A stretch of 64,000 bases of DNA, taken from Mesorhizobium sp. M7A.F.Ca.US.008.03.1.1. Lineage in GTDB: Bacteria > Pseudomonadota > Alphaproteobacteria > Rhizobiales > Rhizobiaceae. Below the pieces are notes generated by a model, which ran no database searches, was not told the origin of the DNA, and was given only the letters and a program-made list of their open reading frames with translations. Numbering within the stretch: position 1 is the first letter of the stretch; every line of letters starts with the position of its first letter. A program made the position numbers and the translations under genes. Of the stretch, positions 1 to 64,000 are shown piece by piece. Location: NCBI RefSeq assembly GCF_003997495.1, contig NZ_RZRU01000004.1, forward strand, positions 1 through 64,000, read 5' to 3'.

Positions 1-627
1 GGTTTCGTCCTCGTGGCTCTGTTGGTCAACGAGGGTCCGCTCGGCAACGGCGAAGTCGCCCGCGAGCCGGCACTGCGGATGGACCGGTCGTTGGTCAAGG
101 TTATCACCGCCTACGGCCTGTTCGGCTTTGGCTATGTGGTGACGGCGACATTCCTGGTCGCGATCGTCCGGCAAGGCGGCGGCAGCCGCGTCTTCGAAGC
201 CATGGTGTGGATGGTCGCCGGTCTTGCGGGCCTTCCCTCGGTCTGGCTCTGGCAGAAGATCGCGGCGCGGACCGGCCTCTATGCCGCCTATGCGCTGGCG
301 TGCTTCATCGAAGTTGCCGGCGTCACCGCCAGCGTCGCCATCGGCGGGGCCACCGGGCCGCTGCTTGCCGGCGTGCTGCTCGGCGGCACCTTCATTGCCA
401 TCACCGCATTTGGCCTGCAGGCCGCCCGGCAGCAGGCGCCAAGCGCGCCGCGTCGGATCTTCGCCCTGATGACGGCTGCGTTCGGCCTTGGCCAGATCAT
501 CGGTCCGGTCGCCGCCGGGTTTCTGGCGCAAATGTCGGGCGATTTCTTCCTCGCCTCGATCACCGCCGCAATCGTGCTGGTCGTCTCCGGCGCCATCACA
601 TGGTCGGCTGCGCCAAAATCGCCATGA
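1..627 (+). CDS. MFS transporter, C-terminal part (cut by window start)
   Basis: The reading frame is open from base 1 and stops at 627, leaving the last 208 residues of an inner-membrane transporter. Several hydrophobic helices are visible, for example around VVTATFLVAIV and GVLLGGTFIAITAFGL. The final helices contain GLGQIIGPVAAGFLA, a pattern typical of the C-terminal half of Major Facilitator Superfamily proteins. The arrangement resembles the YbfB/YjiJ-type MFS family, but the N-terminal half and any substrate clue lie outside the window. The substrate is unknown. An internal methionine-like start at 13 exists but is unlikely to be the true start, because the frame continues upstream. 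Confidence 0.75.
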   Translation, partial: GFVLVALLVNEGPLGNGEVAREPALRMDRSLVKVITAYGLFGFGYVVTATFLVAIVRQGGGSRVFEAMVWMVAGLAGLPSVWLWQKIAARTGLYAAYALACFIEVAGVTASVAIGGATGPLLAGVLLGGTFIAITAFGLQAARQQAPSAPRRIFALMTAAFGLGQIIGPVAAGFLAQMSGDFFLASITAAIVLVVSGAITWSAAPKSP

Positions 628-740
628 TTGTGGGCTTGCTGTGCCGGGCATCGGGCACGGGCATTTTCTTTCCCACTAATGTGTGACTTTATGCCCGCTG
701 TCGTCAGCTGATTTGCGCCTAGATCGAGGAATTCGCCACA

Positions 741-2000
741 GTGTTCGTATCCTTTTTCCCGCAGCCGAAGCTGTTCTTCACTTCGGCCGCCGTCTGGAGC
801 CTTGCGGCGATCCTGTTCTGGTTCTTCGGTGGTGAACAATTAGGTGCGGTTTTCGGGTTGCCGCCCGCCGCGGCCGGCGCGCCGCCCATCATCGGCATCG
901 CCATCCTCGTATCGAAGCCGTTCCTCTGGTTCTATCTCTATTTCGCGTTCTGCGTGCTCGTCTTCTACGCATTCTGGAGCTGGTATTCGCCGCATCCGTG
1001 GCAGCGCTGGTCGATCCTGATGACCGCGGTCATCCTGTTCTTCATCTATTTCAATGTGCAGGTCAGCGTCGCCGTCAACGCTTGGTACGGGCCGTTCTTC
1101 GATTATGTCCAAGGACTGATGTCCGGGACGGGAAAGTCGACCAACGGCGAATTTTACATCGGATTGGCTGATTTTTCATGGTTGGCGCTGGTCGGCATGA
1201 ATGTGCAGGTGGTCAATGCCTTCATCGTCAGCCACTGGATCTTCCGCTGGCGCACGGCGATGAACAACTACTTCGTCGAGAACTGGGGCAGGCTACGCCA
1301 TATCGAGGGTGCCTCGCAGCGTATCCAGGAAGACACGATGCGGTTCTCGCAGATCATGGAAGATCTCGGCTCCAGCTTCGTCCAGTCGATCATGACCTTG
1401 ATCGCATTCCTGCCGGTCATGATCCAGTTGCAGGCCCATATCACCGAGTTGCCGATTATCGGCGCGATCCCGCAGCCATTGGTGGTCGCAGCCCTTGCCT
1501 GGTGTCTGTTCGGGACGATCTCGGTCATGGTTGCCGGTCTGAAACTTCCAGGGCTGCAGTTCCGCAACCAGCGTGTCGAAGCCGCCTACCGCAAGGAACT
1601 CGTCTACGGCGAAGATCACGCGGACCGGGCGCAGCCGGCCACCACCGCCGAGCTATTCGAGAATGTTCGTCACAATTATTTCAGGCTCTATTTCCACTAC
1701 ATCTATTTCAACGTCGTCCGTTACACCTACCTGCAGGCCGACAACATTTTCTCGCTGCTGATCCTCGGCCCCTCGCTGGTAGCGCACAAGATAACGTTCG
1801 GCGCGCTGAACCAGATTTCGAACGCATTCGGCAAGGTGACCGGTTCGCTGCAGTTTCTGCTCACCTCCTGGTCGACCATCGTCGAGCTGCAATCGGTCCA
1901 CAAGCGCCTGCGCGCCTTCGAGGCGACGCTGCAAGGCGAGCCGTTGCCGGATATAGACCAGCGCTACCTGGCAAGACAGGGCGCCGAGGATCCTGCCTAA
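741..2000 (+). CDS. bacA: BacA/SbmA-family peptide transporter
   Basis: A 419-residue inner-membrane protein starting at GTG 741. It has the SbmA/BacA layout: several N-terminal membrane helices, then a characteristic central block (WRTAMNNYFVENWGRLRHIEGASQRIQED), and a C-terminal part shared with ABC exporter membrane domains (TYLQADNIFSLLILGPSL) but with no ATPase domain. Proteins of this family take up peptides such as bleomycin and proline-rich antimicrobial peptides using the proton gradient. In several rhizobia BacA protects bacteroids from host NCR peptides and affects very-long-chain lipid modification. Which role applies here cannot be read from the sequence. It stands alone, followed by a convergent gene. 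Confidence 0.9.
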   Translation: MFVSFFPQPKLFFTSAAVWSLAAILFWFFGGEQLGAVFGLPPAAAGAPPIIGIAILVSKPFLWFYLYFAFCVLVFYAFWSWYSPHPWQRWSILMTAVILFFIYFNVQVSVAVNAWYGPFFDYVQGLMSGTGKSTNGEFYIGLADFSWLALVGMNVQVVNAFIVSHWIFRWRTAMNNYFVENWGRLRHIEGASQRIQEDTMRFSQIMEDLGSSFVQSIMTLIAFLPVMIQLQAHITELPIIGAIPQPLVVAALAWCLFGTISVMVAGLKLPGLQFRNQRVEAAYRKELVYGEDHADRAQPATTAELFENVRHNYFRLYFHYIYFNVVRYTYLQADNIFSLLILGPSLVAHKITFGALNQISNAFGKVTGSLQFLLTSWSTIVELQSVHKRLRAFEATLQGEPLPDIDQRYLARQGAEDPA

Positions 2001-2034
2001 AACCGAAGTCTAGAGATCGAATCGGGTTGGCGGC

Positions 2035-3033
2035 TCAGCCGCCGACCGAAACCTGCTTCTGGGAAACATCCTGGCGCGAAACATAGTCGCGAAAACTGAT
2101 GCATTCGACATCCTGCCTGACGCAAACGTCGCCGGCAAAGCGCTCCAGTGCGTTCCAATAGGCGCCGTCATTCATCAGCGCGAAGTGGAAGCCGAGTTCC
2201 AGCGGAATGCGTTTTCCCGCATACTGCCTGTCGAAGGCGGCGCGAAAGGCGTCATAAGTCCGGTTGGCGAACTCGTCCGCCTGGCTTGGCCGCTCGAAGC
2301 CGCCGGAATGTCTGACATAAAGATTGTAGTCCATGGCGATCACCGGCCGTGACTTCGGTCCTTCCGGAATCTGCGGCAGCGAAAAGTGCATGATGCCGTT
2401 GCTGGCCGCCGGTCGGGCAGGACCCTGCGAGACGCCGCTGGCGTCGAATTGATAGCCGGCGGCCGGCAGCGCCTCGTAAAGCGCCTTGCCAGTCGACAGA
2501 TACGGCGCGCGAAAACCGACAATCGCATGCCGCGCGAGATCGCGCCAGCCCCGGGGTTCGGGCGCGATGCCGTTGATCGCATATGCGTTCTCGAGAATGT
2601 GCTCGAACGAACCGAACTCTTTCAGCCAGTCGGCCTTGCTCCAGTCCTTGCCATCGAAATGGCCGCAGCCATGGCTGGCGATGTCGTGGCCTTCATGCGC
2701 GGCAAGCCCGATCTGTTCGAGCCGCTCGGTGACTTCCTGTTTCGAGGCGGCAAAGCCGATATTGGATTTGCCGGCGCTTTTGCCGGGTGCGGTGTATTCC
2801 TTGCGTGTTTCCGGCGATAGCAGGAAGACACAGGACAGAAAATAGGTGAAATGCGCGCCGGTACGCTGAGCCAGTGCCCGGCTGCGTTTCCACTGCGAAA
2901 TGTCGCGCGCGCTGTCGAATGAAATGATGACGACCTGTTTCGGCTTTGCCGGCGCTGGCGGATCGGCCAAAGCCCCACCGGCAGTGGCGAATGCCGCAAG
3001 CGAAAACGCAACAACGCGGAGCGGACGAAGCAT
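2035..3033 (-). CDS. Polysaccharide deacetylase-like exported protein
   Basis: A 332-residue protein. The ATG at 3033 is chosen because it starts a clear signal peptide (MLRPLRVVAFSLAAFATAGGALA) with cleavage near ALA-DP. Carbohydrate esterase family 4 landmarks are present: a motif-1 strand (VVIISFDSARD), a His box (HDIASHGCGHFDG), and GFRAPYL, the usual motif 3. The usual motif 1 is T/SFDDG; here the second Asp, a metal ligand in the family, is Ser (SFDSA). Activity as a deacetylase is therefore uncertain, although a divergent subfamily could use another ligand. It is not NodB-like in context, as no nod genes are nearby. Confidence 0.7.
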   Translation of the reverse strand: MLRPLRVVAFSLAAFATAGGALADPPAPAKPKQVVIISFDSARDISQWKRSRALAQRTGAHFTYFLSCVFLLSPETRKEYTAPGKSAGKSNIGFAASKQEVTERLEQIGLAAHEGHDIASHGCGHFDGKDWSKADWLKEFGSFEHILENAYAINGIAPEPRGWRDLARHAIVGFRAPYLSTGKALYEALPAAGYQFDASGVSQGPARPAASNGIMHFSLPQIPEGPKSRPVIAMDYNLYVRHSGGFERPSQADEFANRTYDAFRAAFDRQYAGKRIPLELGFHFALMNDGAYWNALERFAGDVCVRQDVECISFRDYVSRQDVSQKQVSVGG

Positions 3034-3224
3034 AGGCAATCTGATCTTCACTCGGGGAACGTCTGCAGGCCGGCTATCGCCTAAATGTGGCGCGGGTGCG
3101 GTGGGCCTTTTGGGCTGCTCACCTCGGGAATAGCCGATTTTCCGGTTGAACCCCTTCCATGCCGACAAAATTTCGCTAAAACGCGGGCTGACAAAGCCCG
3201 ACCGGGCAGGAATGGTTTGATTTG

Positions 3225-3890
3225 ATGTCCGACGACAGTTTTATCCGTGAAGTCAATGACGAGATCCGTCGCGAACAGGCGCAGGCGCTGTGGGACCGTT
3301 TTGGCCCAGCCCTGATTGTCGTTGCGATCCTCGTGGTGCTCGGCACCGCTGCCTTCGTCGGCTACCGCTATTGGGACGAGACGCGCGCCAACCGCTCCGG
3401 CGACGCGTTCTCGCAGGCGCTGAAACTTGCCAATGACGGCAAGAACGATGAGGCGCTGACCGCGCTCGATCAGTTGGAGAAGGATGGCTACGGCGCTTAT
3501 CCGCTGCTCGCCCGCATGCGCGGCGCGACGGTCAAGGCGAACAAGGGTGACGTCCCCGCCGCCGTCAAGGATTTCGACGAAGTCGCCGCCGACACGGCCA
3601 TTCCCCAGGGCATTCGCGACATGGCGCGTCTGCGGGCAGCACTCCTGCTGGTCGACCATGGCTCCTTCGCCGATGTCTCCAGCCGTGTCGAAGCGCTGAC
3701 ATCCGACACCAACACGCTGCGCCACACCGCGCGCGAGGCACTCGGCCTTTCCGCGTGGAAGGAAGGCAAGACCCAGGATGCGCTGAAACTGTTCGACCAG
3801 ATCGCCGCCGACGACGGCGCCCCGCGCAACACCCGCGAGCGCGCAACGTTGATGTCCGAGCTGATCCGCGGGTCGGGCAGTGCGTCGTGA
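3225..3890 (+). CDS. Tetratricopeptide (YfgM-like) membrane-anchored protein
   Basis: A 221-residue protein with one N-terminal membrane helix (residues about 28-48, [21 protein letters not shown]) followed by a helical, TPR-like region. ATG 3225 is preferred over the adjacent TTG 3222. The N-terminal pattern ([23 protein letters not shown]) matches the YfgM/TPR_21 family. In enterobacteria these proteins are periplasmic-facing partners of SecYEG and periplasmic chaperones. The gene overlaps der by 4 bases (GTGA), and the yfgM-der association is widespread in proteobacteria, which supports the assignment. Its specific function here is inferred. Confidence 0.75.
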
Positions 3891-5323
3891 CCTTCAAAGT
3901 CGCCATCATCGGCAGACCTAACGTCGGCAAATCGACTCTTTTCAATCGGCTGGTGGGAAGGAAGCTGGCGCTTGTCGACGACACGCCGGGCGTTACCCGC
4001 GACCGTCGCGTCCATGCGGCCAAGCTTTACGACCTGCATTTCGATGTCATCGACACCGCCGGCTTCGAGGATGCTGGTGCCTCGACCTTGCCCGGCCGCA
4101 TGCGTGCGCAGACCGAGATCGCCATCCGCGAGGCCGACCTGATCTTCTTCACCATCGACGCCAAGTCCGGCCTGTTGCCTGACGACAGGACCTTCGCCGA
4201 GATCGTGCGCAAGTCCGGCAAACCGGTGGTGCTGGTCGCCAACAAGGCCGAGGCGAAGGGCGCCCAGGGCGGCATGCTGGAAGCCTGGGAGCTCGGCCTT
4301 GGCGAACCGATCCCGGTTTCGGCCGAACATGGCCAGGGCATGCCCGACCTGCGCGACGCCGTGATCGGCGCGCTCGGCGAAGCGCGCGCCTTCGGCGAAG
4401 AAGAAGATGGCGAAGACGAAGACGTCGCTGCCGGCGAGGTGCTGATCGGCGAGGATATCGCCGATCCGGATGCCGAGCACACCTATGACGACACCAAGCC
4501 GATGCGCATCGCCGTCGTCGGCCGTCCCAATGCCGGCAAGTCGACGCTGATCAACGCGCTGATCGGCGAAGAGCGGCTGCTCACCGGACCGGAAGCCGGC
4601 ATCACCCGTGATTCGATCTCGGTCGATTGGGATTGGCATGGCCGCCGCCTGAAACTGTTCGACACGGCCGGCATGCGCCGCAAAGCCAGGATTCACGAAA
4701 AGCTGGAAGTGATGTCGGTGCAGGACGGCCTGCGCGCCATCCGCTTCGCCGAGATCGTCATCATCGTCCTCGACGCCACCATTCCCTTCGAGAAGCAGGA
4801 TCTGCAGATCGCCGACCTGATCATCAGGGAAGGCCGGGCGCCGGTGATCGCCTTCAACAAATGGGATCTGATCGACCATCCACAGGAGCTTCTTGCCGAA
4901 CTGCGCGAGAAGACGGAACGGCTGCTTCCGCAGGCGCGCGGCCTCCAGGCCGTGCCTGTCTCCGGCGAGACCGGGCGCGGCCTCGACAAGCTGATGGATG
5001 CCGTCATCAGGACGCACAAGGTGTGGAACAGCCGCGTCTCGACCGGCAAGCTCAACCGCTGGCTGGAAGGCATCCTGGCACACCATCCGCCGCCTGCCGT
5101 GGCCGGGCGCCGGCTGAAGGTCAAATACGTCACCCAAGCCAAGACCCGGCCGCCGGGTTTCGTTGTCCAGTGCTCGCGGCCCGATGCGATGCCGCAATCC
5201 TATGTCCGCTATCTCTCCAACAGCCTGCGCGAAGCCTTCGACATGCCCGGCGTGCCGATCCGCATCGCGCTGCGCACGTCGGACAATCCGTTCGCCGGCC
5301 GGGCGAGCAAGAAACGCAGCTGA
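3887..5323 (+). CDS. der: Ribosome-associated GTPase Der (EngA)
   Basis: A 478-residue protein with two tandem GTPase domains and a C-terminal KH-like domain, an architecture unique to Der. P-loops are GRPNVGKS (near residue 10) and GRPNAGKS (near 210). Switch/G3 motifs are DTAGF and DTAGM, and G4 motifs NKAE and NKWD. The acidic linker between the G domains ([16 protein letters not shown]) is conspicuous. Der acts in late assembly of the 50S ribosomal subunit and is essential in the bacteria tested. The GTG at 3887 overlaps the stop of the upstream gene (GTGA), consistent with translational coupling. Upstream in-frame starts would extend into the neighbour and lack family similarity. Confidence 0.97.
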
Positions 5324-5350
5324 TTGTCGGCGCCTGCTGGCGCTGCATGA

Positions 5351-6274
5351 TCACGCCACATTGCGCAGGTCGCCGTCGCTGGCCCGCGCATTTTCAGGCA
5401 ACGCTTGCCGCGCTGCATCCAGCAGGATCTCGGCGAGGCGGGCCGCCACCGGCTCGGCGTCGGCGTCCTTGCGATGCAGGAACAACGCCATTTTGGGCAG
5501 TGCCGGCAGCCCGGCGATCTCCGGCGTCATCGCGCTGACGCTGGCCGGCAGGCCGATGTCGGTGCGGATCGTCAGCCCCAGCCCCGCCGCCACGGCTGCC
5601 CAGATGCCGCCAAGGCTCGGGCTGGAAAAGGCCATCCGCCACGACAGCCCGGCGCGGTCGAGCGTTTCGGTTGTCACCGTGCGCAGAAGGCATGGCGCTT
5701 CGAGCGCCACCAGCGGCAGCGGCTCACCGTCGCGCAGGCTGGTCTCGATGCGCTTTGCCGGCCCGATCCAACGCATCGGCACATCGGCGACATGCTCGCT
5801 GTAGGGCAGCGTTTCGCCGCAGTGCCAGGCGAGCGCGATGTCGAGGCTGCCTGACATGACCCTTTCGGCAAGGTCGTGGCTGCGTGCGATCCTGGCTTCG
5901 ATCTTCACCTTGGGGTGTGCCCGAGCGAAGCGGCCGAGCACGTCCGGCAGCACCGCCTCGCCGAAATCTTCCTGCAAGCCGAGCCGTACCCAGCCTTCCA
6001 ACTCGACGTCGTGGATGGCGGATGCCGCCTCGTCATTCAATTCGATCAGCCGGCGCGCATAGCCGAGCATGGTCTCGCCGGCCTCGGTCAAAGCGAGGCC
6101 GCGTCCTGATTTGCGGAAGATCGGCGTCGCCGCCTGTTCTTCCAGTTTCTTCAATTGCGCACTGACCGCCGAAGTCGACCGGCCAAGCCGGTCAGCCGCC
6201 TTGGCAAAGCTGCCCAGTTCCATGCCGGTGACGAAACTGCGCAGGACGTCGAGGTCGAAAGTTACGCGCCGCAT
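5351..6274 (-). CDS. LysR-family transcriptional regulator
   Basis: A 307-residue protein with an N-terminal winged helix-turn-helix (residues about 5-63: LDVLRSFVTGMELGSFAKAADRLGRS followed by TSAVSAQLKKLE) and a C-terminal periplasmic-binding-protein-like effector domain. It is divergent from the MFS gene starting at 6393, the usual arrangement for a LysR regulator and its target. The 118-base intergenic region contains AAGTT-CAA-AACTT (6301-6313), a 13-base palindrome that could be an operator. The ligand is unknown. It is convergent with der, with only 27 bases between the stops. Confidence 0.9.
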   Translation of the reverse strand: MRRVTFDLDVLRSFVTGMELGSFAKAADRLGRSTSAVSAQLKKLEEQAATPIFRKSGRGLALTEAGETMLGYARRLIELNDEAASAIHDVELEGWVRLGLQEDFGEAVLPDVLGRFARAHPKVKIEARIARSHDLAERVMSGSLDIALAWHCGETLPYSEHVADVPMRWIGPAKRIETSLRDGEPLPLVALEAPCLLRTVTTETLDRAGLSWRMAFSSPSLGGIWAAVAAGLGLTIRTDIGLPASVSAMTPEIAGLPALPKMALFLHRKDADAEPVAARLAEILLDAARQALPENARASDGDLRNVA

Positions 6275-6392
6275 GTGTAAGTCCCGATTTTCAGGATTGT
6301 AAGTTCAAAACTTCCTTATTTTCGGGATGAAATTATGGCGGTAGGGACAACTCGTCAAGGCCGGACCACTGGCCAGCACGGGAAATGAAATC

Positions 6393-7682
6393 ATGTCCGC
6401 CATTGTCAATTGCACCGACCGGCAGCAGTCGGAACTCTTGGAAGATACCGGTCCCGCCGGGAGAGTGTTCAAGCCGGGCCATCGCTGGAAAGTCCTGGGC
6501 ATCGGCGTTGCCGCCAATGCCGCCTTCTCGGCTGCGTTCTCCGGCATCCCGGCGACGGCGGTCGTTCTTCGCCAGGGCTATCACCTGGGCAATGCCGAGC
6601 TCGGCCTGGCGCTCGGCCTTCTCGGGCTGGGGGTCGCGCTCAGCGAACTGCCCTGGGGCTTGCTCACCGATCGCTGGGGCGATCGCCGCGTGCTTCTGAT
6701 CGGGCTCGGCGCGACGGCGGCGTGGCTCCTGGTCATGGCGATGCTGGTCGTGCCGACAAGGACCGGTATCCCCGGCATCACGCTGCTGTCAGCGAGCCTG
6801 CTCATCACCGGATTGCTCGGCGGCAGCGTCAACGGTTCGAGCGGCCGCGCCATCATGGGCTGGTTTCGGGAAAACGAGCGCGGCTTCGCCATGAGCATCA
6901 GGCAGACGGCGGTGCCGCTCGGCGGCGGCCTTGGCGCGCTCGTGCTGCCCTCGCTTGCCCTGGCTTTCGGCTTTGCCGCGGTGTTCGGGGTTCTGGCGGG
7001 CGCATCCGCTCTGTCTGCCCTGTTCGCCTGGCGCTGGCTGCACGAGCCGCCGACTGCGGGCGAGGGCCATCTCGCTTCGGCTGTGGCCGGGCCGACGCCG
7101 CTGCGCAATCGCGATGTCTGGCGTATCGCGACCGCCATCGGCCTGCTCTGCTTTCCGCAGGTGGCCGTGCTCACCTTCGCCTCCGTGTTCCTGCACGACT
7201 TCGTTGGCTTGGGAACGGCGGCAATCAGCGCGAGCCTCGCCGCCGTTCAGATCGGCGCCATGGTCATGCGCATCTGGAGCGGCCGCTTCACCGACCGTCA
7301 CGGCAATCGCCGCCAAGTTCTTCGCTTGTGCAGCGCGTTCAGCGCCCTTGCCTTCGCCGTGCTTTGGCTGCTGGTCCTGTTCGGCCCAACCGCTCCGGGC
7401 GGTCAGCTCATCTGGTTGGCGGTCCTTCCAGTCGTGCTAATTGCCGCAGGCATCTCGGTCTCCGCCTGGCACGGCGTCGCCTACACCGAGCTTGCTACCC
7501 TTGCCGGCGCCGGCCACGTCGGAACCGCGCTCAGCCTTGCCAACACCTTTGTTTTCGTTGGCTTCTTCCTGGTGCCGGTGGCCATTCCGGGGCTCTTGCA
7601 TCTCTGGTCTTGGTCCGGCGTCTGGCTGGCGGCCGCCATCTGCGCGCTGATCGCCCGGCCGATCTTCCTGCGCCCGGCCTGA
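6393..7682 (+). CDS. MFS transporter, CynX/NimT-like
   Basis: A 429-residue integral membrane protein with about 12 hydrophobic segments and the MFS loop 2-3 signature (GLLTDRWGDRRVLL, residues about 88-101), repeated more weakly in the second half (WSGRFTDRHGNRRQVL). The start at 6393 follows a GGGAAA purine stretch. It is divergently paired with the LysR gene at 5351-6274, so its expression is probably controlled by that regulator. The sequence most resembles drug/cyanate/nitroimidazole-type MFS carriers; the substrate is not determinable. About 140 bases separate it from the next gene. Confidence 0.88.
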   Translation: MSAIVNCTDRQQSELLEDTGPAGRVFKPGHRWKVLGIGVAANAAFSAAFSGIPATAVVLRQGYHLGNAELGLALGLLGLGVALSELPWGLLTDRWGDRRVLLIGLGATAAWLLVMAMLVVPTRTGIPGITLLSASLLITGLLGGSVNGSSGRAIMGWFRENERGFAMSIRQTAVPLGGGLGALVLPSLALAFGFAAVFGVLAGASALSALFAWRWLHEPPTAGEGHLASAVAGPTPLRNRDVWRIATAIGLLCFPQVAVLTFASVFLHDFVGLGTAAISASLAAVQIGAMVMRIWSGRFTDRHGNRRQVLRLCSAFSALAFAVLWLLVLFGPTAPGGQLIWLAVLPVVLIAAGISVSAWHGVAYTELATLAGAGHVGTALSLANTFVFVGFFLVPVAIPGLLHLWSWSGVWLAAAICALIARPIFLRPA

Positions 7683-7826
7683 ATGGTCGGCCGCAAAATC
7701 GCCCGACTTCGCAACCACGACCTCGGGCCGACCGGGAAAACCCGATCGAACCCGTTAACGTCCCATCAAGGTTAATGCATCATTTTGCTCTCCAGTGGGG
7801 TCTGTAGCGTTCCTGGAGAGAGTTCC

Positions 7827-9011
7827 GTGCATCGACGTGTGTTGAAGCGGCTGGTTGCCGCCGCCGGTGAGAGAAAACGTGACTTTCTGGGTCCGCTCGT
7901 CATCGGTCTCGGCATCTGGATCGGCTTTCCGACCGTCGCCGCCTATCAGGACATGACGAGCCTGGTTTCCGGCCTCGAAGCATCGAGCACGCGCTGGAAT
8001 TCCTATGTCGAGAAATCCGTCGCCGGCTCGACCCATGCGGCCGAGATGCCGTTTGTCGATTCCGATGTCACCGGCTCCATTTCCGGATCGGGCGTCCACC
8101 TGGCCGGTGTCGGCAGCGTGTCGTTTCGCGGCAAGGGCGGCAAGGTCAGCGCCACATCAGATGAGGACCGCGTCGTGCGCGCCGAGAAGAAAGGGCGCAT
8201 CGTCCAGATGTCTCCCGTGGCGCCGCCGAAGAACTTCAACGCTGGCTCGATCTTCGAGCGCACCTCCTCCTTGCTGCGGCCCAGCATGGACAGCGGCCTG
8301 AAAATGGCTTTCGCCAAGCCGCAGATCAAAGGCAAGGAAATTCAGATCGCCGCGGCATTCCATGCGCGCGAGGACAAGAAGCCGGATCCCGGCATGCCGG
8401 CCATGCTGGCAGCGCTGGTCAACAATGACCATCCGGACGTGCTGGCGACCGCCTATGCGCAGTCCGAGCCTGATTATGCCAAGGCATCGCCCTTCGAGGC
8501 CCTGCTTCAGGACGAGCAGCCCAATGAGGGCCGCTTCATTCCGCCGATGGCCAAGGGCGATCATTCGTGGATCCAGAATCCGCTGCCGGCGAGTGTCTTC
8601 TCCAAGAAGGAGCAGGCATGCCTTGCCAACGGCATCTATTTCGAGGCGAGGAGCGAATCCGTGCGCGGCCAGGCCGCCGTCGCCCAGGTCATCCTCAACC
8701 GCGTCCGCAATCCGACCTATCCGAATTCGATCTGCGGCGTCGTCTACCAAAACGACAGCTGGTTCAACCGTTGCCAGTTCTCCTTCGCCTGCGACGGCAG
8801 GAAGAAGCGCATCGATAGTCCAGCTGCCTACAAGACCGCCCAGGAGATCGCCATGGCTGTCACTGCCGGTAAGATCTTCATCCCGGAGGTCGGATCGTCG
8901 ACCCATTACTATGCGCAATATGTCCATCCCGGCTGGGCGCGCACGATGCAGAAGATGACCAAGATCGGCCTGCATATCTTCTATCGGACCTATGGCGGCG
9001 GCTGGAGCTGA
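7827..9011 (+). CDS. SleB-like cell wall hydrolase
   Basis: A 394-residue protein. GTG 7827 is preferred because a good ribosome site (GGAGAG at 7815-7820) precedes it; the in-frame TTG at 7785 has none. An N-terminal hydrophobic segment (FLGPLVIGLGIWIGFPTVAA) suggests a membrane anchor or uncleaved signal. A long, poorly conserved linker leads to a C-terminal Hydrolase_2 (SleB) domain, beginning KKEQACLANGIYFEARSE. This contains the catalytic Glu of the YFEAR motif, followed by GQAAVAQVILNRV. SleB-family enzymes are lytic transglycosylase-like peptidoglycan hydrolases; in non-sporulating alphaproteobacteria they act in wall remodelling. It stands alone. Confidence 0.87.
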   Translation: MHRRVLKRLVAAAGERKRDFLGPLVIGLGIWIGFPTVAAYQDMTSLVSGLEASSTRWNSYVEKSVAGSTHAAEMPFVDSDVTGSISGSGVHLAGVGSVSFRGKGGKVSATSDEDRVVRAEKKGRIVQMSPVAPPKNFNAGSIFERTSSLLRPSMDSGLKMAFAKPQIKGKEIQIAAAFHAREDKKPDPGMPAMLAALVNNDHPDVLATAYAQSEPDYAKASPFEALLQDEQPNEGRFIPPMAKGDHSWIQNPLPASVFSKKEQACLANGIYFEARSESVRGQAAVAQVILNRVRNPTYPNSICGVVYQNDSWFNRCQFSFACDGRKKRIDSPAAYKTAQEIAMAVTAGKIFIPEVGSSTHYYAQYVHPGWARTMQKMTKIGLHIFYRTYGGGWS

Positions 9012-9140
9012 GTGCGGAGCAGCCGCTGATCTTTGATGTGGCGCGCAGCCGATCAAAGAGCCATTGCGCGGGGGATTCGCGCCATGCATCCTCGTCATCA
9101 TGGCGGGCACGATGTCGCACCTCTGTAATCCATTGATTTC

Positions 9141-9208
9141 ATTGCCTAAAATACATGGCAATGAACTTCCGCCCGTGGCTTGACGGGCGCAAACCCTCTA
9201 ACTATGTT
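9141..9208 (+). promoter_or_regulatory. Promoter of the F0 ATP synthase operon, with upstream inverted repeat
   Basis: TTGACG at 9180-9185 and TATGTT at 9203-9208 are separated by exactly 17 bases, a good housekeeping-sigma promoter 57 bases upstream of atpI. Just upstream, ATTGCC (9141-9146) and GGCAAT (9157-9162) form an inverted repeat with a 10-base centre, which could be an operator or chance. No other promoter-like pair this good is seen before atpI. Confidence 0.6.
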
Positions 9209-9264
9209 GCCGGCGACTTTAGAAGCGGACGGACGGTGACGGTCTGACCGGGCAGGGGGTTGCG

Positions 9265-9672
9265 ATGGCCGACAAGAATGGGCCAGACGGAACCGGAGAA
9301 ACCGGCCGCGGCAATCAGCATGAACCAGACATCCGCGACGACGATCTTGAGCGCCGCCGCCGTGACCTTGAAGCTTCGCTTGCGACAAGGCGGCCGGGCC
9401 GGCTCGAGGGGAAAGACGACGCGAAAGCGGGCAGTGTGGCCGGTTATGGTCAGGCGCTCAAACTCTCCAGCGAATTTATCGCCGGGGTGGTGGTGGGTGC
9501 CGGCATCGGCTGGATCATCGACCGTCTGGCGGGGACATCGCCATGGGGTCTGATCGTGTTTCTGCTGCTTGGTTTTGGCGCCGGAGTGCTCAATGTGATG
9601 CGTTCCGCCGGCGTTGTGGCAGAATTTGGACAGGGCGATAAATCGCGCCGTGACCAAGACGACAAGAAATGA
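9265..9672 (+). CDS. atpI: F0F1 ATP synthase accessory protein AtpI/AtpZ type
   Basis: A 135-residue protein with a charged hydrophilic N-terminal half rich in D, R and G, and two membrane helices (SSEFIAGVVVGAGIGWIIDRL and PWGLIVFLLLGFGAGVLNVMRSA). This matches the AtpI/AtpZ (F0F1-ATPase subunit I, AtpI/Ncp1) family, which assists c-ring assembly or ion handling and is not part of the mature enzyme. A strong ribosome site (CAGGGGG) precedes ATG 9265. It is the first gene of atpI-atpB-atpE-atpF'-atpF, typical of Rhizobiales, where the F1 genes lie elsewhere on the chromosome. Confidence 0.9.
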   Translation: MADKNGPDGTGETGRGNQHEPDIRDDDLERRRRDLEASLATRRPGRLEGKDDAKAGSVAGYGQALKLSSEFIAGVVVGAGIGWIIDRLAGTSPWGLIVFLLLGFGAGVLNVMRSAGVVAEFGQGDKSRRDQDDKK

Positions 9673-9731
9673 CCGCGCTTCATGTGCGGTAATGGTAACG
9701 AGGCCGTACGTGGCATTGACGGGGTTTGAAC

Positions 9732-10490
9732 GTGGCAGCTGACAAGGTCGATCCGATCCACCAGTTCCATATCAACAAGCTGATTCCGATCGACATCGGC
9801 GGCTATGACCTGTCTTTCACCAATTCGGCGCTGTTCATGGTCGCAACCGTGATCGTCGCGGCTGGATTTCTGTTTCTCACGACGTCGAGCCGCAGCCTGG
9901 TTCCCGGGCGGCTTCAGTCGGTCTCCGAGATGGCCTATGAGTTCGTCGGCAACATGTTGCGCGACGCCGCGGGCACCCAAGGCATGAAGTTCTTCCCTCT
10001 CGTGTTCTCGCTGTTCATGTTCGTGCTCGTCGCCAACCTGCTCGGCCTGTTCCCCTATTTCTTCACCGTCACCAGCCACATCATCGTCACCTTCGGCCTT
10101 GCCGTGCTGGTGATCGCAACCGTGGTCGTCTACGGCTTCATGAAGCATGGTCTTGGCTTCCTGAAACTGTTCGTGCCGCATGGCGTGCCGGTCTTCCTGC
10201 TGCCGCTGGTGGTGCTGATCGAAGTGATCTCCTTCGTGTCGCGCCCGGTCAGCCTCTCGGTTCGTCTGTTCGCCAACATGCTCGCCGGCCACATCACGCT
10301 GAAGGTGTTCTCCGGCTTCGTCGTCAGCCTGAGCGCGCTCGGCGCGGTTGGCGTCGCCGGCTCGATCCTGCCTCTGGCGATGGCGGTGGCGCTGACGGCA
10401 CTGGAACTGCTTGTCGCCTTCCTGCAGGCCTACGTCTTTGCCGTGTTGACCTGCATGTATCTCAACGACGCCCTGCACCCCGGGCACTAG
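9732..10490 (+). CDS. atpB: ATP synthase F0 subunit a
   Basis: A 252-residue, strongly hydrophobic protein of the F0 a-subunit family. It starts at GTG 9732, about 7 bases after GGGG; an in-frame TTG at 9726 is less well spaced. The conserved helix with the essential arginine is present ([18 protein letters not shown], Arg in SVRLFAN). So is the C-terminal helix [20 protein letters not shown]. Subunit a forms the proton half-channels against the c-ring in the inner membrane. The position between atpI and atpE and the length agree with alphaproteobacterial AtpB. Confidence 0.97.
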
Positions 10491-10575
10491 GTCCAAAAGT
10501 TTCCGGCCCAAGAATTTCCAGCATTGGCGCCGGATGGAATCGCAACGGAATTTTAGATCCAAAGGAGTTGAACAA

Positions 10576-10800
10576 ATGGACGCAGAAGCAGCAAAGTACA
10601 TCGGCGCCGGCATCGCTTGCCTGGGCATGGGTGGCGCGGGCATTGGCCTCGGCAACATCTTCGGCAGCTACCTGGCGGGCGCACTGCGCAACCCGTCGGC
10701 TGCCGATGGCCAGTTCGGCCGTCTGATCTTCGGCTTCGCCGTGACCGAAGCTCTGGGCATCTTCTCGCTTCTCATCGCGCTTCTGGCCCTGTTCGGCTGA
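10576..10800 (+). CDS. atpE: ATP synthase F0 subunit c
   Basis: A 74-residue proteolipid with two membrane helices joined by a polar loop ([11 protein letters not shown]). The proton-carrying carboxylate is Glu58 (VTEALG). The glycine-rich first helix ([20 protein letters not shown]) is the ring-packing motif. ATG 10576 follows a strong ribosome site (AAAGGAG, 10561-10567), consistent with the high stoichiometry needed for subunit c. An upstream in-frame ATG at 10534 would add 14 residues not found in the family and is rejected. The glutamate in a GxGxG context suggests proton rather than sodium coupling. Confidence 0.97.
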
Positions 10801-10863
10801 GCACTCGGGAAGATTGGACAGGCCGGCCGCGCAAGCGGCGGGCCTGAATTTCGGGGATAGTCC

Positions 10864-11463
10864 ATGTTCGTGACATCTGCCTTTGCGCAAGAGTCCGCGC
10901 CATCAGCCGATACCAGCCACGCTGCGACGGAAGGCGAAACGCATTCCGGCACCAGCGTGCCTGCTGAAGCGCATGGCACGTTTCCGCCATTCGATCCGGC
11001 GACGTTCCCGTCGCAGCTTCTATGGCTGGCGATCACCTTCGGCCTGTTCTATCTCTTCCTGAAGCGGGTGGTGATGCCGCGCGTCGGCGGCATCATCGAT
11101 GTCCGCAACGATCGCATCACGCAGGATCTCGACCAGGCGGCCAAGTTGAAGGGCGAGGCCGACGCCGCCGTTGCTGCCTACGAGCAGGAACTGGCGGAAG
11201 CCAAGACCAATGCCAACGCGATTGGCCAGCAGGCCAACGACGCGGCCAAGGCCGAGGCCGACACCGCTCGCAAGAAGGTCGAGGCCGCGCTCGACGCGAA
11301 GCTTGGCGAAGCCGAAGCCCGCATTTCTTCCATCAAGGCCAATGCCATGAAGGAAGTCGGCAGCATCGCCGAGGACACCGCTTCGGCGATCGTCGAGGCT
11401 CTGGTTGGCGGCAAGGCCAGCAAGGCCGAGATCGCGGCCGCGGTCAAATCCGTGGCCCGGTGA
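10864..11463 (+). CDS. atpF': ATP synthase F0 subunit b'
   Basis: A 199-residue peripheral-stalk subunit. A variable Thr/Ala/Pro-rich N-terminus (residues 1-50) is followed by one membrane helix (LLWLAITFGLFYLFLKRVVMP) and a long alanine/lysine/glutamate coiled coil (for example AAKLKGEADAAVAAYEQELA). Alphaproteobacteria and photosynthetic bacteria carry two diverged b-type genes; the first, with the longer N-terminus, is usually b'. It is followed after 10 bases by atpF, so the two stalk halves are made from adjacent cistrons. Start ATG 10864 sits close after atpE in the same operon. Confidence 0.93.
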   Translation: MFVTSAFAQESAPSADTSHAATEGETHSGTSVPAEAHGTFPPFDPATFPSQLLWLAITFGLFYLFLKRVVMPRVGGIIDVRNDRITQDLDQAAKLKGEADAAVAAYEQELAEAKTNANAIGQQANDAAKAEADTARKKVEAALDAKLGEAEARISSIKANAMKEVGSIAEDTASAIVEALVGGKASKAEIAAAVKSVAR

Positions 11464-11473
11464 GGAGCGCATC

Positions 11474-11965
11474 ATGGATTACACATCTCTCGCGACGCTC
11501 TGGGCCACGATAGCCCTGATCATCTTCCTCGGCGTTGCCGTCTACATCAAGGTGCCTGGCATGATCGCCAAGGCGCTCGACGCCCGCGCCGCCAGGATCA
11601 GCAATGAGCTGGACGAGGCACGCCGGCTGCGCGAGGAGGCGCAGCAACTGCTCGGCCAGTATCAGCGCAAGCGCAAGGAAGCCGAGCAGGAGGCCGCCGA
11701 CATCGTCGCCGCCGCCAAGCGTGAAGCCGACATGCTTGCCGCCGACGCGCACAAGAAGACCGAGGACTACGTCGTCAGGCGCACCGCGCTTGCCGAACAG
11801 AAGATCGGCCAAGCCGAGCGTGACGCCATCAGCGAAGTCCGCGCCAGCGCCGTCGACATCGCCGTCGAGGCAGCGCGCGCGCTGCTCGCCGGCAAGATCG
11901 ACGCCAAGGCCGGTGCAGATCTGTTCAAGGCTTCGCTTGTGGACGTGAAGTCGAAGCTGAACTAA
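11474..11965 (+). CDS. atpF: ATP synthase F0 subunit b
   Basis: A 163-residue b subunit with an N-terminal membrane helix (TSLATLWATIALIIFLGVAVYIKV) and a long amphipathic charged helix that dimerises with b' to form the peripheral stalk (RISNELDEARRLREEAQQLL and onward). The true start is ATG 11474, after GAGGAG at 11462-11467; longer in-frame starts would overlap atpF'. It is the last gene of the operon, and a rho-independent terminator follows 24 bases after its stop. Confidence 0.95.
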   Translation: MDYTSLATLWATIALIIFLGVAVYIKVPGMIAKALDARAARISNELDEARRLREEAQQLLGQYQRKRKEAEQEAADIVAAAKREADMLAADAHKKTEDYVVRRTALAEQKIGQAERDAISEVRASAVDIAVEAARALLAGKIDAKAGADLFKASLVDVKSKLN

Positions 11966-11989
11966 GCGGTTGATTTAATCGCAGACATC

Positions 11990-12019
11990 AAGCCGCCTGG
12001 GCAACCTGGCGGCTTTTTT
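11990..12019 (+). terminator. Rho-independent terminator of the atp operon
   Basis: An 8-bp stem (AAGCCGCC at 11990-11997, GGCGGCTT at 12008-12015) is extended by two more G-C pairs past a T-T mismatch, closing a GCAA tetraloop. A run of six T follows (12014-12019). It lies 24 bases after atpF and is a textbook terminator. Confidence 0.92.
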
Positions 12020-12051
12020 GTTGGGTGCTGGGCGCGACGTCGAAGCTGCCG

Positions 12052-12074
12052 ATCTTCCCCCTCGTGGGGGAGAT
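12052..12074. repeat. Single-arm copy of the TCTCCCCC...GGGGGAGA palindromic repeat
   Basis: ATCTTCCCCCT-CGT-GGGGGAGAT is a near-perfect hairpin with the same core as the outer arms of the element inserted in glyS (30342-30463). Here only one arm is recognisable; the sequence after it (CTCCGCCGTCGGTGGTGGG) resembles the inner part of such elements but no second arm is seen. It is probably a decayed copy of a dispersed rhizobial palindromic repeat. Confidence 0.6.
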
Positions 12075-12099
12075 TGGCAACTCCGCCGTCGGTGGTGGG

Positions 12100-12441
12100 T
12101 CAGTTTGAAAATGGCGAGAGCAGAAGCTGCGCGAGTTGGTCGTCGATAGGAAAGTGAATCTGCGGCGTCGACAGCATGTGGATTACCTCTTGCGTTCGCT
12201 CGTCCGCGAACTCGATGTCATCGCGGATCTCAACAAGATCGGCCCATTCCTGTACGTCCTTCGCGTCAAGGTTCTCGGCCAGAAAACGCAAGAGAACGCT
12301 ACGAATGTGATCGTAGGTCAGCCTGACGAGCGGTTTTGGATAGTCCCAGGGAAGCGTCGCTAGAAGCATTTCAAGCTCAGCAACCGGCCGATCCAACTCA
12401 ACCAGTGAGTGGATGATAGAACGCCGTTCTTCCTCTCGCAT
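12100..12441 (-). CDS. Conserved hypothetical protein, 113 residues
   Basis: I do not recognise a named domain. The product is predicted soluble, mostly helical and rich in Leu, Asp and Glu (for example VAELEMLLATLPWDYP and RFLAENLDAKDVQEWADLVEIRDDIEF). Its layout resembles small acidic proteins sometimes found as immunity or cargo-adjacent genes, but no toxin partner is present here. Hand counts of two rows (12181-12300) give 53-57 % GC, lower than the flanking atp and rnhB genes, and a decayed repeat arm lies just beyond its stop. Both facts suggest later acquisition. Its start (ATG 12441) lies 31 bases before the stop of rnhB, with the same orientation. Confidence 0.6.
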   Translation of the reverse strand: MREEERRSIIHSLVELDRPVAELEMLLATLPWDYPKPLVRLTYDHIRSVLLRFLAENLDAKDVQEWADLVEIRDDIEFADERTQEVIHMLSTPQIHFPIDDQLAQLLLSPFSN

Positions 12442-12472
12442 GCTTTCGCCTGACCGCTACCCCGCCGTCAGC

Positions 12473-13168
12473 TCACTCCAGCCCAGCGAAGCTCTCTTCC
12501 TCGACAGCCTCAACGCCACCCAGCCGAAACGGCGCAAACGACACGCGGTGCAGCCGCGCCACCGGACCATGCGCCTCGATCGCCGTGCGATGGCGGACCG
12601 TGGCGTAGCCCATATGGACTTCGAACCCATAGCGGTCGTGATGGTTGCCGCACCCGCACATCATGCGGTCGCGCATCACCTTGGCGACGATCGAGGCGGC
12701 GGCGATCGATTGCGAACGCTGGTCGCCCTTGATCAGTGCGCGCCCTTCACAAGGCAGCCCCGGTGGCACGTCGCGTCCGTCGGCCAGCGCGAGCTTCGGT
12801 CGGACCGAGAGCCCTACCAGGGCGCGGCGCATGGCTTCCAGGCTTGCCTTGAGGATGTTGCTGCCGTCGATGCCCTCGGCGCTGATGGAGGCCATCGAGA
12901 CCGCCTGGGCGGAGCCGAGAATTCGCAGGAACAAGGCTTCACGCTGCAAGTGGCTGAGGCGTTTGGAATCGTCGAGGCCGTCGGGAATGTTGGCGGGATC
13001 GAGCACAACCGCCGCGGCGACCACCGGCCCGGCCAGGGGGCCACGACCGGCCTCGTCCATCCCGGCGACCGGCCACAGGCCCTCCGCCATCGCCTTCGTC
13101 TCGAAGGAGAAGTCGGGCTTCTCGATGATCTCAAAGAGAGGCGGAGAATCAGAACGCGCGCGAGCCAT
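12473..13168 (-). CDS. rnhB: Ribonuclease HII
   Basis: A 231-residue enzyme that cuts the RNA strand of RNA-DNA hybrids and single ribonucleotides in DNA. The catalytic core begins [15 protein letters not shown] (Asp38, Glu39), continues with [12 protein letters not shown], and later has [22 protein letters not shown]. These supply the remaining metal ligands of the type 2 RNase H family. ATG 13168 is chosen. The frame extends upstream to 13330, but that stretch is proline/arginine-rich, overlaps a dispersed palindromic repeat, and has no family similarity. The length is normal for alphaproteobacterial RNase HII. Confidence 0.93.
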
Positions 13169-13280
13169 GTTGCGGCGAGGTTCGCATCGGCTCCGATTCT
13201 CCGCAAGTCCCTCCGGTCGGGTGGGGCGCCGGACCGGGAGGGCACCGTCTGCAGGCCGGGGCAGGCCGGACGGGATTCCA

Positions 13281-13330
13281 ATGCATGTCGCCCCTAAAGT
13301 GTTTGGCGGTTTTGGGAGGACGACATGCAT
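13281..13330. repeat. Dispersed palindromic repeat, copy 1 (GCATGTCG...CGACATGC)
   Basis: ATGCATGTCG (13281-13290) and CGACATGCAT (13321-13330) form a perfect 10-base inverted repeat. The interior (CCCCTAAAGTGTTTGGCGG then TTTTGGGAGGA) is also partly complementary. The same design occurs at 18054-18097 and 59308-59355. It lies between rnhB and the radical SAM gene. Confidence 0.8.
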
Positions 13331-13383
13331 AAAACAAAAACTTCAAGCTGCGACGGATCAAACCACCGCGACGAATTGTCTCT

Positions 13384-14589
13384 TCAAAGCAGCGTCAGCT
13401 GCACCTGGTCTTTCCCGGCGGCAACGAACTGGTCGGTCCGCAGCGTGCGCCGTTCGGCATTGAGGCCGAGCCGCTTGGCTGTGATCTCGAAGCGCCGGCC
13501 GATCTGCCAGGCATAGGGACCTGCGCCCTTCATGCGCTTGCCCCATTCCGAATCGTAGTCCTTGCCGTCGCGCATCGAGCGGATCAGCGACATCACATGG
13601 CGGTAGCGGTCCGGATAGTGGCGCAGCAGCCAGTCCTTGAAGATCGGGCTGACCTCCAGCGGAAGGCGCAGGATCACGTAGCCCGCCTCGCGCGCACCGG
13701 CGGCGCGTGCGGAATCGAGGATGCGTTCCATCTCCGGATCGGTCAGGCCCGGAATGATCGGCGCCACCATGACCGACGCCGGAATGCCGGCATCCGAAAG
13801 CTGCCGGATCGCCTCCAGCCGCTTGGTCGGCGTCGACGCGCGCGGCTCCATGGTGCGCGCCAGCATACGGTCGAGCGTCGTCACCGACAGCGCCACCTTG
13901 GCGAGCCCGCGCTCGGCCATGCGCGACAGGATATCGATATCGCGCGTCACCAGAGCGGACTTTGTTACGATGCCGACCGGATGGCCGCGCGCTTCCAGCA
14001 CTTCGAGGATTTCGCGCATAATCCGGTATTGCTTCTCGATCGGCTGGTAGGGGTCGGTGTTGGTGCCGATGGCGATCGTGCGCGGCTGGTAGCTGTCCTT
14101 CGAAAGCTCCTTGTCGAGCAGGCGCGCCGCATCAGGCTTGGCGAACAGCTTCGATTCGAAATCCAGACCCGGCGACAGGCCCATGAACGCGTGCGTCGGG
14201 CGGGCAAAGCAATAGACGCAGCCGTGCTCGCAGCCGCGATAGGGGTTGATGGAACGGTCGAAGGAAATGTCGGGCGATTCGTTGCGTGTGATGATGGTGC
14301 GCGGCTTCTCGACCTGCACTTCGGTCTTGAAAGGCGGCAGTTCTTCCAGCGAATTCCAGCCATCGTCGAACACGTGCCGGCTGACCGGCTCGAACCGGCC
14401 GGACGGATTGATGCCAGCCGACCTGCCGCGGTTGCGGTCCGGGCGGACACGCATGCCACTCTGCTCGACCATCGCATTGGCCATCTCGGCTCTTCCTGCT
14501 CCGAAAGCCGCAATGTCGGCGCGCACGATCTGTTCCATTTTCGCCCGCTCCCAGGGACTGTCCATGTTGTGTCGAATCGCTCTGCTCAT
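13384..14589 (-). CDS. PA0069-family radical SAM protein
   Basis: A 401-residue protein with the radical SAM iron-sulfur motif CEHGCVYC (Cys-x3-Cys-x2-Cys) preceded by INPYRG, and downstream strands typical of the partial TIM barrel (IAIGTNTDPYQP, VGIVTKSALVTRD, VMVAPIIPGLTD). This combination matches the PA0069 / SplB-related family, which is widespread in proteobacteria and has no firmly established substrate. ATG 14589 is preferred, with AGGAA 9 bases before it; a further in-frame start at 14625 is possible. It is divergent from the glycosyltransferase-like gene at 14688. Confidence 0.88.
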   Translation of the reverse strand: MSRAIRHNMDSPWERAKMEQIVRADIAAFGAGRAEMANAMVEQSGMRVRPDRNRGRSAGINPSGRFEPVSRHVFDDGWNSLEELPPFKTEVQVEKPRTIITRNESPDISFDRSINPYRGCEHGCVYCFARPTHAFMGLSPGLDFESKLFAKPDAARLLDKELSKDSYQPRTIAIGTNTDPYQPIEKQYRIMREILEVLEARGHPVGIVTKSALVTRDIDILSRMAERGLAKVALSVTTLDRMLARTMEPRASTPTKRLEAIRQLSDAGIPASVMVAPIIPGLTDPEMERILDSARAAGAREAGYVILRLPLEVSPIFKDWLLRHYPDRYRHVMSLIRSMRDGKDYDSEWGKRMKGAGPYAWQIGRRFEITAKRLGLNAERRTLRTDQFVAAGKDQVQLTLL

Positions 14590-14687
14590 GAAATTATTCC
14601 TATTTCGTTGATGAGAACAAAGCAAGAACTTTTTATGGTGCGATGCAAAACTGGCGCTGTCCGGCGCTTTCCGCTATTCGGCTAAGG

Positions 14688-15212
14688 ATGCTCAGTGTTC
14701 TCATCGAAACCCGCAATGACGAGGAGGGCCTCGCCCGCACGCTCGCCTCGCTGATTGGCGGAGCGGTCGAGGGCGTGGTGCGTGAAGTCATCATCTGCGA
14801 CACGGGCTCCACCGACCAGACGCATCGTGTGGCCGAGCATGCCGGCTGTCAGTATGTGACGGGCGGTGTCGCTGCCGGCATCCGCCAGGCCAAGGGGGAT
14901 TGGCTGCTGCTGCTGGAGCCGGGCGCGCGGCTGGTGGAGGGCTGGATCGAGGCGGTTGTCGACCACACAGCCAGGCAAACCATGGCGGCACGGTTTTCGC
15001 GGGCGCGCGGCAGCCGCACCCCGTTCCTGGCTCGTGTCTTCTCCGCAAACCGCGCTCTGGCCGACGGATTGCTGATCAGCAAGCGTCAGGCCGCGGCCGT
15101 GGCCAAGAGTGCCGGCAGCGCCGAGGCCATCGCCCGCGGCCTCGCGACAAAGCGGCTCGACGCCGAAATCTGGGTGGCGCCGGTAAAGCAGAAGCATCGC
15201 TCCCCGAAATGA
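14688..15212 (+). CDS. Small glycosyltransferase family 2-like protein
   Basis: A 174-residue protein with the beginning of a GT-A fold: VLIETRNDEEGLARTLASL, then VVREVIICDTGSTDQT, then GDWLLLLEPGARL. It is shorter than typical GT2 enzymes (about 230 residues or more), and the acidic DxD-type motif is not clear (LEPGA in its place). It may be a specialised or inactive member of the family; alphaproteobacterial homologues of this size are often annotated simply as glycosyl transferases. ATG 14688 follows AAGG. The acceptor and donor are unknown. Confidence 0.7.
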   Translation: MLSVLIETRNDEEGLARTLASLIGGAVEGVVREVIICDTGSTDQTHRVAEHAGCQYVTGGVAAGIRQAKGDWLLLLEPGARLVEGWIEAVVDHTARQTMAARFSRARGSRTPFLARVFSANRALADGLLISKRQAAAVAKSAGSAEAIARGLATKRLDAEIWVAPVKQKHRSPK

Positions 15213-15359
15213 TGTTTTTGCAGCTGCTCTCCCCATTGTGCATTGCACAAAATCTGACGCGGGATTAGCTTCCGGTTTACGCGGGTGAATTGGGTTTGGG
15301 TCATGCCGAGAGGTGAGCACCGATGCGGCATCGGTGGCGCTCTCATAGCCGAGGACCCA

Positions 15360-16334
15360 ATGAAGCTTTCAATCCCCGACACGTCCGGCGCGGCCAGTCT
15401 CGAGGCTATTGCGCGCAACGGCAGCCTGCTGCGGCGCATCGCCGTGCGTATTCCAACCTATCTGACGGATCTGCGTGAGAACCCTGCCTGGCTGCCGATG
15501 TTCGTGCTGGCGCGCACCATGCCCGGACGCCGCATGCATTGGCTCGGCGCAAAGCGCGCCCCTCCGGTCGACAATGCCGGGGATACGATGTTTGCCGGTG
15601 TAGAACGGGGAGCGGTCGTCGATGCGCTGCGCTCCGACGGGCTGTTTTCAGGCCTGGTCCTGCCGCCTGATATCCATGAAGGGATCGCCGACTTCGCCGG
15701 GCGCACGCCTTGCTTCGGCAATTTCGACCGCCGTCTCGAATTCATGCCGGGGGAACATGCCGAGGCTGAGAAGCGCCTTGGCCGCTCGCTGCTCAGCGGG
15801 CATTTTTTCGAGCGCATCCTCGACTGCCCGGCGGCGCTTGCCATCCAGCGCGATCCGTTGCTTCTGGATATTGCCGCGCACTATCTCGGCGGCCAGGCGA
15901 AACTGATCACGACACGCGTCTGGTGGAGTTTTCCCACGGGTGCCGCTTCGGATGCCGACAAGAATCTCGCCTCGCTTGGCAAGTATCATTTCGACCTCGA
16001 TGATTGGCGCATGCTGAAATTCTTCTTCTACCTCAAGCCAGTCGACGCCGACACCGGTCCGCATGTCTATGTCAGGGGCAGCCACAAGCGCCGCAGCCTC
16101 AAGCATCAGCTCACGCTTCTGGTTGGCCACCCCGCGCAACAGGTGCTGGATGTCTATGGCGAGCAGAGCCCGATGACGCTGACCGGCGAGGCCGGTCTCG
16201 GCTTCGTCGAGGACCCCTTTGGCTTCCATATGGGCACCGTGCCGGCACGCACGCCGCGGCTGATGATGGAAGTCGGCTTCGGCGTGTCGCCGCCGTCGCG
16301 CCGGCGGTTTCATGGCGAGCCGGTCATTCGCTGA
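15360..16334 (+). CDS. Phytanoyl-CoA dioxygenase (PhyH)-like protein
   Basis: A 324-residue protein starting at ATG 15360. The central part has the Fe(II)/2-oxoglutarate oxygenase facial-triad pattern: YHFDLDDW supplies H-x-D, and GFHMGTVPARTPRLMMEV supplies the distal His and the oxoglutarate-binding Arg. VYVRGSHKRR matches the GSH motif usual in PhyH proteins. The substrate is unknown; PhyH-family members hydroxylate lipids, amino acids and other small molecules. The gene is convergent with moaB, with 21 bases between stops. It is unrelated in close sequence to the second PhyH gene at 39269. Confidence 0.75.
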   Translation: MKLSIPDTSGAASLEAIARNGSLLRRIAVRIPTYLTDLRENPAWLPMFVLARTMPGRRMHWLGAKRAPPVDNAGDTMFAGVERGAVVDALRSDGLFSGLVLPPDIHEGIADFAGRTPCFGNFDRRLEFMPGEHAEAEKRLGRSLLSGHFFERILDCPAALAIQRDPLLLDIAAHYLGGQAKLITTRVWWSFPTGAASDADKNLASLGKYHFDLDDWRMLKFFFYLKPVDADTGPHVYVRGSHKRRSLKHQLTLLVGHPAQQVLDVYGEQSPMTLTGEAGLGFVEDPFGFHMGTVPARTPRLMMEVGFGVSPPSRRRFHGEPVIR

Positions 16335-16355
16335 GAGCGACGCTTGCCTTGGCTT

Positions 16356-16910
16356 TTACGGAGCCGGTTTGCCGCGCCGCAAATGCTCGTCCAGGCGCGG
16401 CATGATCTCGACGAAGTTGCACGGCATGTGCCGGTAGTCGAGCTGCGCTTTCAGGATGCCGTCCCAGGCGTCCTTGCAGGCGCCTGGCGAACCCGGCAGC
16501 ACGAAGACGAAGGTGGCGTTGACGACGCCGCCGGTTGCCCGGCTCTGGATCGTCGAGGTGCCGATCTTGTCGTAGGAGATGCGGTGGAACACTTCCGAAA
16601 AGCCGTCCATGCGCTTTTCGAAGATCGGGCCCAGCGCCTCCGGCGTCACGTCGCGGCCGGTGAAGCCAGTGCCGCCGGTGGTGATGACAACATCGATATC
16701 TTTGTCGCGCGACCACGCCAGAACCTTGTCGCGGATTTTCTCGCGGTCGTCGGTGACGATATCGCGGGCGGCCAGGATGTGGCCGGCTTCAGAGATGCGA
16801 TCGGCCAGCGTCTGGCCGGATTTGTCGTCGGCGAGGCTGCGTGTGTCGGAAACGGTCAGCACCGCAATGCGTATTGGGATGAAGGAACGGCTCTCGTCAA
16901 TTCTGGCCAT
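16356..16910 (-). CDS. moaB: Molybdenum cofactor biosynthesis protein B
   Basis: A 184-residue protein of the MoaB/Mog/MoeA-domain family, with VLTVSDTRSLADDKSG near the start, the TTGGTGFTGRD molybdopterin-binding loop, and VFVLPGSPGACKDAWDGIL near the end. MoaB/Mog proteins adenylylate molybdopterin before metal insertion; in some bacteria MoaB is dispensable. ATG 16910 sits inside the last codons of ispE (14-base overlap), so the two are probably translationally coupled in one transcript in the order ispE-moaB. The metabolic reason for the pairing is not evident. Confidence 0.92.
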   Translation of the reverse strand: MARIDESRSFIPIRIAVLTVSDTRSLADDKSGQTLADRISEAGHILAARDIVTDDREKIRDKVLAWSRDKDIDVVITTGGTGFTGRDVTPEALGPIFEKRMDGFSEVFHRISYDKIGTSTIQSRATGGVVNATFVFVLPGSPGACKDAWDGILKAQLDYRHMPCNFVEIMPRLDEHLRRGKPAP

Positions 16911-17796
16911 CAGCGCCCTCCGATGCGATGCTGCGCGTCGCCGCGACGAACCAGTCGGGCTGGCGGCCGCGGATTTCGGCGGCGGCGCGCTTGGCGACAT
17001 TGCCGGTTTCGAACAGGCCGAAGCATGTCGCCCCGGATCCCGACATCCGCGAGAACCCCGATCCAGCCTTGTTCAGCCAGGAAAGCGCCCTGCCGATCGC
17101 GGGTTGCATCGCCAGCGCGGCGGGCTCGAGATCGTTGCGGGTGATCTCCAGCCAGTTGCGCAGGCTGTGGAAATCGATGCTGCGCGGCAGCGGCGGCAGT
17201 GCCTCATTGTCGCGACGGGCAAGCGCTGCGAAGACCTCGGCCGTCGAGACCGGCGTGCCTGGATTGACCAGCACCAGCCCCAGCGCCGAAAAATCCGGCA
17301 CCATCGACAGCTCATCACCAATGCCGCGCGCAACCAGCGGCTTTGCCGCCAGGCACATCGGAACATCGGCGCCGAGCGAGATGCCGATCCGCGCCAGCTC
17401 GCTGCCGTCGATGTCCAGGGCCCATGTCTCCACCAGCCCGCGCAGCACGGTCGCCGCGTCGCTCGAACCGCCACCGACGCCGGAGGCAACAGGCAGGTTC
17501 TTTTCCAGCCGGATAGCGACCGGCGGTGTTCTCTCGTGCCCGACTGCCTGTCTCAGGGCATCGCGCGCTTTGAGCACCAGATTGCTGGCATCGAGAGGAA
17601 CGGCCGGGGCGTAACGGCCGGACACGGTAAACTCATCGCTGTCGGCGAGCGCGATTTCGACCCTGTCGCCAAATCGCGTGAACACCGCCAGGCTTTCGAT
17701 CAGATGATATCCGTCAGGACGCCTGCCGGTGACATGCAGCGCAAGATTGATTTTGGCGTGTGCGTGCCAGCTTCGCGACCCGATGTCGGTGTCCAC
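16897..17796 (-). CDS. ispE: 4-diphosphocytidyl-2-C-methyl-D-erythritol kinase
   Basis: A 299-residue GHMP-family kinase that phosphorylates CDP-methylerythritol, the fourth step of the MEP isoprenoid pathway. Motif 1 is HAKINLALHV near residue 13. The ATP-binding glycine-rich loop is LPVASGVGGGSSDAA (residues about 101-115), and the C-terminal GHMP motif is RMSGSGATCFGLF. dxs, the first enzyme of the same pathway, is at 59452-61365, and a polyprenyl diphosphate synthase using its products is at 20308-21324. The stop overlaps the moaB start. Its size is normal for the family. Confidence 0.95.
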   Translation of the reverse strand: MDTDIGSRSWHAHAKINLALHVTGRRPDGYHLIESLAVFTRFGDRVEIALADSDEFTVSGRYAPAVPLDASNLVLKARDALRQAVGHERTPPVAIRLEKNLPVASGVGGGSSDAATVLRGLVETWALDIDGSELARIGISLGADVPMCLAAKPLVARGIGDELSMVPDFSALGLVLVNPGTPVSTAEVFAALARRDNEALPPLPRSIDFHSLRNWLEITRNDLEPAALAMQPAIGRALSWLNKAGSGFSRMSGSGATCFGLFETGNVAKRAAAEIRGRQPDWFVAATRSIASEGADGQN

Positions 17797-17816
17797 AATG
17801 GTCTGCGAAATGATGC

Positions 17817-18002
17817 TCAGTCCTTGGCCAGCCGGTATTCGCCGGTCTTAGGATCCTTGACCAGCGTTCCGATCGCGCCGTTGGCCGCCTGCTTTTCGGT
17901 GCGCCGCACCTTGGCGGTCACGCGTTCGGCTTCGCGGATGAAGGTGCGGTAGCCGAAATAGGCGGCGACGCCAACGACGGTGAAGAAAATGATCTGCGGC
18001 AT
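17817..18002 (-). CDS. Small membrane protein, 61 residues
   Basis: A short protein with one N-terminal membrane helix (IIFFTVVGVAAYFGYRTFI) and a basic cytosolic tail (REAERVTAKVRRTEKQAA), ending in DPKTGEYRLAKD. The last block, Dx-T-GEYRLA, is seen in small conserved Rhizobiales proteins, so I consider it real. It begins at ATG 18002, preceded by a purine-rich GGAGGAG-like stretch, and lies 20 bases upstream of ispE in the same orientation. It may therefore share its transcript. The function is unknown. Confidence 0.7.
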   Translation of the reverse strand: MPQIIFFTVVGVAAYFGYRTFIREAERVTAKVRRTEKQAANGAIGTLVKDPKTGEYRLAKD

Positions 18003-18053
18003 ACCAAAACTCCTCCCACGCTGGGCCGGCGAAGGCGGCCGGTCGGGTCGGTT

Positions 18054-18097
18054 GATGCATGTCGCCCAAAAGTGGATCCGGTTTTGGGCGACATGCA
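18054..18097. repeat. Dispersed palindromic repeat, copy 2
   Basis: GCATGTCGCCCAAAA (18057-18071) and TTTTGGGCGACATGC (18082-18096) are a perfect 15-base inverted repeat around a 10-base centre (GTGGATCCGG). It is the most intact of three copies in the window (others 13281-13330 and 59308-59355). It lies between the S49 peptidase gene and the small membrane protein gene, both on the minus strand. A smaller hairpin (GAGACTTCAAGTCTC) follows immediately. Confidence 0.88.
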
Positions 18098-18139
18098 CGA
18101 GACTTCAAGTCTCTCATGCTAGACGGTTTTGCCGGGTTT

Positions 18140-19003
18140 TCAAAGCCCGAAGCGTGCCCACAATGCGCGCTCTTCCGCCGCATCGATCACGCCGCTGGCG
18201 GCAGCCGCGGCGATATCGGGCGCTGAAAAACCCTTGCTTGAGCCGAACAGGCCGAAGCGGCTGAGGAAACCGCGCGGCGCCGTGATCAGCCTGAGCTGGG
18301 TTTTTGCCCCGAAACGGGTCTTGAGTACCGTGCGCATGTCGCCGAGCGCATCGACCAGGCCGAGTTCAAGGCCCTTGATGCCGGTCCAGAACAGGCCGGT
18401 GAACAGGTCCGGATCATCTTTCAGTTTCGTGCCGCGCCGTTCCTTGACGAGATCGATGAAGGTTGCGTGCACCTCGAGCTGCAGCGCCTTCAGGCGTTCG
18501 ACGTCTTCCTTCTTCTCGGGCTTGAACGGATCCAGCACCGCCTTGTTCTGGCCGGCGGTGTGGACACGGCGCTCGATGCCGATCTTCTTCATCAGTTCCG
18601 GGAAGCCGAACGAGGCCGAGACCACGCCGATCGAACCGACGATGGAGGACGGATCGGCGAAGATTTCGTCGCCGGCGACCGCGATCATGTAGCCGCCCGA
18701 TGCCGCGACGTCCTCGACGAAGACCAGCACCTTTTTGTTCTTTTCCGTTGCCAGGTCACGGATGCGCTTGAAGATCAGCCGCGACTGCACCGGCGAGCCG
18801 CCGGGCGAATTGATCGAGATGGCGACCGCCGGCGCGTCGTAGGAGAACGCCTTCTCGATGAGGCCGGCGGTGGAGGCCAGCGACAGGCTCGGCCGGAACT
18901 GGCCACCGCCTGCCATGATGGTGCCGTGCAGCCGGATGACCGGAATGGTGACGACGGTGGAGCGCCAGGATTTCGGCAGCAGGCGGTTGATAAGTCGTTT
19001 CAC
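18140..19003 (-). CDS. S49-family (SppA/SohB-like) serine peptidase
   Basis: A 287-residue peptidase of the signal peptide peptidase A / SohB type. The Ser-Lys dyad is visible: Ser102 in ASGGYMIAVAG, and Lys154 in VHTAGQNKAVLDPF, plus the INSPGGSP substrate-channel motif. There is no long N-terminal membrane anchor, so it is of the short form that clears membrane or periplasmic peptides. GTG 19003 is my preferred start; an ATG at 19063 would add 20 residues with little family character, and the choice is uncertain. It is followed downstream by the methyltransferase-DUF2007 group on the same strand. Confidence 0.88.
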   Translation of the reverse strand: MKRLINRLLPKSWRSTVVTIPVIRLHGTIMAGGGQFRPSLSLASTAGLIEKAFSYDAPAVAISINSPGGSPVQSRLIFKRIRDLATEKNKKVLVFVEDVAASGGYMIAVAGDEIFADPSSIVGSIGVVSASFGFPELMKKIGIERRVHTAGQNKAVLDPFKPEKKEDVERLKALQLEVHATFIDLVKERRGTKLKDDPDLFTGLFWTGIKGLELGLVDALGDMRTVLKTRFGAKTQLRLITAPRGFLSRFGLFGSSKGFSAPDIAAAAASGVIDAAEERALWARFGL

Positions 19004-19082
19004 GAGGGCGCGGTCTCCGGTCGATGGGTTGCAGGCATGTAGGGATTTCCCGGCCAACGGCAATGTGGCCGGCCAGAATAGC

Positions 19083-19883
19083 TCAATCTCCGAACAGCGA
19101 GGCGAGGCCGTTGGTGATCATTTCGCTGCGCTCGTCGGGGCCGTTGCCGGACTGCGCGTGCAGCATCAAAGGAGGGCGGATGGCAAGCTTGCCTCGCGCC
19201 CCGAGCGCTGCCCGCACGACAATGCGGATCGCCGCCGCGTCTGGGCGAGGGTGGACGGCAAGCATCTCGGCATCGCCGAAGCGCCCTGCGATCGCATCGA
19301 GAATGGGGCCGAGCTGTTCGGCGCGAGCGATCACGGCAAGCCCGCCGCGCGGCCTGACCACCGCCGCCGCACTGCGGATCCAGCTCTCGAACAGCCCGTC
19401 GTCCATGACATGGGCTTCCTTTCGCAGCCGATCCGGCGTGGCGCGGTCCCGTGCGGCGTTGAAAGGCGGGTTCATGATGACGAAGTCGAAATCATTGTCG
19501 GCGAGGCCGGCGGCTACCCGCGTCCGGCCCGACACGGTGACATCGGCGATGAGCACGGATGCTCGATCGCTGAGATGGGCATTGCCGGGATGGGCAAGGG
19601 TGGCCGCCGCGAAGGCCGCCATTTCCGGCGCGCGTTCGACAAGCACCGCCTCGGCGGCCGGGCAGCGCGACAGCACCGCCAGGCCGGCGGCCCCCGCTCC
19701 GGCACCGAAATCGGCGAGCCGCCCGCCAAAGGAAGACGGCACGGATGCCGCCAGCATCATCGCATCCATGCCGGCGCGATGACCGCCATGTTTGGGTTGC
19801 ACGAGCCAGAACCGGCCGCGATGGAAAGCGTCGACCGTATGGGCCGGCGTGTCCGGGACAAGGGCGGCGGGCACGGCGGACAT
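19083..19883 (-). CDS. N6-adenine-type RNA/DNA methyltransferase (TrmN6-like)
   Basis: A 266-residue SAM-dependent methyltransferase. The SAM loop is ADFGAGAGAAGL (residues 57-68), and the catalytic motif is NPPF (138-141), characteristic of amino-group methylation of adenine, cytosine or glutamine. The N-terminal FHRGRFWLVQPKHGGHRAGMDAMML block matches the tRNA1(Val) adenine-37-N6 methyltransferase (TrmN6/YfiC) family. The start overlaps the stop of the DUF2007 gene by one base (TAATG), so the two are translationally coupled. The target tRNA is inferred from family only. Confidence 0.8.
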   Translation of the reverse strand: MSAVPAALVPDTPAHTVDAFHRGRFWLVQPKHGGHRAGMDAMMLAASVPSSFGGRLADFGAGAGAAGLAVLSRCPAAEAVLVERAPEMAAFAAATLAHPGNAHLSDRASVLIADVTVSGRTRVAAGLADNDFDFVIMNPPFNAARDRATPDRLRKEAHVMDDGLFESWIRSAAAVVRPRGGLAVIARAEQLGPILDAIAGRFGDAEMLAVHPRPDAAAIRIVVRAALGARGKLAIRPPLMLHAQSGNGPDERSEMITNGLASLFGD

Positions 19884-20107
19884 TATTTTCCGCGGATTTC
19901 GTTGGCGATGCCGGCATCCGTCAGGATGCGCCGTGCCGCGTCGGCCTGGTCGGCGTCGACCATGACGCGCTTCTGCAAAAGACCGATCGACCCTTCGAGA
20001 ATGCTCATATTCTGATCGGCGACAAAGCAGGCGATGCCGGCGTCGCGCATCAGCGATTCGACAAAGGAGATGATCACGGCATCGTTGGTGCGGACAAGTT
20101 CTATCAT
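19883..20107 (-). CDS. DUF2007 family protein
   Basis: A 74-residue protein of the DUF2007 (putative signal-transducing) family: IELVRTNDAVIISFVESLMRDAGI, then VADQNMSILEGSIGLLQKRVMVDADQ. This is the usual alternation of an alpha/beta fold that resembles the PII-like/ACT size range. ATG 20107 is chosen over upstream in-frame codons, which reach into the intergenic region shared with the polyprenyl synthase gene. It is coupled by a one-base overlap to the methyltransferase and divergent from the polyprenyl synthase. Its biochemical role is unknown. Confidence 0.82.
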   Translation of the reverse strand: MIELVRTNDAVIISFVESLMRDAGIACFVADQNMSILEGSIGLLQKRVMVDADQADAARRILTDAGIANEIRGK

Positions 20108-20307
20108 CGTATGAAACTCGCAGTTTGCGCTATTGATGTAAACGGGCAGGGGATTCCGAGGCAGAGCCGCTCCCCTGGGCTCGTTGACATTCTGTCGCCG
20201 CCGCCGCGCCAATTCGCCACTTGCCGTGGCCATGTCCGCCGCCCTAGAGTCCATACAGGGACTAAGGGTGCCGTCGCACGCGTTATACCAAGACGGGAGT
20301 GATTGTT

Positions 20308-21324
20308 GTGGGTGTCGTTCTCAACATCGAAAACGGGAAGCGGGAACCCGCCTCCATCAAGGATCTGATCGATCTGACAGCGGCCGATATGGGGCGCGTC
20401 AATGAATTGATCCTGTCCAAGGCCGGCTCCGACGTCGAAATGATCCCGGAGGTCGCCAACCATCTGATCTCGTCCGGCGGCAAACGGCTGCGGCCGATGC
20501 TGACGCTCGCCGCAGCCCAGATGTTCGGCTATACGGGCGAGGGCCACGTCAAGCTCGCCACCTCTGTCGAATTCATGCACACGGCGACGCTGCTGCACGA
20601 CGATGTCGTCGACGAGAGCGGCATGCGCCGCGGCAAGAAGACCGCCCGCATGATCTGGGGCAACCAGGCGAGCGTGCTGGTCGGCGACTTCCTGCTCGGC
20701 CAGGCCTTCCGCATGATGGTCGATGTCGGCTCGCTCGAAGCGCTCGACATCCTGTCGAGTGCTGCCTCGATCATAGCCGAGGGCGAGGTCATGCAGCTCG
20801 CCGCCGCCAAGAACCTCGAAACCACCGAGGACGAGCATTTCGCCGTTATCAAGGCCAAGACCGCCGCACTTTTTTCGGCTGCTGCCGAGGTCGGGCCCGT
20901 CATTGCCCAGGCGACGCGCAACGATCGTGCCGCGCTGCGCTCCTATGGCATGAATCTCGGCCTGGCCTTCCAGCTGATCGATGACGCGCTGGATTATGGC
21001 GGGACCAGCAAGGACCTCGGCAAGAATGTCGGCGACGATTTCCGCGAAGGCAAGGTGACCTTGCCGGTCATTCTCGCCTACCGGCGCGGCACCAAGGCCG
21101 AGCGCACTTTCTGGAAGCGTGCCATCGAGGACAACGTCACCGATGACGCTGGCCTGGAAAAAGCGACCGGCCTGATGACCCGCCACGGCGCCATCGCCGA
21201 CACGATCGGGCGCGCCCGCCATTTCGGCGAGATCGCCCGCGACGCGCTGGCGCCGCTGGAAGCGACGCCGCAGAAATCGGCGCTGATCGACGTCATCGAT
21301 TTCTGCATCAGCCGGGTGAACTGA
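20308..21324 (+). CDS. ispB: Polyprenyl (octa/decaprenyl) diphosphate synthase
   Basis: A 338-residue trans-prenyltransferase that builds the side chain of ubiquinone from IPP and FPP. Both aspartate-rich motifs are present: LLHDDVVDESG (first, DDxxD) and QLIDDALDYG (second), together with GGKRLRPML and GDFLLGQAF. GTG 20308 is selected because ACGGGAG (20292-20298) is ideally spaced; an in-frame GTG at 20299 would touch it. Chain length cannot be fixed from sequence alone; alphaproteobacteria mainly make Q10, so decaprenyl is likely. It works upstream of ubiA (37216-38205) in quinone synthesis. Confidence 0.93.
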   Translation: MGVVLNIENGKREPASIKDLIDLTAADMGRVNELILSKAGSDVEMIPEVANHLISSGGKRLRPMLTLAAAQMFGYTGEGHVKLATSVEFMHTATLLHDDVVDESGMRRGKKTARMIWGNQASVLVGDFLLGQAFRMMVDVGSLEALDILSSAASIIAEGEVMQLAAAKNLETTEDEHFAVIKAKTAALFSAAAEVGPVIAQATRNDRAALRSYGMNLGLAFQLIDDALDYGGTSKDLGKNVGDDFREGKVTLPVILAYRRGTKAERTFWKRAIEDNVTDDAGLEKATGLMTRHGAIADTIGRARHFGEIARDALAPLEATPQKSALIDVIDFCISRVN

Positions 21325-21330
21325 GCGGCG

Positions 21331-22779
21331 TCACCCGGTTGCCGGCTGCTTCCCCTTTCCCGGCAAAGCGAACGCGGCAAGCAGGCTGACAACGATGCCC
21401 GCCGCCGCCAGCCAGAAGGCGACCTGTATGCCGTCGGCAATCGCGGTCTTCAGCGCTTCGCCTGTCAGCCCGCCGACATGGCTGTTGGCGATCGCGATCA
21501 ACGTCGCCATGCCGATCGCGTTGCCGATGTTGAGCGTCGTGCAGGCCATCCCCGAGGCAACACCTTGCTCGTCATGCGCGACACCCGAAGCGGCCGCTAT
21601 CCACATGGCCGTCCAGACGATGCCCTGCCCGGCACCGGAGATGATCAGGCCGGGAACGAGCGCCGCGTAGCTGCTTTCGGCTGACGCGCCAAGAACCATC
21701 AGCGCTGTGCCGGCAACGCCCGTGATCATGCCGCCGACCAAGGTCGAGCGTGTCGAAAAACGCGTCGCCAGGCGTTCGCCGAGCTGCGTACCGGTGGCGA
21801 TGGCGATCGATGGCACCAGAAAGGCCAGGCCGGTCTCCAAAGCGGTAAAGCCATGCACGGTCTGCAACAGGACAGTGAGGAAATAGGGCAGGGCTCCGAA
21901 CGTCGCCATGTAGAGGAAGGTAATCGTCAGGCTGGCGACGAGGCTGCGGTTGTGGAACAGGCGCAGCGGCACCAGCGGGTCGTCGCTCCTTGCCTCGATA
22001 ACGGTGAAGACGATCAGCAAGAGGGCCGCTAGCAGGGCGCTGGCGACGATCACCGGTGAAGTCCAGCCATAGTCCGGTCCCTGAACCAGCGTGAAGACCA
22101 GCAGCGTGGCGCCGGCCGTGACGGTCAGCGCGCCCGGCAGATCGAAATTGCGGTGCTCGTGCCGCTTCGGATCGCGCGGGATGACGGCAAAGGCGGCGGC
22201 GATGGCGGTCCCGGCGAGCGCCACATTTACGTAGAATACGGCCGGCCAGCCGAAGGCGCTGGTCAGGAATCCTCCCGCCAATGAGCCGAGCGTCAGGCCG
22301 CTTGCCCCGGCGCCGCCCCACACCGCGAGCGCCCGATTGCGCTCCGGCCCCTCGGCGAACAGCCGATTGATCAGCGACAATGTCGCCGGAAACAGGAAGG
22401 CGGCACCGATGCCTTGAACGGCACGCGCGGCGATGATGACCCCGGGCGACCAGGCGAGGCCGCCAAGCAGCGATGACAACGCATAGAGCCAGAGCGCGAA
22501 GATGAAGACGCGGCGCTGACCGACGAGGTCGGCGGCGCGGCCGCCGAACAGCAGAAAGCCGCCGGTGAAGACGGTGTAGGCGCTCACCACCCATTGCAGG
22601 GTCTGGCCGGAAAAGCCCAGCCCCGCGCCGATCTCTGGCAACGCCACGAAGACGATGTTGAGGTCGAGGGAGATGATAAGCTGTGCAAAGGCGAGTAATG
22701 CCAGCGTGGCGCCGCGCTTCGCGCCGATCCCTCCTGCGGCCGCGACATCGAGCGGCGCGCCTTGATCTAGTGAACTCAT
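21331..22779 (-). CDS. DHA2-type MFS drug exporter
   Basis: A 482-residue protein with about 14 membrane helices and the DHA2 pattern: an N-terminal QLIISLDLNIVFVALPEIG block (motif D1), GRAADLVGQRRVF (loop 2-3 motif A), and WGGAGASGLTLGSLAGG (motif C of exporters). These proteins export drugs or dyes by proton antiport. ATG 22779 has GGAG six bases before it. It is divergent from the TetR gene at 22883. The 103-base intergenic region holds two near-identical 16-base palindromes, so repression by that TetR protein is likely. It is convergent with the polyprenyl synthase gene (6 bases apart). Confidence 0.9.
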   Translation of the reverse strand: MSSLDQGAPLDVAAAGGIGAKRGATLALLAFAQLIISLDLNIVFVALPEIGAGLGFSGQTLQWVVSAYTVFTGGFLLFGGRAADLVGQRRVFIFALWLYALSSLLGGLAWSPGVIIAARAVQGIGAAFLFPATLSLINRLFAEGPERNRALAVWGGAGASGLTLGSLAGGFLTSAFGWPAVFYVNVALAGTAIAAAFAVIPRDPKRHEHRNFDLPGALTVTAGATLLVFTLVQGPDYGWTSPVIVASALLAALLLIVFTVIEARSDDPLVPLRLFHNRSLVASLTITFLYMATFGALPYFLTVLLQTVHGFTALETGLAFLVPSIAIATGTQLGERLATRFSTRSTLVGGMITGVAGTALMVLGASAESSYAALVPGLIISGAGQGIVWTAMWIAAASGVAHDEQGVASGMACTTLNIGNAIGMATLIAIANSHVGGLTGEALKTAIADGIQVAFWLAAAGIVVSLLAAFALPGKGKQPATG

Positions 22780-22801
22780 GTCAGTCTCCGGTTTTAGATT
22801 C

Positions 22802-22868
22802 TTTATCGATTGACAAAGAATTAGAATTTGCAATTCGGAGTCAAGCAGATTATTTGTCGATCGATAAA
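22802..22868. promoter_or_regulatory. Paired operator between MFS and TetR genes
   Basis: TTTATCGATTGACAAA (22802-22817) and TTTGTCGATCGATAAA (22853-22868) are inverted copies of one another with one mismatch, and each is itself an imperfect 16-base palindrome. Their starts are 51 bases apart, about five helical turns. They flank the AT-rich centre of the divergent MFS/TetR promoter region. Inference: binding sites of the adjacent TetR protein. Confidence 0.72.
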
Positions 22869-22882
22869 AAATGGAGTCTGCA

Positions 22883-23488
22883 ATGGCGGGCAGGCCAAGG
22901 GAGTTCGATCGCGATCAGGCGCTGGAGAAGGCGCAGGACGCCTTCTGGACGCGCGGCTACGAAGGCACTTCGATGGCCGATCTGGTTTCAACGCTTGGCA
23001 TCGCGTCGGCGCGGATCTACGCGGCCTTCGGTTCGAAGGAAGACCTGTTTCGGGAAGCGGTAGGGCTCTACGAGGCCAATGAAGGCGGCTTCGCCACTCG
23101 TGCGTTGGCGCAGGAGCCGACAGCAAGGCGGGTCATCGAGCGCATGCTGCGCGAGGCCGTCGAGACCTATACGAGGCCAGGGCGGCCGCAGGGCTGCATG
23201 GTGGTATCGGCCGCCACCAATTGCGCCGTCGAGAATGACCGCTTGCTGGAGTGGCTGGCGGAGCACCGCCGGGCACGCACTGTGTCGATTGTCGAGCGGC
23301 TGAACGAGGCTGTTCGCGATGGTGAACTGAAGCCGGATACCGATGCCAGGGCGCTCGGCGACTACTATGCCGCGCTCTTGCACGGTCTTTCCGTGCAGGC
23401 GCGCGACGGGGTGCCGAAAGAGCGCCTGCACGACCTGGTCACCGTGGCGATGCAGGCGCTGGACGCCAGGCGTGCAGAGCGCAGCTGA
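22883..23488 (+). CDS. TetR-family transcriptional regulator
   Basis: A 201-residue regulator. The N-terminal TetR helix-turn-helix covers residues about 8-55 (FDRDQALEKAQDAFWTRGYEGTS followed by MADLVSTLGIASARIYAAFGSKEDLFREAV). The C-terminal part (RRVIERMLREAVETYTRPGRPQGCMVVSAATN) resembles the TetR_C group seen in AcrR/NemR-like proteins, with a Cys in GCMVV and another in NCAVEN that could sense electrophiles; that role is only inference. ATG 22883 starts at the conserved MAGRPREF. It is divergent from, and probably represses, the DHA2 exporter through the paired palindromes at 22802-22868. Confidence 0.9.
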   Translation: MAGRPREFDRDQALEKAQDAFWTRGYEGTSMADLVSTLGIASARIYAAFGSKEDLFREAVGLYEANEGGFATRALAQEPTARRVIERMLREAVETYTRPGRPQGCMVVSAATNCAVENDRLLEWLAEHRRARTVSIVERLNEAVRDGELKPDTDARALGDYYAALLHGLSVQARDGVPKERLHDLVTVAMQALDARRAERS

Positions 23489-23559
23489 TTTTCACGGTCT
23501 TTTCGGCAAGCAGTTGTGAAAGCAGGTCCTGCCGTCTCGACAAGCTGCCCTGCCGCAAA

Positions 23560-23569
23560 TTATCTATAA
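23560..23569. promoter_or_regulatory. BioR operator upstream of bioR
   Basis: TTATCTATAA lies 4 bases before the bioR start codon. This decamer is the established recognition core of the biotin repressor BioR in alphaproteobacteria. Its position in the leader of bioR implies autoregulation. A second identical copy precedes bioY at 24314-24323. Confidence 0.9.
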
Positions 23570-23572
23570 AAC

Positions 23573-24241
23573 ATGGCAAAGGGCACAGACGACACCATCG
23601 CGGTGCGCATCAGCAAGGTTCTGGCGGACCGCATCATCTCGGGCGCGATCGAGCCGGGGGCCAGGCTTCGGCAGGATCATATCGCCGAGGAATTTCAAAC
23701 CAGCCATGTTCCGGTGCGCGAGGCCTTCCGGCGTCTGGAGGCGCAGGGGCTGGCCGTCAGTGAACCACGCCGTGGCGTGCGCGTCGCGGCTTTCGATCTG
23801 GGCGAGGTCAAGGAAGTCGCCGAAATGCGGGCGGCACTCGAAGTGCTGGCGCTGCGCCACGCCGCGCCGCATCTGACATCGGCCATTCTCGATCTCGCCG
23901 AGGAGGCGACCAAGGCCGGTGACAAGTCCCGCGATGTCAGGTCGTGGGAAGAGGCCAACCGCGCCTTCCACCGCTTGATCCTGGCGCCATGCGGCATGCC
24001 GCGTCTGCTCGCCACCATCGACGACCTGCACGCGGCAAGTGCCCGTTTCCTGTTCGCGGCATGGCGCTCGGAATGGGAGACTCGCACCGATCAGGACCAC
24101 CGCTTGATACTTGCCGCCTTACGGCAGGGAAACACCGAATCGGCCGCCGTGACGCTGGGACGGCATGTCCAATGGATTGGCCGCAAGCCGGTCAGGACGG
24201 CTTCCGGAACGACGCGCGAAGCCTTCGCCATCGTAGGTTAA
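23573..24241 (+). CDS. bioR: BioR, GntR-family biotin regulator
   Basis: A 222-residue GntR/FadR-type repressor: N-terminal winged helix (VRISKVLADRIISGAIEPGARLRQ then HIAEEFQTSHVPVREAFRRLEAQGL) and a helical FCD effector domain (EVAEMRAALEVLALRHAAPHL). Identification as BioR rests on three facts seen together: the FCD-type GntR architecture, the perfect TTATCTATAA operator just before its own start, and the bioY gene immediately downstream behind another copy of the same operator. BioR controls biotin synthesis and transport in Rhizobiales and relatives. Biotin-synthesis genes are not in this window. Confidence 0.93.
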   Translation: MAKGTDDTIAVRISKVLADRIISGAIEPGARLRQDHIAEEFQTSHVPVREAFRRLEAQGLAVSEPRRGVRVAAFDLGEVKEVAEMRAALEVLALRHAAPHLTSAILDLAEEATKAGDKSRDVRSWEEANRAFHRLILAPCGMPRLLATIDDLHAASARFLFAAWRSEWETRTDQDHRLILAALRQGNTESAAVTLGRHVQWIGRKPVRTASGTTREAFAIVG

Positions 24242-24313
24242 ACGGCCTGCGCCAAAGCCAGGGCTTGCAATCTTCAGGGAATTGTGGATTCGATAATAGA
24301 TCGAAAACAGAAA

Positions 24314-24323
24314 TTATCTATAA
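24314..24323. promoter_or_regulatory. BioR operator upstream of bioY
   Basis: TTATCTATAA, identical to the site before bioR, lies 26 bases before the bioY ATG. Occupation by BioR would block bioY transcription. Confidence 0.9.
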
Positions 24324-24348
24324 TTTGCAATCGATCGAAGGAATCCCA

Positions 24349-24942
24349 ATGTCAGACGTCGCATTCTCACCCAGCAAGCCGTCGTTCAGTCCGCTCCGGC
24401 TCCAGGATCGTTCTCTTGCCTGGCAGGCTGGAGCCGTCGTGCTCGGTACCCTGTTCCTGGCGCTGGCTTCCTACATCGAAGTGCCGATGGTGCCGGTCCC
24501 GGTGACCATGCAGACCTTCGCCGTGACATTGGTCGGCGCGCTCTATGGCTGGCGGCTTGGTGCCGTCACCATTGCCGCCTGGCTGGTCGAGGGCGCCGTT
24601 GGCTTTCCGGTTCTGGCCGGAGGCGCTGCCGGTGCGTCGTTTTTCGTCGGCCCGACGGGTGGCTATCTCTTCGCCTTCCCGCTTGTCGGCGCCCTGGTCG
24701 GCTGGCTGGCCGAACGCGGCTGGAACGGCAAAAGGGTGATGCTCGCCTTCGCCGCCATGCTGCTTGGCAATCTTGTCTGTCTGGTGCTCGGCACGCTCTG
24801 GCTTGCTGTTTTCATCGGCGCCGAACAGGCCATCACCTTCGGCTTCCTGCCGTTCATCGTTGGCGGACTGCTGAAATCGGCGCTTGGTGCCGCGACCCTC
24901 ATGGCCCTTCCCGGCGGCAAGGCGAAATCGATCAAGCCGTGA
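24349..24942 (+). CDS. bioY: Biotin transporter substrate-binding membrane component BioY
   Basis: A 197-residue membrane protein with about six helices, the S-component of an energy-coupling-factor biotin transporter. Family signatures: VPVTMQTFAVTLVGALYGWRLG, and FVGPTGGYLFAFPL (the GxPTGGY biotin-binding signature). In Rhizobiales BioY can work with BioMN or alone; no bioM or bioN is adjacent here. ATG 24349 follows GAAGGAATCC. The gene lies behind a BioR operator, and its stop overlaps the GTG of the DUF1284 gene (GTGA). Confidence 0.96.
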   Translation: MSDVAFSPSKPSFSPLRLQDRSLAWQAGAVVLGTLFLALASYIEVPMVPVPVTMQTFAVTLVGALYGWRLGAVTIAAWLVEGAVGFPVLAGGAAGASFFVGPTGGYLFAFPLVGALVGWLAERGWNGKRVMLAFAAMLLGNLVCLVLGTLWLAVFIGAEQAITFGFLPFIVGGLLKSALGAATLMALPGGKAKSIKP

Positions 24943-25382
24943 CGATCAGGCTGCGCGCCCATCACCTCCTTTGCCTGCTCACCTATGTGGGCAAAGGATA
25001 CAGTCCCGCCTTCACCGCCAATTATGATCGCGTCGCGGAGCGCCTGAGCCGGGGCGAGGACGTCCTCCTCGTTTCCGGCCCGGACGATGTCTGCGCCCCA
25101 TTGCTTGATGGGCCGGAACCTCACTGCCGCAACGAGAGCGTCGTCGAGCGGGACCGGCTCGCAACGCTGGATGTGGGGGAGTTGCTGGCGCGTCCAATCC
25201 GCGTTGGCGCCCGTGTTGATCTCGATGCGGCGATGCTGGGCCGGATGCGGCAGGCGTTTTCGGCTGGCCTTATACGCAAGGCCTGCGGCGGCTGCGAGTG
25301 GAACGAACTGTGCGGCACGATAGCGGCCGGCGGCTACAGTGAGACGCTGGTGCAGCGGTCCGCCTTGCCAGCCGAGGGCTGA
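24939..25382 (+). CDS. DUF1284 family cysteine-rich protein
   Basis: A 147-residue cytosolic protein that opens with the DUF1284 signature RAHHLLCLLTYVGKGYSPAF and ends with a CGGCEWNELC cluster. The Cys-x2-Cys-x5-Cys pattern, plus Cys near residues 12, 52 and 63, suggests metal or iron-sulfur binding. GTG 24939 overlaps the bioY stop (GTGA), so it is translationally coupled to biotin uptake and under the same BioR operator. Family function is not established; the coupling raises a biotin-related role as inference. An imperfect hairpin (GGCGCCGA at 25387, TCGGCGCC at 25419) follows the stop. Confidence 0.85.
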   Translation: MTIRLRAHHLLCLLTYVGKGYSPAFTANYDRVAERLSRGEDVLLVSGPDDVCAPLLDGPEPHCRNESVVERDRLATLDVGELLARPIRVGARVDLDAAMLGRMRQAFSAGLIRKACGGCEWNELCGTIAAGGYSETLVQRSALPAEG

Positions 25383-25617
25383 TATTGGCGCCGAGCTGAA
25401 GGGTCGAATCTGTGATATTCGGCGCCGCGTAGGGCCATGGCCGAAATTCAAGATCGGAAAACTGGTGCCTGTCGCCATGGTTTGTTAATCGGGTGCCCGG
25501 ATTGTGAATTCGAGGCGGATTGAAGCGCGACCCCAAAAAGGCCATGCTTTGCCTGGAAAGATCGAGTCTACGCCGATCCCGCTGATGCGGAGATGGCGCC
25601 TGGCTGAAAGGGATACG

Positions 25618-27393
25618 ATGCGGCAAGGACGTGCGCGCTGGCTGACAGGGCTGGCAATTGTGACAGGCATGGCGATCTCGGCTTTGCCGGCCTATGCCAA
25701 GCAAACCACCGAACCGGTCAAGATCACGTCGTTTTCGGGCGCTTATCTGGCGGCCCGGATCGCCGAAGGCGATAACGACCTAGACAGCGCCATCGCCTAC
25801 TACAAGCAAGCATTGGCCTTCGATCCGAGCGACACCGGCTTGCAGCAGAGCCTGATGCTGTCGCTGATCGCGCAAGGGCGCTTCGACGAATCCCTGGTCT
25901 ATGCCGACAAGCTCAAGGAAGTGCCTGACGTCGAGCGTTTCTCGCGCCTGGCGCTCGCCGTCGATTCCTTCCACAAGAAGGATTTCACCAAGGCGCAATA
26001 CTGGCTCAAGCTGTCGCTGGAATCCGATCTCGACCGGCTGATCTCCGGGGTGATGTCCGGCTGGGCGCAGCAGGGCGCCGGCGAGCCTGCCGATGCGATG
26101 GCGTCCATCGACAAGCTGCAGGGGCCGGATTGGTTCGGCCTGTTCAAGTCGTTCCACCGTGCCCTGATCGCCGATGCATCCGGCATGCCCGAAAAGGCCG
26201 AGGCGATCTATGCCGCGACCATGCAAGACACCGCCGCCGGTGGTGCGGCTCCCGAAACCTGGATGCGCAACGCGCAGGCCTACGCCTCGTTCCTGGCCCG
26301 CAAGGGCGACAAGACCAAGGCGCTGTCGGTGCTCGACCAGGCCGAGGCGTTTTCGCCGGGCAAGCTGGAAATCGTCGCTTTGCGCGACCGAATTGCAAAA
26401 GGCGACAAGATTGCGTCCCTGATTGCCGGCCCATCCGATGGCGCCTCCGAAATCCTGCTCGACCTCGCCACCGCGCTCAACCGTGGCGGCGGCGAGCCGT
26501 TCGTGCGCCTCTATCTGCAATATGCGCTCGCTTTGAAGCCTGATAGCGACGCTGCACTTGTGCAACTCGCCGCCGTGTCCGAGCAATTGAAGGACGGCGA
26601 AGGCGCAATCGCGCTCTATCGGCGGATACCCGCCGCTTCGCCGCTGAAGGAACTTTCGGACTTGCAGCTCGGCCTCAACCTTGCCGATCTCGACCGTCAC
26701 GAAGAAGCGATCACTCATCTGAAGGCTTTCGTCGACGCCCATCCCAATGACATGCGCGCTTATCTGGCGCTCGGTGGCGTCTATTCCTCGAAGGAGGATT
26801 TCCGTTCGGCCGCTACGCTCTACGACAAGGCTGTCGAGGCGCTGAAGACGCCGACCGCGGCCAACTGGAACATCTTCTACCAGCGCGGCATCGCCTATGA
26901 GCGTCTGAAGGAATGGCCCAAGGCCGAGCCGAACTTCCGCAAGGCGCTGGAACTGTTCCCCGACCAGCCGCAAGTGTTGAACTATCTCGGCTATTCCTGG
27001 GTCGACATGAACATGAACCTCAAGGAAGGCCTGGCGATGATTCAAAAGGCCGTCGACCTCAGGCCGAGCGACGGTTACATCGTCGATTCGCTGGGTTGGG
27101 CCTATTTCCGCCTCGGCAGGTTCGATGACGCGGTGCGCGAAATGGAACGCGCCGTGTCGCTGAAGCCGGAAGATCCGGTTCTCAACGATCACCTCGGCGA
27201 TGCCTACTGGCGCGTCGGCCGCAAGCTGGAAGCCACCTTCCAGTGGAACCAGGCTCGCGACCTGAAGCCGGATCCCGATGTGCTGGCCAACTTGCAGCAG
27301 AAGCTGATGAAGGGCCTGCCGCCGATCGAATCCAACACGGCGCAGGAGACCCCGAAGGTCAAGCCAGAGCCGGTGCCTGCCCCGAAGGGATGA
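25618..27393 (+). CDS. Exported tetratricopeptide repeat protein
   Basis: A 591-residue protein. ATG 25618 is chosen because AAAGGGA lies 5 bases before it and it begins a signal peptide (RWLTGLAIVTGMAISALPAYA). The body is made of TPR units, clearest at the start (DNDLDSAIAYYKQALAFDPSD) and in the second half (GLAMIQKAVDLRPSDGYIVD; FDDAVREMERAVSLKPEDP). The C-terminal tail is proline-rich. Long periplasmic TPR proteins of this type are conserved in Rhizobiales and probably scaffold envelope complexes; no partner is evident. A rho-independent terminator follows. Confidence 0.85.
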   Translation: MRQGRARWLTGLAIVTGMAISALPAYAKQTTEPVKITSFSGAYLAARIAEGDNDLDSAIAYYKQALAFDPSDTGLQQSLMLSLIAQGRFDESLVYADKLKEVPDVERFSRLALAVDSFHKKDFTKAQYWLKLSLESDLDRLISGVMSGWAQQGAGEPADAMASIDKLQGPDWFGLFKSFHRALIADASGMPEKAEAIYAATMQDTAAGGAAPETWMRNAQAYASFLARKGDKTKALSVLDQAEAFSPGKLEIVALRDRIAKGDKIASLIAGPSDGASEILLDLATALNRGGGEPFVRLYLQYALALKPDSDAALVQLAAVSEQLKDGEGAIALYRRIPAASPLKELSDLQLGLNLADLDRHEEAITHLKAFVDAHPNDMRAYLALGGVYSSKEDFRSAATLYDKAVEALKTPTAANWNIFYQRGIAYERLKEWPKAEPNFRKALELFPDQPQVLNYLGYSWVDMNMNLKEGLAMIQKAVDLRPSDGYIVDSLGWAYFRLGRFDDAVREMERAVSLKPEDPVLNDHLGDAYWRVGRKLEATFQWNQARDLKPDPDVLANLQQKLMKGLPPIESNTAQETPKVKPEPVPAPKG

Positions 27394-27416
27394 AGTTAGC
27401 CATTTGAATTCAACGC

Positions 27417-27450
27417 AAACGGGGCTCTTTTCGGAGTTCCGTTTTCGTTT
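27417..27450. terminator. Terminator between TPR and GNAT genes
   Basis: AAACGGGGCTC (27417-27427) pairs with GAGTTCCGTTT (27434-27444) over 11 base pairs, two of them G-U, around a 6-base loop. It is followed by TCGTTT. It ends the plus-strand TPR transcript; the convergent GNAT gene stops at 27475. Confidence 0.7.
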
Positions 27451-27474
27451 GAACCGCGTATTCGGCTGGCTGCC

Positions 27475-27954
27475 TCAGAAGAGCTTGCGATAGACGACGA
27501 AGCCGGAGTGTTCGGCGACCTTGTCATAAAGCTTCATCGCCGTGTGATTGGTCTCATGCGTCAGCCAGTATACCCGGCCCGAGCCGGCGGCCTGGGCGCG
27601 CTCATAGACGCCCTCGATCAGTGCCCGTCCGATGCCTTTGCCACGCGATGCCTGCGTGGTGAAAAGGTCCTGCAGGTAGCAATTGGGCGCGATCGCCGTG
27701 GTGCTGCGGTGAAAGAGATAGTGCACGAGGCCGAGAAGCAGTCCCTCACTTTCGGCCACCAGCGCGTGGATCGGCTCATAGGCATCGAAGAAGCGAGACC
27801 ATGTCATCTGGGTGATCTCGCCCGGTAGCGCCGTTTCGTCCGAGCGGCCATAAAACGCATTGTAGCCATCCCAAAGCGGTAGCCATTGCTCGAAATCCTG
27901 GCGCGCAACGGGCGGATGACGATCGGGCTGGGCATGGCTGGACCTGTTTGTCAT
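27475..27954 (-). CDS. GNAT-family N-acetyltransferase
   Basis: A 159-residue acetyltransferase. The acetyl-CoA loop is QDLFTTQASRGKGIGRALIEGVY (the R-G-x-G-x-G/A signature is RGKGIG), preceded by a strand HYLFHRSTTAIAPNCYLQD. The end, YWLTHETNHTAMKLYDKVAEHSGFVVYRK, is typical of the Acetyltransf_1 group acting on small amines or on diamines. ATG 27954 is used; a GTG two codons upstream also exists. It is convergent with the TPR gene. The substrate is unknown. Confidence 0.85.
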   Translation of the reverse strand: MTNRSSHAQPDRHPPVARQDFEQWLPLWDGYNAFYGRSDETALPGEITQMTWSRFFDAYEPIHALVAESEGLLLGLVHYLFHRSTTAIAPNCYLQDLFTTQASRGKGIGRALIEGVYERAQAAGSGRVYWLTHETNHTAMKLYDKVAEHSGFVVYRKLF

Positions 27955-28137
27955 TGACACGGACGATAAATCGAACAGACCTCAGGCTTCCATGGCCGGC
28001 AATGGGCCAAGCCTTCCCAATGCTTTCAACATCGTCCCGCACGCTCCGGGCGATCCGCATCGGCGCGCCTTGCTTGACGCTTCGACGCCGTGTCTCTAGG
28101 ACGTGCCGACAAGCTAGCCTGTGCTGTCGAGGCCACC

Positions 28138-29082
28138 GTGACCATTGAAATCTCCGCCCATATGCATCCCAGCCGCTCGTTCCAGGGGCTGATCCTGACC
28201 TTGCACAACTATTGGGCGGCCTACGGCTGCGTCATCCTGCAGCCCTACGACATGGAGGTCGGCGCCGGCACCTTTCATCCGGCAACGACGCTGCGCGCGC
28301 TCGGCCCAAAGCGCTGGAACGCCGCCTATGTCCAGCCTTCGCGCCGCCCCAAGGACGGGCGTTATGGCGAGAACCCGAACCGGCTGCAGCATTATTACCA
28401 GTACCAGGTGATCCTGAAGCCGAACCCGCCCAATTTGCAGGAGCTCTATCTCGGCTCGCTGGCGGCGATCGGCGTCGATCCGCTGCTGCACGACATCCGC
28501 TTCGTCGAGGACGATTGGGAAAGCCCGACGCTGGGCGCCTGGGGGCTCGGCTGGGAATGCTGGTGCGACGGCATGGAAGTCTCGCAGTTCACCTATTTCC
28601 AGCAGGTCTGCGGCATCGAATGCGCACCGGTGGCCGGCGAGCTGACCTACGGGCTTGAACGGCTGGCCATGTATGTGCAGGGCGTCGACAATGTCTACGA
28701 CCTCAACTTCAACGGCCGCGAAGGCGCCGACAAGGTCACCTATGGCGATGTCTTCCTGCAGGCCGAGCAGGAATATTCGCGTCACAATTTCGAATACGCC
28801 AACACGGCGATGCTTTTGCGCCACTTCGAGGATGCCGAGGCCGAGTGCAAGGCGCTGCTGGACGCCGGTGCGCCGGCATCGAACGACAATCTGCCGATGC
28901 ACCGCATGGTTTTCCCAGCTTATGATCAGTGCATCAAGGCCAGCCACGTCTTCAACCTGCTCGACGCACGCGGCGTGATTTCGGTCACCGAGCGGCAGAG
29001 CTACATCTTGCGGGTGCGCAATCTGGCCAAGGCCTGCGGTGAGGCATTTTTGAAGACACAGGCGGGTGGCTTGGCGGCCTGA
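28138..29082 (+). CDS. glyQ: Glycine--tRNA ligase alpha subunit
   Basis: A 314-residue alpha subunit of the heterotetrameric bacterial glycyl-tRNA synthetase, with the class II core conserved end to end: [19 protein letters not shown] at the N-terminus, [25 protein letters not shown] (motif 2 region), [15 protein letters not shown], and [24 protein letters not shown] 28138 is chosen, with CGAGG before it. The partner beta subunit glyS begins 375 bases downstream on the same strand, with a small antisense gene in between. Catalytic activation of glycine is done here; tRNA binding is in GlyS. Confidence 0.96.
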
Positions 29083-29084
29083 GT

Positions 29085-29261
29085 TCAGGTCCGCTTCATC
29101 ATCTCGAGGGAGGCTTTGGTCGGCAGCACATTCTGGCTGCTGGCACTGTCGATCGTGCGCAATGCCTGCCTCACGCCCGGCATCGAGAAGGCGCCGTGGG
29201 CCTGCGCGGTGAAGCAGGCGCCGAGTGCGAGGATCTGCAGAAGTCTGGATGCCGTTTTCAT
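29085..29261 (-). CDS. Small secreted protein, 58 residues (doubtful)
   Basis: A short frame between glyQ and glyS on the opposite strand. It begins with a good signal peptide (MKTASRLLQILALGACFTAQAHGA), then a 34-residue hydrophilic remainder (FSMPGVRQALRTIDSAS and on). The ribosome site is weak, and the stop lies only 3 bases from the glyQ stop. I do not recognise a family. The signal peptide makes it more plausible than a random frame, but it could still be spurious. Confidence 0.4.
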   Translation of the reverse strand: MKTASRLLQILALGACFTAQAHGAFSMPGVRQALRTIDSASSQNVLPTKASLEMMKRT

Positions 29262-29456
29262 GGTCGTTGAGCCAAGTGTTCCCTGCCTGAGCGTGGGTCG
29301 CTTCAGCGCTGCGTTCGGTTCATGGAAATCTTTGATCCAAGGACGGGTGGCGTGGTCTCGTCCCGACAGGATGGCCAAAATTTCTGGAAAGGGTGACAGC
29401 GGCCAGCCGAGTTGCTATGCCCCGCCCGGACCACTCTCCCGCATGAGCTGACCCCG

Positions 29457-32003
29457 ATGCCTGACCTGCTTCTAGAACTTCGTTCCGAGGAAATCCCCGC
29501 CCGCATGCAGCGCAAGGCGGCGGGTGATCTCAGGAAAATGCTGACCGACGGTCTGATCGAGGCGGGGCTGACCTATGAGGCGGCGCGCGAGTACTGGACG
29601 CCGCGTCGGCTGACGCTCGATATCAGGGGCCTGACCGCCCGCTCGAAGGATGTAAGCGAAGAGATTAAAGGACCTTCGACATCAGCGCCTGAACAGGCGG
29701 TCCAGGGTTTCCTGCGCAAGGCCGGGCTTGCTTCGATCGCTGAGGCGCATGTCCATTCCGACCCGAAGAAGGGCGACTTCTACGTCGCCCATATTTCGAA
29801 GCCGGGCAGGGCGGCGGAGGAGATCATCGCCGAACTGGTGCCGGGCATCATCCGCAACTTCCCGTGGCCGAAATCGATGCGCTGGGGGCCGGCCTCGGCC
29901 AAGCCCGGTTCGCTGCGCTGGGTGCGCCCGCTGCAATCGATCCTGTGCACCTTCGGCCCGGAGACCGAGGAGCCTGTCGTGGTCGATTTCGAGATTGACG
30001 GCATCCGCTCGGGCAACATCACTTACGGCCACCGCTTCCATGCGCCTGATGCCATTACGGTGCGCCGCTTCGACGACTACGTCTCCAAGCTGGAAGCGGC
30101 CAAGGTCGTTCTCGATGCCGACCGGCGCAAGGAGATCATCCTTGCCGACGCCCGCAATCTCGCCTTCGCCAACGGGCTCGACCTGGTCGAGGACGAAGGG
30201 CTGCTGGAGGAAGTGTCCGGGCTGGTGGAATGGCCTGTCGTGCTGATGGGCGAGTTCGAGGAGGCATTCCTCGCCATTCCGGCCGAGGTGATCCGGCTGA
30301 CCATCCGCGCCAACCAGAAGTGCTTTGTGACATCTCGCCCAATCTCCCCCCTTGAGGGGGAGATGTCGGCGAAGCCGACAGAGGGGGGCGCTGTCCCGCC
30401 ATCCTCTCCGCGCGAAGCACCCCCCTCTGGCCTGCCGGCGATCTCCCCCTCAAGGGGGGAGATCGGCCAATCGCCTCTTTCGAACCGCCTCATCCTCACC
30501 GCCAACATCGAGGCGAAGGATGGTGGCAAGGAGATCGCCCACGGCAACGGCAAGGTGGTTCGCGCCCGCCTGTCGGATGCGCTCTATTTCTGGACGACCG
30601 ACCAAGGCGATTTGCCCGACCTCGACCAGCTTGAGGCATCGGCGGAAAAATTCGGGCTCGATCTCAAGAAGCCCCTCGACCAACGCATGGCCCGCCTCGA
30701 CCATCTCGGCGTGACCTTCCACGCCAAGCTCGGCACGCAGGGCGAGCGGGTGGAGCGGATTGCCAAGCTTGCCGAGGAACTGGCGCCGATCGTCGGCGCC
30801 GATCCCGCATTGGCGCGCCGCGCCGCCGTTCTCGCCAAGGCTGATCTGCAGACCGAAGTGGTCGGCGAATTTCCGGAACTGCAAGGCGCCATGGGCCGCA
30901 AATATGCGCTGCTTCAGGGCGAACACCCATCCGTGGCCGCAGCCATCGAGGAACACTACAAGCCGCAAGGCCCGTCCGATTATGTACCGGGCGATCCGGT
31001 GTCGGTCACTGTGGCGCTTGCCGACAAGCTGGATACGCTGGTCGGCTTCTGGGCGATCGACGAAAAGCCGACAGGATCCAAGGATCCTTATGCACTCAGA
31101 AGAGCGGCACTAGGAGTGACTAGAATATTGATTGAAAACAGCATCTCTCTACCGCTATCGATGGCGTTAGGTAGTGGTTGGGCGCAACTCTTCTCTCCGC
31201 ATATTGAGGTGGGCGAGGACTATCTCACTTGGCCATTCCAGCTCAATGAATCTGGGGTTTGGTGTCCAGTCAACGATCCTCGCTTTGATATTGAAATTCC
31301 AAAAACCTCACCCAGTGGAACGCCGGTTATCGTTCAGCCAAAAGCCGTTCACCTAGACCCTTATCAGCCAGTTCGTTTTCACTACACTAGTCTGGAGAGG
31401 GGAAATTTTGGTGCGGTCGAAGGGCTAGTTCTGATTGATGACGGCGATCCGATCTCGAGCTTCCCTACAGTCATTTCATCTGAGGGGAATCTCCTCGCCT
31501 TCTTCCACGACCGCCTCAAAATCTACCTGCGCGACAAGGGTGCCCGCCACGATCTCATCGACGCGGTCATCACACCACAGTCCGACGACCTGCTGCAGAT
31601 CGTGCGCCGGGTCGAGGCGCTCGGCTCCTTCCTCGACACCGAGGACGGCAGGAATCTGCTCGCCGGCACCAAGCGTGCGGCCAACATCCTGGCCGCCGAG
31701 GAGAAGAAGAAAACGGCGGTCGCCGAGACCGTTGAGCCGGCGCTGTTGCGCGAGGATGCCGAGAAATCGCTGTTTGCGGCGGTGAATCAGGCTGAGAAGC
31801 AAGCCGGCGAAGCGATTCAAAACGATGACTTTTCCGGCGCCCTGCTGGCGCTTAGCGTGTTGCGCGAGCCGGTTGATTCATTCTTTGAGCATGTTCTTGT
31901 AAACGATGAGGATCAGGCGGTGCGTGCCAACCGCCTGGCGCTGCTCGCCCGCATCCGCGCGGCCACCGGTCAGGTCGCCGATTTCTCCAGGATCGCAGGT
32001 TAG
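29457..32003 (+). CDS. glyS: Glycine--tRNA ligase beta subunit with two insertions
   Basis: An 848-residue beta subunit; the family norm is about 690 (E. coli 689). The start is [17 protein letters not shown], after ATG 29457. Conserved blocks include [39 protein letters not shown], and the C-terminal [22 protein letters not shown]. Two extra stretches account for the excess. Residues about 292-342 are encoded by a nested palindromic element (30342-30463). Residues about 566-677 come from an AT-richer segment (about 31100-31490) absent from ordinary GlyS. Both are in frame, so the protein is probably made and functional. The subunit binds tRNA(Gly) and completes the GlyQ enzyme. Confidence 0.93.
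30342..30463. repeat. Nested palindromic element inserted in frame in glyS
   Basis: The outer arms (30342-30364 and 30441-30463) are perfect 23-base reverse complements, each also a hairpin of the form ATCTCCCCC...GGGGGAGAT. Inside, CAGAGGGGGG (30379-30388) pairs with CCCCCCTCTG (30420-30429). The same architecture, with different loops, is intergenic at 37031-37210, and one arm is at 12052-12074. The element encodes ISPLEGEM and ISPSRGEI from its two arms. The core is 122 bases, not a multiple of three, so flanking bases restore the frame. Confidence 0.9.
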
Positions 32004-32112
32004 GGCGAAGAAAATATTCTCTGCTGCCGGCCGTTCGAGCCGGCTTACAGTCATATGGCGATGATCTCTCCGTGGCAAAAGGGACATGTTCCCCAACCCC
32101 ACGGAGGCTTCC

Positions 32113-32349
32113 ATGAATTCCGATCACGACATCGAAGTGACAGAAGAAACCCCGGCTCCCGCCGAGGCGCTTGAATCCGCTTCCGAAACCATCCTCGATC
32201 ATGCCGCCGCCGCGGCGATCGAAGCCGCTGACCTGTCTGATGACGACGAAGACGGCGACGATGAAGAAGGCGAAGAGTCCACCGAAGCTGCCACGCTCTC
32301 GGATGACGACGAAGATGAAGAAGACGAGGACAAGGAAGAGGCGGCCTGA
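32113..32349 (+). CDS. Extremely acidic small protein, 78 residues
   Basis: ATG 32113 follows GGAGG (32102-32106), a strong ribosome site. The product is dominated by Asp and Glu, especially in two blocks (SDDDEDGDDEEGEE and SDDDEDEEDEDKEE), with an Ala-rich helix between. It has no signal peptide, cysteine or aromatic residue. I do not recognise a family; very acidic small proteins can mimic nucleic acid, bind metals or basic proteins, or be disordered spacers. The strong ribosome site and the following terminator suggest real expression. Confidence 0.65.
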   Translation: MNSDHDIEVTEETPAPAEALESASETILDHAAAAAIEAADLSDDDEDGDDEEGEESTEAATLSDDDEDEEDEDKEEAA

Positions 32350-32377
32350 TTTTTCAGCCGCCGGTTCCGTCGATCTC

Positions 32378-32403
32378 AAGGCGGCGCTGAGGCGCCGCCT
32401 TTC
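32378..32403 (+). terminator. Probable terminator after the acidic protein gene
   Basis: AAGGCGGCGC (32378-32387) and GCGCCGCCTT (32392-32401) form a perfect 10-bp stem with a TGAG loop. The following T-rich stretch is short (TTTCC), so efficiency may be moderate. Confidence 0.65.
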
Positions 32404-32454
32404 CTATCAGTCGCCCCCGAAGCCGATTGTTAGCCGCCGTGGGCCACGGTCCGG

Positions 32455-32841
32455 TCAGTTCTCGAGAATGCTGACGCGCACGCTGTTTTCGTAGACATCG
32501 ACCTGGATCAGCGGTTCGCCATTGACGATGGCGCGCTTGGCCGAGGAACTCATCGCGCCGCCGCGCTCCAGCATGCGCTGCAGATCGGCGCGCTGGTCGT
32601 TGGTCCTGAACCAGCCATCCCCCTCGTCGTCGCTGTCGCGGCGGTGAAATTTGTGCCAGTTGGCGCGGTCCTGTCGCACCATTTGCACGGCATTGTCCAG
32701 CGCATAGCCGTCACTCGCCTGATGATCCCGATCGGAAATGCGCGCAACATAGGATCCCAGCATATCGTCGGCATGAGCCGCGCCGGCCAACAATGAGCCC
32801 AGGAGAAGCCCTGCTGCGGTTACGATTCCAGATTTTCTCAT
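32455..32841 (-). CDS. Exported hypothetical protein, 128 residues
   Basis: ATG 32841 follows AAGGGGGT, a strong ribosome site, and begins a signal peptide (MRKSGIVTAAGLLLGSLLAGAAHA), so the protein is periplasmic. The mature part is polar (YVARISDRDHQASDGYALDN, then WHKFHRRDSDDEGDGWFRTNDQRADLQRML) and ends in a short beta-like segment (PLIQVDVYENSVRVSILEN). I do not recognise a domain. It is convergent with the acidic protein gene and on the same strand as, but well separated from, the proline/alanine-rich gene upstream. Confidence 0.75.
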   Translation of the reverse strand: MRKSGIVTAAGLLLGSLLAGAAHADDMLGSYVARISDRDHQASDGYALDNAVQMVRQDRANWHKFHRRDSDDEGDGWFRTNDQRADLQRMLERGGAMSSSAKRAIVNGEPLIQVDVYENSVRVSILEN

Positions 32842-33017
32842 GATACCCCCTTTACCCCTAGCGATGACATCCCGTTTGCCAGAGCCGCCTGACAAAATCC
32901 AAGCGATAGCGTCAGATATAAGCCGGGATGGGCTTTGCCTGGCAATGGTGCTCCGGGCGCCAGACCGCAGTCAAGCCATGCGGCAGCCGGGTAGTGTCTC
33001 TGAGCCACTAGCGACCA

Positions 33018-33140
33018 TTACAATGCCAACGGGGGCCAGAGCAGGTAGAACAGCATCACGGCAAGCAAGGCGCCAATTGTCCCAAAAGACAACACCGCCA
33101 CGGAAATCCAGATCGCTCGCCTGAGCCGCACCGGCTTCAC
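33018..33140 (-). CDS. Possible 40-residue membrane peptide
   Basis: A short frame from GTG 33140 encodes a basic start (VKPVRLRRAIW) and a single hydrophobic helix (ISVAVLSFGTIGALLAVMLFYLLW). This is the pattern of small membrane proteins. It lies 25 bases after the stop of the preceding minus-strand gene. The ribosome site is weak and no family is recognised, so it may be a chance frame. Confidence 0.25.
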   Translation of the reverse strand: MKPVRLRRAIWISVAVLSFGTIGALLAVMLFYLLWPPLAL

Positions 33141-33165
33141 CGTCAGGGCTGTCTTTGAGCCAGGG

Positions 33166-33669
33166 CTACTTGCTATAACCGTTGGGAGGCATGCGCTGCC
33201 CTGCAGTCTGCGCCGGGGGACTTGGCGGGGTGGGTTGGCTCTCGGCGTTCCCCGAGGGGGCTGCGGAGGCGGTGGCCGTTGCCGGCGCCGTGCCTGCCTC
33301 CGGCGCCTTGCTAGCGGCCGGCGCGGCACCTGTCGCTGGTGCAGCGGCTGGCGCCGGTGCTGGGAAATCGGGACCGGTAACGCCGCCACGAATGACCATC
33401 GGGCCTGGCTGGAAGCCGGTCGCGGGCTTGTCCGGGATCGCCGCCACCTTTTCATAGGTGACCTCGGGCTCTACTGCGCCAAGTGCCAGCACCGACGGTG
33501 CACGCTTGGTTTTGGCTACTTCGGCGGTTTTAGGCTGGTTGGGGGCACCGACCCTGACGATCGATGGTGTCGAGGACGGCGCGCCAGGAAAAACCAGCGA
33601 CGAAGCCTGAGCCCCACCGGTCACCGCGGCCAGAACGATCCCCATCAGTATGCGCACAGACACTGACAT
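33166..33669 (-). CDS. Secreted alanine/proline-rich protein
   Basis: A 167-residue protein starting at ATG 33669 behind AAAGGGGAG, with a signal peptide (MSVSVRILMGIVLAAVTGGAQAS). The mature protein has a moderately conserved N-terminal part (LVFPGAPSSTPSIVRVG, then PSVLALGAVEPEVTYEKVAAIP) and a low-complexity Ala/Pro tail from about residue 105 (PAPAPAAAPATGAAPAAS). The tail probably spans the periplasm or is disordered. The family is unknown, though proteins of this composition are common in Mesorhizobium-like genomes. It is divergent from the Sua5/TsaC gene. Confidence 0.72.
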   Translation of the reverse strand: MSVSVRILMGIVLAAVTGGAQASSLVFPGAPSSTPSIVRVGAPNQPKTAEVAKTKRAPSVLALGAVEPEVTYEKVAAIPDKPATGFQPGPMVIRGGVTGPDFPAPAPAAAPATGAAPAASKAPEAGTAPATATASAAPSGNAESQPTPPSPPAQTAGQRMPPNGYSK

Positions 33670-33859
33670 AGCTCCCCTTTTTGCCCAGAAGCCGCTTAAT
33701 AGCAGGCCGCAATTGATGCGGGCTTTCGCGGAAACGTAGCATTTTAGGAATTGATGAATCACCAATGTCCCGTTTGGCCAACAGTTGCCTTGCCCAACAG
33801 CCGACTTGCCCAACGGCCGCCATCGTACTACGCACCCTCGCATCTATGAGGTGACGAGA

Positions 33860-34834
33860 GTGGCTGAAATACTTGCCGTCGGCGAGGCGCTGGAACGGGC
33901 GCTGTCGCTGCTCAGGGGTGGCGATGTCGTCGCCATCCCGACGGAAACCGTCTACGGTCTTGCCGGCGACGCCACCAACGGCATCGGCGTGGCGCGCATC
34001 TTCGAAGCCAAGGGGCGCCCGCGCTTCAACCCGCTGATCGCCCATGTCGCCGACATGGCGATGGCCGAGCGCCTCGCGCTGTTCGATCCGCTGTCTAGGA
34101 AACTGGCGCTGGCATTCTGGCCCGGCCCGCTGACGCTGGTGCTGCCGCAACGGCCCGGCAACGGCATCCACCCGCTGGTCACCGCTGGGCTCGATACGAT
34201 TGCCTTGCGCATGCCGAGGGGCTTTGGCGGCGAGCTGATCGCCAGGCTCGGCCGCCCGCTTGCAGCGCCCAGCGCCAATTCATCCGGCAGGATCAGTGCA
34301 ACGACCGCGCAAGCGGTGGCGGCCGATCTCGGCGCGCGGATAAAGCTGGTGGTCGATGGCGGCGCGACGCCGGTCGGGCTGGAATCGACCATCGTCAAGG
34401 CCGAAGGGGACAGATTGCGGCTGCTGAGGCCCGGCGGCATCGCCGCCGAGGAGATCGAGGCGGCCATCGGCATGGAATTGCTGCGCGGCGGCACCGCCGG
34501 TATCGAGGCGCCGGGCATGCTTGCCTCGCACTATGCGCCAGGTGCCGCGATGCGGCTCAATGCCGGCACGGTCGGCGAGGGCGAGGCTTTGCTGGGCTTC
34601 GGCAGCCAGAGGGCGCAAGGCTGGCGCCGCGCCGAAGCCTTCCTCAATTTATCCGAAACCGGGGACCTGCGCGAAGCGGCGAGCAATCTGTTCGCCTATA
34701 TGCAGGAACTCGACCGCAGCGGCGCGCCGACCATCGCCGTCGAGCCTGTTCCCTTCGACGGGCTCGGCGAAGCGATCAACGATCGGCTGTCGCGTGCCGC
34801 CGCCCCTCGTGACATCACACAACCCGCAACATAG
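33860..34834 (+). CDS. L-threonylcarbamoyladenylate synthase (Sua5/TsaC)
   Basis: A 324-residue enzyme that makes the threonylcarbamoyl-AMP used for the t6A modification at position 37 of ANN-decoding tRNAs. The N-terminal YrdC/Sua5 domain shows DVVAIPTETVYGLAGDA, IFEAKGRPRFNPL, LAFWPGPLTLVL, LAAPSANSSGRIS and GLESTIV. A C-terminal Sua5 extension (ASHYAPGAAMRL onward) marks the long Sua5 form rather than short TsaC. GTG 33860 is my choice; GTG 33851 is also possible. The FAD oxidase gene starts 9 bases after its stop. Confidence 0.93.
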   Translation: MAEILAVGEALERALSLLRGGDVVAIPTETVYGLAGDATNGIGVARIFEAKGRPRFNPLIAHVADMAMAERLALFDPLSRKLALAFWPGPLTLVLPQRPGNGIHPLVTAGLDTIALRMPRGFGGELIARLGRPLAAPSANSSGRISATTAQAVAADLGARIKLVVDGGATPVGLESTIVKAEGDRLRLLRPGGIAAEEIEAAIGMELLRGGTAGIEAPGMLASHYAPGAAMRLNAGTVGEGEALLGFGSQRAQGWRRAEAFLNLSETGDLREAASNLFAYMQELDRSGAPTIAVEPVPFDGLGEAINDRLSRAAAPRDITQPAT

Positions 34835-34843
34835 TTTTCCCCC

Positions 34844-36274
34844 ATGACCGAAATCACAGAGACACTCGATCCCGCTCTCATCGATCGCTTCACGGCGATC
34901 GTCGGCGACAAATATGCACTGCGCGACGAGAGCGATATCGCGCCCTACCTCATTGAGCGGCGGGGGCTCTGGCACGGCGCGACATCGCTGGTGCTGCGGC
35001 CGGGCAGCGTCGACGAAGTCAGCCGGATCATGCGGCTGGCAACCGAGACAGGCACGCCGATCGTGCCGCAAAGCGGCAACACCGGGCTGGTCGGCGCGCA
35101 GGTGCCGGACAGATCCGGGCGCGAAATTGTCCTGTCGCTGTCGCGGCTGAACCGCATCCGCGAGATCGATGTGCTGTCCAACACGGTGACGGTCGAGGCC
35201 GGTGTCATCCTGCAGACGCTGCAGGAGGCAGCCGACGCCGCCGACCGGCTGTTCCCGCTGTCGCTGGCCGCGCAAGGCTCCTGCCAGATCGGCGGCAATC
35301 TTTCCTCCAATGCCGGCGGCACCGGCGTGCTTGCCTATGGCAATGCGCGCGAACTCTGCCTCGGTGTCGAGGTGGTGCTGCCGACCGGCGAGGTGTTCGA
35401 CGACCTGCGCAAGCTGAAGAAGGACAACACCGGCTACGATCTGAAAAACCTGTTCGTCGGTGCCGAAGGCACGCTCGGCGTCATCACCGCCGCCGTGCTC
35501 AAGCTGTTCCCGAAGCCGAAGGGGCGCGAAGTCGCCTTCGCCGGCCTGTCGTCGCCCGAGGCGGCACTTTCGCTGTTCAGCCTGGCCATGGACCGTGCCG
35601 GGGCGGCACTCACCGCTTTCGAACTGATCGGCAGGCGGCCATATGATTTCACGCTGGCGCATGCCCAGGGTGTGGTGCGGCCGCTGATCGAGGACTGGCC
35701 GTGGTACGTGCTGATGCAGATTTCATCAGGCCGTTCGTCGGAGGATTCGAGAGCGTTGATCGAGGATGTGCTTACGGCCGGCCTCGAACAGGAATTCGTC
35801 GGCGACGCCGTCATTGCCGCGAGTCTTGCGCAGGGCGATGCCTTCTGGAATTTCCGCGAACTGCTGCCCGAGGCGCAGAAACCGGAGGGCGCCTCGATCA
35901 AGCACGACATTTCGGTGCCTATTGGATCGATCCCGCGTTTCATCGCGGAGGGTGCCGGCGCCGTGGCGTCGGTAAGTGCGGGTGCCCGCGTGGTCTGCTT
36001 CGGCCATATGGGCGACGGCAATCTCCACTACAACATTTCGCGGCCCGTCGATGGCGATGATGAGGCGTTCCTCGCTCTCTATCACCCCATGAACAAGGCG
36101 GTGCACGATGTGGTGCGCAGCCTGCACGGTTCAATCTCGGCCGAGCACGGCATCGGCCAGTTGAAACGCGACGAACTGATCGCCACCGCGCCGCCGATGG
36201 CGATCGATCTGATGCGAAGGGTGAAGGCCGCTTTCGACCCGGCCGGCATCATGAATCCGGGTAAGGTTATCTGA
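34844..36274 (+). CDS. FAD-binding oxidase/dehydrogenase (GlcD / D-2-hydroxyacid type)
   Basis: A 476-residue flavoprotein of the vanillyl-alcohol-oxidase/PCMH fold. The FAD-binding N-terminal domain has PIVPQSGNTGLVGAQVPD and GNLSSNAGGTGVLAYGNARE. The C-terminal FAD-oxidase domain has HMGDGNLHYN and ISAEHGIGQLKRDEL, with the histidines typical of the D-lactate, glycolate and D-2-hydroxyglutarate dehydrogenases. The closest type by motifs is D-2-hydroxyglutarate/D-lactate dehydrogenase, but the substrate is not certain. It lies 9 bases after the Sua5 gene, probably in the same transcript. Confidence 0.88.
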   Translation: MTEITETLDPALIDRFTAIVGDKYALRDESDIAPYLIERRGLWHGATSLVLRPGSVDEVSRIMRLATETGTPIVPQSGNTGLVGAQVPDRSGREIVLSLSRLNRIREIDVLSNTVTVEAGVILQTLQEAADAADRLFPLSLAAQGSCQIGGNLSSNAGGTGVLAYGNARELCLGVEVVLPTGEVFDDLRKLKKDNTGYDLKNLFVGAEGTLGVITAAVLKLFPKPKGREVAFAGLSSPEAALSLFSLAMDRAGAALTAFELIGRRPYDFTLAHAQGVVRPLIEDWPWYVLMQISSGRSSEDSRALIEDVLTAGLEQEFVGDAVIAASLAQGDAFWNFRELLPEAQKPEGASIKHDISVPIGSIPRFIAEGAGAVASVSAGARVVCFGHMGDGNLHYNISRPVDGDDEAFLALYHPMNKAVHDVVRSLHGSISAEHGIGQLKRDELIATAPPMAIDLMRRVKAAFDPAGIMNPGKVI

Positions 36275-36460
36275 TCCTTTCGACATCTTGTGGCTGGTGG
36301 GATTCCGATAACCATCCCTGAGATCAGCAAAATTTAACCGACTTTCTTAAGCGGGGCGGTAAGGAGCCCGCGCTACTGTCTGCATACAAACGAGGCTGGA
36401 AAAACCGGCCCGGAGAGAACCGGACACCGGCTCTCAGGAGACAGACAGGAAGGCCACTCT

Positions 36461-37027
36461 ATGAACACCGGACTGAAGCCAGTCTGGGCGGGACGCAACA
36501 TGCGTCTCGACCCATTCCGCCTGCCGCAAGTGGTGAGCTACGCGACTCGTGACGACTACGGCGATGTAACCTTCACCATCGACCAGCGCGGCGCCGTGAT
36601 CCGCCGCTTGCTCGAGATGAGCGGCCTGCCCGCGATCATCGTTCTGCCCTCCAATGCGTTCCGCGGCGTTGCCGCCCGTGCCATGGAAGACCCGGACGGC
36701 AATGTCACGGTGACGCTGGAACTCCTGCACAACGACCCGATGCTGTCGGTGCCGCTGCTGGTGGCCGACGATCTCGACGATGTCGCAGCCGACTGGCGCG
36801 CCTGGGCCGACGCCTACCGTCTGCCGATGCTGCTGATCGAATCGGACGGCGTCGCCCGCACCCTGGAAGAATCACTCGGCGCCGCCATCAAGACGCTGCC
36901 GCCGCAGGATCGGCGCAAGGGGCGGATCTCGAACACGCGCCGCCCGCGTTTCCTCGCTCGCCGCAGAGCTGGCGACCTCGGTCTCAGGCTGGTCATCGAC
37001 GGCCAGGAGATCATTTCAAGGGACTAG
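36461..37027 (+). CDS. DUF6101 family protein
   Basis: A 188-residue cytosolic protein of a family I associate with Rhizobiales: GLKPVWAGRNMRLDPFRLPQVVSY, then TIDQRGAVIRRLLEMSGLP, a central alpha/beta part (VPLLVADDLDDVAADWRAWA), and a basic C-terminus (RRKGRISNTRRPRFLARRRAGDL). No enzymatic motif is visible; the basic tail suggests nucleic-acid or ribosome contact, as inference. The 186-base leader before it is GC-rich and partly self-complementary (CCGGCCCGGAG, CCGGACACCGG). ATG 36461 follows GGAAGG. Confidence 0.75.
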   Translation: MNTGLKPVWAGRNMRLDPFRLPQVVSYATRDDYGDVTFTIDQRGAVIRRLLEMSGLPAIIVLPSNAFRGVAARAMEDPDGNVTVTLELLHNDPMLSVPLLVADDLDDVAADWRAWADAYRLPMLLIESDGVARTLEESLGAAIKTLPPQDRRKGRISNTRRPRFLARRRAGDLGLRLVIDGQEIISRD

Positions 37028-37030
37028 ACC

Positions 37031-37210
37031 CTTCTCCCGTCACTATACCGGGAGAAGTGCCCGGCAGGGCGATGAGGGGCGGCGCTGGCCTAGATGTTTA
37101 GCCACCTCAAAGTCTGATCGGATGCATGTGCATTTCATCTTGCCTCCAAGGTCGGCGCTGCCCCTCATCCGGCTGTCGCCACCTTCTCCCCGTATAGTGA
37201 CGGGGAGAAG
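37031..37210. repeat. Intergenic palindromic element with paired hairpin ends
   Basis: The left end (37031-37057, CTTCTCCCG...CGGGAGAAG) and right end (37183-37210, CTTCTCCCC...GGGGAGAAG) are each hairpins and are inverted copies of one another. Their loops (TCACTATAC and GTATAGTGA) are reverse complements. Just inside, GATGAGGGG (37071-37079) pairs with CCCCTCATC (37161-37169). This matches the build of the element inside glyS. It fills the space between the DUF6101 gene and ubiA. Confidence 0.85.
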
Positions 37211-37215
37211 GGAGA

Positions 37216-38205
37216 TTAAACCAGCGGCTTCAGGGCCACCCACACAGCGCCGCCGATCAGGCCAAGGAAGATCAGCCAGCCGACCTGGTTGTTCGACCTG
37301 AACAGCCGCAGGCATTGGTCCGGATTGTCGATATCCAGAACCGCGATCTGCCGGGCCATATGGGCGCCGGCGGCGATCAGTCCGGCCAGCGCCACCACCG
37401 GCGCCTGCGCCGACGCGAAAGCGATCGCAAAACAGATCAGCGCGCCGCCATAAAGCCCGGCCAGCCACGACTTGGTGTTGTCGCCGAACAGGCGTGCCGT
37501 CGAGCGCACGCCGACAATGGCGTCATCTTCCTTGTCCTGATGCGCATAGATCGTGTCGTAGCCGATCACCCACAGGATCGAGCCGATATAGAGCATGACG
37601 GCAGGCCCATCGAGATCGCCGAACTCGACCGCCCATCCCATCAGCGCGCCCCAGGAAAAGGCAAGACCAAGCACCAGTTGCGGCCAGTTGGTTATCCGCT
37701 TCATGAATGGATAGATGGCGATGACCGCCAGTGAGCAGATGCCGAGCAGGACGGCGAAGCTGTTGAACTGGATGAGCACCACGAGGCCGACCAGAGCCTG
37801 CAGGACGAGAAACAGCCATGCCCGCCGGCGCGTCGCCTTGCCCGACGGCAGCGGTCGTGAGCGCGTGCGCTCCACCTGGTTGTCGATGTCCTCATCGACA
37901 AGGTCGTTGTAGGTGCAGCCGGCGCCGCGCATGGCGATGGCCCCGACCAGGAAAAGCACGAGATACACTGGTGCCGGCAACAGTGAGAGCAGCGGGTCGC
38001 CGGGACGCGGATAGGCGCTTGCCGCCAAGGCCGCCGACCACCAGCACGGCCACAGCAGCAGCTGCCAGCCGATTGGCCTGTCCCACCGCGCAAGCTGCGC
38101 ATAGGGCCATATCGAGCGCGGCAGCACGCGGTAGACCCAATGGCCGTTCGGCGCATCGGCGACACGGCCCTGGGCCGCTTTCGACTGGATGTTTTCCATG
38201 TCCAT
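37216..38205 (-). CDS. ubiA: 4-hydroxybenzoate polyprenyltransferase
   Basis: A 329-residue membrane prenyltransferase of ubiquinone synthesis, with about eight helices and both aspartate motifs: GCTYNDLVDEDIDNQVERTRSRPL (NDxxDxxxD) and GYDTIYAHQDKEDD. It attaches the polyprenyl chain made by the synthase at 20308-21324 to 4-hydroxybenzoate. ATG 38205 is used; another ATG two codons in (38199) is equally possible. Its stop lies 5 bases from the end of the palindromic element at 37031-37210. The length matches UbiA proteins of Rhizobiales. Confidence 0.93.
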   Translation of the reverse strand: MDMENIQSKAAQGRVADAPNGHWVYRVLPRSIWPYAQLARWDRPIGWQLLLWPCWWSAALAASAYPRPGDPLLSLLPAPVYLVLFLVGAIAMRGAGCTYNDLVDEDIDNQVERTRSRPLPSGKATRRRAWLFLVLQALVGLVVLIQFNSFAVLLGICSLAVIAIYPFMKRITNWPQLVLGLAFSWGALMGWAVEFGDLDGPAVMLYIGSILWVIGYDTIYAHQDKEDDAIVGVRSTARLFGDNTKSWLAGLYGGALICFAIAFASAQAPVVALAGLIAAGAHMARQIAVLDIDNPDQCLRLFRSNNQVGWLIFLGLIGGAVWVALKPLV

Positions 38206-38267
38206 GGAGTGGCAGCAGCGGCGGAAACCGTCAAGCGGCAAGCGGAGACGCGGCGCCCGTCAGCCTT

Positions 38268-39179
38268 TCACGAGGCAAAGATGTCGCGGGTGGCGAACCA
38301 GTCCTTGGCCACCTCGACGAAGGCCAGCGCTGCATTCGATACACGCTGATGCGTGTCATAGGTGAGCAGGATCCGCTGCATGGGCAACGGATCGGACAGC
38401 GGTTTGCAGATGAGCGGCAGGCCGTCATAGCTGCGATCGCCATGCGGGCGGGTGTAGCTGACCGCGACGCCGAAGCCGTTGGCGACCATGCTGCGCTGCA
38501 GTTCGAACGAGCTTGTCGTTGTATCGGCCACCGGCGAAAGGCCACGGCTGCGAAAAAGGTCGAGCATATGCTGCCAGCTGTGCGGCTGGTCCGTGGTGAT
38601 CAGCGGATAGGCGGCCAGATCGGCAAGGCTGACCGTTGGCCGGTCCGCCAGGGCATGGCCCGCCGGCAACAGCGCGTGCGGGCGAAGTTCGCGCAGCAGG
38701 ATGCGGGCGAAATGCGTCGGCAGGCTGAGATCATAAGTCAGGCCGAGATCGATGGCCGCATCCCCCAGCCGTCGACCCAGCGTCTCGAACGTCTCGTCGC
38801 GAACGACGATTTTGACGGCCGGATAGCGTTCGGAGAAGGCGCGGATCAAAGCCGGCGCGAAGAAAGGCGCCAGATCCTCGAAGCATCCCAGCACCAGTTC
38901 ACCGCTGACAGCCGATTTGCTTGAACCCAGGCCGATGAGTTCGTCCGTTTCGGTGAGAACCTGCCTTGCCTTGGCCACGACGGCGCGGCCGAACGATGTC
39001 GGCGACACGCCGCTTCCCCGCTGGCGGACGAACAGTTTCTGGCCGAAATTCTTTTCGACGGCGTCGATGGCCACCGAGATCGACGGCTGTGAAACGTTCA
39101 GCACCTTGGCCGCGCCGGTGACGCTGCCGTGACGCGCCACGGCAACCAGATAGCGCAGCTGCGTGAGGGTCACACTCAT
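38268..39179 (-). CDS. LysR-family transcriptional regulator
   Basis: A 303-residue LysR protein: N-terminal winged helix (VTLTQLRYLVAVARHGSVTGAA then KVLNVSQPSISVAIDAVE, residues about 3-58) and an effector domain (SGELVLGCFEDLAPFFAPALI and on). It is divergent from the PhyH-type dioxygenase gene at 39269. ATAGG-N5-CCTAT at 39178-39192 overlaps its own start codon and fits the T-N11-A rule of LysR sites, suggesting autorepression. The effector domain is similar to regulators of small organic acid or amine metabolism, but the ligand is unknown. Confidence 0.9.
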   Translation of the reverse strand: MSVTLTQLRYLVAVARHGSVTGAAKVLNVSQPSISVAIDAVEKNFGQKLFVRQRGSGVSPTSFGRAVVAKARQVLTETDELIGLGSSKSAVSGELVLGCFEDLAPFFAPALIRAFSERYPAVKIVVRDETFETLGRRLGDAAIDLGLTYDLSLPTHFARILLRELRPHALLPAGHALADRPTVSLADLAAYPLITTDQPHSWQHMLDLFRSRGLSPVADTTTSSFELQRSMVANGFGVAVSYTRPHGDRSYDGLPLICKPLSDPLPMQRILLTYDTHQRVSNAALAFVEVAKDWFATRDIFAS

Positions 39180-39192
39180 AGGAATACCCTAT
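39178..39192. promoter_or_regulatory. Possible LysR binding site
   Basis: ATAGG-AATAC-CCTAT is a palindrome with 5-base arms containing T-N11-A (T at 39179, A at 39191). It lies at the first codon of the minus-strand LysR gene, in the intergenic region shared with the PhyH gene. Confidence 0.45.
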
Positions 39193-39268
39193 ATGTCAGA
39201 TGGAAAGTTATTATTTTACCGAATGAATAGATGTTGCGATAGTGGCTTCATTCCAAAAGGAGAACGCC

Positions 39269-40084
39269 ATGGCTTCCCAGACTGCCGCCCTCGACGCCAC
39301 CATGATCGGCGCATCCACGATTGCCGACTATCAGCGTGACGGCGCTGTCTGCATTCGCGGCGCCTTCAAGGGCTGGGTCGACACGATCGCCGCCGGCATC
39401 GAACGCAACATGCAGAACCGCAGCGCCACCGCATCCGACATCGCCAACGGCCGCGGCAGTTTCTTCGATGACTATTGCAACTGGGAGCGCATCCCCGAAT
39501 TCGTCAGCCTGGTGCGGGACTCACCCGCCGCCGAACTGGCGGCGGCGGTGATGCAGTCGCGCACCGCGCAGTTCTTCCACGATCATGTGCTGGTCAAGGA
39601 ACCCGGCACGCAGAAGCCGACGCCCTGGCATCAGGATATTCCGTACTACTTCGTCGACGGCCAGCAGACCGTGAGCTTCTGGATACCCATCGACCCGGTG
39701 AAGGAAGCGACGCTGCGCCTGATCGCCGGCTCGCACAAATGGGACAAGATGATCCTGCCGGTGCGCTGGCTCGACGACAGCAATTTCTATGCCGGCGAGG
39801 GAGACTATCTGCCGGTGCCCGATCCCGATAACGATCCGTCGCTGAAAGTGCTCGAGTGGGAAATGGAGCCGGGCGACGCCATTCTGTTCGACTTCAGGAC
39901 CGCGCATGGCGCGCGTGGCAACCTGACCACGGCGCGACGCCGGGCGCTGTCGCTGCGCTGGGTCGGTGACGATGCCCGCTATGTTGAGCGGCCGGGGCGC
40001 ACCTCACCGCCCTATCACGGCCACGGCATGCAGCCGGGCGAGAGGCTGCGCGAGGACTGGTTCCCGGTGGTCTACCAAGGCTGA
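39269..40084 (+). CDS. Phytanoyl-CoA dioxygenase family protein
   Basis: A 271-residue Fe(II)/2-oxoglutarate dioxygenase. The first metal pair is in PTPWHQDIPYYFVDG (H-x-D), LIAGSHKWDK is the GSH motif, and the distal His is in FRTAHGARGN, followed by RRRALSLRWVGDD with the oxoglutarate-binding arginine. ATG 39269 has AAAGGAG before it; an in-frame start at 39242 lacks a ribosome site. It is divergent from the LysR gene at 38268 and probably controlled by it. The substrate is unknown. A strong hairpin without T-run follows at 40098-40122. Confidence 0.87.
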   Translation: MASQTAALDATMIGASTIADYQRDGAVCIRGAFKGWVDTIAAGIERNMQNRSATASDIANGRGSFFDDYCNWERIPEFVSLVRDSPAAELAAAVMQSRTAQFFHDHVLVKEPGTQKPTPWHQDIPYYFVDGQQTVSFWIPIDPVKEATLRLIAGSHKWDKMILPVRWLDDSNFYAGEGDYLPVPDPDNDPSLKVLEWEMEPGDAILFDFRTAHGARGNLTTARRRALSLRWVGDDARYVERPGRTSPPYHGHGMQPGERLREDWFPVVYQG

Positions 40085-40097
40085 AGCGGGCCAGAAT

Positions 40098-40122
40098 ATG
40101 GGCGCCGGTATTCGGCGCCCAT
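40098..40122. other. Strong hairpin after the PhyH gene
   Basis: ATGGGCGCCG (40098-40107) and CGGCGCCCAT (40113-40122) are perfect 10-base reverse complements around GTATT. No T-run follows, so it is not a standard terminator. It could protect the mRNA 3' end or be a fragment of a repeat. Confidence 0.6.
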
Positions 40123-40240
40123 GCCGGCCGGGGGTAACGTTCCCGTGCGCAATTCGGCTCAAAACGCCCTGATGTCTTGACCCATCGCCCAGAGAGCAAT
40201 AGCGGGTGCTCCAAGGGATAGTCGGCATCAAGAGGTGGCC

Positions 40241-41518
40241 ATGAACGTTCTTCTTCTCGGCTCCGGCGGCCGCGAACATGCGCTCGCCTGGAAGATCGCC
40301 GCATCGCCGCTGCTGACGAAGCTTTATGCCGCCCCCGGCAATCCAGGCATCGGCAGCGAGGCCGAACAGGTGAAGCTCGACATCGCCGACCATGCGGCCG
40401 TGGCCGCGTTCTGCAAGGACAAAAAAATCGACCTCGTCGTGGTTGGGCCGGAAGGGCCGCTCGTCGTCGGCATTGCCGACGATCTGCGCGCCGAAAATAT
40501 CCGCGTCTTCGGTCCCTCCAAGGCTGCGGCACAGCTGGAAGGCTCGAAGGGGTTCACCAAGGACCTCTGCGCCCGCTACAACATCCCGACCGCCGCCTAT
40601 GGTCGATTCGTCGATCTGGCCTCAGCCAGGGCCTATGTCGAGAAGACGGGGGCGCCGATCGTCATCAAGGCCGACGGGCTCGCTGCCGGCAAGGGCGTCA
40701 CCGTCGCCATGACGCTCAGTGAAGCACAGGCCGCACTCGACGCCTGTTTCGATGGTTCCTTCGGCGCCGCCGGTGCGGAGGTTGTGGTCGAGGAGTTCAT
40801 GACCGGCGAGGAGGCGAGTTTCTTCTGCCTCTGCGACGGCACCACAGCACTTCCCTTCGGCACCGCACAGGACCACAAGCGCGTCGGCGATGGCGACACC
40901 GGACCCAACACCGGCGGCATGGGCGCCTATTCGCCGGCCCCGGTGATGACGCCGGAACTGGTTGAGCGCACCATGCGCGAGATCATCGAGCCGACCATGC
41001 GCGGCATGGCTGAACTTGGCGCGCCATTCTCCGGCGTGCTGTTCGCCGGGCTGATGATCACGGATAAGGGCCCGAAGCTGATCGAATACAACACCCGTTT
41101 CGGCGACCCGGAATGCCAGGTGCTGATGATGCGGCTGAAGGATGATCTCCTGGTCCTGCTCAACGCTGCGACCGACGGCCAGCTTGCGCATATGTCGGTG
41201 CGCTGGCGCGACGAGGCGGCCTTGACCGTGGTGATGGCGGCGAGAGGCTATCCCGGCACGCCGGAAAAAGGATCGGTCATCCGCGGCGTCGTAGATGCGG
41301 CGAGCGACGGCGTGCAGATCTTCCACGCCGGTACCGCCATCAATGGCGGCGCGCTGGTCGCCAATGGCGGCCGTGTCCTCAATGTCACGGCGACGGGAAG
41401 CACGGTCGGCGAGGCGCAGAAACGAGCCTATGCCGCGCTCGACCGCATCGACTGGCCGGATGGGTTCTGCCGCCGCGACATCGGCTGGCAGGCCGTGGCG
41501 CGCGAGCAAGCTGGCTGA
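40241..41518 (+). CDS. purD: Phosphoribosylamine--glycine ligase
   Basis: A 425-residue ATP-grasp enzyme catalysing the second step of purine synthesis. It begins [18 protein letters not shown] at ATG 40241 behind AGAGGTGG. Conserved blocks: [33 protein letters not shown] (ATP loop), [36 protein letters not shown], and [19 protein letters not shown] near the C-terminal part. Everything expected of PurD is present at normal length. The other pur genes are not in the window. It is convergent with the GH25 gene, with 24 bases between stops. Confidence 0.97.
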
Positions 41519-41542
41519 AATTCAGTATTGGGAGACGACAGT

Positions 41543-42703
41543 CTACCGCAAACCGCGATCGAGTTCGGTGGAAGCGGTGCTGAGCGGATCGGCCGCGGCA
41601 AAGGCTGCGTCGAGTTGTGCCGGCGAACGCTGTTCGGTCCGCTTCCAGGCGACATATTGGACAATGCCGAAATTCACCCGCCGTGGCACCGTCTTCACCA
41701 CCGGCATGCGGAAACCGTCGCGAAACCGCGACCAGCGCGTGCCCAACGCTGCAACCATTTCCTCGAAAGTCGGTGGCGCGGCCACGGACGCGTAGGTGAT
41801 GGTGACATTGCCGGCGAGGCCGGCCTCGCGAGAGACCGGCAGCGGTATCGAGGCGAGATAGTCGGGCGGCACATCGATGAGCCCACCGAACGGCCATTGC
41901 GCACGCAGTGTGGCGGCGTCCATCGGCGCGACATTGACGTCGATGTCGTTGGGCGTGCCGGCGACCCTGTAAGGGCAGCGGAACCGGCCGCAATTGGCTT
42001 GCGCCGAAAACTGCCACAGTGCGTAGCCTTGCCAGTTGCCCATCGGAAAATGTACGTCGATGTCGTTGGTGTAGCGCGCATACCAGAGCGGCAACCGCGA
42101 CAGGAGCCGGTATCTGTAGCTGTTGTCGGCAATGTACTGGGCGGTCTTGCCGTTGGTGTAGAGCACCGGGAAACGGCCGATGCGCCGATGCACCTGGCGC
42201 ACGAACTCCTCGGCATCGTCGAGCGACATCCATTGCGAAGGATCGTTGCCCTCGATGTCGAGAGCCATGAGATCGTCCGGCTCGGGCTCGGCGAAATCGA
42301 GGAAATTGTTGGCCTGTTCGACCGGATTGCCGGGGCGGGCGAGGTGATAGGCGCCCCATTTCAGGCCGAGCGCCTTGGCGACCACCCGGCGCGTCTGGAA
42401 CAGTTCGCGCGTCACCGCATGGCGTTTCCACAGCGCCTTGCAAAGCTTCACTTCGGTGTCGTTGCCCAGGCAGAAATACGGCGGCGGCATGCCGTCGGAC
42501 GCTTTGTTGATGAAGCCGACGACCCGCTTGTCGGTGGCGAGTTGCGCCCAGTCGATGGAATTGTATTCGTAGGCGTCGACCACAAGGGCGCGGTCAGCAT
42601 TCTTCCACGGCTCGGAAAAATCCGAGGCTTTTGCCGCCGTCGACAGCGCCATTGTCGCCGCCAAGGCTAGAAGCGCTGTGCGGCGAAGGAGGCGCGCCGG
42701 CAT
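41543..42703 (-). CDS. GH25-type lysozyme (muramidase-like), exported
   Basis: A 386-residue secreted protein starting at ATG 42703 with a signal peptide (MPARLLRRTALLALAATMALSTAAKA). The GH25 barrel is seen in the first 230 residues: VVDAYEYNSIDWAQL, VGFINKASDG, WGAYHLARPGNPVEQANNFL, DDLMALDIEGND (the acidic catalytic site D-x-E), PVLYTNGKTAQYIAD and PLWYARYT. GH25 enzymes cut peptidoglycan between N-acetylmuramic acid and N-acetylglucosamine. The last 130 residues have no recognised domain. Chromosomal context gives no phage signature. Confidence 0.82.
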   Translation of the reverse strand: MPARLLRRTALLALAATMALSTAAKASDFSEPWKNADRALVVDAYEYNSIDWAQLATDKRVVGFINKASDGMPPPYFCLGNDTEVKLCKALWKRHAVTRELFQTRRVVAKALGLKWGAYHLARPGNPVEQANNFLDFAEPEPDDLMALDIEGNDPSQWMSLDDAEEFVRQVHRRIGRFPVLYTNGKTAQYIADNSYRYRLLSRLPLWYARYTNDIDVHFPMGNWQGYALWQFSAQANCGRFRCPYRVAGTPNDIDVNVAPMDAATLRAQWPFGGLIDVPPDYLASIPLPVSREAGLAGNVTITYASVAAPPTFEEMVAALGTRWSRFRDGFRMPVVKTVPRRVNFGIVQYVAWKRTEQRSPAQLDAAFAAADPLSTASTELDRGLR

Positions 42704-42808
42704 TTTCAAACAGGGAATCCCCGTTGATCAAAGGTAGATGCTGAACCGCTATGGTTAAGGATTTACTTTCGGGGGCCGGCGTCAGGAAAGCTGGCGTCGC
42801 ACCAGCGG

Positions 42809-43027
42809 CTAGAATCCAAACGGGTCCGGCGCTGGCTCCTGCCGCAGCGTGCCTTCGGCGGCGCGTTTGCGGTGGTGGGCGAGAGAGCATTGCGGCGAGC
42901 ACAATATCCCGCGATCAGACCAGTAGGCGGCGCCGTGTTCGAGTTTGCCCTCATGGTAGCAGAACCCCTCCGCTCGATAGGGCAGGCCACATTCGATGCA
43001 GCGATAGGCGTCGGGTCTGGCGAGCAT
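42809..43027 (-). CDS. Small zinc-ribbon-like protein, 72 residues
   Basis: The product shows a pattern typical of small metal-binding proteins: CIECGLPYRAEGFCYHEGKLEHG, then GILCSPQCSLAHHRK. These Cys and His residues (CxxC, C-x-H, CxxxC) could form one or two zinc sites. It is soluble, with a basic tail region. I do not recognise a named family; small CxxC proteins in Rhizobiales are commonly hypothetical. ATG 43027 has a poor ribosome site. It lies alone between the GH25 gene and the acyl-CoA dehydrogenase. Confidence 0.65.
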   Translation of the reverse strand: MLARPDAYRCIECGLPYRAEGFCYHEGKLEHGAAYWSDRGILCSPQCSLAHHRKRAAEGTLRQEPAPDPFGF

Positions 43028-43135
43028 GGGGATGGTTCCGGTGTGCTGGTTCTGATCTGCCGCCGGTTTGATTTGGTTCGGCGCCGTTTGAATTTAATAG
43101 GCGCCGCCGCGATTGCAAAATCCACGTGACAAAAT

Positions 43136-43151
43136 TTGACGTTTACGTAAA
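43136..43151. promoter_or_regulatory. LiuR-like operator before the acyl-CoA dehydrogenase
   Basis: TTGACGTTTACGTAAA is an imperfect 16-base palindrome (12 of 16 positions) 92 bases before the ATG at 43244. Its ACGT-N2-ACGT core resembles operators of the MerR-type regulator LiuR and related regulators of branched-chain amino acid and fatty acid breakdown in proteobacteria. The regulator gene is not in this window. Confidence 0.45.
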
Positions 43152-43243
43152 AAGAAGATGGGAAATCCCCCAAAGGGCGGATGGTTTTGCAGCGGCACTA
43201 ACTCTAGGGTAGCAGGGCCGATGCCTCAGGAGGAGTGAGCGGC

Positions 43244-45013
43244 ATGTATCGGGCACCGGTCGAGGATATCGCCTTCACGCTCAAGCACGTGGCCGGCATG
43301 AAATCGGCGCTCGATGCCGGCAGGTTCGGCGATCTCGGCGAGGATCTGGTCGATGCCGTTCTGGGTGAGGCCGGCCGCTTCGCCACCGAAGAGGTCGCAC
43401 CGCTCTACACGAGCGGCGATCGGCGAGGTGCCGTGCTGAAGGACGCTGCCGTCACCACACCGCCCGGCTGGAAGGAACTCTATCGCCGCTGGATCGATGG
43501 CGGCTGGAACGCGCTCTCCGGGCCTGAAGCCTATGGCGGCCAGGCGCTGCCGACCATGCTCGGCGTCGCTGCGCTCGAAATGTGGAACTCCGCCGCCATG
43601 GCCTTCGGCATCGGCCCGACGCTGACCATGGGCGCGGTCGAAGCGCTCGACAAACATGCCTCCGACGACCTCAAGGCGAAATATCTCGAAAAGCTCGTCT
43701 CCGGCGAATGGATGGGCACGATGAACCTGACCGAGCCGCAAGCCGGCTCGGACCTCGCCGCCTTGCGCGCCCGCGCCGAGCCGGCGGGTGACGGCAGCTA
43801 CCGCATCTTCGGCCAGAAAATCTTCATCACCTATGGCGAGCACGATTTTACCGACAACATCATCCATCTGGTGCTGGCAAGGCTGCCCGATGCGCCGGCC
43901 GGCACGCGCGGCATTTCGCTGTTCCTGGTGCCGAAATTCCTTGTTGGCGACGATGGCGCGCTCGGCGTGCGCAACGACGTCTTCTGTTCCGGCCTCGAGC
44001 ACAAGCTCGGCATCCATGCCTCGCCGACCTGCACCATGATCTATGGCGATGGTTTCCAGGGCGCCAAGCCAGGCGCCGTCGGCTGGCTGATCGGCGAGGA
44101 GAACGAGGGTCTCGCCTGCATGTTCACCATGATGAACAATGCGCGGCTTTGTGTCGGTATGCAGGGGGTAGCGGTCGCGGAAGCCGCCACGCAGAAGGCG
44201 ATCGCCTATGCCAATGAGCGCCGGCAGGGCAAGGCCGCGAGCTACACTGGCACGGGTATGGCGCCTATCGTCCATCACCCCGATGTCCAGCGTAACCTGT
44301 TGACCATGAAGGCGCTGACCCAAACCGCACGCGCCATCAGCTATTCCTGTGCCCACGCCATCGACATGGCCCGTGTCTCCGCGGGTGACGAGGCGGCACA
44401 CTGGCGCGACCGCGCCAATCTGCTGACGCCGCTGGCAAAGGCGTTCTCGACCGATATCGGCGTCGAGGTTGCCTCACTCGGCCTCCAGGTTCATGGCGGC
44501 GTGGGCTTCATCGAGGAGACGGGAGCGGCCGCCTTCTATCGTGATGCGCGCATCGCCCCGATTTACGAGGGCACCAACGGTATTCAGGCGATCGATCTGG
44601 TGATGCGCAAGCTTCCGCTCGGCGGCGGCGACCATGTGCATGGTTACATCGCCGAACTGGCTGCTATGGCCGGAGCGGTGCGGACGTCGAACGTGCAGGG
44701 TTTCGGCCGCACCGCCGACGCTCTCGATGCGGCACTTGGCGATCTCGGCGAAGCGACCCGCTTCCTGCAGAAACTGGCGGCCGAAGGCCGGTCGGACGAG
44801 GCGCTGGCGGGTGCGACGCCCTATCTCAGGCTGATCTCGCTTGCCGCCGGCGGCGCCTATCTGGCGCGCGGCGCTCTTGCCGATCAAGGCCGTGTTCCCC
44901 TTTGCCGCTTCTTCGCTGAAAACCTGCTCGGCGAGGTCAGCGCTTTGAGGGCGCGCGTCATCGATGGCGCCGAAAGCCTCGCCGCTGCCGGCAAGACGCT
45001 TGTCTCTGCCTGA
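43244..45013 (+). CDS. Acyl-CoA dehydrogenase
   Basis: A 589-residue acyl-CoA dehydrogenase of the long form with an N-terminal extension. Flavin-domain signatures are GTMNLTEPQAGSDLAALR, GIHASPTCTMIYGD and GLQVHGGVGFIEETGAAAFYRDARI, with the catalytic-region EGTNGIQAIDLVMRKL. The long architecture with a C-terminal extension matches the group that includes 3-methylmercaptopropionyl-CoA dehydrogenase (DmdC). Whether the substrate is that or another acyl-CoA cannot be told. ATG 43244 lies 9 bases after AGGAGG. The enoyl-CoA hydratase gene starts 20 bases downstream, so the two may catalyse successive steps. Confidence 0.92.
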   Translation: MYRAPVEDIAFTLKHVAGMKSALDAGRFGDLGEDLVDAVLGEAGRFATEEVAPLYTSGDRRGAVLKDAAVTTPPGWKELYRRWIDGGWNALSGPEAYGGQALPTMLGVAALEMWNSAAMAFGIGPTLTMGAVEALDKHASDDLKAKYLEKLVSGEWMGTMNLTEPQAGSDLAALRARAEPAGDGSYRIFGQKIFITYGEHDFTDNIIHLVLARLPDAPAGTRGISLFLVPKFLVGDDGALGVRNDVFCSGLEHKLGIHASPTCTMIYGDGFQGAKPGAVGWLIGEENEGLACMFTMMNNARLCVGMQGVAVAEAATQKAIAYANERRQGKAASYTGTGMAPIVHHPDVQRNLLTMKALTQTARAISYSCAHAIDMARVSAGDEAAHWRDRANLLTPLAKAFSTDIGVEVASLGLQVHGGVGFIEETGAAAFYRDARIAPIYEGTNGIQAIDLVMRKLPLGGGDHVHGYIAELAAMAGAVRTSNVQGFGRTADALDAALGDLGEATRFLQKLAAEGRSDEALAGATPYLRLISLAAGGAYLARGALADQGRVPLCRFFAENLLGEVSALRARVIDGAESLAAAGKTLVSA

Positions 45014-45032
45014 CGTTCACAAGGAAAACACC

Positions 45033-45785
45033 GTGACAGACCATATCCTCGTCGAGCGCCAGGGCGCCATCCAGATCATCCGCATGAACCGGCCGGACAA
45101 GAAGAACGCGCTGACGCGCGCCATGTATGCGAAAATGTCAAAAACCCTGGCCGAAGGCGACGCAGATCCCGCGATCCGCGTCCATGTCTTCCTCGGCGTG
45201 CCCGGTGCCTTCTCCTCAGGCAACGACCTTGCCGATTTCATGGTCGTCGCCACCGGCGGCGACGGCGGCACGGAAGTCTGGGATTTCCTGATGGCGCTGG
45301 CCAAGGTCGAAAAACCCATGGTCTCCGGCGTCGACGGCATCGCGGTCGGCATCGGCACGACGCTCAACCTGCATTGCGACCTGACCTTCGCCACGCCGCG
45401 CACCGTGTTCAGAACGCCTTTCGTCGACCTTGGCCTGGTGCCCGAGGCGGGATCGAGCCTTCTGGCACCGCGCATCCTCGGGCGGCAGGGTGCCTTCGCG
45501 CTGCTCGGCCTCGGCGAAGGCTTTTCGGCTGAACGGGCGAAGGCCGCCGGCCTGATCTACGAGGTGGTCGAGGAAGCGGCGCTGGAGGCCTCGGTGCTGG
45601 CGACAGCCGGCCAGATCGCAGCCAAGCCGCCGCAGGCGCTGAAGATCGCGCGCGACCTGATGCGTGGTTCGCGCGACGATCTCGTCGCCCGCATCGGCGA
45701 GGAAAGCGAGCATTTTCGCGAGCGCCTGAAATCGGATGAGGCCCGCGCCGCGCTCACTGCGTTCATGACGAGAAAGAAGGCCTGA
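45033..45785 (+). CDS. Enoyl-CoA hydratase/isomerase family protein
   Basis: A 250-residue crotonase-fold protein. The oxyanion-hole strands are FSSGNDLADFM and VDGIAVGIGTTLNLHCDL, and the second catalytic region is LGLVPEAGSSLLAP, with Glu in the VPEAG motif. GTG 45033 follows AAGGAAA. It directly follows the acyl-CoA dehydrogenase and probably shares its transcript, which makes hydration of the 2-enoyl-CoA product the likely role; the class also includes isomerases and hydrolases. It is convergent with pdxH, with 9 bases between the stops. Confidence 0.88.
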   Translation: MTDHILVERQGAIQIIRMNRPDKKNALTRAMYAKMSKTLAEGDADPAIRVHVFLGVPGAFSSGNDLADFMVVATGGDGGTEVWDFLMALAKVEKPMVSGVDGIAVGIGTTLNLHCDLTFATPRTVFRTPFVDLGLVPEAGSSLLAPRILGRQGAFALLGLGEGFSAERAKAAGLIYEVVEEAALEASVLATAGQIAAKPPQALKIARDLMRGSRDDLVARIGEESEHFRERLKSDEARAALTAFMTRKKA

Positions 45786-45794
45786 CCCTCTTCT

Positions 45795-46412
45795 TCAGGG
45801 ATAAAGCCTCGTCTTGTCCCAGGCGCCTTTCGCGTCGCGGCTGAAGACGAGCCGGTCGTGCAGGCGGAACGGCCTGTCGTGCCAGAACTCGATGGCGCTG
45901 GGCACGATTCGGAAGCCGGACCAGTGCTTTGGCCGCGGGATCTCGCCGATCGGATAGCGTGCCGTGTATTCGGCCACTGCCTTCTCCAGCGCAAAGCGGC
46001 TTTCCAGCGGCCGCGATTGTTTCGAGGCCCAGGCGCCGATGCGGCTGCCGCGTGGCCGTGTCGCATAGTAGGCGTCGGCTTCGGCGTCGCTGACGATCTC
46101 CACCGGTCCGCGAATGCGCACCTGGCGGCGCAGCGATTTCCAATGGAAACACATCGCCGCCTTCATGCTGCCAAGAATCTCCTGACCCTTGGCGCTCTCG
46201 AAATTCGTGTAGAAGACAAACCCGCTTTCATCGAACCCCTTGAGCAACACCATACGCACATCCGGCATGCCGTCGGCATCGACGGTCGCCAGAGCCACGC
46301 CGTTGGGGTCGTTCGGCTCGCTTTTCGTTGCGTCGTCCAGCCATGCGGCAAAGAGGCGAAACGGCTCGGCAGCCTCGGTAAAGTCACCGCTTGTTAACTC
46401 AGTGTCACTCAT
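45795..46412 (-). CDS. pdxH: Pyridoxine/pyridoxamine 5'-phosphate oxidase
   Basis: A 205-residue FMN enzyme making pyridoxal 5'-phosphate. Family blocks: [73 protein letters not shown], and the C-terminal [21 protein letters not shown], the standard PNP oxidase ending (RLxP). ATG 46412 is used, starting [18 protein letters not shown]; an in-frame codon at 46424 is possible. A tandem 18-base repeat (46439-46491) lies in the divergent upstream region shared with the lipoprotein gene. Confidence 0.95.
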
Positions 46413-46438
46413 AGTTTTTCTCAAATTGTCACGAAGCG

Positions 46439-46491
46439 AAGATTCTTACAAAGCCAAGATTCTTAACGAAGCCAAGATTCTTAACGAAGCA
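46439..46491. repeat. Three tandem copies of an 18-base unit
   Basis: AAGATTCTTAACGAAGCC at 46456-46473 is repeated as AAGATTCTTAACGAAGC (46474-46490), and imperfectly as AAGATTCTTACAAAGCC (46439-46455). It fills the divergent promoter region between pdxH and the TTG start at 46508. Confidence 0.88.
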
Positions 46492-46507
46492 AGGGGGAGG
46501 CTGCCGA

Positions 46508-46969
46508 TTGTCGCGTATCGCGCAAGCTTTTGACAGCAGGCAATGGAGCGTTATCGCTTCGGCCAGCGCGAAAGCCGCGATCGTGGCGGTCGCCTTGCCG
46601 CTTGCCGCTTGTGGCGCCGGCGGCTTCAGCCTGGAAAAAGCCGAAGTCGACCGCTCGATTCTGACCAGCAGCACGTCGGCCTCGGCCGCGCCGGCCAATC
46701 TGGATCGCGACTCCGACCAGACGACGATCGGCAATGCAGTCTCCTCGGCCGACGTCGAGCAGCTCGGCGGGCAGGCCGTCCCATGGGCCAATTCCGGTAC
46801 CGGCTCACGCGGTTCCATCACCGATCTAGCGGAATTGAAGGACAACGGCCAGACCTGCCGCCGCTTCAAGGCCTCGCGCGAAAGCTTTGACGGCGTTGCC
46901 ATGTTCGAAGGCGAACTGTGCCTGGCCAGCGCTGGCGGCTGGCGCATGCAGGACTTCAAGGCACTCTGA
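46508..46969 (+). CDS. Lipoprotein, RT0821/Lpp0805-like surface protein
   Basis: A 153-residue protein with an unusual TTG start at 46508, supported by AGGGGGAGG (46491-46500) seven bases before it. After an N-terminal basic stretch there is a lipoprotein signal (VAVALPLAACGAG, lipobox LAAC, Cys near residue 35). The mature part contains the block SITDLAELKDNGQTCRRFKASRESFDGVAMFEGELCLASAGGW that marks the RT0821/Lpp0805 group of alphaproteobacterial surface antigens. It is probably anchored in the outer membrane. The dnaJ-like gene begins 100 bases downstream. Confidence 0.8.
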   Translation: MSRIAQAFDSRQWSVIASASAKAAIVAVALPLAACGAGGFSLEKAEVDRSILTSSTSASAAPANLDRDSDQTTIGNAVSSADVEQLGGQAVPWANSGTGSRGSITDLAELKDNGQTCRRFKASRESFDGVAMFEGELCLASAGGWRMQDFKAL

Positions 46970-47069
46970 TTTTCCGCGTCCGATATGCTGCTCCAGCACT
47001 GGAATTTCTTCCTATGCGAGCGCATATAGGAGGCAATCATAGACTCAACTCTTCTCCAGGGCGGTAAGC

Positions 47070-47999
47070 ATGCGCGACCCCTATGAGGTGCTGGGCGTTG
47101 CCAGGAACGCATCGGCCAAAGACATAAAGTCGGCGTATCGGAAACTCGCCAAGAAGCATCATCCGGACCAGAATCCGAATGATCCCAAGGCGAAGGACCG
47201 TTTTGCCGCAGCCAACCAGGCCTACGAGATCGTCGGCGACGAAAAGAATCGCGCTGCTTTCGATCGCGGCGAGATCGACGCCGACGGCAAGCCGCGATTC
47301 CAGGGCTTTGAGGGCGCTGCCGGTGGCGGCGATCCCTTCGGCGGATTCCGCCGGCAGCAAGGTCCTGGCGGCTCGCGGTTCGAATTCCGCTCCGGCCGAC
47401 CGGGTGGCGATCCGTTCGACGGCAACAGCGACATCTTCAGCCAGATTTTTGGCGACACCTTTTCGGGCGCGCGCGGTCCCGGAACGGGCGATCGCCGCCA
47501 GCAGGCGACAGCAGCCGATCTGAACGTGACGCTCGACATCACCATCGAGGAAGCGGCGACCGCCGAAAAGGTGACGGCGATGTTCCCCGATGGGCGCAAG
47601 GTGGCGGTCAAGCTGCCGGCCTATGTCGAGGATGGCCAGACCATCCGCCTCAAGGGCCAAGGCGAGCAGGGGCCGGGCCAGCCAGGCGACGCGCTGGTCA
47701 AGATCCATCTGCGCCGGCATCCACGCTACCGCATCGAGGGCCGCGACCTGCACGCCGATCTGCCGGTGGCACTGGCGGATGCGGTGCTCGGCGCCAAAGT
47801 GCCGGTCGAGACGCCGACCGGCAGGCTCGCGGTCAACATTCCGGCATGGTCGAGCTCCGACAAGGTCCTGCGGCTCAAGGGCAGGGGCCTGCCGGAAAAG
47901 GCCGGCGGCCACGGCGATCTCTACGCTCATGTGCGCATCATGCTGCCGGAAGGCGGTGATAGCGCTCTCGAAGCGCTGTTGCGCAGCCAAAAAGGCTGA
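47070..47999 (+). CDS. DnaJ-family co-chaperone (CbpA-like, no zinc finger)
   Basis: A 309-residue J-domain protein. The J domain occupies residues 4-68 with the HPD motif at 31-33 ([11 protein letters not shown]). A Gly/Phe-rich region follows (residues about 75-140, [17 protein letters not shown] and on). The C-terminal DnaJ substrate-binding domains begin at [24 protein letters not shown]. The zinc-finger (CxxCxGxG) repeats of classical DnaJ are absent, so it is the CbpA/DjlA-like type B. It stimulates DnaK. A palindrome TATGCG-AG-CGCATA (47013-47026) lies upstream of the start. Confidence 0.92.
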
Positions 48000-48104
48000 T
48001 CGGCGGCTTTTGTCCCTGAACTGTCCGGTTTGAGCGCTTGAAGGGGCTCTGTGCCTGTGCGATAGGGCAACCCACAAAGCTGAAATCTTGCGGAGAGCGC
48101 TGAC

Positions 48105-48923
48105 ATGGCGGGTGGACAGGGCCTAATGGCCGGCAAGCGCGGCCTCATTCTTGGCGTCGCCAACAACAGGTCGATTGCTTATGGCATCGCCAAGTCGTGC
48201 GTCGACCATGGCGCCGAGATCGCGCTGACCTATCAGGGCGAGGCGTTCAAGAAGCGCGTCGAGCCGCTGGCGGCGGAACTGGGCGCCTTTGTCGCCGGCC
48301 ATTGCGACGTCACCGATCCGGCGAGCCTGGACGAGGTTTTCGCCAATGTCGCCAAACATTGGGGCAAGCTTGATTTCCTCGTCCACGCCATCGCCTTCTC
48401 CGACAAGGACGAGCTGACCGGCCGCTATGTCGAGACGACGCGCGACAATTTCCTGCGCACCATGGACATTTCGGTCTATTCCTTCACCACCATTGCCAAG
48501 CGCGCCGAGGCGCTGATGACCAATGGCGGCTCGTTGCTGACGCTGACCTACTACGGCGCCGAAAAGGTCATGCCGCACTACAATGTCATGGGTGTCGCCA
48601 AGGCGGCGCTCGAGGCCAGCGTGCGCTACCTGGCGGTCGACCTCGGCGCCAAGAAGATCCGCGTCAACGCCATTTCGGCCGGCCCGATCAAGACGCTTGC
48701 CGCTTCCGGCATCGGCGATTTCCGCTACATCCTGAAGTGGAACGAGTACAATTCGCCGCTTAAGCAGACGGTGACGCAGGAGGAAGTCGGCGATTCCGGC
48801 GTCTATTTCCTGTCCGACCTGTCGCGCGGCGTCACCGGTGAAGTGCACCACGTCGATTCGGGCTACCACGTCGTCGGCATGAAGGCGGTCGACGCGCCTG
48901 ATATTTCGACCGTCAAGGACTAA
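48105..48923 (+). CDS. fabI: Enoyl-ACP reductase FabI
   Basis: A 272-residue NADH-dependent enoyl-acyl carrier protein reductase, the last step in each round of type II fatty acid elongation and the target of triclosan-class inhibitors. It is an atypical short-chain dehydrogenase: the nucleotide-binding loop is RGLILGVANNRSIAYGIA, and the catalytic pair is Tyr159-x6-Lys166 (YNVMGVAKAAL). ATG 48105 has GGAGAG at spacing 7. The size is typical. The family is essential in many bacteria; some rhizobia also carry other enoyl reductases, which this window cannot show. Confidence 0.96.
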   Translation: MAGGQGLMAGKRGLILGVANNRSIAYGIAKSCVDHGAEIALTYQGEAFKKRVEPLAAELGAFVAGHCDVTDPASLDEVFANVAKHWGKLDFLVHAIAFSDKDELTGRYVETTRDNFLRTMDISVYSFTTIAKRAEALMTNGGSLLTLTYYGAEKVMPHYNVMGVAKAALEASVRYLAVDLGAKKIRVNAISAGPIKTLAASGIGDFRYILKWNEYNSPLKQTVTQEEVGDSGVYFLSDLSRGVTGEVHHVDSGYHVVGMKAVDAPDISTVKD

Positions 48924-48969
48924 CACCCCGCCAACCGTCGTCCGTCCCGATCCCGCACCGGAAGACCTG

Positions 48970-49557
48970 ATGTACCCGCTGGTTTATATCGCGCGCCACG
49001 GCCAGACCGCGTGGAACGCCGAATTCCGGCTTCAGGGGCAGGCCGACACCGATCTCAACGCTCTTGGCCGCGAGCAGGCGACCGGAAACGGCCACCGGCT
49101 CGCCGAACTGGTCCAAAACTCCGGGGATTTCGATTTCGTCGCCAGTCCGATGAAACGGACGCGAGAAACGATGCAGCGTATTCGCGCCGCGATGAAGCTC
49201 GATCCGGGTGCCTATCGAACCGATCCGCGCCTCGTCGAAGTCAATTTCGGGGATTGGCAGGGATTTACCTTTCCCGAGCTCGAGACACGGTATCCCGGAG
49301 CAAGCAGGACGCGCGCTCTGGACAAGTGGAACTTTCAGCCGCCCGGCGAAGGCGCCGAGAGCTATCAGATGCTGCTCGAACGGGTGAGGCCATGCTTCGA
49401 CGCGATCGAACGCCAGACGATATGCGTGACCCATGGCGGCGTCATGCGCACCTTGTTTCGCTTCGTTCTGGGGCTGGCCGAGGACCAGGCAGCGAACCTG
49501 GAAATACCGCAGGATCGCCTGCTCAAGCTCGAAGGCAAGAGTCTGGAGTGGCTTTAG
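48970..49557 (+). CDS. Histidine phosphatase (phosphoglycerate mutase-like)
   Basis: A 195-residue protein of the histidine phosphatase superfamily. The catalytic RHG is Arg9-His10-Gly11 in YIARHGQTAWN, followed by FRLQGQADTDLNALGREQA. The second catalytic His is in CVTHGGVMRTLFRFVLG near residue 155, and SPMKRTRETMQRI supplies a further arginine. The superfamily covers phosphoglycerate mutases and general phosphatases; the substrate cannot be deduced. It follows fabI by 46 bases on the same strand. Confidence 0.87.
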   Translation: MYPLVYIARHGQTAWNAEFRLQGQADTDLNALGREQATGNGHRLAELVQNSGDFDFVASPMKRTRETMQRIRAAMKLDPGAYRTDPRLVEVNFGDWQGFTFPELETRYPGASRTRALDKWNFQPPGEGAESYQMLLERVRPCFDAIERQTICVTHGGVMRTLFRFVLGLAEDQAANLEIPQDRLLKLEGKSLEWL

Positions 49558-49609
49558 GCCATTTGGCAGGCGGCTCGGCGAAAGCTGAATTCAATTGAGA
49601 TTGGAAGCT

Positions 49610-49870
49610 CTAGTTGGCAGAGCTGTCCGGCAGTTCCATGTCGGTGACGATGTTTTCGCCATTGGTCACATCGTAGGCGATGACGATGTCCATGCCCGGC
49701 TTCAGCGCGTCGAGATCGGTCTCGGCGTTCAGCTTGTAGGACTTGCCATCATCCAGCGTCAGCGTCGCCGTGTCCTTGTCGATCTTCTTGATCAGGCCTT
49801 CGGTCTGGCCGGCGAAAGCGGCGGTGGAAAGCAGCAGCGTGGCGGCAATGGCGCCAATCAGGGTACGCAT
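49610..49870 (-). CDS. DUF1344 exported protein
   Basis: An 86-residue secreted protein: signal peptide MRTLIGAIAATLLLSTAAFAG, then TEGLIKKIDKDTATLTLDDGKSYKLNAETDLDALKPGMDIVIAYD. This is the DUF1344 pattern of small periplasmic beta-barrel proteins found in Rhizobiales. The fold is likely an OB-like or RHH-type beta domain; no catalytic residues are seen. It stands convergent with the phosphatase gene and divergent from aroC. The function is not established. Confidence 0.87.
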   Translation of the reverse strand: MRTLIGAIAATLLLSTAAFAGQTEGLIKKIDKDTATLTLDDGKSYKLNAETDLDALKPGMDIVIAYDVTNGENIVTDMELPDSSAN

Positions 49871-50048
49871 AATCGTTCCTCTTTATCATTGCGCCGGCAT
49901 GGCGGCGGGCGTTCAACGGCGGATGGAGCAGAGCAGAAACCAACCGAATGTGTCAAAACTAAATCCGCCAGATCACAGTTTGACCCCTGTGAAAAACGCC
50001 AATAGAAGGCAACCTTAAGCCGGCTCCGATGCCGGGCAGGGTCATTTC

Positions 50049-51158
50049 ATGTCTCACAACACGTTCGGCCACCTTTTCCGCGTCACCACCTGGGGCGAAA
50101 GCCATGGCCCGTCGCTCGGCTGCGTGGTCGATGGCTGTCCGCCCGGCATCCGCTTCACTCAGCGAGACATCCAGGCCGAACTCGACAAGCGTCGGCCGGG
50201 GCAATCACGTTTCGTGACGCAGCGTCGCGAACCAGATGAAGTGAAAGTGCTGTCTGGCTTCATCCTCGACGAGGACGGCGAGACGATGATCACCACCGGC
50301 ACGCCGGTGTCGATGCTGATCGAGAATGTCGACCAGCGTTCAAAGGATTATGGCGAGATCGCCCGCCAATACCGACCCGGCCATGCCGACTACACCTATG
50401 ACGTCAAATACGGCGTGCGCGATTATCGTGGGGGCGGCCGCTCCTCGGCCCGCGAGACCGCGGCGCGGGTCGCAGCCGGTGCTTTGGCGCGCAAGGTGGT
50501 GCCCGGCGTGGTGGTGCGCGGCGCGCTGGTGTCGATGGGCGAAAAATCCATCGACCGCGCCAACTGGAACTGGAATTTCATCGGCGATGCCGAAAATCCG
50601 TTCTTCACCCCCGATCCGGCTTCCGTTCCTGTCTTCACGCAGTATCTCGACGGCATCCGCAAGGCGGGCTCCTCGGTCGGTGCGGTGATCGAGATCGTCG
50701 CCGACGGCGTTCCGGCAGGCCTCGGCGCGCCGATCTATGCCAAGCTCGACCAGGACATCGCGTCCGGCCTGATGTCGATCAACGCCGTCAAGGGTGTCGA
50801 GATCGGCAACGGCTTCGAGGCCGCCCGCATCACCGGCGAGCAGAATGCCGACGAGATGCGCATCGGCAATGACGGCAAGCCGGTGTTCCTGTCCAACAAT
50901 GCCGGCGGCATCCTGGGCGGCATCTCGACCGGCCAGGCGATCGTGGCACGTTTCGCCGTCAAGCCGACCTCGTCGATCCTGACGCCGCGAAAGTCGATCG
51001 ACAAGGACGGCAAGGACGTCGAGATCATGACCAAGGGCCGCCATGATCCATGCGTCGGCATCCGCGCCGTGCCGATCGGCGAGGCAATGGTTGCCTGTGC
51101 GATCGCCGACCACTATCTGCGGCATCGGGGACAAACAGGAAGGGGAATAGGGCAGTAA
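50049..51158 (+). CDS. aroC: Chorismate synthase
   Basis: A 369-residue FMN-dependent lyase that converts EPSP to chorismate, the branch point to aromatic amino acids and folate. Family signatures: [59 protein letters not shown] and [20 protein letters not shown], with [18 protein letters not shown] near the end. The last codons (GIGQ) run into a 14-base inverted repeat at 51142-51155. ATG 50049 is used. Apart from the 3' end the gene looks normal. Confidence 0.97.
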
Positions 51159-51239
51159 GTCAGTAGGGCAATATGTTACGCAGCCCGCCGAACACAGCCA
51201 GATTTTCCTTTTCCCTACTGCCTTCCTGCCCTATTCCCC
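51142..51239. repeat. Inverted repeat whose left arm encodes the aroC C-terminus
   Basis: GGGGAATAGGGCAG (51142-51155) and CTGCCCTATTCCCC (51226-51239) are perfect 14-base reverse complements. Between and beside them, short units such as CAGTAGGGCA, CCCTACTGCC and CTACTGCCC recur. The left arm is the last five codons of aroC, so the repeat has replaced or become the end of the coding sequence. Confidence 0.8.
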
Positions 51240-51269
51240 CTACTGCCCTGCGAGCGAAGCGAGCTTTCC

Positions 51270-52370
51270 ATGCCTTACGACCAGAAGAAAATCGTCGAAG
51301 CCCTGCGTGCTTTCGAACGCGGCGAGATCGTCGTCGTCATGGATGATGACGGGCGCGAGAACGAGGGCGACCTGATCGTCGCCGCCGTCCACTGCACGCC
51401 CGAAAAGATGGCGTTCATCGTGCGCCACACCTCCGGCATCGTCTGCACGCCGATGCCGCGCGAAGAAGCCAAGCGGCTGAACCTTGCGCCCATGGTCGCC
51501 GACAACGATTCCGCCCACACCACCGCTTTCACCGTCAGCGTCGATTTCAAGCATGGCACCACGACGGGCATCTCGGCCGAAGATCGCACCTTGACCGTTC
51601 GCAATCTTGCCAACGGCAATGTCGGTGGCTCGGATTTCGTCCGGCCCGGCCACATCTTCCCACTGATCGCGCGCGAAGGCGGCGTGCTGATGCGCTCCGG
51701 CCATACCGAAGCAGCGGTCGATCTGTGCAAGCTCGCCGGCCTGCCGCCGGTCGGCGTCATTTCCGAGCTGGTCAATGATGACGGCACCGTCAAGCGCGGC
51801 CCGCAGGTGCAGGCTTTCGCCGAGGAGCATGGGCTGAAGCAGGTTTCGGTCGCCGACCTCATTGCCTACCGGCAGCGCAAGGAAACTCTGGTCGAACGCG
51901 TCGCGTGCTCGGAAATCGACACGCTCGGCGGCAAGGCACAGGTCTTCACCTACACGCTGCCGTGGGACTCCATGCATCACGTCGCCATCGTCTTCGGCGA
52001 CATCCGCGACGGCGAGGACGTGCCGGTGCGTCTGCATTCCGAGGATGTGGTGACCGATGTCTTCGGCACCAGCCACCGGCTCGATGCCATCATGAAGGCA
52101 ATGGGCGAGCGCAGGCGTGGCGTCATCGTCTATCTCAGAGAAGGTTCCGTCGGCGTTGCGCATCAGGAACGCAAGCGGCCGGCCAGCGGCGACCGTGAGG
52201 ATCACGAAGAGGCGCGCCGCCGCGAAAACGAGTGGCGCGAGATTGGGCTCGGCGCCCAGATCCTCAAGGATCTCGGCATCTCGTCGATCAACCTGATCGC
52301 CTCGCGCGAACGCCACTATGTCGGCCTCGAAGGTTTTGGCATCCATATCGCCAAGACCGAGATCCTTTGA
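51270..52370 (+). CDS. ribB: 3,4-dihydroxy-2-butanone 4-phosphate synthase with degenerate GCHII domain (RibBX type)
   Basis: A 366-residue protein. Residues about 8-205 are a complete RibB domain (VVVMDDDGRENEGDLIVAA, FVRPGHIFPLIAREGGVLMRSGHTEAAVDL, GVISELVNDDGT) that makes the four-carbon unit of riboflavin. The C-terminal half aligns with GTP cyclohydrolase II, but the zinc-binding Cys cluster is gone: VRLHSEDVVTDVFGTSHRLDAI replaces the usual EC...CDC pattern. It therefore cannot do the GCHII reaction by the known mechanism. This is the RibBX variant known in proteobacteria, and a separate ribA must exist elsewhere. Confidence 0.92.
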   Translation: MPYDQKKIVEALRAFERGEIVVVMDDDGRENEGDLIVAAVHCTPEKMAFIVRHTSGIVCTPMPREEAKRLNLAPMVADNDSAHTTAFTVSVDFKHGTTTGISAEDRTLTVRNLANGNVGGSDFVRPGHIFPLIAREGGVLMRSGHTEAAVDLCKLAGLPPVGVISELVNDDGTVKRGPQVQAFAEEHGLKQVSVADLIAYRQRKETLVERVACSEIDTLGGKAQVFTYTLPWDSMHHVAIVFGDIRDGEDVPVRLHSEDVVTDVFGTSHRLDAIMKAMGERRRGVIVYLREGSVGVAHQERKRPASGDREDHEEARRRENEWREIGLGAQILKDLGISSINLIASRERHYVGLEGFGIHIAKTEIL

Positions 52371-52381
52371 GCAGGCCGATG

Positions 52382-52404
52382 GCGCCCGGCTCGAAACCGG
52401 GCGC
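52382..52404. other. Hairpin between convergent ribB and MFS genes
   Basis: GCGCCCGG (52382-52389) and CCGGGCGC (52397-52404) form a perfect 8-bp stem with a 7-base loop (CTCGAAA). No T-run on either strand. It may insulate the two convergent transcripts. Confidence 0.55.
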
Positions 52405-52411
52405 TACCTGA

Positions 52412-53635
52412 TTATTCCGCGGCAATCGCAGCTGCTTGGCATCCGTCCATCTCGCACTCAGTCGTGGCAAGGTTGCGCTGGCCGAGCAGCACCGTGGCCA
52501 GCGCGATCGTGCCTGACGCCACCGAGACCCAGAACCCGCTCTGGGGCCCGAACGCGTCGACCACCGCGCCGGCCGCGAACGAGCCCAGCGCCATGCCGAT
52601 GCCGATGCCGGTCATGACCCAGGTAATGCCTTCGGTCAGCATCGCCTCCGGTACATGCCGCTCGATCAGGCCGAAGGCGGTGATGAAGGTCGGCGAGATC
52701 GCCACACCGCTGATGAACACGGTCAGCGCCAGCAGCGGCACGGTGTCGGCGGTGAGCGGCAACAGTGTGCCGAGCGCGACGAGAGCGACGGCGATGGCGA
52801 GCTGGCGTTGCAGCGGCGCCTTCAGGCTGAGCGCGCCGACGATGATGCCGAGCACGAACGATCCCAGAGCATAAACGCCGATGACAAGGCTGGCGGCGCC
52901 GGGCTGGCCAAGCTCCTTCGTGATCGCCACGGTGGTGACTTCCGTCGTCGCGAAGGTTGCGCCGATGAAGATCAGGGCGAGGGTGATGATCTGAACCGGC
53001 CGCAGGCGGATCGCCGAGCCGCTTGAGGCATGGTCCACCGGCCGCACTTGCGGCTCGGTCGAGCGTTGCAGAATGAAGGCCGCTGATCCGAATGCGAGAA
53101 ATAATGTGCTCACCAGAACACCGGCTTCCGGGAACAGGGCGGCACTGAGGCCGACCGACAGCGATGCCCCGGCGATGTAGACCAGTTCATCGGCCGCGGA
53201 CTCGAAGGCGAATGCGGTGTTCATCTGCGGTCGTCCTCGGAAAATCTCTGTCCAGCGCGCCCGCACCATCGCAGGTATGCTTGGCATGGCGGCGGCCAGC
53301 AGTGCCGACACGAACAGCGTCCACACCGGCCAATCCTGGTTGGCCGCCGCTATGAGGACCGCGAAAGCCAGCACCGCGATTATGGTGGTGGGCACCACGA
53401 TTCGTGTCTGGCCCAGGCGGTCCACCAGTCTCGATATCTGCGGCGCGACGAAGGCATTGGCCAGCGCGTATGTCGCCGAGACGGCTCCGGCCAGCCAGTA
53501 TTCGCCACGCGTCTGCGACAGCATCGCCACGATGCCGATTGGCGCCATGGCGATCGGCAGGCGCGCCATGAAGCCGGCGGCCGCAAAGCCCTTGGCGCCG
53601 GGGGCACGAAAGATTTCCGCGTAGGGATTTTGCAT
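52412..53635 (-). CDS. MFS transporter (arabinose-efflux-permease type)
   Basis: A 407-residue protein with about 12 membrane helices; the loop 2-3 motif is SRLVDRLGQTRIVV, and the C-terminal half has a matching but weaker turn. ATG 53635 follows GAGGAA at spacing 8; an in-frame start 33 bases upstream lacks one. It is divergent from the TetR gene at 53757, and three copies of CATACG-N3-CGTATG lie between the two, so its expression is very likely repressed by that regulator until an inducer is present. The substrate is unknown. It is convergent with ribB, with a hairpin between. Confidence 0.88.
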   Translation of the reverse strand: MQNPYAEIFRAPGAKGFAAAGFMARLPIAMAPIGIVAMLSQTRGEYWLAGAVSATYALANAFVAPQISRLVDRLGQTRIVVPTTIIAVLAFAVLIAAANQDWPVWTLFVSALLAAAMPSIPAMVRARWTEIFRGRPQMNTAFAFESAADELVYIAGASLSVGLSAALFPEAGVLVSTLFLAFGSAAFILQRSTEPQVRPVDHASSGSAIRLRPVQIITLALIFIGATFATTEVTTVAITKELGQPGAASLVIGVYALGSFVLGIIVGALSLKAPLQRQLAIAVALVALGTLLPLTADTVPLLALTVFISGVAISPTFITAFGLIERHVPEAMLTEGITWVMTGIGIGMALGSFAAGAVVDAFGPQSGFWVSVASGTIALATVLLGQRNLATTECEMDGCQAAAIAAE

Positions 53636-53671
53636 CGGTTGGTTCCTCGACAAAGGACGATTGGACAATTA

Positions 53672-53738
53672 CATACGGAGCGTATGATCATTAGGTATAG
53701 CATACGTCGCGTATGTCAATTGGCATACGTTACGTATG
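53672..53738. promoter_or_regulatory. Three-copy palindromic operator CATACG-N3-CGTATG
   Basis: Three identical-arm palindromes lie between the MFS and TetR start codons: 53672-53686 (centre GAG), 53701-53715 (centre TCG) and 53724-53738 (centre TTA). Start-to-start spacings are 29 and 23 bases. All six 6-base arms are perfect. Inferred binding sites for the TetR protein encoded at 53757-54365. Confidence 0.88.
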
Positions 53739-53756
53739 TGAATAGGGCCAGAAGCC

Positions 53757-54365
53757 ATGCACAGACCCCGCAAGGAGATGATCGCCGAGACGCGCGCAAA
53801 GCTGATCGCGGCGGCCCGTCATGCCTTCGGCACAACAGGCTATGCGGAAGCCTCGATGGATGATTTCACCGCTTCGGCCGGGCTGACGCGCGGCGCGCTT
53901 TATCATCATTTCGGCGACAAGAAGGGGCTGCTGCAGGCGGTCATAGCCCAGATTGACGGCGAGATGGCGGCGCGCATCAATGAGGTCGCGTCGAGAGCGC
54001 CGACCCGCTGGCAACATTTCGTCGACGAGTGCTCGACCTATATCGAGATGGCGCTGGAGCCGGAGATCCAGCGCATCATGTTCCGGGATGGCCCGGCCGT
54101 GCTGGGGGATCCAGCGCAATGGCCGAATTGCAGTGCGTGCATCGCTTCAATGACCGACCATCTGACCGCGCTGCAGGAGGAGGGGGTCGTTGTCTCCAGC
54201 CTCGACCCCGAGACGGCCTCGCGACTGATCAACGGAGCGAGCAGCCAGGCAGCGCAACGGATCGCCAATTCGAACGACCCCGAAGCGACGTCGAAGAAGG
54301 TGGTGACGGCGTTCAAGCAACTGCTCGAAGGCCTGCTCAAGAAGCCGGATCCGCAGTCGAATTGA
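53757..54365 (+). CDS. TetR-family transcriptional regulator
   Basis: A 202-residue TetR protein: helix-turn-helix at residues about 8-53 (MIAETRAKLIAAARHAFGTTGYAEAS followed, after four residues, by TASAGLTRGALYHHFGDKKGLLQA). The C-terminal ligand domain has WQHFVDECSTYIEMALEPEIQRIMFRDGPAVLG, the pattern of the TetR group often paired with exporters. Two cysteines in NCSACIASMTD could be redox-sensitive; this is inference. It is divergent from the MFS gene, with three operator copies between. The reading frame continues to 54365, followed by the leader/sRNA region. Confidence 0.9.
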   Translation: MHRPRKEMIAETRAKLIAAARHAFGTTGYAEASMDDFTASAGLTRGALYHHFGDKKGLLQAVIAQIDGEMAARINEVASRAPTRWQHFVDECSTYIEMALEPEIQRIMFRDGPAVLGDPAQWPNCSACIASMTDHLTALQEEGVVVSSLDPETASRLINGASSQAAQRIANSNDPEATSKKVVTAFKQLLEGLLKKPDPQSN

Positions 54366-54417
54366 AGTTCTCACCGGAGCTTTCGTGCCGGTAGCCGTTC
54401 CCGATAGGAATTTTTTC

Positions 54418-54447
54418 TTGACACCATGCCCTCAGCTAAGGTACATA
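54418..54447 (+). promoter_or_regulatory. Strong promoter before the small RNA candidate
   Basis: TTGACA at 54418-54423 (perfect -35) is followed 18 bases later by TACATA at 54442-54447 (-10; at 17 bases the hexamer is GTACAT). An upstream T-rich tract (TTTTTTC, 54411-54417) resembles an UP element. Transcription would begin near 54454. Confidence 0.65.
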
Positions 54448-54453
54448 TTCATC

Positions 54454-54499
54454 CATGGTGCTGATTTGCGCCAGTGATCCGCCGCACAGGCGGTTTTTT
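54454..54499 (+). ncRNA. Candidate small RNA or attenuator leader
   Basis: From the promoter at 54418 the predicted transcript of about 46 bases folds into two hairpins. The first is TGGTGC (54456-54461) with GCGCCA (54468-54473), 6 bp with one G-U pair, loop TGATTT. The second is CCGCC (54479-54483) with GGCGG (54489-54493) and then TTTTTT, a terminator. A 46-codon frame (ATG 54454) crosses it, but its weak start region makes coding doubtful. It could be a free small RNA or a terminated leader for the membrane protein gene at 54654. Confidence 0.5.
54479..54499 (+). terminator. Terminator of the small RNA candidate
   Basis: CCGCC-GCACA-GGCGG followed by six T (54494-54499): a short, GC-only stem with a full T-run about 50 bases after the promoter at 54418-54447 and 155 bases before the next gene start. 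Confidence 0.75.
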
Positions 54500-54653
54500 C
54501 GTTTGATGCTCGTCAGCCACCGCGCCGGCGAAAGGCTCCGAAAGAAACCGTTACCCCGAATTCGTCGCCCTTTGGCATCAGAGGCCGGCAATTGACAATC
54601 GCCGGGTTGAGTTCATCCTCTTCCACCATCTCTGAGGCGGAGATTCGGGGCAC

Positions 54654-55637
54654 ATGTGGGATTTTGAGATCGGCCGGTCGGTGTCCATCATGATGCGGAC
54701 CTGGCCTTTCATCGTCTTTCGCATGATCGTCTATTTCGGCATCACGCTGGCCTACATCATGGCGACCGGCACCGGTGCTTCGGTTGGCTATGGCGTCGGC
54801 CATATCTCCACCGATCCCGACGGGCCCATGTCCTTTGCCCTGTGGGGCGGGGTGGTCGGTTTCGGTATCGTCTCGATCGCCGTCTACTGGATCCGCGAAT
54901 ACATCCTCTATGTCGTCAAGGCCGGCCACATCGCCGTCATGGTTCATCTGATCGACGGCCGCGACATTCCCGGCGGTCAGGACCAGATCGCCTATGCCAG
55001 GGACATCGTGACCCAGCGTTTTGCCGAGGCCAACATCCTTTTCGTCGTCGACCAACTCGTCAAGGGTGCCATCCGCGCCATCACCGGCCTGCTCGGCGGT
55101 ATCGCCGCCTTCCTGCCGATACCGGGCCTGAGCGGCCTGGTCTCCTTCATCAATACGGTGATCCGCCTGTCGCTGACCTATGTCGATGAGATCATCCTCG
55201 GCTACAACATCCGCATCAATTCAGCCTCGCCGTTCGAGACGGCGCGCCAAGGCGTCGTGCTCTATGCCCAGAACGGCAAGGTCATGGTCAAGAACGCCGT
55301 CTGGCTGGCGGTCATCATGTGGGGCGTGTCGTTCATCATCTTTCTGATGATGCTGGCGCCTGCCGGTGTGATTCTGTTCCTGATGCCTGGCCAACTCGCC
55401 GGCTGGGCTTTTGTGCTCGCCATCGTCTTCGCCTGGGCATTCAAGGCGGCGTTCATTGAACCCTTCGCCATCGCCTGCCTGATGCAGGTCTATTTCAAGA
55501 CCATCGCGGGCCAGATGCCGGATCCGGCCTGGGACGCCCGGCTGGCCGAGGCGTCGTCGAAGTTCAGGGAGCTCAAGGACAAGGCGCTGGCCTCCTTCGG
55601 CGGTTCGCGCTGGGGCACGGCCGGCGCGACACCCTGA
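54654..55637 (+). CDS. Conserved multi-pass membrane protein, 327 residues
   Basis: I do not recognise a named family. There are about seven hydrophobic segments, for example PFIVFRMIVYFGITLAYIM, GGVVGFGIVSIAVYWI, GLLGGIAAFLPIPGLSGLV, AVWLAVIMWGVSFIIFLMMLAP and GQLAGWAFVLAIVFAWAFKAA. There are polar conserved-looking motifs on the cytosolic side (VKAGHIAVMVHLIDGRDIPGGQDQI) and an amphipathic C-terminal tail. Such a layout suggests a channel or a membrane-organising protein of the ABC/DUF type, as inference. The promoter-leader-terminator unit at 54418-54499 precedes it. Its last 148 bases are overlapped antisense by the extended bluB tail. Confidence 0.8.
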   Translation: MWDFEIGRSVSIMMRTWPFIVFRMIVYFGITLAYIMATGTGASVGYGVGHISTDPDGPMSFALWGGVVGFGIVSIAVYWIREYILYVVKAGHIAVMVHLIDGRDIPGGQDQIAYARDIVTQRFAEANILFVVDQLVKGAIRAITGLLGGIAAFLPIPGLSGLVSFINTVIRLSLTYVDEIILGYNIRINSASPFETARQGVVLYAQNGKVMVKNAVWLAVIMWGVSFIIFLMMLAPAGVILFLMPGQLAGWAFVLAIVFAWAFKAAFIEPFAIACLMQVYFKTIAGQMPDPAWDARLAEASSKFRELKDKALASFGGSRWGTAGATP

Positions 55638-56389
55638 TCGGATGGGCGGATGGTGTTTGGTGAGGCAGAAACGGTGTTGAGGCGCGCCACGGTGGATTTG
55701 AGCTGTGTCTCGCCTTGCCCGGAAAAAGTCTCGCTCATGATCAGCTCCGGCAGCGGCAGCCGCCGTCCCCAGCCGTGCGTTTCAAGGTCCGGTTTGGGAG
55801 CGAACTCGGAAACACGGCCGACGCAGAGATAGGCGACCGGCGTTACGTGATCCGGAATGGCCAACAGCCGCCTTAGCGCCTCAGCCTCGATGATGCTCAC
55901 CCAGCCGACGCCAACGCCCTCGGCACGCGCGGCCAGCCAGAAATTCTGCACCGCGCAGACGGTGCTGTAGAGATCCATCTCCGGATTGTGCCAGCGTCCC
56001 AGCGGCGAACCCTTCGAGCGCTGCCGGTCGCAGGTGATGCAGATGTTGAGCGCGCTCTCGCAGATGCCTTCCAGCTTGAGCGTGCGGTACAGCGCCTGTT
56101 TTTCCGCCTCGATCGCCGGCAGTTCTTGCTCGCGCGCGGCCAGGAACAGGTCGCGCACCCTTTCGCGTCGCTCGACGTCACGAATGACAATGAAATTCCA
56201 TGGCTGCATGAAGCCGACCGATGGCGCGTGATGGGCGGCAAGCAGCAGCCGCCCCAGCACGTCGTCATCGACCGCGGTGGGCAGGAAATGGCTGCGCACG
56301 TCGCGCCGCGTGAACATGGCGCGATAGACCGCATCGCGCGCATTCTGGTCAAATCCATCGTCAATGGCAGCGGTCATATGTTCCGGCAT
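55490..56389 (-). CDS. bluB: 5,6-dimethylbenzimidazole synthase with C-terminal tail
   Basis: A 299-residue protein: the first 220 residues are BluB, which fragments reduced FMN to make the lower ligand of cobalamin. Signatures: RDAVYRAMFTRRDVRSHF, APSVGFMQPWNFIVI (with the phosphate-binding residues), NPEMDLYSTVCAVQNFWLAARAEGVGVGWVSI, and GWGRRLPLPELI, the usual end. The last 79 residues (from about TFSGQG, bases 55493-55729) are unlike the family and overlap the neighbour antisense for 148 bases. ATG 56389 has AAGGGG before it. A cobalamin riboswitch (56500-56675) lies upstream, so expression is set by B12. Confidence 0.92.
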   Translation of the reverse strand: MPEHMTAAIDDGFDQNARDAVYRAMFTRRDVRSHFLPTAVDDDVLGRLLLAAHHAPSVGFMQPWNFIVIRDVERRERVRDLFLAAREQELPAIEAEKQALYRTLKLEGICESALNICITCDRQRSKGSPLGRWHNPEMDLYSTVCAVQNFWLAARAEGVGVGWVSIIEAEALRRLLAIPDHVTPVAYLCVGRVSEFAPKPDLETHGWGRRLPLPELIMSETFSGQGETQLKSTVARLNTVSASPNTIRPSDQGVAPAVPQREPPKEASALSLSSLNFDDASASRASQAGSGIWPAMVLK

Positions 56390-56499
56390 CGCTTGTCCCC
56401 TTGCGATTGCAGATGCAAAACTGTCAGAGCGTACTTTGTGCGTCCAAACGGACGCACGTCGCTCCGATGTCACCCGCCTGACCAAGCGGATGACGATGC

Positions 56500-56675
56500 C
56501 TGCCAGGCCGGTCTTCTGGCTTGGGATCAACCCGCGTCCGGTGCCTTCCCGTCATCGACAGTGGCATTTACCGGCGCGGTCCCCCTCACAGCGTTGGGCA
56601 CGCCACGGAATTCAACCGTGTTCCCGATTCTCCCGCTTGCGGCGGGCACCAGGCATTACCAAGAACCTTACGCCG
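56500..56675 (-). promoter_or_regulatory. Cobalamin (B12) riboswitch upstream of bluB
   Basis: On the minus strand the conserved elements occur in order: GGTGCCCGCC (56641-56650), AATCGGGAACACGG, the B12 box core GCCACTG (56559-56565), GGGAAGGC, and AGCCAGAAGACCGGCCTGGC ending near 56501. This is the standard cobalamin aptamer. Between it and the bluB start there is a perfect 8-bp hairpin (GTGCGTCC / GGACGCAC, 56438-56457) that may belong to the expression platform; no T-run follows, so control may be translational. Bases 56676-56789, up to the HDAC-type gene, hold nothing further that I recognise. Confidence 0.95.
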
Positions 56676-56789
56676 AAGCGCTGGCGAGGCCAATGCCTGC
56701 GGCGACGCGAATGGACGCAGTCGCGATTTTCCCCAGTCATCGGCCGCCCGTGCATGGCCTTTGTCGATCCGGGTCACTAGATTAGGTCG

Positions 56790-57716
56790 ATGACCACCCG
56801 TCTCTACACCCATCCGATCTTCCTCGAGCATCTCACGCCGCCCGGACATCCAGAGCGGCCCGACCGCCTGCGTGCGATCGAGCGCGTGCTCGATGAGGAA
56901 GCCTTTGCCGGGCTCGATCGTATCCAGGCGCCGGAAGGCGACGAGGCCACCATCCTCTACGCGCATCCCGCCGATTTCGTCGCCCGCGTGCGCGCCGCCA
57001 TCCCCGACGAGGGGATTGCCCGCATCGATGCCGACACCACTGCCAGTCCGAAGAGCTGGCAAGCGGCGATCACCGCGATCGGCGCCGCCAACGCCGCCGT
57101 CGACGACGTCTTTGCAGGCCGCGCCGACAACGTCTTCGTCGCCGCCCGGCCGCCCGGCCATCATGCCGAAAAGACTACGGCCATGGGCTTTTGCCTGTTC
57201 AACACGGCGGCGATCGCTGCGCGCTATGCGCAGAAGAAACACGGTGTCGAGCGCGTTGCCATCGTCGACTGGGACGTGCATCACGGCAATGGCACGCAGG
57301 ATATTTTCTGGGACGATCCGTCGGTGCTCTATTGCTCGACACACCAGATGCCGCTTTATCCCGGCACCGGAGCGAAGAACGAAACGGGCGCCGGCAACAT
57401 CGTCAACGCGCCTTTGGCGCCGCAGACCGGCAGCGAGGTGTTTCGCGATGCCTTCCTGTCGCGCATCCTGCCCGCGCTCGACAATTTCGCGCCCGACCTG
57501 ATCATCATTTCGGCGGGGTTCGACGCGCACCACCGCGATCCGCTGGCCGAGATCAATCTGACCGAGGATGATTTCGACTGGGCGACCGGCCAGCTGATGC
57601 AGCGCGCCGCACGCCACAGTGGCAACCGGCTCGTCAGCCTGCTCGAGGGCGGCTACGATCTGCAGGGATTGGCATTTTCGGTCGCCGCCCATGTCGGGCG
57701 ACTGATGAAAGGATGA
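56790..57716 (+). CDS. Histone deacetylase-family amidohydrolase (acetoin utilization type)
   Basis: A 308-residue zinc amidohydrolase of the arginase/deacetylase fold. Signatures: YTHPIFLEHLTPPGHPERPDRL at the start, RPPGHHAEKTTAMGFCLFNTAAIAA, VAIVDWDVHHGNGTQDIFWDDPSV with the metal ligands Asp and His, and ISAGFDAHHRDPLAEI with the second Asp. In bacteria members remove acetyl groups from polyamines or proteins; AcuC is one example. Its stop is immediately followed by xseB (TGA at 57714-57716, ATG at 57717), indicating coupling. The substrate is inferred from family only. Confidence 0.92.
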   Translation: MTTRLYTHPIFLEHLTPPGHPERPDRLRAIERVLDEEAFAGLDRIQAPEGDEATILYAHPADFVARVRAAIPDEGIARIDADTTASPKSWQAAITAIGAANAAVDDVFAGRADNVFVAARPPGHHAEKTTAMGFCLFNTAAIAARYAQKKHGVERVAIVDWDVHHGNGTQDIFWDDPSVLYCSTHQMPLYPGTGAKNETGAGNIVNAPLAPQTGSEVFRDAFLSRILPALDNFAPDLIIISAGFDAHHRDPLAEINLTEDDFDWATGQLMQRAARHSGNRLVSLLEGGYDLQGLAFSVAAHVGRLMKG

Positions 57717-57971
57717 ATGATGGCTGGTGAGACCAACGAAGACGTCAAGGCGATGAGCTTCGAGCAGGCACTCGATGCGCTGGAGAAGATCGTCGATGAT
57801 CTGGAGCGTGGCGACGTGCCGCTCGACCAGTCGATCAGGATCTATGAACGTGGCGAGGCGCTGAAGGCGCATTGCGACCGGCTGCTGAAGGCCGCCGAGG
57901 ACAAGGTCGAGAAGATCAGGCTTTCGCGCGACGGCAAGCCGGTTGGAACGGAGCCACTCGACGCGGATTGA
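57717..57971 (+). CDS. xseB: Exodeoxyribonuclease VII small subunit
   Basis: An 84-residue protein of the XseB family: [55 protein letters not shown], a single long helical segment with the characteristic LE-IV-LE-G-LDxSI-YE-G pattern. It partners with XseA (not in this window) to degrade single-stranded DNA in both directions. ATG 57717 directly abuts the stop of the HDAC-type gene; another ATG at 57720 is better spaced from AAAGGA. The order HDAC-xseB is common in Rhizobiales. Confidence 0.95.
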
Positions 57972-58081
57972 GGCCGGTCCGAACGATGGCCTCGCCTCAC
58001 CGGTTTTTGGACATGATCATGATCGAGGATACAACTCGTTCCGATTGAAACAGCTCAAGGACAAGAGGAGATACGGAAGCG

Positions 58082-58348
58082 ATGTGCAGAAACATCAAGA
58101 CCCTGTTCAATTTTGATCCACCGGCAACCAATGACGAGGTGCGCGACGCGGCTCTTCAGTTCGTCCGCAAGCTGAGCGGAACGACGCGGCCCTCGAAGCA
58201 GAACCAGCACGCCTTCGACCATGCCGTCGAAGCCATCGCGGCCTCGGCGCGCGAACTGCTCGATTCCCTGGAAACCCATCAGCATCCGCGTAATCGCGAA
58301 GAGGTGGCGGCCAAGCTGCGGGCAAAGGCAGCCATCCGGTTCGCCTAA
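58082..58348 (+). CDS. DUF2277 family protein
   Basis: An 88-residue protein beginning MCRNIKTLFNFDPPATNDEVRDAALQFVRKLSG, exactly the start of the DUF2277 family, with a C-terminal helical part rich in Ala and Arg. The family is found mainly in alphaproteobacteria and actinobacteria and has no demonstrated function; some members are near DNA-binding or modification genes. ATG 58082 follows GAGGAGATACGGAAG. It lies between xseB and the pirin gene, each separated by small gaps, and probably belongs to neither. Confidence 0.88.
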   Translation: MCRNIKTLFNFDPPATNDEVRDAALQFVRKLSGTTRPSKQNQHAFDHAVEAIAASARELLDSLETHQHPRNREEVAAKLRAKAAIRFA

Positions 58349-58388
58349 TGCTGTCAAAGCAGCCATTGGCCGCTGACAAGGAGAGTCC

Positions 58389-59309
58389 ATGAGCTTCTTC
58401 CCCGGGAAAGACCCTGAGGCAGGCGACGCCTTTGCCAGCGACCAGATCGAGCTGATGGTTATCCCGAACGCCAAGGACATCGGTGGTTTTCAGGTGCGCC
58501 GCGCCCTGCCGACAGCCAAAAGGCGGCTGGTCGGGCCTTTCATCTTCTTCGACCGCATGGGTCCCGCGATCCTGCGGGCCGGCCAAGCGCTCGACGTCCG
58601 TCCGCATCCGCATATCGGACTGTCGACAGTCACCTATCTGTTCGACGGCAAGATCCGGCACCGCGACTCACTCGGCACCGAAATGGTCATTCAGCCCGGC
58701 GACGTGAATTTGATGACCGCCGGCCGCGGCATCGTTCATTCGGAGCGTACGCCGGAGGAACTGCGTGGCGCGCCGATGTCGGTATCCGGCCTGCAGACAT
58801 GGCTGGCGCTGCCGGACGACAAGGAAGAGGTGGCTCCTGTGTTCGAGAACACAGGAGCGCTCAGGCTTCCCGAGATCGATGCCGAAGGCGTCAACGGGCG
58901 CCTCATCATCGGCGATTTCCAGGGGTTGCGGTCCCCGGTCAGGGCCGACTCGGAGACGCTCTACGCCGACCTGCGCGTGGCGCCCGGCGCCAGCGTGAAA
59001 ATCCCTGCCGATGCGGAAGAGCGCGCCATTTACACGCTGGAGGGCGAGGTCTCGATTTCGGGCGATGTGTTCCCAGCCGAACGGCTGTTGGTGTTCCGCC
59101 CCGGTGACGAGATCGTCGTGTCGTCGCAGACCGGGGCGCATTTCATGCTGTTCGGCGGCGCCTCTCTTGGTTCGAAGCGTTATATCTGGTGGAATTTCGT
59201 CTCGTCATCCAAGGAGCGTATCGAACAGGCGAAGGAAGAATGGAAGACGGGCCGCTTCGACATCGTTCCCGGAGACGAGGAAGAGTTTATTCCGCTGCCG
59301 GAAAGCTGA
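58389..59309 (+). CDS. Pirin family bicupin protein
   Basis: A 306-residue cupin protein. The N-terminal pirin signature is [17 protein letters not shown] followed by [29 protein letters not shown]; the His residues (RPHPH, VHSE) and Glu of this block bind a metal in pirins. A second cupin half follows, ending [23 protein letters not shown]. Known pirins include quercetin-oxidising enzymes and redox regulators; which applies cannot be told. ATG 58389 follows GGAGAG. The gene is followed by a palindromic repeat copy (59308-59355). Confidence 0.9.
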
Positions 59310-59355
59310 TGCCTGTCGCCCAAGGTGGGCCGGTTCTGGGGAAACGACATGCGTA
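59308..59355. repeat. Dispersed palindromic repeat, copy 3 (degenerate)
   Basis: ATGCCTGTCGCCCAAGGTGG at 59308-59327 and TTCTGGGGAAACGACATGCG further right form the two arms of a decayed GCATGTCG...CGACATGC element like those at 13281 and 18054. It lies in the gap between the pirin gene and dxs. Confidence 0.65.
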
Positions 59356-59451
59356 GAAACAAAAGATCACGGCCTGATCCGCGTCACTGACACGCATTTA
59401 CTTTCGCCAGCCGGCGGCCTATTTCGCCCATCAACCGAAAGCCCGAGCACC

Positions 59452-61365
59452 GTGAACGCAACGCCGCATACCCCGCTTCTCGACAAGGTCCGCATCCCGG
59501 CCGACCTGCGCACGCTTGCCGAAAGCGAGCTGCCGCAATTGGCGTCCGAGCTTCGCGCCGAGCTGGTCGACGCCGTGTCGCGCACGGGTGGTCATCTTGG
59601 CGCCGGGCTTGGCGTGGTCGAGCTGACAGTGGCGCTGCACTATGTCTTCAACACTCCCGACGACCGGCTGATCTGGGATGTCGGCCACCAGGCCTATCCA
59701 CACAAGATCCTGACCGGCCGCCGCGACCGCATCCGCACGCTGCGCCAGGAAGGCGGCCTGTCCGGCTTCACCCGCCGCGCCGAGAGCGAGTACGATCCCT
59801 TCGGCGCCGCCCACTCCTCGACATCGATATCGGCTGGCCTCGGCATGGCCGCCGCCCGCGATCTCTCCGGCGGCCGCAACAATGTGATCGCCGTCATCGG
59901 CGACGGCGCCATGTCTGCCGGCATGGCCTACGAGGCGATGAACAATGCCGGCGCGCTCGATGCACGGCTGATCGTCATTCTCAACGACAACGACATGTCG
60001 ATCGCGCCGCCGACCGGCGCCATGAGCGCCTACCTGGCGCGGCTGGCCTCCGGCAAGGCCTATATCGGCCTGCGCGATTTCGGCAAGAAACTTACCTCCT
60101 ATCTCGGCAAGCGCGCGGATCGTGCGATCACCCGGGCGGTCGAGCATGCGCGCGGCTACGTCACCGGCGGCACGCTGTTCGAGGAGCTCGGCTTCTATCA
60201 CATCGGCCCGATCGACGGCCACAATCTGGAGCATCTGATCCCGGTCCTGAAAAATGTCCGTGACAATGGCGAAGGCCCGGTGCTCATCCATGTCGTCACC
60301 CAGAAGGGCAAGGGCTATGCGCCGGCGGAAGCCGCGGCCGACAAATATCATGGCGTCAACAAGTTCGACGTCATCACCGGCGCGCAGGCCAAGGCGCCGG
60401 CCAACGCACCGGCCTACACCAAGGTGTTCGCCGAAAGCCTGGTCCAGGAGGGCCGCGAGGACGACCGCATCGTCGCCGTCACGGCCGCCATGCCGAGCGG
60501 CACCGGTCTCGACCTGTTCGGCGAAGCGTTCCCGTCGCGCACCTTCGATGTCGGCATCGCCGAACAGCACGCGGTGACCTTCGCCGCCGGCCTTGCCACC
60601 GAAGGCTACAAGCCGTTCGCTGCCATCTATTCCACCTTTCTGCAGCGCGCCTACGACCAGGTCGTCCATGACGTTGCCATCCAGAAATTGCCGGTGCGCT
60701 TTCCCATCGACCGCGCCGGCTTCGTCGGCGCCGATGGCGCCACCCATTGCGGCGCCTTCGACACCACCTTCCTGGCGACACTGCCCGGTTTCGTGGTGAT
60801 GGCGGCCGCGGACGAGGCGGAGCTGCGCCACATGGTGCGCACCGCGGCAAGCTATGATGACGGCCCGATCGCCTTCCGCTATCCGCGCGGCAATGGCGTT
60901 GGCGTCGACATGCCGGAGCGTGGCTCTGTGCTCGAAATCGGCAAGGGCCGCATCATAAGGGAGGGCACCAAGGTAGCATTGCTGTCCTTCGGCACACGGC
61001 TGCAGGATTGCCTGATCGCCGCCGAGGAGCTGGGGGCTGCCGGGCTGTCCACCACGGTCGCCGACGCCCGTTTCGCCAAGCCGCTCGACGAGGATCTGAT
61101 CCGGCGGCTGGCCCGCTCGCATGAGGTTCTGGTGACGGTGGAGGAGGGCGCCGTCGGCGGCTTCGCCAGCCACGTGCTGCAGTTCCTCGCCCATGAAGGC
61201 CTGCTGGAAAGCGGCCTGAAGGTGCGCCCGCTGGTACTGCCCGACACGTTCACCGACCACGCCAAGCCGGAAAAGATGTATGCCGATGCCGGGCTCGATG
61301 CTGCCGGCATCGTGCGCACCGTGTTCGTCGCGCTCGGGCATACGGTTCGCGCCCAGCGCGCCTGA
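59452..61365 (+). CDS. dxs: 1-deoxy-D-xylulose-5-phosphate synthase
   Basis: A 637-residue thiamine-diphosphate enzyme that commits pyruvate and glyceraldehyde 3-phosphate to the MEP isoprenoid pathway. Blocks: [56 protein letters not shown], the diphosphate-binding [36 protein letters not shown], and PRGNGVGV near the end. GTG 59452 is taken as the start because the conserved part begins at once after it; the frame extends much further upstream over the pirin gene. The MEP kinase IspE is at 16897-17796. Confidence 0.96.
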
Positions 61366-61513
61366 ATCAAAGTCTCAATGACTTGAATCGGTTTGCCGGC
61401 CAACGATCTTAACGCGTTGTTTACGCTGCCGTTTGGCGCTTTGCTTACCGTGTCTGTTGGCCGTTTTTCAATGGCGCCCTGCTAGATCGTGATCAGGCAG
61501 GGAAATAACAACA

Positions 61514-61801
61514 ATGAAAACGCTTCTGTGCGGTGTAGTGCTTTGCACCGTCATCGTCTCGCCGGCCACAGCCGAAACGCGCTATGATCGCAGCCTCGAA
61601 AAGGCGGCCATGGGCATCGTCGCCGGCAAGATGGGCGACATCCGCGGCGGCTTTTCCTTCAAGCAGGTGCCGCAATTGGTGGTTCTGCCGGCCCCTGTTC
61701 CCGCACCTGCCATCGAGCCTGCACGCGAGCAAGCTTCGGGAGGGCGCGAGGATGGCTTGTCTCCAGCCGTCGAGCGCCCCGTTTCGCGAAGCGAATTCTG
61801 A
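61514..61801 (+). CDS. Small exported protein, 95 residues
   Basis: The product has a signal peptide (MKTLLCGVVLCTVIVSPATAE) and a mature part beginning TRYDRSLEKAAMGIVAGKMGDIRGGFSF, then a Pro/Ala-rich linker (PAPVPAPAIEPAREQ) and a polar end. It resembles small alphaproteobacterial periplasmic proteins of unknown function. ATG 61514 is preceded by GGGAAATAACAAC. It is isolated: dxs ends about 150 bases before, and the next gene is on the opposite strand. The region upstream contains TTAACGCGTTGTTTA, a CtrA-like half match discussed in the rejected list. Confidence 0.6.
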   Translation: MKTLLCGVVLCTVIVSPATAETRYDRSLEKAAMGIVAGKMGDIRGGFSFKQVPQLVVLPAPVPAPAIEPAREQASGGREDGLSPAVERPVSRSEF

Positions 61802-61879
61802 GCCGGAGAGCAGCAAGCCTTGATCGGGATTGCCCGATCGTTTCATCGTGCTTGCCGCTGTGAAAAAGCGTCGGCAATG

Positions 61880-63031
61880 CTACTCCGCCGCCACCAGCTC
61901 CGCTTGGTGCGCCGGTTTCTCGGGGCGCCAGGATTGCGCCGCGTGGCGGGCTCGGTCTGCCAGGGCGGCAAGGCGTCCGCGCAGGTTTCGTCCACCCACC
62001 ACTGACGACAAGATCACCGAATGCGTCGCAAAGCGGCGCTTGAAATCCTCGCCGCCGCAGAGAAAATCGATCGTGGTCAAGCCCCGGTCAAACGACCACT
62101 GGATGTAATCCATCATCAAGACCATGCCCGGCGAGGCCCGTTCGAAGGCCGGGTCATAGGTGGTGACGAAAGCCATCATCGTTCCATGCTGCTCGAAATT
62201 GATCGAGATGGCGATGATCTCGTCTTCGCGTTCGAGCACGAAGATGCGCAGCAACCCAAGCCCTGCCAGAACGGAAATCAGTGCCGCCAGCGCGGGGGAA
62301 CCTTCGTCGAAGAGGTCCGAAACGCGGCCGTGTTTTGCAAGCCATAGCCGCTTCAGCGCCGCGACGCGCTCCAGCACCGGCTCGCGGGCTTCGTGCGCAT
62401 CCATCAAGCGGAAACGCAGCGCGCCGCCTTCCTCCATGAATTTGTAGCCTCGGCGATAGTTTTGCCGGGTTTTCTTCGACTGGCTTTCAAACCATTGTAC
62501 GCCGCGTTGTCCGGCGCTGGAAACTCGGTAGCTGACCTCGCTGCGGTGGCTCGGCTGCAAGATGCTGCCTTGGCCTGGCGCGGCGGGACCGAGCAGGGTC
62601 CGGAATCGGGCATCGGGCAACAGACGATTGAGGTAGGCAAGATCGAAGCCGCCATCGTCGAGGATATGTTGCCAGAGTTGCGGCAGGATCTGTGGCTCGG
62701 CATCGGGAGCAAGCAGGACGTCGCCATAGTCGCAGTGATCCTTCGCCGCCCATTCCAGCATACGAATGCCCGAGCGCCAGAAGGTCGCGAGCGCAATGAC
62801 GGCCTCGAGGCGCTCGCCGCTCCAGACCAGGCCGATCCTGAGACCGCGACGTTCCTGATGCGGTGTGGTGTGCCACCAGGCCGAGATCCAGTCGGGATGC
62901 TGGAAAACGAGGCCGCCGGCGCGTTGCCAGAGCGCTGCCCAGGCGGGCGCGATTTCTGCCAGTCGCGCTGACGAGGTTGCAATTTCGATCCGGTGCGTTC
63001 GCGGCATCCGGAACACGGCGGGTCCGTTCAT
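61880..63031 (-). CDS. GNAT-fold acyltransferase-like (CelD/BioF2 type)
   Basis: A 383-residue protein of the Acetyltransf_6 (CelD/BioF2-like) group: an N-terminal variable part with WAALWQRAGGLVFQHPDWISAWW, then SQSKKTRQNYRRGYKFMEEGG and the core ERVAALKRLWLAKHGRVSDLFDEG, RIFVLEREDEIIAISINF and ASPGMVLMMDYIQWSFDRGLTTIDFLCGGEDFKRRF. Members carry out acyl transfer in polysaccharide or lipid assembly. ATG 63031 overlaps the stop of the sterol-desaturase gene (ATGA), so the two are translationally coupled. The specific reaction is unknown. Confidence 0.8.
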   Translation of the reverse strand: MNGPAVFRMPRTHRIEIATSSARLAEIAPAWAALWQRAGGLVFQHPDWISAWWHTTPHQERRGLRIGLVWSGERLEAVIALATFWRSGIRMLEWAAKDHCDYGDVLLAPDAEPQILPQLWQHILDDGGFDLAYLNRLLPDARFRTLLGPAAPGQGSILQPSHRSEVSYRVSSAGQRGVQWFESQSKKTRQNYRRGYKFMEEGGALRFRLMDAHEAREPVLERVAALKRLWLAKHGRVSDLFDEGSPALAALISVLAGLGLLRIFVLEREDEIIAISINFEQHGTMMAFVTTYDPAFERASPGMVLMMDYIQWSFDRGLTTIDFLCGGEDFKRRFATHSVILSSVVGGRNLRGRLAALADRARHAAQSWRPEKPAHQAELVAAE

Positions 63032-64000
63032 GGCTTGGCCCTTTGCGGCGATTGCTGTGGCTCGGGCTTGTCTGTGCGGAAGTGTCTGGCGATCTGTCGC
63101 CACATCCGCTTCAGCGGCATGACGTACAGGCCTGCGAGCGACTGGTAGTCGCGCACGTTGCGTTCGATCAAACCGAACTTGAAGTCCTCGTCGGGTCTCG
63201 GAACGCACAGAGTTCCGAAGAGCCGATCCCAAAACGAGAAGAGCAGCCCGAAGTTCTTGTCGTAATGGCGAGGGTCGGTGCTGTGGTGCAACTGATGCCA
63301 GTGCGGGCACAGGATCAGATTGTTCAGCGGTCCAAACGAGATCTTGAAATGCGTGTGCCTGACGAAATCCATCATCAGGATGTTGCGTATGATGTAGACG
63401 TTGACGCCGAAGACGGTCAGCTCAACGAGGTTCAGCGACAGCAGCGACCAGATGCCGAAGCAGATGCCGGGAATGACGCCGTCCCAGGCCCGGTTCATCA
63501 ATTCGTCGAGCGGGTGGACGCGATCCTTGGTGATGCCGACCATCACCTCGGCCGAATGGTGGACCTTGTGCAGTTCCCAGAGCACCGGGTAGCGGTGCTG
63601 GGCGACGTGATAGAGATAGTACGAGATATCGTAGGCAAGCAGCATGGTGATGGTGAAGATCGTCACCGTCACCGGCCCTGCCGGGCCTTCAATCAGGGGC
63701 GGCTGGATTGCCAGCAGTGTGGAGAGCAACCAGTTCGTCGCATAGCCGATGGCGCTGACGAAGACGACGCCGGCGGGCATCATGAGGAATGGCATCAGCG
63801 CCTTCCGCGTCACCCAGAACAAAAGGTCGGCTTTCGCCGAAGGATGCGTGATGACCTCATGCGGGACCGCGAACTCGAAGAACTCTTTCCAGCTCTTTTT
63901 CTCGACCGTGCGCCAGTAGGCGACCAAGGCGCTGACCAAAGCAGTCAACAACAGAAGTCCGGTCGCCAGCAGGCCGGCGCCGGAAATCCGGTCAAGAACC
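63028..64000 (-). CDS. Sterol desaturase/fatty acid hydroxylase family (cut by window end)
   Basis: The frame runs from the stop at 63028 to the window edge, so the start is missing. The integral membrane di-iron hydroxylase signature is complete in what is visible: HVAQHRYP and HKVHHSAEV (first and second His boxes), with further His in VRHTHFKISFGPLNN, and HWHQLHHST (last box). Several membrane helices surround them. Such enzymes hydroxylate or desaturate sterols, hopanoids, carotenoids or fatty acids. It is coupled by ATGA to the GNAT-like gene downstream, suggesting a shared lipid-modifying task. Confidence 0.88.
   Translation of the reverse strand, partial: VLDRISGAGLLATGLLLLTALVSALVAYWRTVEKKSWKEFFEFAVPHEVITHPSAKADLLFWVTRKALMPFLMMPAGVVFVSAIGYATNWLLSTLLAIQPPLIEGPAGPVTVTIFTITMLLAYDISYYLYHVAQHRYPVLWELHKVHHSAEVMVGITKDRVHPLDELMNRAWDGVIPGICFGIWSLLSLNLVELTVFGVNVYIIRNILMMDFVRHTHFKISFGPLNNLILCPHWHQLHHSTDPRHYDKNFGLLFSFWDRLFGTLCVPRPDEDFKFGLIERNVRDYQSLAGLYVMPLKRMWRQIARHFRTDKPEPQQSPQRAKP

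Follow-up and report, generated by a model that had tools for sequence, protein, structure and literature searches.

The lambda late leader (6S RNA, pR'-tR') is a short RNA that ends at a terminator ahead of the phage late genes, an arrangement that resembles the home locus of the RNA described here. In Coxiella burnetii, the small RNAs CbsR3, CbsR13 and CbsR16 arise from the MITEs QMITE1/QMITE2, and their promoters lie wholly or partly outside the element (PMC5896051). The rhizobial small RNA alpha-r14/NfeR1 is multicopy, with a sigma70 promoter that carries extra conserved residues; NfeR1 has three hairpins and anti-Shine-Dalgarno motifs in its loops (PMC7143759). The feature analysed here lies within 64,000 nucleotides of a contig from Mesorhizobium sp. 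M7A.F.Ca.US.008.03.1.1, a stretch referred to as the window. Our analysis indicates, with a probability of roughly 0.7, that the feature represents one of the copies of a non-coding RNA gene that is specific to Mesorhizobium, was spread by a MITE, is useful and probably acts in trans.

Anatomy and fold of the window copy

A sequence-only reading of the interval had described TTGACA, a spacer, TACATA, two hairpins and a six-T terminator, and each of these signals is present at 54418-54499. The features of the copy and its surroundings are as follows.

54376-54572 (+), remnant of a MITE-like element with the 5' inverted-repeat arm deleted and the 3' inverted repeat kept (from alignments)
54403-54422 (+), near-invariant upstream box GATAGGAATTTTTTCTTGAC, which overlaps the -35 hexamer (low divergence among copies)
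54418-54423 (+), -35 hexamer TTGACA (from sequence; position kept across copies)
54442-54447 (+), -10 hexamer TACATA (from sequence; TACATA, TACTAT or TACTAA across copies)
54455-54499 (+), predicted small RNA of ~45-46 nt (covariance model R1, 68.1 bits; fold z -3.3)
54456-54473 (+), hairpin 1, UGGUGC-UGAUUU-GCGCCA (low pairwise differences; tested variants fold)
54479-54499 (+), intrinsic terminator CCGCC-GCACA-GGCGG plus TTTTTT (terminator scan, fold; kept in all model copies)
54550-54572 (-), 3' terminal inverted repeat (pattern search, L216; 3 mismatches against the 23-bp consensus)
54592-54619 (+), separate promoter-like TTGACA...CATCCT of the membrane-protein gene (aligned orthologous upstream regions)
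54654-55637 (+), membrane-protein gene of no Pfam family, a neighbour outside the element (ORF list, Pfam, relatives)

The conserved unit runs from GATAGGAATTTTTTC (54403) to the 3' inverted repeat ending at 54572. The 5' edge of the remnant is approximate and comes from alignment with a complete copy at the same site in genome G369 (L163) and with empty sites in relatives. The two promoter hexamers are separated by 18 nt. The start of the predicted RNA was placed 8 nt past the -10 hexamer and its end at the T-run. The terminator, which consists of a GC stem-loop (54479-54493) and TTTTTT (54494-54499), was also picked up by an independent scan. The promoter is absent from the output of that scan, because its -10 hexamer is weak by the standard of E. 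coli sigma70.

The segment 54455-54500 folds at -19.4 kcal/mol, compared with a mean of -11.6 for shuffled sequences (z -3.3), and 1 of 200 shuffles folded equally well. All six RNA variants tested fold as two hairpins (z -2.6 to -5.0), and variants of hairpin 1, including GGUGCCAAUUGGCUCC, GGUGCUGAUUCGCACC and GGUGUUGAUCUGCACC, keep the hairpin fold. The covariance search that had been suggested as a check recovers conserved hairpins in 130 of 146 genus genomes, but the compensatory changes expected with them did not appear: the covariance-model alignment contains 0 stem pairs with changes on both sides. Only the third stem pair varies (U-G, C-G, U-A), and the stems are too invariant to yield formal covariation.

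An ATG stands at the predicted +1 position in nearly all copies, raising the question of a leaderless micro-ORF (MVLICA...) in place of a non-coding RNA. However, only 3 of the 206 ATG-bearing copies have an in-frame stop ahead of the T-run, making translation unlikely, and the other 203 reach the terminator without a stop codon. Changes in hairpin 1 are often non-synonymous (ATT to AGT, ACT or GTT), and changes in terminator-loop length are out of frame. A coding leaderless peptide was rejected because stop codons before the T-run are nearly always missing, and we consider this reading very improbable.

Conservation and divergence across the genus

In the genus search, the 135-bp region used as query gave many matches in the window's genome and in some relatives. 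The window's genome holds 18 copies by BLAST (79-100% identity) and 19 by the covariance model R1, built from 49 distinct sequences, at E<=1e-8. Most of the 18 aligned copies include the promoter. Common to the copies are GATAGGAATTTTTTCTTGAC, the spacer, TACATA, ATGGTGCTGATTTGCGCC and the CCGCC...GGCGG terminator, and their flanks differ. With at least 18 copies in one genome and a model score of 68 bits in the window (E 9e-19), a chance origin of the promoter, hairpin and terminator signals is excluded. A weak model match elsewhere in the window (11964-12018, 16.7 bits) resembles the terminators usual at gene ends.

The count of 130 of 146 genus genomes was obtained with the covariance model at E<=1e-8. 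Most genomes hold 1-3 copies, and 24 of the 146 hold 12-34. Genomes with 1-3 copies carry the same RNA with a related promoter and without the element ends. Among 247 genomes of the taxonomic family, matches above 44 bits are confined to Mesorhizobium. Matches in other genera score at most 36.5 bits and on inspection resemble ordinary terminators, which is why they were left uncounted.

Three promoter types can be distinguished. Type A is GATAGGAATTTTTTCTTGAC, as in the window copy; in a scan of named genomes its pattern has 57 matches, all in Mesorhizobium and mostly in M. ciceri and the M7A group. Type B often has TAGGAAaaTaTgCCTA or TAGGAATTTTTTCCTA, followed by TTGnC and the spacer GGTGAGGGCAGCTATGC. 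Type C is ATTTTGTTCTTGCTTTGTGCCGGCAGCTATGC; G017 and G346 hold 26 and 34 copies of this type, amplified as a unit of ~100 bp (L251 30-1345; L220-L248). These C-type units stand partly in tandem ahead of a small gene, and no inverted repeats are detectable at them in the two genomes.

In Rfam 15, no family matches the RNA at its gathering threshold or at relaxed thresholds. The best sub-threshold scores, CRISPR-DR4 (17.9, cut-off 35) and isrD (16.5, cut-off 37), reflect terminator resemblance only. The element is unmatched in plasmid and phage collections. The literature searched yielded no description of the RNA or the element, and the hairpin sequence was found in no paper's main text. A survey of M. 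huakuii listed 16 unannotated candidates (PMC5596092), one of which may overlap with the RNA. The earlier proposal of a new short RNA that has a promoter and a terminator to itself gains support from the genus-wide conservation, the lack of an Rfam match and the low divergence of hairpin 1.

Divergence is distributed unevenly along the element. Pairwise comparison of the G369 copies gives 0.005 differences per site for the upstream box, 0.023 for hairpin 1, 0.043 for the terminator, 0.14 for the spacer and 0.13-0.23 for the arms, and the order is the same in the window's genome. Among copies within a genome, the box stays at 0.005-0.007 compared with 0.13-0.50 in the arms. Fifteen elements were also picked by matches to the terminal inverted repeats (TIRs) alone, which avoids selecting copies by their RNA. 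In these, mismatches per site are 0.010 in the box, 0.015 in hairpin 1, 0.049 in the terminator and 0.087 in the arms. The arms vary 6-9 times more than the promoter box and hairpin 1, and they do so even among copies picked by TIR alone. When species are compared, types A and B are best conserved in hairpin 1 (0.03-0.04 pairwise differences per site), in a set of copies that were required beforehand to match hairpin 1 loosely. Among promoter-anchored copies, 102 of 146 have an identical hairpin-1 core. This pattern suggests that selection has kept the RNA nearly identical.

An ISAs1-type element and its insertion in the window

The dispersed copies lie within elements of ~235-257 bp with imperfect 23-bp TIRs and 10-bp target duplications; those carrying A-type copies in G369 measure ~240-257 bp. 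The TIR consensus is YAGGGCnnCGAACTCRGSTTAAC. Its pattern has 40 matches in G369 and 14 in the window's genome, compared with 0 for a reversed-pattern control. Both TIRs are present at <=6 mismatches in 28 of the 149 copies examined. Six of these 28 have perfect 10-bp target duplications (AGCTGACGCA, GGCAGTAGGC, GGTCCGACAT, CTTCAAGGAT, GACTCGTTCG and TCGTTGTGGC), and several others match at 9 of 10 positions.

One perfect TIR that stands alone in the window's genome was traced to the end of an insertion sequence of the ISAs1 family, which is intact and ~1.27 kb long. Its transposase matches NF033564 (332.5 bits, cut-off 70) and Pfam DDE_Tnp_1. Both of its ends match those of the RNA element (left end, CAGGGCTTCGAACTCGGGTTAAC), and it is bordered on both sides by the perfect 10-bp duplication ATTGCCGCGG. 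Because this intact ISAs1 has the same ends as the elements, the RNA gene appears to have been captured as a MITE and spread, probably mobilised by the ISAs1 transposase. At 235-257 bp the elements are too small to encode a transposase, which is encoded elsewhere. Given the TIRs, the duplications of the parent's length and the matching ISAs1, the term ISAs1-type MITE suits the element best, with the RNA gene as its cargo. The copy in the window, which is truncated, retains only the 3' TIR.

The window copy lies between a TetR gene and the membrane-protein gene at 54654, a pair present in many relatives. Several relatives have an empty site here (e.g., G028, G322, G334, G030 and G010), and G369 has a complete element. 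A left-arm-deleted element is common to the window's genome, G310 and G014; in the window copy, the 5' TIR is lost and the RNA is intact. In the orthologue alignment, the TTGACA...CATCCT before the membrane-protein gene is kept with and without the element. The empty sites and this conserved separate promoter show that the window element is an insertion and that the gene's promoter is independent of it. The earlier remark that nothing in the surrounding genes needs this feature fits an inserted mobile element.

The sequence-only reading had also offered a leader that terminates transcription into the gene at 54654. The RNA does lie on the same strand, ~155 bp upstream, and A-type copies between co-directional genes point with the downstream gene in 27 cases and against it in 11 (p 0.014, with copies that share descent entering repeatedly). 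After a rough hand count of independent insertions, this orientation preference is weak (p ~0.09). The suggestion finds no support, however: relatives with the empty site keep the gene's own promoter-like sequence, and other copies of the RNA precede unrelated genes or sit between converging ones. The role of leader for gene 54654 was rejected on the basis of the empty sites, and a transcription attenuator at this locus has, in our estimate, only a slight chance of being correct.

Two other features of the window were recorded. A cobalamin riboswitch (RF00174, 107.7 bits) at 56489-56668 (-) lies directly upstream of a nitroreductase-family gene at 55490-56530 (-) whose sequence resembles BluB. 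The true start of this gene is probably further downstream, because the listed ORF start falls inside the riboswitch. At 37036-37204 there is a 56-nt inverted repeat that includes CCCGTCACTATACCGGGAGAAG and resembles a widespread palindromic repeat of these genomes. Similar CTTCTCCCCGTCACTA(T/C)ACGGGGAG stretches adjoin some RNA copies in relatives (L098, L230).

Home locus, function and comparison with described systems

At 24 or more loci, a small gene (MPRYATIITDDDG...) has a non-mobile copy of the RNA upstream of it on the same strand, at a distance of no more than a few hundred bases. This gene belongs to no Pfam or PHROG family, and after it come the genes that encode Terminase_6N and Terminase_6C, the two parts of a P22-like large terminase. 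The RNA core occurs in 23 IMG/VR contigs, in most of them close to a contig end and in the same arrangement. No consistent upstream partner gene was found at the home loci. The small gene (MPRYATIITADDG... at L326 13554-13922 (-)) occurs in 119 of the 146 genus genomes, and its product, which has a basic K/A/P/R-rich C-terminus, is possibly a nucleic-acid binder. In L326, a lipoprotein-like gene separates the N- and C-terminal genes into which the terminase is split (10985-13266 (-)), and the layout is similar at several home loci.

The RNA is present in all 119 genomes with the small gene, and the small gene is absent from all 16 RNA-negative genomes; 11 genomes have the RNA without the small gene. 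The association is strong (Fisher p 1.5e-14, with shared descent uncorrected), and 7 of the 27 small-gene-negative genomes were assigned by elimination. This co-occurrence and the position of the home copies argue for a prophage-linked origin, with mobile copies leaving the phage context later. The source locus likely heads a P22-like prophage packaging operon.

The home locus also suggests a prophage late-operon leader of the lambda pR'-tR' kind, in which a short terminated RNA would be read through with a phage antiterminator and the mobile copies would be by-products. A promoter and terminator directly before phage late genes are found in the home-locus copies and not in the window copy. 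The same-strand placement ahead of the small gene and then the terminase genes, the presence of the RNA in every genome with the small gene and the partly conserved spacer of the home copies all favour such a leader. However, no Q-like gene was identified beside the RNA, and the RNA is absent from the Rhizobium phages nearest by terminase, including the vicinity of that gene. The mobile copies keep hairpin 1 and not the spacer, and the prophage looks defective because its terminase is split. We regard a late leader as unlikely.

The main rival to a useful RNA is a purely selfish MITE. On this view the RNA does nothing for the host, and the promoter, hairpin and terminator work for the element, for instance by keeping transcription out of its ends or by affecting the transposase. 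Such an element would have the clear TIRs, the 10-bp duplications and the ISAs1 with matching ends seen here, and copy number differs widely between species. The conserved parts of a multicopy element may, moreover, serve the element rather than the host. Three observations speak against this explanation. Most of the genus keeps the RNA at 1-3 copies without TIRs; immobile, TIR-deficient copies, including the window copy, keep the RNA; and the second amplified type (C) shows no TIR. We consider a purely selfish element unlikely.

Our favoured reading, a trans-acting RNA, can be described as follows. RNA polymerase would start at ~54455 from TTGACA/TACATA and stop at the T-run, as the anatomy and conservation suggest. 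The product would be an RNA of ~46 nt, comprising the conserved hairpin and the terminator hairpin, with its stability predicted from these two hairpins. Its source would be a single or tandem locus heading the P22-like prophage packaging operon. In one clade, the M. ciceri group, the whole transcription unit became the cargo of an ISAs1-type MITE. The sequences show that this MITE entered many intergenic sites with 10-bp duplications of the target; the part played by ISAs1 transposase is suggested by the matching ends. The usefulness of the RNA would explain why copies, including immobile ones, retain it along with the promoter box, as their low divergence implies. Its action is most likely in trans and via hairpin 1, with a protein or mRNAs as the target, and additional copies would raise its dose. 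Neither a target nor a binding protein was found. A more speculative version, which we hold only tentatively, is that a prophage-derived RNA escaped the packaging operon and reached 20-30 copies via the ISAs1 transposase, with selection on dose and not on position. Such an RNA may resemble an immunity RNA directed at the prophage operon, or it may serve as a sponge that takes up an RNA-binding protein.

If the favoured reading is correct, this would be a clear example, in bacteria, of a small RNA gene that spreads as transposon cargo with its promoter and terminator intact, and thus of a regulator whose copy number can be changed by transposition. The natural series of 1-34 copies in related species makes the effect of small RNA dose directly testable. 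The work would also define, in rhizobia that matter to agriculture, an RNA family that Rfam lacks, and it indicates that a compact promoter-hairpin-terminator between genes need not be a local regulator and can instead be a mobile unit.

The described systems each share part of this picture. Unlike the lambda late leader, the Mesorhizobium RNA has no identified antiterminator, and its mobile copies stand outside any phage context. Like alpha-r14/NfeR1, it is multicopy in rhizobia and has a conserved promoter; it differs in having two hairpins, a UGAUUU loop and no anti-Shine-Dalgarno motif. With ISAs1-family MITEs, the element shares the TIRs and 10-bp duplications that it has in common with the intact ISAs1 of the same genome. 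Unlike them, it has as cargo a complete RNA gene, with promoter, RNA and terminator, which elsewhere in the genus occurs apart from the element. The Coxiella QMITEs are likewise multicopy bacterial MITEs tied to small RNAs. In contrast to these, the Mesorhizobium RNA is apparently older than the MITE that carries it as cargo, brings a promoter of its own and is conserved more strongly than any other part of the element.
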